Positions 1 to 23,435 of a stretch of 23,435 nt of DNA are shown here, in pieces. The position numbers were made by a program, and so were the translations under genes. A model generated the notes under the pieces. That model did not search any database. It worked only from the letters and a program-made list of their open reading frames with translations, and had not been told where the DNA came from. Each line of letters begins with the position of its first letter. The stretch's first letter is position 1. Source of the DNA: a virus; the IMG/VR virus record IMGVR_UViG_3300035670_001266, positions 1-23,435 of that record. One strand, 5' to 3'.

Positions 1-41
1 CATCGGTCAGCGAAGAGATTTTTCAAAGTTTGATTTTTGAC

Positions 42-70
42 TTGACTAACCGTTATAAATGTAGTATACA
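42..70 (+). promoter_or_regulatory. sigma-70-like promoter upstream of tRNA-Arg
   Basis: TTGACT at 42-47 and TATACA at 65-70 are separated by exactly 17 bp. Transcription would start near 77, almost at the first base of the tRNA (79), so the primary transcript would have almost no 5' leader. A second TTGACT at 37-42 overlaps it but gives a 22-bp spacer. It probably also drives the small gene at 172. Positions 1-41 hold nothing else that I can support. Confidence 0.6.
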
Positions 71-78
71 ATACTAAT

Positions 79-155
79 GCGCCTGTAGTTCAACTGGATA
101 GAATACGAGTCTTCTAAACTTGGGGTTGCAGGTTCGAGCCCTGCCAGGCGCGCCA
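79..155 (+). tRNA. tRNA-Arg (anticodon UCU)
   Basis: A complete cloverleaf can be folded by eye. The acceptor stem GCGCCTG (79-85) pairs perfectly with CAGGCGC (145-151). The D arm is GTTC/GAAT. The anticodon stem CGAGT/ACTTG (106-110/118-122) encloses the loop CTTCTAA, giving anticodon TCT. The T arm GCAGG/CCTGC encloses TTCGAGC. The discriminator base is G152 and CCA is encoded at 153-155. It reads AGA and possibly AGG codons, which appear in many of the phage's own genes (for example the long membrane protein at 19344). Phage tRNAs of this type usually support codons that the host reads poorly; that role is inferred. Confidence 0.95.
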
Positions 156-171
156 GATTTTAGGATATAAT

Positions 172-519
172 ATGGAACCAGAACTTAAACTTGTAGTGTC
201 GTCATTTGTCTGGACTAATGTTGGCAGCCAGGATCTGCCTCTTTGGAAGACAGTTGGTGGTAAAGAATATATTGTTAAGTATTTTTCTGGTGCACCTTCA
301 TTTGAAATGATCAATGAAGAATTGGATAAAGTCGCCCATATGTTTGAAGGCGGCGATGCCTTTATCAGAGAAACTGTGGCCGGATTTGAAGTATACTATG
401 CAGACGCTCCCACCAATTCAGAATTATTCCAAATCAATCTGAATGGTGCGATTGACTTTCCTCCTATCGATCTTACCGCAGTTGATGTAACAGAAGAAAT
501 GCAGGCTGTAATGCCGTAG
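172..519 (+). CDS. small acidic protein of unknown function
   Basis: A 115-aa soluble protein that I do not recognise. It has no signal peptide or membrane segment and is acidic, with alternating hydrophobic and polar stretches that suggest an alpha/beta fold. The start is supported by AGGA at 162-165, six bases before ATG 172. It lies 16 bases after the tRNA and ends four bases before a T4-type late promoter, so it is the last gene of the upstream unit and is most likely read from the sigma-70-like promoter at 42-70. The ORF is open, with codon use like its neighbours, so I treat it as real. Confidence 0.75.
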   Translation: MEPELKLVVSSFVWTNVGSQDLPLWKTVGGKEYIVKYFSGAPSFEMINEELDKVAHMFEGGDAFIRETVAGFEVYYADAPTNSELFQINLNGAIDFPPIDLTAVDVTEEMQAVMP

Positions 520-522
520 TAT

Positions 523-530
523 TATAAATA
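523..530 (+). promoter_or_regulatory. T4-type late promoter (TATAAATA)
   Basis: An exact TATAAATA, the T4 late -10 consensus recognised by a gp55-type late sigma with a gp33/gp45-type co-activator and clamp. It sits in the 38-bp gap between the genes at 172 and 558. The element is followed directly by GGG, and CCC lies between the ribosome site and ATG 558, as at the second late promoter (4004). It probably drives 558-3999. Confidence 0.85.
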
Positions 531-557
531 GGGCGAACACTTTAGAGATGGAACCCT

Positions 558-1694
558 ATGTTATCTTTCACACAATTTCTTTCGGAAGCAACCCACGTTG
601 GTGGTATCCAACATATAGAACATCCTTCCGATAGATCGTTTGACAGTAAAGATGCAGCACACCACGCCTTGTCTACATTGCGTGGTGTTTTGCATGGGAA
701 AACTCCTATTACTCGTAAGATCGATGACAAAATGTCCTATCAGGTCATTCGTACCAAAGAAGGTAAAGTCGGTGTAAAGTATAAGGGTCCTGGTGCCCAC
801 TACAACTTCTCTGAAAAAGATATTGATAAGCAGCATGGTCATAAACCATATCTTGCTGGTCCGCTAAAAGCCCTATTGAAGCATGTTGGTAAAGTTCTAC
901 CTCAGAAAGAGGGAGAATATCAGGGTGGCTATATGAGTGAACCTCATACCCGCGAAACAAAGAATGGCCACATTACACATACTCCAAATACAATTGAGTA
1001 TCGCACATCTACTAATAGTCCAGAAGGAAAGAAACTTGCTGCATCTAAGGTCAGCACGGTCATTCACTCGGAACTAAAGGGTCCTGATCGCACCGCTCAT
1101 CCTATTACAGACACATCACACTTCGATTCACATCCTGATGTGCATCTCGTGCAACATCTCGTATCACCAGAGCATAGAAAAGTTTCTTCCTATGTGGAGA
1201 AGGTGGTCAATCATCACCTAGATGCCGCAGAAAAGTCAATGAAGGGGCATTCATATGCCCATCTTGGTGGTCATGAACAACATCTAAGATCATACATCAA
1301 CAAGACTGTAAGTAGTGGCGAAGCACCGTCTGTAGAGGGTTATAAGAAACATCTATCAGCCGTGCATCAAAAGAAGATTGATGGCGTGAAAACACAAGCA
1401 GCCAAAGATCGCAAGACAGAAGATATGAAACGAGACTTGCAGCATGTTCAAGCCCACACCAAACATTTCGACAAGTCGCTAGAGATTCACCATCATCTAC
1501 AACAAGCAACAAATTATCTTGCACGTGGTCTAGATGCTCACGGCGCAGGTGGTTTTACTACACATATCAATGATAAGGCTGCAGGTGGCGAGGGCTATGT
1601 TGCAAGTGGTATCAAGGTAGTTGATCGCGAAGGCTTCTCTAAGGCCAATAGAGAACGTAGTGAAATCCTTAGAGCAAGCAGAGGAAAGAAATGA
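558..1694 (+). CDS. ligase-like nucleotidyltransferase-fold protein with putative capsid targeting N-terminus
   Basis: A 378-aa protein resembling a family of T4-like marine phage proteins that I recall as DUF6267. Its motifs follow the covalent nucleotidyltransferase (DNA/RNA ligase) order: KIDD at 54-57 where ligases have KxDG, a YQGGYM strand at 121-126, EGYV at 345-348 resembling motif IV, and IKVVDR at 352-357 resembling motif V. The Gly of KxDG is Asp here, so activity is uncertain. A His/Lys-rich helical segment (about 195-320) separates the two halves. The first residues, MLSFTQFLSEA, match the T4 internal-protein capsid targeting sequence, with a potential gp21-type cut after LSE (8-10). 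It starts 27 bases after a late promoter. It overlaps the next nucleotidylyltransferase gene by ATGA, suggesting joint function. The family match rests on memory; the motif order is seen directly. Confidence 0.75.
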   Translation: MLSFTQFLSEATHVGGIQHIEHPSDRSFDSKDAAHHALSTLRGVLHGKTPITRKIDDKMSYQVIRTKEGKVGVKYKGPGAHYNFSEKDIDKQHGHKPYLAGPLKALLKHVGKVLPQKEGEYQGGYMSEPHTRETKNGHITHTPNTIEYRTSTNSPEGKKLAASKVSTVIHSELKGPDRTAHPITDTSHFDSHPDVHLVQHLVSPEHRKVSSYVEKVVNHHLDAAEKSMKGHSYAHLGGHEQHLRSYINKTVSSGEAPSVEGYKKHLSAVHQKKIDGVKTQAAKDRKTEDMKRDLQHVQAHTKHFDKSLEIHHHLQQATNYLARGLDAHGAGGFTTHINDKAAGGEGYVASGIKVVDREGFSKANRERSEILRASRGKK

Positions 1695-2308
1695 GCGAAG
1701 TTCATCACCATATCACACAAGGTAGAATGAATCCTATCACGGTTGGTCACGAGGCTGTTGTCAATCAGGTTCGTAAGGCTGCTGGATCACATGGACATAC
1801 AATCGTTCTAACTGGCACACATGACGCTAAAAAGAATCCTCTTACACCAGAACAAAAACTAAAGCATGCCAAGAGAGCATTTCCTGGTGCTAATGTTCGT
1901 CTGCTAGACAAAGAGCATCCAACTCTTCTACATCAACTATCAAGACTTCACAAGCAGGGTGTAACACATTTACATCTACACGTTGGTTCTGATCGCGCTC
2001 ATGAGTTTCATGCACTGACACATAAGTATAATGGTGTAGAGGGTCGACACGGTCATTACAACTTCAAAAAGATTACCATTCATACGGTGGGTAAAGAACG
2101 TTCAGATGCCGACAGTGGTGTGGCTGGAGCATCTGGTACAAAAATGCGTAAACATGCAGAAGCTGGTAATGAAAAAGAATTTCATAAGATGGCACCAAGT
2201 GCCATGTCTAAAGCACATAAGCACGAACTCTATAAAGATGTTCGTCGAGGCATGGGACTTCATGAAGCACTATCATTCAAAGATTTCTTAGGAGTAACAA
2301 ATGTCTAA
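1691..2308 (+). CDS. phage nucleotidylyltransferase (cytidylyltransferase-like, HIGH superfamily)
   Basis: A 205-aa protein of the alpha/beta nucleotidylyltransferase superfamily. The N-terminal loop GRMNPITVGH (11-20) carries TxGH in place of HxGH. GSDR at 99-102 and ASGTKMRKHA at 147-156 match the second nucleotide-binding motif, (I/A)SxTxxR. Such enzymes transfer NMP to a phosphorylated substrate; the substrate cannot be told here, but NMN-adenylyltransferase-like or sugar-phosphate activities are possible. AGAGGAAAG at 1680-1688 is the ribosome site and the start overlaps the ligase-like gene (ATGA). The protein ends with LSFKDFLG (194-201), which resembles the N-terminal LSFTQFLS of its upstream partner. 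High histidine content is shared by both proteins. Confidence 0.85.
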   Translation: MSEVHHHITQGRMNPITVGHEAVVNQVRKAAGSHGHTIVLTGTHDAKKNPLTPEQKLKHAKRAFPGANVRLLDKEHPTLLHQLSRLHKQGVTHLHLHVGSDRAHEFHALTHKYNGVEGRHGHYNFKKITIHTVGKERSDADSGVAGASGTKMRKHAEAGNEKEFHKMAPSAMSKAHKHELYKDVRRGMGLHEALSFKDFLGVTNV

Positions 2309-3044
2309 CTTCATGTGGCAGGATTGGCCGGGTCTAAATCTAGCAAGAGGTAAAGTTCGTGGTGCCTCTGTTGTGCATAAATTTGGTGCGACTCCTCAGA
2401 TTTCAACTTCTACGAATGCCACAATTTGGGACATTTCAGATACTCTTTATCCTTGGTCTGCATTTGCCACTCCTGGTGTTTTGAATGTTGATTGTGCCAG
2501 CACTTCTGATATCGGTCACAGTGTTACGATCACTGGTCTAGATGCGGACTTCAATGTTGTAACAGAAACAATTAGTCTTGCTGTTCAAAATAATAATACT
2601 GGCACACAGGTATTCAGTAGAGTTTATAGAGCGTTCTTTGATGGCGGTTCAGCAAATGTTGGTAATGTCAGTATTCAAATAAATTCTACTACTGTTGCTA
2701 GAATACAAGCTGGTAAAGCGCAGACACTAATGGCTGTCTATACTGTTCCTGCTGGATATAAAGGCTATATTTTCAAGGGTGATGCTACCGTGCAAGCTGG
2801 TGCTGATATGACTTTAGGTATGTATGTTCGCTACGGTGGAACAGGCGCTTTTAGAATTGGCCACCAAGCAGAAGTATCTCCAAACGGTTATCAATATGAT
2901 TTTCCTATTCCCCTGGAACTACCAGAGAAAAGTGACATTGACATAAGAGCATACGCAAATACAAACAACATTCGAGCCACTGCGGTATTCGATATAGTTC
3001 TAGTAAAGGACAGCGAATTTAGTCAGTGGAGTAACGGCTACTAA
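2301..3044 (+). CDS. beta-rich virion structural protein (putative)
   Basis: A 247-aa protein rich in Thr, Ser, Asn and Gly with beta-strand patterning throughout and few charged residues, typical of phage capsid-decoration or tail-associated beta-sandwich proteins. The segment VHKFGATPQIS followed by a WDISDTLYPW stretch resembles virion proteins that I recall from cyanophages and related phages. It has no catalytic motif or membrane segment. AGGAG at 2290-2294 supports ATG 2301, which overlaps the preceding stop by 8 bases. It is followed at once by the lysis genes. Its role in the virion is inferred from composition and late position. Confidence 0.65.
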   Translation: MSNFMWQDWPGLNLARGKVRGASVVHKFGATPQISTSTNATIWDISDTLYPWSAFATPGVLNVDCASTSDIGHSVTITGLDADFNVVTETISLAVQNNNTGTQVFSRVYRAFFDGGSANVGNVSIQINSTTVARIQAGKAQTLMAVYTVPAGYKGYIFKGDATVQAGADMTLGMYVRYGGTGAFRIGHQAEVSPNGYQYDFPIPLELPEKSDIDIRAYANTNNIRATAVFDIVLVKDSEFSQWSNGY

Positions 3045-3056
3045 AGGAGAAGAAGA

Positions 3057-3287
3057 ATGGGTAACATTCTCGCATATCTAAAAGGTATTATGGAAGACAG
3101 TGACGGTTCACCATCATCGAAGAGACTTGTCACTCTCCTTTGCGTCTTTTTGATCGCGATGGGATTTGTTGCCAATCTTTTCTGGGACTATGACGTTGAA
3201 CAATTCATGTATGATTCAATCATGTATATCGTAATTGCAGGACTTGGTATCGCAGGTGCGGAGAAGTTCTCAAAGAAAAAGGACTAA
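3057..3287 (+). CDS. holin-like two-TM protein
   Basis: A 76-aa protein with two hydrophobic segments, about residues 22-42 and 53-70, separated by a short acidic turn and ending in a lysine-rich tail. The N-terminal part has the signature DGSPSSKRL, which I recall from small phage membrane proteins annotated as holins. Holins time lysis by opening holes in the inner membrane. The next two genes are a matching i-spanin/o-spanin pair, which strengthens the lysis assignment. An AAAGGAGAAG ribosome site lies just upstream. A second holin candidate stands next to the endolysin (9670-10122), so which protein sets lysis timing is open. Confidence 0.65.
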   Translation: MGNILAYLKGIMEDSDGSPSSKRLVTLLCVFLIAMGFVANLFWDYDVEQFMYDSIMYIVIAGLGIAGAEKFSKKKD

Positions 3288-3290
3288 GTT

Positions 3291-3809
3291 ATGTTCGGTA
3301 TGATTCCTTTGCCAGTCAAATTGATGGCAATTATTTTTATTGTTTTAGGTGCAGCGGGCTGGGGTTATATGAAAGGCTCGGCTCACGCTGAAATTGAACT
3401 TGCTAATTTTCAGGCAAAGGCAGAGAAACAAATCTCTGAATTGAAAAGTGAAAATGCAAAGATTTCCGATAACGTTACTACAGAATTTGTAGACAGAACT
3501 AATACTATTCATGAAAAAGAAATCGTCTATCGTGATAAGTTGGTAAATCTTGGAGCCGGCACAAACGATCTTTCAAATGCATGGATAGAATTACACGACT
3601 CCGCAGCCCGACTGGCTGATCCTGATGCACAACTAGCATCTGATAAGTCTCCGTCTGGCATCATGGACAACGCGGCGCTTGCTGTTGTTCTCTCTAACTA
3701 TAGAGTGTGCCACGAAAACAAGCAACAATTGATCAGCCTACAATCGTGGATCACACAAAACAAAGCAGCGATTGATGCTGCCAATCTAAATGCACCTAAG
3801 GAAAAGTGA
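3291..3809 (+). CDS. inner-membrane spanin (Rz-like)
   Basis: A 172-aa protein with one N-terminal membrane anchor (about residues 8-26, no cleavable signal), followed by a charged, coiled-coil-prone periplasmic domain from about residue 33 to 80 and a polar C-terminal half. This is the layout of an i-spanin (Rz), which joins the outer-membrane lipoprotein o-spanin to fuse inner and outer membranes in the last step of Gram-negative lysis. The very next ORF is a short proline-containing lipoprotein, so the pair identifies itself by context. AAGGA at 3279-3283 serves ATG 3291. The pair is arranged in tandem, not embedded as in lambda Rz/Rz1. Confidence 0.75.
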   Translation: MFGMIPLPVKLMAIIFIVLGAAGWGYMKGSAHAEIELANFQAKAEKQISELKSENAKISDNVTTEFVDRTNTIHEKEIVYRDKLVNLGAGTNDLSNAWIELHDSAARLADPDAQLASDKSPSGIMDNAALAVVLSNYRVCHENKQQLISLQSWITQNKAAIDAANLNAPKEK

Positions 3810-3810
3810 T

Positions 3811-3999
3811 ATGAAGAATGTTATTGTAATTCTTTTGGCAGTTTCGCTGTCCGCTTGTAGTGTTTTTGGTGGTAAGAAAACTCGGCTGGTTCCTCAGGCA
3901 TACATGCCGGAGCCACCCGCCATTCTTATGAAAGAACCTAAAGATTTGAAGCCAATCAAAGCGGATAAAGTCGATACTCCAGAAGAACCGAAGTCATAA
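3811..3999 (+). CDS. outer-membrane lipoprotein spanin (Rz1-like)
   Basis: A 62-aa lipoprotein. ATG 3811 is chosen over an upstream in-frame ATG (3790) because it puts a signal peptide of normal form at the N-terminus and starts one base after the i-spanin stop, with AAGGAAAAG just upstream. The lipobox LSAC ends at Cys16, where signal peptidase II would cut. The mature 47 residues are Pro- and Lys-rich (PEPPAI, PEEPK), as is usual for o-spanins. The protein would sit in the inner leaflet of the outer membrane and bind the preceding i-spanin across the periplasm. The last gene of this late unit; the next late promoter begins 5 bases later. Confidence 0.8.
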   Translation: MKNVIVILLAVSLSACSVFGGKKTRLVPQAYMPEPPAILMKEPKDLKPIKADKVDTPEEPKS

Positions 4000-4003
4000 T
4001 TAT

Positions 4004-4011
4004 TATAAATA
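4004..4011 (+). promoter_or_regulatory. T4-type late promoter (TATAAATA)
   Basis: An exact TATAAATA in the 42-bp gap between the o-spanin and the 669-aa protein. It is the second perfect late element in the window and the likely driver of 4042-11941, a run of structural, head-associated and lysis genes with no other clear promoter. Confidence 0.85.
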
Positions 4012-4040
4012 GGGGTATAGAGTTTAAACTTGGAGACCCC
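4012..4040 (+). promoter_or_regulatory. potential leader hairpin around the ribosome binding site
   Basis: GGGGT (4012-4016) can pair with ACCCC (4036-4040). The loop contains the perfect palindrome AGTTTAAACT (4021-4030) and the ribosome site GGAGA (4032-4036). The left arm begins directly after the late promoter element, so a late transcript starting about 6 bases downstream would lack most of it, whereas read-through RNA from upstream would carry both arms. This suggests masking of the start site in read-through RNA only. The stem is short (5 bp). Confidence 0.4.
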
Positions 4041-4041
4041 A

Positions 4042-6051
4042 ATGAATAATGTAACCGCACAATCTATCATTGAAAAGGCTAAAGCCAAGTCCAAGAAGGA
4101 TTGGACTGGAGCTAAGGCTGATAAAGATCGTTTCATTCTTCCCGAAGAAACACATGAAAACTGTGGAACACCAGATTGCTGCGGCGAATGTGATACGGCT
4201 GTAACCGAAGCCAGAGGTTCAGACTACACTCTTTATCACAAATCATACACCGATGCAATCAATCATGCTCTTTCACATCACGAAAAGTCTGGTCTAAAAG
4301 TTTCAGATGATGATCGTTTTCAGCATGTTGGCGTCGGCTCTAAGAAGCCAAGCGAAGGTAACACAACGTCATTACATATTCCTGCCACGCATTCTAGTGG
4401 TAAGAAGCATATTCTTCACGTTCAAGTCTTCAATAAGGGCGGCACACATCCTTACGAACTAAACACATACTCAAGTGGTATGGGTCGTAGTGTAAAGGAA
4501 GAAGCCGAACTTGAAGAAGGTTACGGCATGTGGAAAGTAGAGTTTCCTAAGCAACATGTTGGTAAACAAATAGAAGCGGGTTCTGTCCATGTCAAGGCTC
4601 AAAACACGGCTCATGCGCACAAGGTTGCTGCTAAAAGAGTTGGTGTTGATCATAAAGTATTCAAATCGAAAGTAACAAAGTCTTCAATACTTCCAGAAGA
4701 AGTAGAAGATATCATGGAGCGCGGAGAAGACTCGAAGGGCCATTATCGTGCTACCGAAGATGGTGCAGGTCTAACTCGTAAGGGCGCTAAAGCAATGGGC
4801 GTCAAGACAGCCGTTACAACTCCGCCAAGCAAACTAGATCCAGATGGTAAGGCTGCAAAGCGCCGTAAATCATTCTGCGCCCGCATGGGTGGTATGAAGG
4901 GTCCAATGAAGGACGAGAAGGGTCGTCCAACTCGTAAGGCTATGTCACTTCGTCGTTGGAACTGCAATGAAGAACTAGGTAAAGAAAACGAATGGGGTCG
5001 TCCTGAACTCCGTAAGAAGTTTGCTGCTATGACACCCGGTCAAGAAGGTCTAGCAGCCGATGAGATTCCAGCAATGAATCCATTTTCTGGTGATGCAATC
5101 CATGAAGAACAAATCAATGAAATCTCGGCCCTAGGTGCCAAGAAGCGTTCCGAATTCGCTGCCAAACTACAAAAGAGACTTGCCGATCCGAAATCTATCG
5201 CAAAGGCTAAGAAAGAAATTGCAAAGAAAAAGGCAGCCGAGAAGGCAGAAGCACCTAAGCATCTTGTTATGCAACTTCGTAAAGCATCTAGCATTGGCTC
5301 AAAGGTAAAGTTCTATGATGGTTCGGAACATCATGTTGCTCCTAATCACGTAGAAAAGTTCAATGATCGCTATCACTCGTTGAAGTCATCGATTGAAAAA
5401 GAAAGTCTAGTCAAGCGCGCCCATAAATCACATGCTGAATTTATGAGAGCCATCTCAGAAGAAACTGAGATGGGACAGCCAGAGAAGCCTTGCACTTGTG
5501 ATATCACTCCTGCAAATTATCCAACACCATCGCAACTATCACCAGAGCCAGCACTAGGTGACATGAACCATGATGGCGCAACTAATGAGTGGGATGAGGC
5601 TGCAATCGAAGCAGAAGTATCACATGAAATCGAAACTTCCGACTGGGATCATCTCGAACAATATTATGAAGCCGAGGAAGAAGATGAAAACGAAGACGAA
5701 GAACAGGAAGCAATCGATGAAGCGATTACTCCACAGGGTCGTCTAAAGAAAAAGTTTGCCGCGATGCGTAATAAGACACGCCGTAATCTCGCTAAGAATA
5801 TGGCATTAAAGCGTATCGCTACACCAGATCGTATTAAGGCTCGTTCTATTCGCGCCGCTCGTCGCATGGTATACAAGCGCATTCTGCGTAATCGTGATCC
5901 ATCTTCTGTATCAGCCGCAGAGAAAGCAAGATTGGAAGCACAAGTGAAGCGTATGGCTCCTATGGTATCAAGACTTTCAATTCGCCTTCAACAAGCCGAA
6001 AGAAAGCGTGATATGTCCCGCGTTCAAAATGCGAGAACAAGAAAGAAATAA
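4042..6051 (+). CDS. modular basic/acidic phage protein, putative head-internal or core protein
   Basis: A 669-aa low-complexity modular protein. ATG 4042 follows GGAGA by five bases; a TTG at 4030 in frame overlaps that ribosome site and is rejected. Parts in order: an N-terminal Cys cluster (C41, C46, C47, C50); a segment around 240-308 with SFCARMGGMKGP and TRKAMSLRRWNC that I recall as a widespread phage domain (DUF6321); Lys/Ala-rich helices (365-405); a CTC motif (484-486); an EF-hand or dockerin-like loop D507-D518; a very acidic stretch (543-560); and an Arg/Lys-rich C-terminal domain (565-669) that could bind DNA. Several L/I-x-E sites (LEE, LPE, INE, ISE, IDE) fit prohead-protease cutting. 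A late promoter precedes it. A head-internal role is inferred. Confidence 0.7.
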   Translation: MNNVTAQSIIEKAKAKSKKDWTGAKADKDRFILPEETHENCGTPDCCGECDTAVTEARGSDYTLYHKSYTDAINHALSHHEKSGLKVSDDDRFQHVGVGSKKPSEGNTTSLHIPATHSSGKKHILHVQVFNKGGTHPYELNTYSSGMGRSVKEEAELEEGYGMWKVEFPKQHVGKQIEAGSVHVKAQNTAHAHKVAAKRVGVDHKVFKSKVTKSSILPEEVEDIMERGEDSKGHYRATEDGAGLTRKGAKAMGVKTAVTTPPSKLDPDGKAAKRRKSFCARMGGMKGPMKDEKGRPTRKAMSLRRWNCNEELGKENEWGRPELRKKFAAMTPGQEGLAADEIPAMNPFSGDAIHEEQINEISALGAKKRSEFAAKLQKRLADPKSIAKAKKEIAKKKAAEKAEAPKHLVMQLRKASSIGSKVKFYDGSEHHVAPNHVEKFNDRYHSLKSSIEKESLVKRAHKSHAEFMRAISEETEMGQPEKPCTCDITPANYPTPSQLSPEPALGDMNHDGATNEWDEAAIEAEVSHEIETSDWDHLEQYYEAEEEDENEDEEQEAIDEAITPQGRLKKKFAAMRNKTRRNLAKNMALKRIATPDRIKARSIRAARRMVYKRILRNRDPSSVSAAEKARLEAQVKRMAPMVSRLSIRLQQAERKRDMSRVQNARTRKK

Positions 6052-6053
6052 TT

Positions 6054-6491
6054 ATGGATGAACTACAAACGGCTATGAAGATAGTTCTAGCCAATACATA
6101 TGCAATGTATTTCAAAGCACAGGGCTATCACTGGAACGTAGAAGGCAAAGACTTCTCACAGATGCATGATTTCTTTTCTGGCATCTATGAAGAACTATTT
6201 GCCGCAGTAGATACTATCGCAGAAGAGATTAGAGCCTTAGATGCTTATGCTCCATATAACATGACAGAACTTGTAAAGATTACAACTGTTACCGAATCTA
6301 ACATCTATGGTGTTGAAGTTTCTAAGATGTTAAATGATCTTTTGGCTGCAAATGCTTCTGTTATTGAAGCGTTAAATTCGGCTCATAGATTAGCAGAAGA
6401 AGAAAACAATAGGGGTCTGGTTAATCTAATTGAAGAAAGACTAGACGTTCACGCCAAGCACGGTTGGATGATCCGTGCATCCTCTAAGTGA
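6054..6491 (+). CDS. dps: Dps-like ferritin (DNA protection during starvation)
   Basis: A 145-aa ferritin-like protein of Dps type. The diagnostic residues are present: H26 in YHWNVEG, H38 in QMHDFF, and D53 and E57 in VDTIAEEIRALD, which together form the inter-subunit ferroxidase centre of Dps. Dps dodecamers oxidise Fe(II) with peroxide and store it, protecting DNA from hydroxyl radicals. It has no long basic N-terminal tail, so tight DNA binding through such a tail is not expected. It starts two bases after the 669-aa protein, inside the late operon and not among the early genes, so it is made when virions assemble. Whether it protects replicating or packaged DNA, or is itself packaged, is open. 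Confidence 0.93.
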   Translation: MDELQTAMKIVLANTYAMYFKAQGYHWNVEGKDFSQMHDFFSGIYEELFAAVDTIAEEIRALDAYAPYNMTELVKITTVTESNIYGVEVSKMLNDLLAANASVIEALNSAHRLAEEENNRGLVNLIEERLDVHAKHGWMIRASSK

Positions 6492-6517
6492 TAAATATAG
6501 AGGATAAGGAGATATAA

Positions 6518-7498
6518 ATGTCACTAGAACAAACAATAAAAGACACACTGTTGTCAGAGTCGGTCGATCTAGATGCTCGTCTTCAACAACTTGTTCGCGC
6601 CGGTTTAATGCCAGCGAATACTATTCCTGTATTGCGCAAGGCTATTGCTAAGGTGCAGGGTGGTATGGTACTTCAAGGTGCCGAGCGTGATGTTATGGCA
6701 AACTTTCTAAACTCCATGATGTTTATTGTTCTTGGCGATGATGCCATTTTCAATAAAGCCAGAGTAAATGCTAAGTCTGTACCACATCATCCATATATCC
6801 AGTATGCAACCGAAGAAACCGAAGTTGTAGAAGGCGAAAACAAAGAGATGAAAGGTAAAGATCCTTGTTGGAAGGGCTACGAGATGGTAGGCACCAAGAA
6901 GAAGGGCGGAAGAGAAGTTCCTAATTGTGTACCTGCTAACGAAGAAGTCGAGAACTTGGACGAACTTTCAAGAGCAACAGTTGGTCGTTACTCTATGAAA
7001 GCGAAGTCAATCGCTGACAATGAGGGTGGTAAGGATCGCACTAAGGGTCGTGAACTAGCAGGCCGTAAGAAATGGGGTGGCACAATGTCTGGTGTCAAGA
7101 AAGCCAAAGTAATGGCAACCGAAGAAGCCGAACAGATTGATGAACTTTCAAAGAAGACTCTCGCATCCTATATCAATAAGTCAACGCAAAATGCCGTTGC
7201 TAGAGGTATCGATTACGGATATTCGAAGGACTCCAAGGACTCTGCTAATGCTCTAAAGAAACTTCCTAATAGGGTTCAGGGCATCAAGAAGGCTACCGAT
7301 AAATTAACAAAGGAATCTCGTCGCGCAGAAGCACTTGCGGATATTGCGTCCGTAACACAGATGAATGAATCATATAGAACTACATTTAATGCAGCACTTG
7401 AACAGTTTAACATCAAGTCTCCCTCGGAACTTGATGAAGAAAAGAGAAAAGAATTCTTTAATTTCGTAGATCAAAATTACAAAAAGGGAGACAACTAA
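6518..7498 (+). CDS. modular phage protein with repeated IDELS units, putative head-internal protein
   Basis: A 326-aa hydrophilic protein. The N-terminal helical part (1-85) is followed by KDPCWKGYEMVG ... VPNCVP (115-139, C117 and C137), a motif that I recall from many T4-like phage proteins. Two diverged repeats follow, 60 residues apart: ENLDELSRATVGRYSMKA (145-162) and EQIDELSKKTLASYINKS (205-222). The C-terminus, FNAALEQF ... SELDEEKRKEFFNFVD, is another recurring phage ending. LSE (12-14), LDE and IDE are candidate L/I-x-E prohead-protease sites. AAGGAGA at 6506-6512 gives a strong ribosome site for ATG 6518. It follows Dps and shares the late operon. Function unknown; packaged or scaffold-related role inferred. 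Confidence 0.7.
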   Translation: MSLEQTIKDTLLSESVDLDARLQQLVRAGLMPANTIPVLRKAIAKVQGGMVLQGAERDVMANFLNSMMFIVLGDDAIFNKARVNAKSVPHHPYIQYATEETEVVEGENKEMKGKDPCWKGYEMVGTKKKGGREVPNCVPANEEVENLDELSRATVGRYSMKAKSIADNEGGKDRTKGRELAGRKKWGGTMSGVKKAKVMATEEAEQIDELSKKTLASYINKSTQNAVARGIDYGYSKDSKDSANALKKLPNRVQGIKKATDKLTKESRRAEALADIASVTQMNESYRTTFNAALEQFNIKSPSELDEEKRKEFFNFVDQNYKKGDN

Positions 7499-8316
7499 TG
7501 TCCGCATGGGGAAATACAGACGCACTTGCTTCTAAGCCAAAGGTTGAAGCAAGAAAGGTTACTTTTGATGGTACTTCAACAAGTGTAGTAAGCACTTCGG
7601 CAGAGACTATCGAAATTCGTGGCACAAGTTTTGTTACTGGCGATGCCGTTGTTTACACCTCAACAGGTGCAATCGGTGGTCTAACATCAGGAACAACTTA
7701 CTATGTTATCCGTGTTGATTCTGACACCATCAAGCTAGCCTCTTCGCTTTCGAATGCAAATGCTGGTACGGCAATCAATCTATCGGCAGTAGGTACAGGC
7801 ACCGCCGACACACTTCAACTCGTTCGTTCGGATATCTATGGTGTCAACAAGAGCGAAGCCGCTGCTAACAAGTTAGAAGAAGGCTTCGGTCACGTTGGTT
7901 GGAACAAGATCGTAACTGTAGGTTCGCGCAAGAAGGTAGAAACTCTAGTTGCAATGTCAAAGAACTTTGCGACTGCTACCGACCTTGAAGACACCGTATT
8001 CCAAGACTATCTAATTGTCATTGGCACTCAACCTGCTAACGACGAGTCAGCCACTGGTGATGCGGTAACATTCACCGTTGCCGCTACTACCACACCAACT
8101 GGTGGCACAATCGGTTATCAGTGGGCAGTATCGACCGATGATGGGGATACTTGGAGCAATCTAAGCAATACTGGTGTCTATTCTACCGTTACAACTGCTA
8201 CTCTAAATATCAGTGACAACACTGGTCTAGACGGCAATCAATATCGTTGCACACTATCAGTAACTGGTGCAACCGATGTAACTTCTTCGGCTGCTACACT
8301 AACAGAAGCCGCATAA
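7498..8316 (+). CDS. virion structural protein with C-terminal Ig-like domain
   Basis: A 272-aa protein. The opening MSAWGNTDAL and the segment GHVGWNKIVTVGSRKKVETL (131-150) resemble a T4-like virion protein that I recall from marine myoviruses. Between them (about 20-110) lies a Thr/Gly-rich module with GLTSGTTYYVIRVDSDTIKL (61-80), a repeat type common in phage fibres. Residues about 172-272 form an Ig-like beta-sandwich, with the core Trp in YQWAV (W209) and YRC at 249-251. Ig domains on phage virions are thought to bind surface glycans weakly. The start overlaps the preceding stop (TAATG) with GGGAG upstream. It looks like a mosaic of three modules; its position in the particle is unknown. 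Confidence 0.75.
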   Translation: MSAWGNTDALASKPKVEARKVTFDGTSTSVVSTSAETIEIRGTSFVTGDAVVYTSTGAIGGLTSGTTYYVIRVDSDTIKLASSLSNANAGTAINLSAVGTGTADTLQLVRSDIYGVNKSEAAANKLEEGFGHVGWNKIVTVGSRKKVETLVAMSKNFATATDLEDTVFQDYLIVIGTQPANDESATGDAVTFTVAATTTPTGGTIGYQWAVSTDDGDTWSNLSNTGVYSTVTTATLNISDNTGLDGNQYRCTLSVTGATDVTSSAATLTEAA

Positions 8317-8327
8317 GGTAATACCAA

Positions 8328-8780
8328 ATGGCAGATAGCAAAGTAACCGCAATGACAGCCGCGACTGAGACTGCCTCAGCCGACGTTCTGTATCTAGTGA
8401 AACCCAATACAAGTCCATATGATTTCAAGATTACTATTGCTAATCTGTTCGGGGGCATTCCTGTTCCCGTAGTCCTAGAAGATAAACTAGTATTGAGTGG
8501 CACTCCGCAGACTTTAACCTCTGCGGGTGCCATCGATATTACATCTTCTGTTACAAAGATTACATCACCTGACGGTAGTGGCACTCTAACTATTGCTGAC
8601 GGTGTAGATGGTCAAATCAAAACAATTATCATGCAATCAAATGCCGGAAATCATACTCTAACCATTACATCAAATATTGGTCATTCTAGCATTGCTTTCA
8701 ACGGCGCCGGTGATACTGCTACACTTATGTTCATGGGAACTGTATGGTATTTCATCGGAGGCACTGCTACAGTATCATAA
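8328..8780 (+). CDS. small beta-rich fibre-like structural protein
   Basis: A 150-aa Thr/Ser/Gly-rich protein with almost no Lys or Arg after residue 70. The opening MADSKVTAMTAAT ... ADVLYLVKP ... YDFKITIANLF resembles the start of phage tail-fibre or decoration proteins. The rest shows the repeating strand pattern expected of a beta-helix or beta-sandwich (GTLTIADGVDGQIKTIIM, NHTLTITS). AAGG at 8315-8318 serves ATG 8328. It follows the Ig-domain protein and probably joins the same surface structure, which is inferred. No enzymatic motif is seen. Confidence 0.65.
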   Translation: MADSKVTAMTAATETASADVLYLVKPNTSPYDFKITIANLFGGIPVPVVLEDKLVLSGTPQTLTSAGAIDITSSVTKITSPDGSGTLTIADGVDGQIKTIIMQSNAGNHTLTITSNIGHSSIAFNGAGDTATLMFMGTVWYFIGGTATVS

Positions 8781-8781
8781 T

Positions 8782-9144
8782 ATGTTTGAACTTAATGATG
8801 ACAACTTTTTGATCTTTGCTATAAAGAATTATGACAATCCGGGCTGTCTTGGAATGTCAGATTTAGAAGAAGATTTAAAAAGATTTAAATATATCAAAAG
8901 ATTATTTCGTCGGTATGAAACAACAGATGTGTTGAGTGAAAGATTGATACTCAATCATCTTATTGTTTTATATAATGTTTTTGGTAACGAAGCATCTTTG
9001 ATGCTTCTGTTCAAGGTTGAAAAGAAATACTGGAGTTATCTAAAGACATTTCTGGTCTATCTAAATAGAATGACCATGGATGATATCCCAGAAATACCTT
9101 TAGATATTAAAGTTGCATCTGAATTAAGGAAAATCAGTGTCTAG
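8782..9144 (+). CDS. conserved T4-like phage protein of unknown function
   Basis: A 120-aa helical protein. ATG 8782 is preferred because an extension upstream would run far into the previous gene and add a sequence unlike the conserved opening MFELNDDNFLIFAIKNYDNP. The stretch EDLKRFKYIKRLFRRY ... LILNHLIVLYNVFG matches a short protein that I recall as conserved in aquatic T4-like phages (annotated DUF7207, name from memory). No ribosome site is visible, and it begins two bases after the previous stop, so translational coupling is likely. It overlaps the next gene by 8 bases; I recall these two also being neighbours in related phages. Function unknown. Confidence 0.75.
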   Translation: MFELNDDNFLIFAIKNYDNPGCLGMSDLEEDLKRFKYIKRLFRRYETTDVLSERLILNHLIVLYNVFGNEASLMLLFKVEKKYWSYLKTFLVYLNRMTMDDIPEIPLDIKVASELRKISV

Positions 9145-9673
9145 ATATATCGATAACATTATAACGATGCGCATATTGTATATGCTAACTACTCCGTTTG
9201 ATCAAACGGATGCATATCGTTTGGGTATTGTCGATGCGCAGGGTAAAGAAATTAAACCTATTGCAAAACTAGAGACTAACGAAGAAAAAGAAGCATACAC
9301 TTATCTACATCGTTTGGTATTCAGACTTAAAAGAATCATCAATAAAGTTCCTATGGAAAATAAGAACTTCCTATCTTTTGCTGCTGCTGTTGCCTTAGTT
9401 AAAGAAGATGTTGAATATGATGATGATATTTTAGAGGAATTATTCTATATGGCACACGAAGATCCAGAAGCAATTGAACTCGCAGAAGAACTTGAAGGTA
9501 AAACACTTTCGTTCAAGCAATTTGTAGAAGAAATGGGTGTAGGTGGTGGCGGTGTTGCTGGCATCGGTATTCAAAATCCAAATATTCCAAATCAGGCTGA
9601 ACCTGGCGTCTCAAAAAAAGCACAAAAGAAATGGCGCAAAAAGAATAAAATCGTAAGAAGGAATGCACAATGA
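9137..9673 (+). CDS. conserved T4-like phage protein with SFKQFVEE motif and basic tail
   Basis: A 178-aa protein. The start is GTG 9137 with AAGGA at 9127-9131. The N-terminal domain (MSRYIDNIITMRILYMLTTP, DAYRLGIVD, LHRLVFRLKRII, LSFAAAVALVKE) resembles a helical protein that I recall from many cyano- and pelagiphages, function unknown. After residue 120 comes LSFKQFVEEMGVGGGG (124-139), similar to the capsid-targeting-like start of the protein at 558, then a flexible Gly/Asn/Pro linker and a very basic tail (159-178, KKAQKKWRKKNKIVRR) suited to binding nucleic acid. It overlaps the preceding gene by 8 bases and the next by ATGA. A head-associated or DNA-binding role is inferred only. Confidence 0.75.
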   Translation: MSRYIDNIITMRILYMLTTPFDQTDAYRLGIVDAQGKEIKPIAKLETNEEKEAYTYLHRLVFRLKRIINKVPMENKNFLSFAAAVALVKEDVEYDDDILEELFYMAHEDPEAIELAEELEGKTLSFKQFVEEMGVGGGGVAGIGIQNPNIPNQAEPGVSKKAQKKWRKKNKIVRRNAQ

Positions 9674-10122
9674 GTTTGATGAAATTTTTAACCAGAGAAG
9701 AGCCAATCAAATCTCTGGAAGAGTTAGAACTTGCTAAGGGTAGAATTCAGTTGACCATCATGAAGATGGCCGCGTTTACTTTAGGTATGATCATGGTATC
9801 GGTGGTTCTTGTTATGATGGTGGGACTATTTGTTCCAAATGGCATCATTGATAACAATGAAATCTTTAAGATCATTGGTCCAGCATTCTCGACTATTGTT
9901 GGTGCTTTCGTCGGCGCATTTGCTACTATGATGGGTATGAAAACCGCAGAGTTTGATCCCAATGTAAAGGTTCAGGAACTAGGTAAGACTGATTACGTCA
10001 AGATTGCAGAAGCTAGAACGGAAGAAGCTAAAGCGCATTCAATCGAACTAGATAACGAAGCTAAGGAACTTGAACTTCTAAACAAGTATAAAGATTCCGA
10101 TGAAGACTATGGACCATTCTAA
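9670..10122 (+). CDS. two-TM membrane protein next to endolysin (holin candidate)
   Basis: A 150-aa protein with a charged N-terminal helix (about 1-28), two hydrophobic segments (about 30-55 and 65-90) joined by a short polar loop, and a long, highly charged C-terminal helix (about 95-150). The hairpin membrane topology and its position directly before the endolysin (TAATG overlap at 10122) make it a holin or antiholin candidate. The long acidic cytoplasmic tail is unusual for a small holin. Because a second holin-like gene sits beside the spanins (3057-3287), one of the pair may act as antiholin. It could also be an unrelated membrane protein. Confidence 0.55.
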   Translation: MSLMKFLTREEPIKSLEELELAKGRIQLTIMKMAAFTLGMIMVSVVLVMMVGLFVPNGIIDNNEIFKIIGPAFSTIVGAFVGAFATMMGMKTAEFDPNVKVQELGKTDYVKIAEARTEEAKAHSIELDNEAKELELLNKYKDSDEDYGPF

Positions 10123-11291
10123 TGACACAACTAACAGAACATTTCACTCTTGAGGAACTAACTGTATCTCCTACAGCAAAGCGTCTGGGTCTTGCGAATA
10201 CTCCAACACCAGAGCATATTGAAAACATGCGCTATTGTTGCGAGAAAATTCTTGAGCCAGTTCGCGCCAAGTTTGGGCCAGTTACAGTCAACTCATCTTA
10301 TCGTGCGCCCAGAGTCAACGCAGCCGTCGGTGGTTCTAAGACTTCGCAGCACGTTAACGGTCAAGCTATCGATTTCGAGGTCAAGGGAGTTGATAACAAG
10401 ACCGTTGCTGACTGGGTAGCTGACAACCTAGAGTTTGACCAGGTCATTCTAGAATTCTATTCCGCGGGTGACAAGAATTCTGGTTGGGTTCATGCATCGA
10501 TCAAGAAGGAAGGCGGCAATCGCAAGCAGCGTTTGATCGCCACTAAGTCTAAGGCAGGCGGCACATCTTATACTCCTGTTAAAGATTTTGATCCAAGAAC
10601 AACCAAGGAAGCTGGTGCACCTGTGGAAGCAGTTGCGCAAGTTGCTAAGACTGCAACTTCAACATCAACTGTTGGCCTAGGACCAATCCAGGCACTTCAA
10701 GTGAAGTGTGGTGTGACACCAGACGGTAAGTGGGGTCCAGGAACATTCAAGGCTGCTAAGGGATACTTCAAGCTATCAACTGCACAAGCAGCACACTTCT
10801 TCGGTCAATGCGCCCACGAATCCGGTGGCTTCAAGGTGTTCTCCGAGAATCTAAACTATTCGGCTGATGGTCTGACAAAGATTTTTAAGAAATACTTTCC
10901 TTCACTAGCTGCCGCTCAAGGCTATGCTCGTAAGCCAGAAAAGATTGCGAACAAGGTTTATGCTAACCGTATGGGCAACGGACCAGAAACATCTGGTGAT
11001 GGTTGGAAGTTCCGTGGTCGTGGTCCCATTCAGCTAACGGGTAAAGATAACTACACTGCATTTGCTAAGGATATCAAGCGCCCAGACGTTCTAACAAATC
11101 CAGATATCGTTGCAACCGAACTCGCATTCGAATCAGCACTGTGGTTCTTCAATAAGAACGGTCTATTCGCTATTGCAGATAAGGGTGTTACCGATGCCGT
11201 GATTGGTCAAATCACGCGCCGAGTAAATGGTGGTACTCACGGTCTAGATGATCGTATCAAGAAAACAAAACAATACGCAAATTGGGGATAA
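10122..11291 (+). CDS. two-domain endolysin: M15 peptidase plus GH19 muramidase/chitinase-like domain
   Basis: A 389-aa peptidoglycan hydrolase with two catalytic domains. Residues about 1-130 are an M15A-type metallopeptidase: SQHVNGQAIDFE supplies zinc ligands H77 and D84, and GWVH supplies H124. A Thr/Ala linker (about 165-183) and a short QALQVKCGVTPDGKWGPG stretch (190-207) resembling a peptidoglycan-binding repeat follow. Residues about 215-389 are a GH19 domain with AHESGGF (likely acid E233), SENLNYSADGL and RGRGPIQLTGKDNY. One domain would cut stem peptides or cross-links and the other the glycan. No signal peptide is visible, so export needs a holin. It is encoded 6 kb from the spanins, but in the same late region. 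Confidence 0.92.
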   Translation: MTQLTEHFTLEELTVSPTAKRLGLANTPTPEHIENMRYCCEKILEPVRAKFGPVTVNSSYRAPRVNAAVGGSKTSQHVNGQAIDFEVKGVDNKTVADWVADNLEFDQVILEFYSAGDKNSGWVHASIKKEGGNRKQRLIATKSKAGGTSYTPVKDFDPRTTKEAGAPVEAVAQVAKTATSTSTVGLGPIQALQVKCGVTPDGKWGPGTFKAAKGYFKLSTAQAAHFFGQCAHESGGFKVFSENLNYSADGLTKIFKKYFPSLAAAQGYARKPEKIANKVYANRMGNGPETSGDGWKFRGRGPIQLTGKDNYTAFAKDIKRPDVLTNPDIVATELAFESALWFFNKNGLFAIADKGVTDAVIGQITRRVNGGTHGLDDRIKKTKQYANWG

Positions 11292-11294
11292 GAC

Positions 11295-11474
11295 ATGTTG
11301 AATCAAATTAAAGATTTAATCAAGAAACTATTTGGTGTAGTTGACACCAATAAGGACGGTAAGATTGATGTTGCAGAAGTTACTGCCGCCGTTGATAAGG
11401 TGGAAGTTGCTGCAAAAGAAGTTGTTGAAAAGGTAAAGAAGGCTCGTAAGCCTCGCACACCTAAGGCCAAGTAA
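11295..11474 (+). CDS. EF-hand miniprotein with basic tail
   Basis: A 59-aa protein starting at ATG 11295, three bases after the endolysin stop and overlapping the next gene by TAATG. Residues 17-28, DTNKDGKIDVAE, fit the canonical EF-hand loop at every ligand position: D1, N3, D5, G6, I8, D9 and E12. The loop is flanked by an amphipathic helix before it (LNQIKDLIKKLFGVV) and a second helix after it (VTAAVDKVEVAAKEVVEKV). The C-terminus is a short basic tail (KKARKPRTPKAK). A single EF-hand would need to dimerise or bind a partner to hold calcium well. Position between endolysin and a coiled-coil membrane protein suggests a late envelope- or virion-related role. Function unknown. Confidence 0.8.
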   Translation: MLNQIKDLIKKLFGVVDTNKDGKIDVAEVTAAVDKVEVAAKEVVEKVKKARKPRTPKAK

Positions 11475-11941
11475 TGGACTCGTTGGAAACAAAAGTCGCT
11501 GTTCTTCAACATGACCTAGAACAAGTTCAGATTGTGTTCGGTCGTCTTGATACGGCTATAGAGAAGATCGGCGATGTTTCCAACAGTATCAACAAAATGC
11601 TGGCGGTCCACGATGAAAAACTGGACCGCCAGGATTCTGTCAATGAAGATATTTACCAGAGTCTAGAAGTGCATAGAAACGAAACCAAGGCTAGTAACGC
11701 CGAGTTACATTCTCGCATCACAACCACTACCCGTGAACTTGAAACGAAAATTCAAAACACGGAAGACAAACTTCTAGAGGCCATCAAAGATTTAAAAAAG
11801 TCGGTCGAAAAAGAAGAAGAAAAGAACAAAGAACGTATTGACAAACTAGAAAAAGCCAAGTATCTATTTGTAGGCGGTGGTCTAGTAGTAGGTGCTATCA
11901 TCACCAAAATACTTCCTATAGCACTAAAGTTTTTTCAATAA
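11474..11941 (+). CDS. coiled-coil protein with C-terminal membrane anchor
   Basis: A 155-aa protein, nearly all heptad-patterned coiled coil from residue 1 to about 125, ending in a hydrophobic segment (about 129-150, YLFVGGGLVVGAIITKIL). The sequence VAVLQHDLEQV ... LDTAIEKIGDVSNSINKMLAVHDEKL resembles a conserved protein of T4-like marine phages that I recall only as a hypothetical (DUF7201-like, from memory). It is predicted to be a tail-anchored protein with the coil in the cytoplasm. It is the last gene of the late unit; the primase promoter begins five bases after its stop. Late lysis control or membrane attachment is possible but not shown. Confidence 0.75.
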   Translation: MDSLETKVAVLQHDLEQVQIVFGRLDTAIEKIGDVSNSINKMLAVHDEKLDRQDSVNEDIYQSLEVHRNETKASNAELHSRITTTTRELETKIQNTEDKLLEAIKDLKKSVEKEEEKNKERIDKLEKAKYLFVGGGLVVGAIITKILPIALKFFQ

Positions 11942-11945
11942 AGTC

Positions 11946-11974
11946 TTTACTTTACACCACTATCATAGTATAGT
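11946..11974 (+). promoter_or_regulatory. sigma-70-like promoter at gp61 primase
   Basis: TTTACT (11946-11951) and TATAGT (11969-11974) with a 17-bp spacer. The expected start, seven bases after the -10 box, falls on A11981, the first base of the primase ATG. The inverted repeat CCACTAT/ATAGTGG (11957-11963 and 11970-11976) overlaps the spacer and -10 box and could be an operator. Confidence 0.5.
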
Positions 11975-11980
11975 GGGACT

Positions 11981-13021
11981 ATGAGCGCATATATTGATAT
12001 CAAGTTTCTTCATGCCATCTCCCATAGGCTTGAGAACTTCAAGAAAAAATCTAATGATCTTTGGAACTGCAGGTGTCCCATCTGCGGCGACTCCTCGCGT
12101 AACAAAAAGAAATCTCGTGGCTATTTCTTTCTAGCCAAGAATAATATCAATTACAAGTGCCATAATTGTGGTGTATCAATGCTGTTCGGTTCATTTCTAA
12201 AGCAGTTTGATAGCACCCAGTATGGTCTATATGTTGTTGAACGTTACGCCGATTCCAATCGCATCGGCCCTAATAAGAACTTTAAGAACATTACAGAAGT
12301 TCTAAAGTTTGAAGAACCTAAGTTTGAAAAGAAGCCAGAACCCAGACTAATCGATTCGATTATGGATCGACTTGACACCTTGCCAGATGACCACGAGGTA
12401 ATTCAATATGTTACTGACCGCAAAATCCCTCGCGATGCTTTTAGTCGGTTGTATTTCATTCCTAATGTTAAAGATATCATACAACTTAACAGTAAATACA
12501 AAGACTCGATCATTACATCTGAACCGAGACTCGCGATTCCTTTTTTTGATGGCTCTGGTAAACTCCTTGTTGTTAGCCTTCGCGGAATCAGAGGCGAGTC
12601 ACTACGTTATATTAATGTTAAAGTAGATGAAGATGCTCCGTCTATTTTTGGTCTTGATCAAGTTGATCCGAAAAAAGAAATACTCGTCGTTGAAGGTCCT
12701 CTTGACTCCCTTTTTCTGGATAATTCTATTGCTTGTGCTGGAACATCATTCGGAAAGATCGATCAACTCCCAGTCCCAAAAGAAAATGTGACAATTATTT
12801 TCGATAATCAGCCTAAAAACCGTGAAGTCGGTAAGTTGATGAATAAGTATATAGAGATGGGTTACAAGATGGTCATCTGGCCCGACAGTGTGCCCGGCAA
12901 AGATATTAATGAGATGATTGAAAATGGATTGACTTCCGATGAAATTCAAAGTATTATAAATCATAATACGTTTAAAGGCCTGGCAGCTAAGGCGAAATAC
13001 GCCATGTGGAGAAAGATATGA
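11981..13021 (+). CDS. 61: DNA primase (T4 gp61-like)
   Basis: A 346-aa primase subunit of the T4 gp61 type. It makes short RNA primers for lagging-strand synthesis with the gp41-type helicase. An N-terminal zinc-binding domain has CPIC (32-35) and CHNC (60-63). The TOPRIM domain has the signature VVEGPLDS with E238, the metal-binding region IFDN (D275) and GKDINEMI (D308). Length is close to T4 gp61 (342 aa). No good ribosome site precedes ATG 11981, and the likely promoter places the RNA start at or next to the start codon. It is the first gene of a new unit and overlaps the next by ATGA. The partner helicase is not in this window. Confidence 0.93.
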   Translation: MSAYIDIKFLHAISHRLENFKKKSNDLWNCRCPICGDSSRNKKKSRGYFFLAKNNINYKCHNCGVSMLFGSFLKQFDSTQYGLYVVERYADSNRIGPNKNFKNITEVLKFEEPKFEKKPEPRLIDSIMDRLDTLPDDHEVIQYVTDRKIPRDAFSRLYFIPNVKDIIQLNSKYKDSIITSEPRLAIPFFDGSGKLLVVSLRGIRGESLRYINVKVDEDAPSIFGLDQVDPKKEILVVEGPLDSLFLDNSIACAGTSFGKIDQLPVPKENVTIIFDNQPKNREVGKLMNKYIEMGYKMVIWPDSVPGKDINEMIENGLTSDEIQSIINHNTFKGLAAKAKYAMWRKI

Positions 13022-13284
13022 GCGAACTAGTCGCTAATGAATATGGTATTGAGTTTGACCATATTCGAATTACAAAGTTGCGTATTCACCGCACAGACGG
13101 TAAGTGGCTCGTAGAATATCGTCGGGCGCCTCGTTGGCTCCTGGGTCTTGACCGCTGGTGGTGGTTCAATGATGGAATCTACGTTGATTATGCCGATGCC
13201 TCGGCTAGAGTTGATCATCTTCGTGGTATTGGCTTCGTAAGTAAGACACAGTTTCAGACTGTCAAGGAGTTTGATGTAGAGTGA
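13018..13284 (+). CDS. small hypothetical protein
   Basis: An 88-aa protein that I do not recognise. ATG 13018 (ATGA overlap with the primase stop, GGAGAAAG just upstream) is preferred over GTG 13006. It is basic and Trp-rich in its middle (PRWLLGLDRWWWFNDGIYVDY), with beta-strand-like segments and no membrane segment or known motif. The Trp/Arg cluster could suit a nucleic-acid or protein contact surface. It is cotranscribed with primase and the SLOG-family gene through overlapping start and stop codons (GTGA at 13281), so an early-expressed accessory role is likely. Confidence 0.7.
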   Translation: MSELVANEYGIEFDHIRITKLRIHRTDGKWLVEYRRAPRWLLGLDRWWWFNDGIYVDYADASARVDHLRGIGFVSKTQFQTVKEFDVE

Positions 13285-13646
13285 AAGTTATTATTGCAGG
13301 TTCGCGTAATCTTGAAAATTATCTACTAGTAGCACAAGCGATGCAACGTTGTGGTTATGATGTTACAGAAGTTGTTTGTGGTATGGCAACTGGAGTAGAC
13401 ACACTCGGTGATCGTTGGGCAAGAACGAATAACATTCCGGTGAAAGAAATGCCAGCCAACTGGAACAAAGATGGTAAGGCAGCTGGACCTATTCGTAACA
13501 GAAAGATGGCAGAGTATGCAGATGCCGCTGTCATCATTTGGGATGGTAAGTCTGCTGGTACTCGTAACATGGTCGATGAGATGATACGTGCCAAGAAACC
13601 CTATTATTTGCAGTTAACAGAGTCTAATTTGGAGAACCTATTTTAA
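13281..13646 (+). CDS. SLOG-family protein (DUF2493/YspA-like)
   Basis: A 121-aa Rossmann-like protein. The N-terminus MKVIIAGSRN, the central GMATGVDTLGDRWARTNNIP and the ADAAVIIWDGKSAGTRNM segment are the signatures of the DUF2493/YspA branch of the SLOG superfamily, which binds nucleotide-derived ligands. SLOG proteins act in nucleotide signalling or processing, often as sensors. The start is GTG 13281, overlapping the previous stop. It lies directly before ThyX (TAATG). Its biochemical role in phages is not established; a link to nucleotide pools or to host signalling is plausible from neighbours and family. Confidence 0.85.
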   Translation: MKVIIAGSRNLENYLLVAQAMQRCGYDVTEVVCGMATGVDTLGDRWARTNNIPVKEMPANWNKDGKAAGPIRNRKMAEYADAAVIIWDGKSAGTRNMVDEMIRAKKPYYLQLTESNLENLF

Positions 13647-14350
13647 TGAGTGAAGTAAATTTGATCGGTATTACCAAGCCGAGTGCTTATACAGAATGTA
13701 CCACAGCTAATGAACTTGTAGCATGGGCTGCAAGAGTTTCTAATCCTTCAAATCAAAACAATACAGCAACAGCACCAAAGCTAGTTCGATATCTGATTCA
13801 GAACCAACATTGGTCACCTTTGGAGATGGTCCATGTTTCTATGGAAATTAAAACAACTCGTGATATCGCTCGTCAAATCCTTCGCCATCGTTCCTTCTCC
13901 TTTCAAGAATACAGTCAACGCTACGCAGATCCTACAAAGGATCTTGGATTCATCGAACGTGAAGCCAGACTACAGGACGCCAAGAACCGCCAAAACTCGG
14001 TGGAACTGGGACCCGACGAAAACCGACTGGCCGAGGAATGGAACATAGTTCAAAAGCAAGCCATCAACGCAGCCAAGTTCGCATACAACTGGGCGATTGA
14101 GCGCGGCATCGCTAAGGAACAGGCTCGTGCCGTTCTACCAGAGGGTAACACCGAGTCGGTAATGATCATGTCTGGTTCACTTCGTAGCTGGGTTCACTAT
14201 TGCCAGCTTCGTATGGACAAGGCGACACAGAAAGAACATCGCATCGTAGCAGAACAGGCTTGGGAAATTATCGGTCAGCACTTTCCGGATGTAATCAAGG
14301 CACTTGATGACATGGCACAGTGGGCAGAGTTCGAGAGAAAACTACCTTGA
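13646..14350 (+). CDS. thyX: flavin-dependent thymidylate synthase ThyX
   Basis: A 234-aa ThyX. The family signature (RHRxxSxxxxSxR) is present as RHRSFSFQEYSQR at 80-92. The C-terminal substrate region ARAVLPEGNTES ... SLRSWVHYCQLRMD is also typical. It converts dUMP to dTMP using methylene-tetrahydrofolate and FAD/NADPH, giving dihydrofolate-independent thymidylate supply. Length fits the family (about 220-250 aa). GGAG at 13631-13634 precedes ATG 13646 at a somewhat long distance, and the TAATG overlap suggests coupling. It stands with primase and upstream of the RNR operon, consistent with building dNTP pools for phage replication. T4 itself uses ThyA-type Td; ThyX is common in aquatic T4-like phages. 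Confidence 0.95.
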   Translation: MSEVNLIGITKPSAYTECTTANELVAWAARVSNPSNQNNTATAPKLVRYLIQNQHWSPLEMVHVSMEIKTTRDIARQILRHRSFSFQEYSQRYADPTKDLGFIEREARLQDAKNRQNSVELGPDENRLAEEWNIVQKQAINAAKFAYNWAIERGIAKEQARAVLPEGNTESVMIMSGSLRSWVHYCQLRMDKATQKEHRIVAEQAWEIIGQHFPDVIKALDDMAQWAEFERKLP

Positions 14351-14375
14351 CCAAAAATCTAGGAACGTTTAGAAT
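14347..14375 (+). promoter_or_regulatory. sigma-70-like promoter for the galE-nrd unit
   Basis: TTGACC (14347-14352) and TAGAAT (14370-14375) with a 17-bp spacer, beginning at the end of thyX. Transcription would start near 14382. The 14382-14435 leader contains a bulged hairpin (TTGGTCGC with GCGCCAA, 14381-14404) with a T-rich loop and the palindrome CCAAATTTTGG (14401-14411). I see no clear terminator; the hairpin may weakly end read-through from thyX. Confidence 0.5.
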
Positions 14376-14435
14376 CGCGGTTGGTCGCATTTTTTTCGCG
14401 CCAAATTTTGGGTTCAAAAAAGTCGGGTGGAAAAT

Positions 14436-15287
14436 ATGAAAGTTTTAGTCACTGGAGCCACTGGTTATATCGGAAGTCATCTTGTTAAAAAGTTGGCAGA
14501 GGGTGGGCATGACGTATTTGCCACGGACAAAAACTTGAACCAGAATAACATTGACAAATACGTTTGTGGTAATGTCATTCCGTGGGATATTAGAATTCCT
14601 ACTTTCATTGGAACATATGACGCGGTGGTTCATCTTGCTGCATTGACTATGGTTTCTAAATCAGTGGAAATGCCAGTTACCTACTATAAAACAAATTTAC
14701 TAGGAACTGATAATCTTGTAAGTGCTACACGAACCGATAATTTCATCTATTGTAGCACTGGATCGGCATTTCAACCTGGTAGTAGTCCTTATGCTGGTAG
14801 CAAGAGGGCGGGTGAAGATGTTGTAACTCTCTTACCAGGTTATTCTATTGCTCGTTTTTATAATGTCAGTGGAAATGAAGGTTTCAAGAAATTTGACGAT
14901 AGTTACTATCATCTTGTTCGTAAACTGGCCGCTGTCGTGAATGGTCTATATCCAGAGATAGAAATTTACGGAACGGATTACCAGACAAGAGATGGAACTA
15001 CAATTCGCAATTATACACATGTTACCGATATCGTAGATGCTCTTTATAAGATGGTAGAACACGGCGCAACTAATAATATCGAATGTTTAGGTAGCACAAC
15101 TGGTAGTTCTGTTTTTGAAGTAGTTCGTGCAATGGAAAGAGTTATAGGTAAACCTCTTAATAAAGTGTATTCTAATCGCCGTCCAGGTGAAGTAGTAGAA
15201 TCCGTATTACCAGAAGTAAGTCGATTTTTTGTTGAAAATAAAACACTAGAAGATATTTGCCTCTCAGCCCTGGAGTATGAAAAATGA
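14436..15287 (+). CDS. galE: GalE-like UDP-sugar 4-epimerase (NAD-dependent SDR)
   Basis: A 283-aa extended short-chain dehydrogenase/reductase. ATG 14436 gives the standard opening MKVLVTGATGYIGSH with the Rossmann GxxGxxG at 7-13; an in-frame GTG at 14427 is rejected because GGGTGG there best serves as ribosome site. Catalytic residues are S107/T108, Y119 and K123 (YAGSK). RFYNVSG (140-146) and the IYGTDYQTRDGTTIRNYTHV segment are GalE-type signatures for UDP-sugar binding. It probably interconverts UDP-glucose and UDP-galactose or an N-acetyl analogue. At 283 aa it is shorter than bacterial GalE (about 338), so the substrate may differ. It leads the nucleotide-metabolism operon and overlaps the MazG gene (ATGA). 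Confidence 0.8.
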   Translation: MKVLVTGATGYIGSHLVKKLAEGGHDVFATDKNLNQNNIDKYVCGNVIPWDIRIPTFIGTYDAVVHLAALTMVSKSVEMPVTYYKTNLLGTDNLVSATRTDNFIYCSTGSAFQPGSSPYAGSKRAGEDVVTLLPGYSIARFYNVSGNEGFKKFDDSYYHLVRKLAAVVNGLYPEIEIYGTDYQTRDGTTIRNYTHVTDIVDALYKMVEHGATNNIECLGSTTGSSVFEVVRAMERVIGKPLNKVYSNRRPGEVVESVLPEVSRFFVENKTLEDICLSALEYEK

Positions 15288-15817
15288 GTGATACCGTAGA
15301 AGTTAAGCACGATCCTGTTTCCGATGAATATTATATTACATGGGACAAGTTTGAAGAAATGGGCTGGAAAGAAGGCGATACTATCGTCTGGACAGAAAAT
15401 GAAGATGGGAGTTTTACATTGAATAAGAAGAATAATTATCAGAATGACGTTGAACAGTTTATGGCGGCCGCCGATCAGTATATTGGCGCAACTCCACATC
15501 TAAACGAAAATAACGAGGCTCAGGCCAAGCTATATATTGATCTAATTGACGAAGAATTTCGTGAACTTTGTGACGGATTTCTTCGTCGCCATATCGGTGA
15601 CATTGCAGACGGCGGCGCAGACCTAGTTTGGGTCGTCAAGGGCCTATTTACTACTCTTGGAATTGATTTTGATCAAGTCTGGGAAGAAATTCGTGCTTCT
15701 AATATGAGCAAGGTTGTCGAAGGTAAAGTAATTCGTCGGGAAGATGGTAAGATTCTAAAGCCAGATACTTACTTCAAGCCCGATATTCAAAAGGTTCTAA
15801 AGAAGCAGGGAATGTAA
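15284..15817 (+). CDS. AbrB-like domain fused to MazG-like NTP pyrophosphohydrolase
   Basis: A 177-aa fusion. Residues about 1-50 look like a swapped-hairpin AbrB/SpoVT-type domain: EYYITWDKFEEMGWKEGDTI followed by GSFTLNKK. Residues about 54-145 are an all-alpha NTP-PPase of the MazG/HisE type: VEQFMAAADQ, metal-binding DEEFREL, DIADGGADLVWVVKG and the closing ASNMSKV. MazG-like enzymes hydrolyse NTPs or dNTPs to monophosphates; phage forms are proposed to recycle host nucleotides or alter alarmone levels. AbrB domains usually bind DNA or mediate dimerisation; the fused one may dimerise the enzyme. The gene overlaps galE and precedes nrdA directly, in line with nucleotide-pool control. Confidence 0.82.
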   Translation: MSDTVEVKHDPVSDEYYITWDKFEEMGWKEGDTIVWTENEDGSFTLNKKNNYQNDVEQFMAAADQYIGATPHLNENNEAQAKLYIDLIDEEFRELCDGFLRRHIGDIADGGADLVWVVKGLFTTLGIDFDQVWEEIRASNMSKVVEGKVIRREDGKILKPDTYFKPDIQKVLKKQGM

Positions 15818-17617
15818 ATGGCAAAAGAAAACTATCTCGGAATTGAAATTGACCTGTCGCGGGACAACCTGTTTGACAAGCTAGGTATTCAGCGTCTACA
15901 GGAATCGTATATGCGAGAGGATGAGACTTCTCCGCAGCATAGGTTTGCTTTTGTATCTAAGACGTTCTCTTCCAATCCAGAACATGCCCAGCGTCTGTAT
16001 GAGTATGCGTCTAAGCACTGGCTTTCGTATGCAACTCCTATTCTCTCGTTTGGTCGTTCCAAGCGAGGTATGCCCATTAGTTGCTTCCTAAACTACATTG
16101 AAGATACTGCGGAGGGACTAGTTGACAATCTTTCGGAAACAAATTGGCTGTCTATGTTGGGCGGCGGCGTTGGTATTGGCTTTGGCATTCGCGCCGCAGA
16201 TGACAAGTCTACTGGTGTTATGCCTCATCTTCGTACCTATGATGCTTCTAGTATGGCTTACCGTCAAGGTCGCACTCGCCGTGGCTCTTATGCTGCTTAT
16301 CTTGACATTTCTCACCCTGATGTTGGCCTTTTTCTAGAAATGCGTAAGCCCACGGGTGATCCGAATATGCGGGCGCTCAACTTGCACCATGGCATCAATA
16401 TCACAGATGACTTCATGGAAATCATCGAACGTTGTATGACCGATCCTAGTGCAGACGATAGCTGGGAACTTCGTGATCCTGCCTCCAATGAAGTTCGTGA
16501 AGTGGTTTCTGCTAAGGAACTATGGCAGAAGATTCTTGAACTTCGAATGATGACTGGTGAGCCATACATTCACTTCATCGATACTTCGAACCGAGCGATG
16601 CCAGATTTTCAGAAGGCACTTGGTCTAAAGATTCACCAGTCGAATCTCTGCTCTGAAATCATTCTGCCAACCGATAAGAAGCGCACGGCTGTTTGTTGTC
16701 TGTCTTCTGTCAATCTAGAATATTATGATGCATGGTCTAAGGATTCTATGTTCCTTAAGGACATGGCAGAAATGCTAGACAACGTTCTCCAGTATTTTAT
16801 CGACAATGCACCTAGCGCAGTGAAGCGGGCCAAATATTCTGCTATGCGTGAACGTTCTATTGGCATCGGCGCGCTCGGCTTTCATGCCTACCTACAAAAG
16901 AAGGGTATTGCTTGGGAATCTGCTGTTGCTAAGGGTACCAATATGCGCATCTTCAAGCATATCAAGACCCGTCTAGATGCAGCCAATCTTGAACTTGGTA
17001 CAGAACGGGGTGAAGCACCTGATGCTACTGGCACTGGTCGTCGTTTCTCGCACATGCAGGCGATTGCGCCTAATGCGTCTTCATCGATTATCATGGGTAA
17101 CACCAGTCCTTCGATTGAACCGTGGCGCGCTAATGCCTATCGTCAGGATACACTCTCTGGTGCGTATCTAAACAAGAATAAGTTTCTTGATAAGATTATC
17201 ACAGAAGAAGCCAAGAACCACAAGGATGGGTGGTATGACGAAACTTGGTCGTCAATCATCGCAAACGATGGCTCTGTCCAGCATCTTTCTTGGATGGATG
17301 AAATCACGAAAGAGATATATAAGACTGCAATGGAAATCGATCAGCGTTGGGTTATCGAACACGCCGCTGACCGCCAGAAGTTTATTGATCAGGCTCAGTC
17401 TCTCAATATCTTCTTCCGTCCAGATTGTAATATTAAGTATCTTCATGCGGTACATTATCTCGCATGGAAACAGGGTCTAAAAACGCTATACTACTGCCGC
17501 TCCGAGAAGATCGGTAAGGCAGATAAGGTTGCTAAGAAGATCGAACGAGAAGCGATTAAGGAAATCGACTTCAAGGCGATGATCGATGGCGATACTTGTG
17601 TAGCCTGCGAAGGATAA
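15818..17617 (+). CDS. nrdA: class Ia ribonucleotide reductase alpha subunit NrdA
   Basis: A 599-aa catalytic subunit that reduces NDPs to dNDPs. Active-site residues are all visible: C89 in PISCF, N276/C278/E280 in SNLCSE, C293 in AVCCLSS, and the radical-transfer tyrosine pair in LYYCRS near the C-terminus. The tail ends in CVACEG (C594, C597), the redox pair that is re-reduced by glutaredoxin or thioredoxin. It begins at the substrate domain with no N-terminal ATP cone (about 90 residues in E. coli NrdA), so the usual dATP off-switch is absent; this explains the short length. Glutaredoxin and NrdB follow immediately. It starts directly after the MazG stop. Confidence 0.97.
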   Translation: MAKENYLGIEIDLSRDNLFDKLGIQRLQESYMREDETSPQHRFAFVSKTFSSNPEHAQRLYEYASKHWLSYATPILSFGRSKRGMPISCFLNYIEDTAEGLVDNLSETNWLSMLGGGVGIGFGIRAADDKSTGVMPHLRTYDASSMAYRQGRTRRGSYAAYLDISHPDVGLFLEMRKPTGDPNMRALNLHHGINITDDFMEIIERCMTDPSADDSWELRDPASNEVREVVSAKELWQKILELRMMTGEPYIHFIDTSNRAMPDFQKALGLKIHQSNLCSEIILPTDKKRTAVCCLSSVNLEYYDAWSKDSMFLKDMAEMLDNVLQYFIDNAPSAVKRAKYSAMRERSIGIGALGFHAYLQKKGIAWESAVAKGTNMRIFKHIKTRLDAANLELGTERGEAPDATGTGRRFSHMQAIAPNASSSIIMGNTSPSIEPWRANAYRQDTLSGAYLNKNKFLDKIITEEAKNHKDGWYDETWSSIIANDGSVQHLSWMDEITKEIYKTAMEIDQRWVIEHAADRQKFIDQAQSLNIFFRPDCNIKYLHAVHYLAWKQGLKTLYYCRSEKIGKADKVAKKIEREAIKEIDFKAMIDGDTCVACEG

Positions 17618-17621
17618 ACAT

Positions 17622-17858
17622 ATGGCACAATATTTTGCACAGATAGTATCTAAACCAGATTGTCCGTATTGCGTAAAGGCTAAGGAATTCATGGTTGGCA
17701 TGGATATCCAGTATACTGAAATGGTAGTCGGTAAAGACTGCCAATGGGAAGACATTACAGCGCAACTTCCAAATGTGACAACAGTTCCACAGATTTGGAT
17801 CAATGGTGAACATGTTGGTGGTTATGATGATCTAGTAAATTGGGCAGCGGAGGTATAA
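17622..17858 (+). CDS. glutaredoxin
   Basis: A 78-aa glutaredoxin with the dithiol site CPYC (14-17), the cis-proline motif TVPQIWI (P56) and the glutathione-binding GGYDD (66-70). It is placed between nrdA and nrdB, overlapping nrdB by TAATG, so its job is almost certainly to reduce the NrdA C-terminal cysteines (C594/C597) after each turnover. AAGGA just upstream serves ATG 17622. It fills the role of T4 nrdC (a thioredoxin-like glutaredoxin), but it is embedded within the RNR operon. Glutathione would come from the host. Confidence 0.95.
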   Translation: MAQYFAQIVSKPDCPYCVKAKEFMVGMDIQYTEMVVGKDCQWEDITAQLPNVTTVPQIWINGEHVGGYDDLVNWAAEV

Positions 17859-18835
17859 TGTCTAATCTTTTGAGCGAACGCTCGTATTTCAAACCTTTTA
17901 ATTATCCATGGGCATATGATGCCTGGTTGAAGCATGAACAATCACACTGGCTTCATACCGAAGTTCCAATGATTGAAGATGTTAACGATTGGAAGAAGCG
18001 CCTCACAGATGGCGAAAAGCACTTCCTGACAAATATTTTTCGTTTCTTTACACAAGGCGATATCGATGTTGCGGGTGGTTATGTAAAGAACTATCTACCG
18101 TATTTCCCACAGCCAGAAATCCGTATGATGCTGATGGGCTTTGCAGCAAGGGAGGCTCTCCATGTGGCAGCCTATTCACACCTTATTGAAACTCTGGGCA
18201 TGCCAGAGACAACGTATCAGGAATTTCTTGAATACGAGTCGATGCGAGCCAAGCACGACTACTTTACAGATTTGTCGAATTCAAATGGAACGCCAGAATC
18301 AGTTGCGACCAATATCGCCGCGTTTAGTGCATTCACTGAGGGTATGCAACTGTTCTCATCCTTCATCATGCTCCTCAACTTCCCTCGTCACGGAAAAATG
18401 AAGGGTATGGGACAGATTGTTACTTGGTCGATTGTTGATGAAACTCAACACGCCGAGTCGATGATCAAGTTGTTCCGCACTTACGTTGAAGAGAACCGCG
18501 ATATCTGGAATGATGAACTAAAGTCCAGCATCTACACTATTGCAGAACGAATGGTAGAACTAGAAGATAAGTTTATCGAACTGTCGTTCTCCATGGGTGC
18601 AATGGAAAATCTAACAGAAGATGATGTAAAGAAGTATATCCGCTACATTGCAGATAGACGATTGATTGCTTTGGGTATGAAGGGCATCTTTAAGGTAAAG
18701 AAGAATCCCTTGCCATGGGTCGAAGAAATGATCAATGCCCCGACTCACACCAACTTCTTTGAAAATCGTGCTACAGATTATGCGAAGGGTGCCCTGAGTG
18801 GTAAATGGGATGACGTTTGGGGAGTAGCAGCGTAG
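17858..18835 (+). CDS. nrdB: class Ia ribonucleotide reductase beta subunit NrdB
   Basis: A 325-aa diiron radical subunit. ATG 17858 has a strong GGAGG at 17849-17853; an upstream TTG (17840) is rejected. The metal ligands are complete: D68, E99 and H102 in EALH, E161 in FTEGMQ, E195 and H198 in DETQH. The radical tyrosine is Y106, four residues after H102, matching E. coli Y122 after H118. So this is a tyrosyl-radical class Ia enzyme, not a Tyr-less Ic form. It pairs with the upstream NrdA. Its stop overlaps the GTG start of the following zinc-ribbon miniprotein. Confidence 0.97.
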   Translation: MSNLLSERSYFKPFNYPWAYDAWLKHEQSHWLHTEVPMIEDVNDWKKRLTDGEKHFLTNIFRFFTQGDIDVAGGYVKNYLPYFPQPEIRMMLMGFAAREALHVAAYSHLIETLGMPETTYQEFLEYESMRAKHDYFTDLSNSNGTPESVATNIAAFSAFTEGMQLFSSFIMLLNFPRHGKMKGMGQIVTWSIVDETQHAESMIKLFRTYVEENRDIWNDELKSSIYTIAERMVELEDKFIELSFSMGAMENLTEDDVKKYIRYIADRRLIALGMKGIFKVKKNPLPWVEEMINAPTHTNFFENRATDYAKGALSGKWDDVWGVAA

Positions 18836-18987
18836 TGGAAGAACAAGAATGCTTTTCATGTGATGCTATATTTGAGGTAGCACATGACAATGATGAAGAA
18901 TATTATAAAGTAAAATATTGCCCATTCTGTGGAACACAGATTGAAGAAGAGAGCCTCGACTGGAATGACTGGGACGAGGACGAATAA
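18835..18987 (+). CDS. zinc-ribbon miniprotein
   Basis: A 50-aa acidic protein. GTG 18835 overlaps the nrdB stop TAG. Two knuckles are present: CFSC (6-9) and CPFC (29-32, followed by GTQ), spaced as in a zinc ribbon, with a strand pattern VAHDNDEEYYKVKY between them and an acidic C-terminal tail (DWNDWDEDE). I recall similar tiny zinc-ribbon proteins next to RNR or replication genes in cyanophages. The function is unknown; a protein adaptor is plausible. No independent ribosome site is clear, so coupled translation from nrdB is likely. Confidence 0.75.
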   Translation: MEEQECFSCDAIFEVAHDNDEEYYKVKYCPFCGTQIEEESLDWNDWDEDE

Positions 18988-19008
18988 ATAGTTCACTTTG
19001 GAGTGAAC
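18983..19008 (+). promoter_or_regulatory. late-like element AATAAATA plus RBS-masking hairpin
   Basis: AATAAATA (18983-18990) differs from the late consensus in one base. Directly after it GTTCACT (18991-18997) pairs perfectly with AGTGAAC (19002-19008) around the loop TTGG. The ribosome site GGAG (19000-19003) of the gene at 19012 is half in the loop and half in the stem, so the hairpin should hide it. A late start near 18996 would remove the left arm. Confidence 0.5.
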
Positions 19009-19011
19009 TTA

Positions 19012-19365
19012 ATGGCTATTAAAAAGAAAAAGCCGTCGCCAAAGAAAGTGCATCGTGTGTATGTTACTTACTTTGACGACGGCAAATTTTATATTGGGTA
19101 TTCATGTAAACCAGAGAAACTATATGAAAAATATTTCGGTAGTTCCTCTTATGTGACTAACTATGAAGGCGAAATGCGTAAAGAAACTATTGTAGAATAT
19201 GATAGTAAATCGCATGCCAAGGCAGTTGAACATATGTTGCAATGGGAATATAGACATGATCCCAATTGTATTAATGACATGTGGAACGTTAGATTGCGTC
19301 TGTCTCATTTGAAAGGATTAGTATTACCAGACTGGAGACCAGGATGTTTTTCGCAGCACTCTTAA
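19012..19365 (+). CDS. GIY-YIG-like protein, possibly a degenerate nuclease
   Basis: A 117-aa basic protein. ATG 19012 sits eight bases after GGAG (19000-19003); the in-frame GTG at 19003 overlaps that site. RVYVTYFDDGKFYIGYSCKP (15-34) has the spacing of a GIY-YIG core (VYV ... YIG). YFGSS (41-45) and the later SHAKAVEHMLQWEYRHDP (67-84) fit the remaining strands and the Glu-bearing helix of that fold. The Arg expected about ten residues after YIG is not evident (KPEKLYEK), so cleavage activity is doubtful. T4-like phages carry many GIY-YIG homing enzymes (Seg type), but this small form lacks a DNA-recognition domain. It overlaps the next gene by 22 bases. Confidence 0.65.
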   Translation: MAIKKKKPSPKKVHRVYVTYFDDGKFYIGYSCKPEKLYEKYFGSSSYVTNYEGEMRKETIVEYDSKSHAKAVEHMLQWEYRHDPNCINDMWNVRLRLSHLKGLVLPDWRPGCFSQHS

Positions 19366-20318
19366 TGCTAGTGGCCCTAGCGATTACTGGTGTCGCAGGC
19401 TACTTTTCTATCTTGGGATTGATGGCTATCTTCCCTGCATCTCCTATTGCCGTTGCAGCGATGGGTGGTGTATTAGAACTTGCTAAGTTGGTAACGGCCA
19501 GCTGGGTTTATAGAAATTGGAAAACTGCCAACAAGTTATTGAAGACTTACTTTACAATAGCGGTTTGTGTGTTATCATTCATCACCAGCATGGGTGTATT
19601 TGGTTATCTAAGTAAGGCACATATCGAACATAGCACCATCGGTGGATCATCGCAATTGCAGATTGCACAACTAGAAAGCCAGAAGGCTTCGGCAGAAAGG
19701 AGACTAAAGAATGCACAAACTTCTTTGGATACGCTGGACCGACTTACTACTGGCGAAAATATCCTCGATGCTAACTTCATTAGAAACAGGCAGAAACGGG
19801 AACGTGCGACCCTTAATCGCGAAATTGAACAAGCGACTACAGATATTCAGAATATTGAGACTAATCTCATACCGCTCAAAACTGAAACCCTTAAACTTGA
19901 GGCGGAAGTCGGGCCGATCAAATATGTAGCGGAACTGTTCTACGGTAGCGGTGATAGTGCCACTATCGACAAGGCCGTGCGCATGATGATCATTGTTCTG
20001 ATCTTTGTGTTTGATCCTCTGGCTATTCTTTTGATTATCGCAGCGAATATGACTCTTTTAGGGTTGACAAAACGAGAAGAATCAGATACAGTTAATATTG
20101 CTTTTGAAGAACCGCAACCAACTGAGGCATTGAAAGAGGTTGTAAGAAAAGCGAAGAAGAATCGTAAGAAGACGCCAAAGCCCGTTGCACAAGAGGTTCC
20201 TGATTTCTTTGCGTTTGAAAAGCATGGCTCTACTCATGATGTTCCAATGCCAGATCCACCACGCAGAAATGCGAGGGGACAAATTATTATTGATGAGTCT
20301 AATATAAGGAAAATGTGA
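19344..20318 (+). CDS. four-TM membrane protein with central coiled coil
   Basis: A 324-aa protein with three hydrophobic segments at the N-terminus (about 3-30, 33-55 and 66-90), a central Glu/Lys/Gln-rich coiled coil (about 104-190), a fourth segment (about 211-240) and a basic cytoplasmic-like tail (about 260-324). The motif GVLELAKLVTASWVYRNW and the late FVFDPLAILLIIAANMT are conserved in membrane proteins that I recall from many phages, with no known function. GGAG at 19334-19337 serves ATG 19344 inside the preceding gene. An early membrane protein of this size could act in superinfection exclusion or host-envelope remodelling, but the sequence alone does not show it. Confidence 0.8.
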   Translation: MFFAALLMLVALAITGVAGYFSILGLMAIFPASPIAVAAMGGVLELAKLVTASWVYRNWKTANKLLKTYFTIAVCVLSFITSMGVFGYLSKAHIEHSTIGGSSQLQIAQLESQKASAERRLKNAQTSLDTLDRLTTGENILDANFIRNRQKRERATLNREIEQATTDIQNIETNLIPLKTETLKLEAEVGPIKYVAELFYGSGDSATIDKAVRMMIIVLIFVFDPLAILLIIAANMTLLGLTKREESDTVNIAFEEPQPTEALKEVVRKAKKNRKKTPKPVAQEVPDFFAFEKHGSTHDVPMPDPPRRNARGQIIIDESNIRKM

Positions 20319-20319
20319 A

Positions 20320-20589
20320 ATGACTATGACTACTATTGAAGCAATGCGTGAAGACCTTAAGAACAGCCTTCGTGCTAAGATTGGTACTGTGACTTTTACT
20401 AAGGCTAACGGTGATGAACGAGTGATGCGTTGCACTCTACAGGAATCAGTGCTTCCCAAGCAGACTGATCTAGAAGAAGCAGTCCAGAAGAAGGGTCCTA
20501 CTGATTCGCTGGCTGTATGGGATCTAGAAAAAAACGCATGGCGCTCTTTCCGTTATGATTCTGTAATTTCAGTCACTTTTGAGGGTTGA
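20320..20589 (+). CDS. SH3-like beta-barrel small protein (DUF2693-like)
   Basis: An 89-aa protein. GTVTFTKANGDERVMRCTL (22-40) and the closing VWDLEKNAWRSFRYDSVISV are the signature of a small phage family that I recall as DUF2693, annotated as SH3 beta-barrel fold-containing. The N-terminal 20 residues are a helix. AAGGA at 20306-20310 precedes ATG 20320 at nine bases. It is the last gene before a strong promoter whose -35 box overlaps its stop codon. Function unknown; small SH3-like phage proteins often bind nucleic acid or host partners. Confidence 0.8.
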   Translation: MTMTTIEAMREDLKNSLRAKIGTVTFTKANGDERVMRCTLQESVLPKQTDLEEAVQKKGPTDSLAVWDLEKNAWRSFRYDSVISVTFEG

Positions 20590-20614
20590 CAAACGACTCG
20601 ATATATCGTATATT
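20586..20614 (+). promoter_or_regulatory. strong sigma-70-like promoter
   Basis: A consensus TTGACA (20586-20591) with TATATT (20609-20614) at a 17-bp spacing, the best host-type promoter in the window. The spacer contains the palindrome CGATATATCG (20599-20608). ATATATC (20601-20607) and GATATAT (20616-20622) form an inverted repeat centred on the -10 box, which may be an operator. Transcription would start near 20621, leaving a short leader with AAGGAG (20627-20632) for ATG 20638. Confidence 0.7.
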
Positions 20615-20637
20615 AGATATATTGAGAAGGAGATGTT

Positions 20638-21750
20638 ATGTATAAATTGAAAGTGCCTGCCGCCGACCTTAAGTTTGTTGGTGCAGAACCCATCTGGACT
20701 AAAGAGCCAGAAAATATTGACACCGAACTTACCCGTGCGCTTAACTGGTACAACTATGTCGCGGATCCGAAAGACTGTCGGGCTTTTCTGGTTGACTGGT
20801 TCAAAGAATATGGCACTAAGGATCAGTTGAAGGCACTTTCAAGCATTTCCGATCGTCTTATTCCTCGTACCTATGCAAACATGGCTCGTATTGGAATGCG
20901 TGGCTTTCCTCTTACCGAAGCGCAGATTGCTCGTATCTGGGAAAACATTTCGGCTCTCTCTACTAAAAAGATTGAAATCGAAGAAGAGACTGTAGTAGAA
21001 CCAGTTGCTAAAGCACCCAAGATTGTCAAGCTGGCTTCTAGTTTTATTGTTTCGGATGTTAATGATGAAATTGATAATCTTATCATTGGCGAAGACCCGA
21101 AGAACATGGGTCAGATCCTCATGCCTTACAAGATGACTGACAAGCAGTATGCCGATTGTGCAGAAAAATTGCAGCCGCTGCTGGCAGAATATGCAGAGGT
21201 TTTGGAACTTCGTCGGACTGATCGCAAGACATTGACAGACGAACAGAAGGAATTTGTGGACTCTTTTCCATTCTCTGGTATCACAATCATTAAGAAGATT
21301 GTGCAGATGATTGAAGGTTACATCAATGACCTAAAGAAGTCTTATGTCAGTAAGCAGGTCGCCAAGGTTCGTAAGAAGAAGCCCAAGGATAAGACAAAAC
21401 TGGTCAAGGGTATTAAGTTTCTGGCTGAGGACGAGAAGTTCGGTAAGAGTATCGAACCCGTCAATCTGTTGAATTGCAGCGAAGTCTGGGTGTATGATAC
21501 TAAGACCCGCAAGTTGTCCAAGTATTACAGTCCCGTTGGAGGCGGCATCACCGTAAAGGGCGCGGCGCTTGTTGGTTACGAAGAATCAATGTCCAGTTGT
21601 AAGTTGCTTCGAAAGCCAGAAGATCAGATTCCTGCATTTCAGGCGCTCAAGAAAAATGACTTGACAAAGTGGTACAGTTCTGTTAAAAGTAAGACTGCGA
21701 ATGTTCGCCCGCGTCTGACGGCGACGACTCTAATTCTGAAAGTATTTTGA
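20638..21750 (+). CDS. conserved phage protein of unknown function
   Basis: A 370-aa soluble protein, first gene after the strong promoter, with a good AAGGAG ribosome site. The N-terminal half is helical: ALNWYNYVADPKDCRAFLVD and RTYANMARIGMRGFPL match a protein that I recall as widespread in large phages but uncharacterised. A long Lys-rich helix with KKKPKDK (about 237-255) follows, then a C-terminal part (about 280-340) with beta strands containing WVYDTKTRKLSKYYSP. There is no catalytic signature. Strong early expression and basic composition suggest binding to nucleic acid or host machinery, but this is inferred. Confidence 0.8.
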   Translation: MYKLKVPAADLKFVGAEPIWTKEPENIDTELTRALNWYNYVADPKDCRAFLVDWFKEYGTKDQLKALSSISDRLIPRTYANMARIGMRGFPLTEAQIARIWENISALSTKKIEIEEETVVEPVAKAPKIVKLASSFIVSDVNDEIDNLIIGEDPKNMGQILMPYKMTDKQYADCAEKLQPLLAEYAEVLELRRTDRKTLTDEQKEFVDSFPFSGITIIKKIVQMIEGYINDLKKSYVSKQVAKVRKKKPKDKTKLVKGIKFLAEDEKFGKSIEPVNLLNCSEVWVYDTKTRKLSKYYSPVGGGITVKGAALVGYEESMSSCKLLRKPEDQIPAFQALKKNDLTKWYSSVKSKTANVRPRLTATTLILKVF

Positions 21751-22076
21751 TGCCAGATAATGACAATGTAACTTATCTTAAAATGCAACCTAAGAATCCG
21801 GATAACGAGGCATTCTCTTATTTTCTGGAAGGTGCATCACAACATGCGGCGTATCAAGATGCAGAGGCTATGGCAGCCGCATGTATGAATGGAATTCTTA
21901 CCGTGATCAATAAAAAGATCGGTGGCATCAAGGATGACAATGTTCATGGTGATGCGGCTGTGATTGCTGTTCTAATTCAAGGTATGTTCATGCGTCAAGT
22001 TGGTGTTCCTTGTCCAGAAATCAATCTTCTGGACGATATTCGTGATATTTTGACTAATAAGGTAGAAAGTGAATGA
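21750..22076 (+). CDS. small hypothetical protein
   Basis: A 108-aa acidic protein starting at ATG 21750, which overlaps the preceding stop (TGATG); an in-frame TTG at 21747 is less likely. The opening PDNDNVTYLKM is followed by two helical stretches (AFSYFLEGASQHAAYQDAEA and GDAAVIAVLIQGMFMRQV). I do not recognise a family. It lacks a clear ribosome site, so coupling to the upstream gene is likely, and it overlaps rnh by ATGA, placing it in the same early operon. Adjacent replication genes make a replication accessory role possible. Confidence 0.7.
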   Translation: MPDNDNVTYLKMQPKNPDNEAFSYFLEGASQHAAYQDAEAMAAACMNGILTVINKKIGGIKDDNVHGDAAVIAVLIQGMFMRQVGVPCPEINLLDDIRDILTNKVESE

Positions 22077-22954
22077 TTGTAGTAGACTTCAACCAAGTTG
22101 CAATTAGCAACATGATGGCCGAACTAGGTGGTCGGCGTGATGTAGAGGTCAATCTTCCTCTTATTCGTCACATGATCATCAATTCAATTCGTTCTTACAA
22201 GCGTAAGTTCGGCGCAGAGTTTGGTGAAATTGTCATTGCATGTGACAATCGTAACTACTGGCGCCGCCAGTTCTTCCCGAACTACAAGGCAAATCGTAAG
22301 AAGTCACGCCAGGATTCTGGCTTTGACTGGAATTCTATCTTCGAAGCCCTGCATCAGGTTCGTGTAGAATTACAAGAGCATTTCCCTTATCCGGTGATCG
22401 ATGTTGATGGTGCAGAAGCCGACGATGTTATCGCAGCCCTTGCTGAATATAGCCAGACTTCGAACACCGATGGTCTACTACCCAGCGCAGAGCCGTTTCT
22501 GGTTCTCTCTGGTGACCACGACTTCAACCAACTCCAGAAATGGTCGAACGTCAAGCAGTATGCACCAGTGCAGAAGAAGTTTGTCAAGTTGACTGAATCG
22601 CCAGAGGCTGTTCTTATGGAACACATTATTACTGGCGACAAGGGCGATGGTGTTCCTAACATCATGTCAGACGATGATACGTTTGTGACTGGTGGTCGCC
22701 AACGTCCTATTCGCAAGCATCTGATTGCAGAGTGGAAGAACCAGCAGCCAGAACAGTTTATCACCAATGATGAGATGTGGCGCAACTTCCAACGCAATCG
22801 TGAACTTGTTGATCTGTCTCGCATTCCTCAAGAAATCAAGGATGCCGTGATAGATAGTTACGAGAAGCAGAAGGGCGGCAGCCGTAGTGGTCTCCTAAAC
22901 TACTTTATCGCAAACCGTATGAAGCAAATGATTGAGTTGATCGATGAATTTTAA
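22073..22954 (+). CDS. rnh: RNase H / 5' nuclease (T4 Rnh-like, FEN family)
   Basis: A 293-aa enzyme of the T4 RNase H type, which removes RNA primers and adjacent DNA 5' to 3' during Okazaki fragment processing. The acidic metal-binding residues line up: D5 in IVVDFNQ, D58 in ACDNRN, E115, D117 and D118 in DGAEADDVI, D148 and D150 in SGDHDF, and D189 and D192 in TGDKGDGVP. The arch region carries YWRRQFFPNYKANRKK (62-77), as in the T4 enzyme. Length is close to T4 Rnh (305 aa). It overlaps the genes on both sides. With gp61 in this window it covers both the making and the removal of primers. Confidence 0.94.
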   Translation: MIVVDFNQVAISNMMAELGGRRDVEVNLPLIRHMIINSIRSYKRKFGAEFGEIVIACDNRNYWRRQFFPNYKANRKKSRQDSGFDWNSIFEALHQVRVELQEHFPYPVIDVDGAEADDVIAALAEYSQTSNTDGLLPSAEPFLVLSGDHDFNQLQKWSNVKQYAPVQKKFVKLTESPEAVLMEHIITGDKGDGVPNIMSDDDTFVTGGRQRPIRKHLIAEWKNQQPEQFITNDEMWRNFQRNRELVDLSRIPQEIKDAVIDSYEKQKGGSRSGLLNYFIANRMKQMIELIDEF

Positions 22955-23408
22955 GAAGCCTATTTTTTATAACTCGGATGAGCGAGTTGGCATTACAGCC
23001 AGTTGTTTTGACCTGTTTCACGCAGGCCATGTTCTTATGTTACAAGAGGCCCGGGCGCAGTGTGATCGCCTAGTAGTTGCCCTACAGACCGATCCCACAA
23101 TTGATCGGCCCGAAAAGAATAAGCCAGTCCAGTCTCTAGTCGAACGTTATATTCAACTTGAGGCTTGCAAGTATGTGGATCAAATCGTTCCATATACTAC
23201 GGAAGAAGACTTGCTAAATATACTACAATGTTACAGTTGGGATGTCCGTATTATCGGTGAAGAATATTACGGAAAGAAATTTACTGGCTGGGACTTAGAT
23301 ATTGAAATTTATTACAACAGCCGTGAACATGGATTTAGCACCACGGAATTGAGAAAGAGAATTGAAAATGGCAGAACGACTACAGCCCAAGAAATTCAAG
23401 CAGATTGA
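22944..23408 (+). CDS. cytidylyltransferase-like nucleotidylyltransferase (TagD/RfaE type)
   Basis: A 154-aa HIGH-superfamily enzyme. GITASCFDLFHAGHVLML (16-33) contains HAGH (26-29), RPEKNKPVQSLVERY carries the basic binding stretch, and STTELRKR (132-139) is the second nucleotide motif. Length and motifs match glycerol-3-phosphate cytidylyltransferases and the RfaE C-terminal domain, which attach a nucleotide to a polyol or sugar phosphate. It overlaps rnh by 11 bases. The substrate is unknown; with the GalE-like enzyme it hints at phage-directed nucleotide-sugar chemistry, perhaps for host surface change or DNA/glycan modification. It is clearly distinct from the nucleotidylyltransferase at 1691. 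Confidence 0.88.
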   Translation: MNFKKPIFYNSDERVGITASCFDLFHAGHVLMLQEARAQCDRLVVALQTDPTIDRPEKNKPVQSLVERYIQLEACKYVDQIVPYTTEEDLLNILQCYSWDVRIIGEEYYGKKFTGWDLDIEIYYNSREHGFSTTELRKRIENGRTTTAQEIQAD

Positions 23409-23435
23409 TCAGGCCCTAAAGTGGGCAACAGAAAC
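23368..23435 (+). CDS. start of a further gene, cut by the window end (partial)
   Basis: ATG 23368 opens a frame that stays open to the window end. The first residues are MAERLQPKKFKQIDQALKWA. A purine-rich GAAAGAGA lies just upstream (about 23352-23359). It would overlap the cytidylyltransferase gene by 41 bases, longer than other overlaps here, so the true start could lie further downstream. The product cannot be named from 22 residues. Confidence 0.45.
   Translation, partial: MAERLQPKKFKQIDQALKWATE

Follow-up and report, generated by a model that had tools for sequence, protein, structure and literature searches.

A probable T4-type capsid-targeting sequence on a ligase-like DUF6267 protein of a T4-like phage

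The question raised by this locus is whether a conserved enzyme that begins with a peptide resembling the capsid-targeting sequence (CTS) of phage T4 is carried within the head of the phage that encodes it. The stretch analysed, referred to throughout as the window, is the whole of a 23,435-base IMG/VR virus fragment. Its phage is T4-like and encodes the gp61 primase, a ribonucleotide reductase, thyX, and a Dps-like ferritin. The enzyme in question belongs to the DUF6267 family and, judging from the sequence comparisons described below, is very probably carried within the head. The features concerned are:

523–530, + strand: late promoter box of the T4 type, TATAAATA, ahead of the DUF6267 gene (exact match)
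558–1694, + strand: DUF6267 protein of 378 aa, the predicted cargo (PF19782, E value 5.6e-37; invariant columns)
558–587, + strand: predicted capsid-targeting sequence MLSFTQFLSE, residues 1–10, with a predicted cut after E10 (kept in 93 of 93 loci; blind tests in T4, S-CREM2, and S-SCSM1)

The product of the open reading frame at 558–1694 scores 128.4 bits with PF19782, against a Pfam gathering cut-off of 27, which places it in the DUF6267 family. The match spans residues 18–364 and leaves the N-terminal 17 residues outside. The ATG is at 558, codons 1–11 (558–590) encode MLSFTQFLSEA, and A11 is located at 588–590. In the AlphaFold model (mean pLDDT 84.6) residues 1–20 have a pLDDT below 50, and the N-terminus forms a lone helix, residues 4–11, on a disordered tail. 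A tRNA-Arg gene (anticodon TCT) is present at 79–155, just upstream of the DUF6267 gene region. In three related contigs the gene is split at the same place into two overlapping reading frames of 138 and 238 aa with an 8-nt overlap (L016 6001–7126, L017 1621–2746, and L018 1380–2505), for which frameshifting and two separate proteins are both possible.

Metagenomic relatives from viral contigs provided 93 DUF6267 loci with 32 distinct N-termini and 25 distinct peptides. With the start codon chosen by us for the best pattern in each locus, some of whose reading frames could begin upstream, the pattern M-x-x-[F/L]-x-x-[F/Y/W]-[L/I]-x-E is present at the very N-terminus in all 93, as in the window, even among DUF6267 sequences that are only about 35% identical. 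M1 and E10 are invariant, position 4 is F or L, position 7 is F, Y, or W, and position 8 is L or I; residues 4 and 7 are hydrophobic or aromatic in every distinct peptide, and the [L/I]-x-E site of the gp21 protease occupies positions 8–10. The peptide is followed by a linker of 5–14 residues which differs in length and sequence (ATHVG, EKKPAA, AVHTG, SKAKPGH, and others), after which the conserved core opens with H-I-x-H. The DUF6267 homologues of cyanophages and of XG4 begin at this core, without the N-terminal peptide, which indicates that the peptide is an added module. On a 9-position matrix built from DUF6267 N-termini, with the threshold at a score of 8 (reached by 0.0005 of shuffled N-termini), the window N-terminus scores 22.8 when its own sequence is left out of the matrix. 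Comparable 10-mers occur within proteins at about 0.0005 per position.

The resemblance of MLSFTQFLSEA to the T4 signal, noted in the initial annotation, is borne out by comparison with MKTYQEFIAEA of IPII and IPIII, with which it shares M1, an aromatic residue at 4, Q/E at 6, F7, L/I at 8, E10, and A11. That annotation attributed the T4 peptide to IPI, IPII, IPIII, and Alt, which is exact for IPII and IPIII, whereas IPI begins MKTFKEFTSTT and Alt begins MELITELFDE. According to the passages of PMC9026906 on T4 internal proteins, amber-suppressor work on IPIII assigned targeting mainly to residues 4 and 7 and processing to residues 8 and 10, and a D at position 10 stops cutting and leaves targeting intact. 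The positions conserved in DUF6267, whose sequences were not part of the T4 work, are the same 4, 7, 8, and 10. As a blind test, 222 T4 proteins were scored with a matrix of positions 2–10 derived from 11 distinct N-termini of DUF6267. The proteins 61.1, ipII, ipIII, alt.-3, and ipI took ranks 1–5 (scores 7.8, 5.3, 5.3, 2.9, and 2.9), with the three small internal proteins ipII, ipIII, and ipI at ranks 2, 3, and 5; because these scores are modest, the test rests on the ranking and not on the threshold. Alt was not recovered by the matrix, and its rank of 64 among the 222 rules it out as a model for the DUF6267 peptide. The plain four-position rule matched 61.1, ipII, and ipIII only. Both signals comprise ten residues from Met1 with hydrophobic or aromatic residues at 4 and 7, L/I at 8, and E at 10, and both are common to otherwise unrelated proteins of T4-like phages, with a gp21-type protease encoded in T4 and in relatives of the present phage. 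They differ in that the window has L2-S3 where T4 has K2-T3 (the relatives include MKTFQTFLTE and MKTFLDYLTE), in that the cargo here is a conserved enzyme family and not the small basic proteins of T4, and in that a C-terminal counterpart is proposed here on the neighbouring enzyme; cutting in the present phage is a prediction.

The same matrix was applied blind to two cyanophages. For S-CREM2, Table 3 of PMC10665884 gives 52 virion proteins. Among the 218 annotated proteins of this phage, five score above 8 (18.4, 13.3, 10.7, 10.4, and 8.1; the next scores 3.1), namely ORF154, ORF14, ORF13, ORF6, and ORF136, and each of them appears in the published virion proteome (hypergeometric P 0.0007 for the full protein set and 6e-5 excluding annotated structural genes). 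The tagged N-termini include those of the cytidylyltransferase ORF154 (MKNFSSFLTEA), the APH-type kinase ORF14 (MKRFDAFLTEE), and the SAM hydrolase ORF6 (MKDFDSFLEEF). The simple four-position rule gives six matches in S-CREM2, five of them in the virion list. The Cas9-like nuclease ORF12 (L052 7704–10313), also in that list, has the tag-like PLRFASFMAEAA near its N-terminus and ends in TFRDFLN, the only C-terminal match among the 218 proteins. In S-SCSM1, two of 282 proteins exceed 8: the NMNAT ORF91 (MKSFLQFLKEA), which is top of the 282 and a virion protein according to both PMC9602691 and the sequence record, and ORF30 (MKTFKQFMSES), which has no virion label and lies between two virion-labelled genes. 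The kinase of S-CRM01, reported in virions, begins MISFDQFLSEK.

In contrast, the DUF6267 protein of S-CREM2 itself (ORF87; PF19782, E value 5e-69) has the N-terminus MNKATKPLTHIEHPED, without the peptide, and is absent from the published virion list, although such a non-detection is weak evidence. A DUF6267 protein therefore need not be a virion protein, and the tag is the difference. As to the virion enzymes, the authors of PMC10665884 state that virion lists from CsCl preparations may contain contaminants, and in their treatment of the S-CREM2 enzymes the choice between packaged protein and contaminant is left open. Neither in those passages nor in the corresponding ones of PMC9602691 are the enzymes connected with a targeting peptide. 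The presence of the DUF6267-type peptide at the N-terminus of the cytidylyltransferase/NMNAT, the kinase, and the SAM hydrolase favours packaging over contamination, and would give a possible reason for the presence of enzymes suspected as contaminants. Our literature search on capsid targeting in cyanophages returned only a T4 review, and nothing was found on DUF6267 or by the literal peptide MKTYQEFIAE.

A search for the same N-terminus on other genes, as had been suggested at the outset, was run on the relatives and found the tag on 12 other ORFs, spread over the contigs of five relatives; one of these ORFs (G010, GTG start) is doubtful. The ORFs include those of DUF6321 proteins, HAD-phosphatase-like proteins, and a pol-beta-type nucleotidyltransferase (MKRLSSFIKED) that is 44% identical to the S-CREM2 virion protein ORF156; Pfam scans of most of the tagged proteins gave no family above its cut-off. 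On contig L016 an identical MLRFTTWLNE is found at the start of two different proteins. In the relatives, too, the peptide is common to unrelated proteins of one phage. A Peptidase_S77 (gp21-type) protease is encoded in relatives G001 and G008, with none on the 23-kb window, and the G001 cluster was read by us, from gene order and sequences, as portal, core proteins, protease, scaffold, and capsid. The protease of G001 (G001:C1:25988-26647, locus L024) begins MKLITELVED, which is similar to the N-terminus of T4 Alt.

We consider it highly likely that MLSFTQFLSE is a functional T4-type CTS. The proposal that the enzyme is packaged is supported in that the pattern marks virion-associated, mostly non-structural proteins in T4 and two cyanophages, and in that its residues match the T4 mutational data. 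The carriers found in virions are other tagged proteins, those of T4, S-CREM2, and S-SCSM1, and from them we infer the packaging, cutting, and delivery of the DUF6267 protein of the window, as well as its enzymatic role.

Motifs of the F-x-x-F-L type are common docking motifs, and the peptide might instead bind another partner, such as a sliding clamp or a protein of replication or transcription, on an enzyme that stays in the cytoplasm; the cyanophage DUF6267 genes do adjoin replication genes. This we regard as improbable, since the carriers outside DUF6267 are virion proteins, and since the invariant E10, which completes the gp21 site, is left unexplained by a docking motif. A clamp-binding motif in particular was given little weight because the four-position rule matches none of the replication proteins of T4. 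Slightly less probable still is that the tag puts the enzyme on the virion outside the head interior (neck, portal, or tail), or that the protein is scaffold-associated, degraded in maturation, and not delivered. Virion mass spectrometry cannot tell the head interior from other sites, and in the T4 account of PMC9026906 the core proteins gp67 and gp68 are either cleaved into fragments or lost. However, the nearest experimental parallels, IPII and IPIII, are described there as internal to the head and ejected, and the tagged enzymes are still detectable in mature S-CREM2 virions. A chance N-terminal helix on a cytoplasmic enzyme, with no targeting role, would be compatible with the rate of similar 10-mers inside proteins and with cyanophage DUF6267 proteins that manage without the peptide, but it is very improbable and already disfavoured by sequence conservation, as the peptide is kept in every locus while the linker varies and the same phages reuse it on unrelated proteins.

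The initial annotation had the gene starting right after a late promoter, and a box of this type is present there. The TATAAATA box at 523–530 begins 35 nt before the DUF6267 ATG. The window has two copies against 1.0 expected by chance, so that the box is weak evidence within the window and its weight comes only from the relatives, where 35 out of 48 distinct regions upstream of the gene carry the exact 8-mer within 100 nt (shuffles expect 0.5).

The enzymatic nature of the cargo was examined by its conserved residues. In the window these are K54-I-D-D, Q-G (122–123), E345-G-Y-V, and K353-V-V-D-R, and even distant members of DUF6267 share K-x-D, Q-G, E-G, and K-x-V-x-R without exception, with a spacing like that of motifs I, III, IV, and V of covalent nucleotidyltransferases, including ATP-dependent DNA and RNA ligases such as T4 Rnl1. 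Motif IV E-G and the motif V Lys of the ligase superfamily are therefore present even in distant members, whereas the motif I form K-x-D-G is replaced by K-I-D-D in the clade of the window and is found in the cyanophage (as K-W-D-G) and XG4 members. Foldseek searches with two models gave DNA ligases as the top match at values that are not significant (E value about 0.03, TM about 0.2; none reaches 0.001), and "ligase" is for that reason treated as no more than a lead. Two DUF6267 profiles searched against PDB sequences matched no ligase, and hhalign against T4 Rnl1 and Rnl2 gave no signal, nor did the negative control NrdA. The nucleotidyltransferase fold initially assigned agrees with the conserved motifs and lacks a significant fold match. 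On balance we lean towards a ligase or nucleotidyltransferase working on nucleic-acid ends.

The genes downstream provide the context, and in one case a probable second cargo:

1691–2308, + strand: cytidylyltransferase/NMNAT-like protein, 205 aa, probable second cargo (phrog_3041, E value 1.6e-47; homologous to proteins of two virion proteomes, S-SCSM1 ORF91 and S-CREM2 ORF154)
2258–2305, + strand: proposed targeting peptide at the C-terminus, ALSFKDFLGVTNV preceded by the cut site L-H-E (31 of 36 distinct relatives have the peptide pattern)
2301–3044, + strand: homologue of S-CREM2 virion protein ORF176 (38.6% identity, E value 4e-42)
4004–4011, + strand: further copy of the TATAAATA box, ahead of the DUF6321-containing gene (exact match)
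4030–6051, + strand: DUF6321-containing protein (PF19846, E value 2.7e-13; short-stretch match to S-CREM2 virion protein ORF137)
6518–7498, + strand: protein partly matching S-CREM2 virion protein ORF160 (phmmer E value 3.5e-6, short stretch only)

Since the genes at 1691, 2301, 4030, and 6518 match S-CREM2 virion proteins, the DUF6267 gene stands in a row of virion-type genes; the corresponding stretch of S-SCSM1 (ORF89–97) is mostly virion-labelled, and in relatives the N-terminal tag is found on DUF6321 proteins. Among the virion-type genes, the one at 6054–6491 encodes a ferritin/Dps-like DNA-binding protein (PF00210, E value 2.1e-22; phrog_3636).

At its N-terminus the cytidylyltransferase encoded at 1691 is untagged. 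Its C-terminus, GMG-LHE-ALSFKDFLGVTNV, is a mirror image of the arrangement in DUF6267, L-H-E being followed by ALSFKDFLG. Among 36 distinct relatives of this enzyme, the C-terminal pattern is found in 31 and the N-terminal tag in 4, with both patterns in only 1. In the forms listed, [LIV]-x-E directly precedes the C-terminal peptide, and the cut site therefore lies again between enzyme and peptide, in reversed order. Relatives ending in GMGHKD or GMGAK are without both peptide and site. The C-terminal form is put forward as a hypothesis, because the relatives stand close to one another and the regular expression is permissive. The S-SCSM1 virion protein ORF93 ends in GLPEKKKRTFKEFLEYIE. Relatives L116, L121, L126, and L138 encode a fusion of the cytidylyltransferase with a P-loop kinase-like domain (VFLAGGPGSGKD), and a tag-like or acidic stretch is present where the two parts meet.

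In the proposed pathway, MLSFTQFLSE would form a short amphipathic helix that attaches to the scaffold core through F4 and F7, and the DUF6267 enzyme would in this way be built into the prohead as it assembles. A gp21-type protease would then cut after L8-x-E10, and the freed enzyme would remain inside the head and probably be delivered to the cell together with the DNA, most likely to act early in infection as an ATP-dependent ligase or in another nucleotidyl transfer to nucleic-acid ends. The neighbouring cytidylyltransferase would probably be loaded through the mirror-image C-terminal peptide with its own L-x-E site. More broadly, it seems somewhat likelier than otherwise that a single, general code for head loading is in use among T4-type phages of aquatic bacteria. 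The code would be either the tag F-x-x-(F/Y/W)-(L/I)-x-E at the N-terminus or a mirror C-terminal tag behind L-x-E, and would serve to pack a changeable enzyme kit that acts on the host as soon as infection begins. With a similar degree of confidence, this kit may comprise ligase-like, NMNAT-like, and HAD-phosphatase-like proteins, a pol-beta-type nucleotidyltransferase, a kinase, a SAM hydrolase, and a Cas9-like nuclease. The signal itself is known from T4; its spread to phages far from T4, its cargo, and the probable C-terminal counterpart appear to be new. It can be converted into a sequence rule predicting which proteins T4-like phages bring into the cell, and the rule nominates candidate cargo both in T4 and in uncultivated phages. 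Should the C-terminal form prove real, it would constitute a second route for loading proteins into T4-type heads.

The T4 candidate is 61.1 (NC_000866, 18966–19130, locus L047), a protein of 54 residues which begins MKTFKEFIKED, has the top score of the 222 T4 proteins, and is predicted from its sequence to be an internal head protein. The window has a further occurrence of the motif:

9506–9532, + strand: internal LSFKQFVEE (LSFKQFVEEMGVGGGG near residue 124) in the protein at 9137–9673, with a Gly-rich, basic tail after it (likeness to T4 61.1 by eye)

This protein, encoded upstream of gp61, may be a fusion with a 61.1-like peptide.
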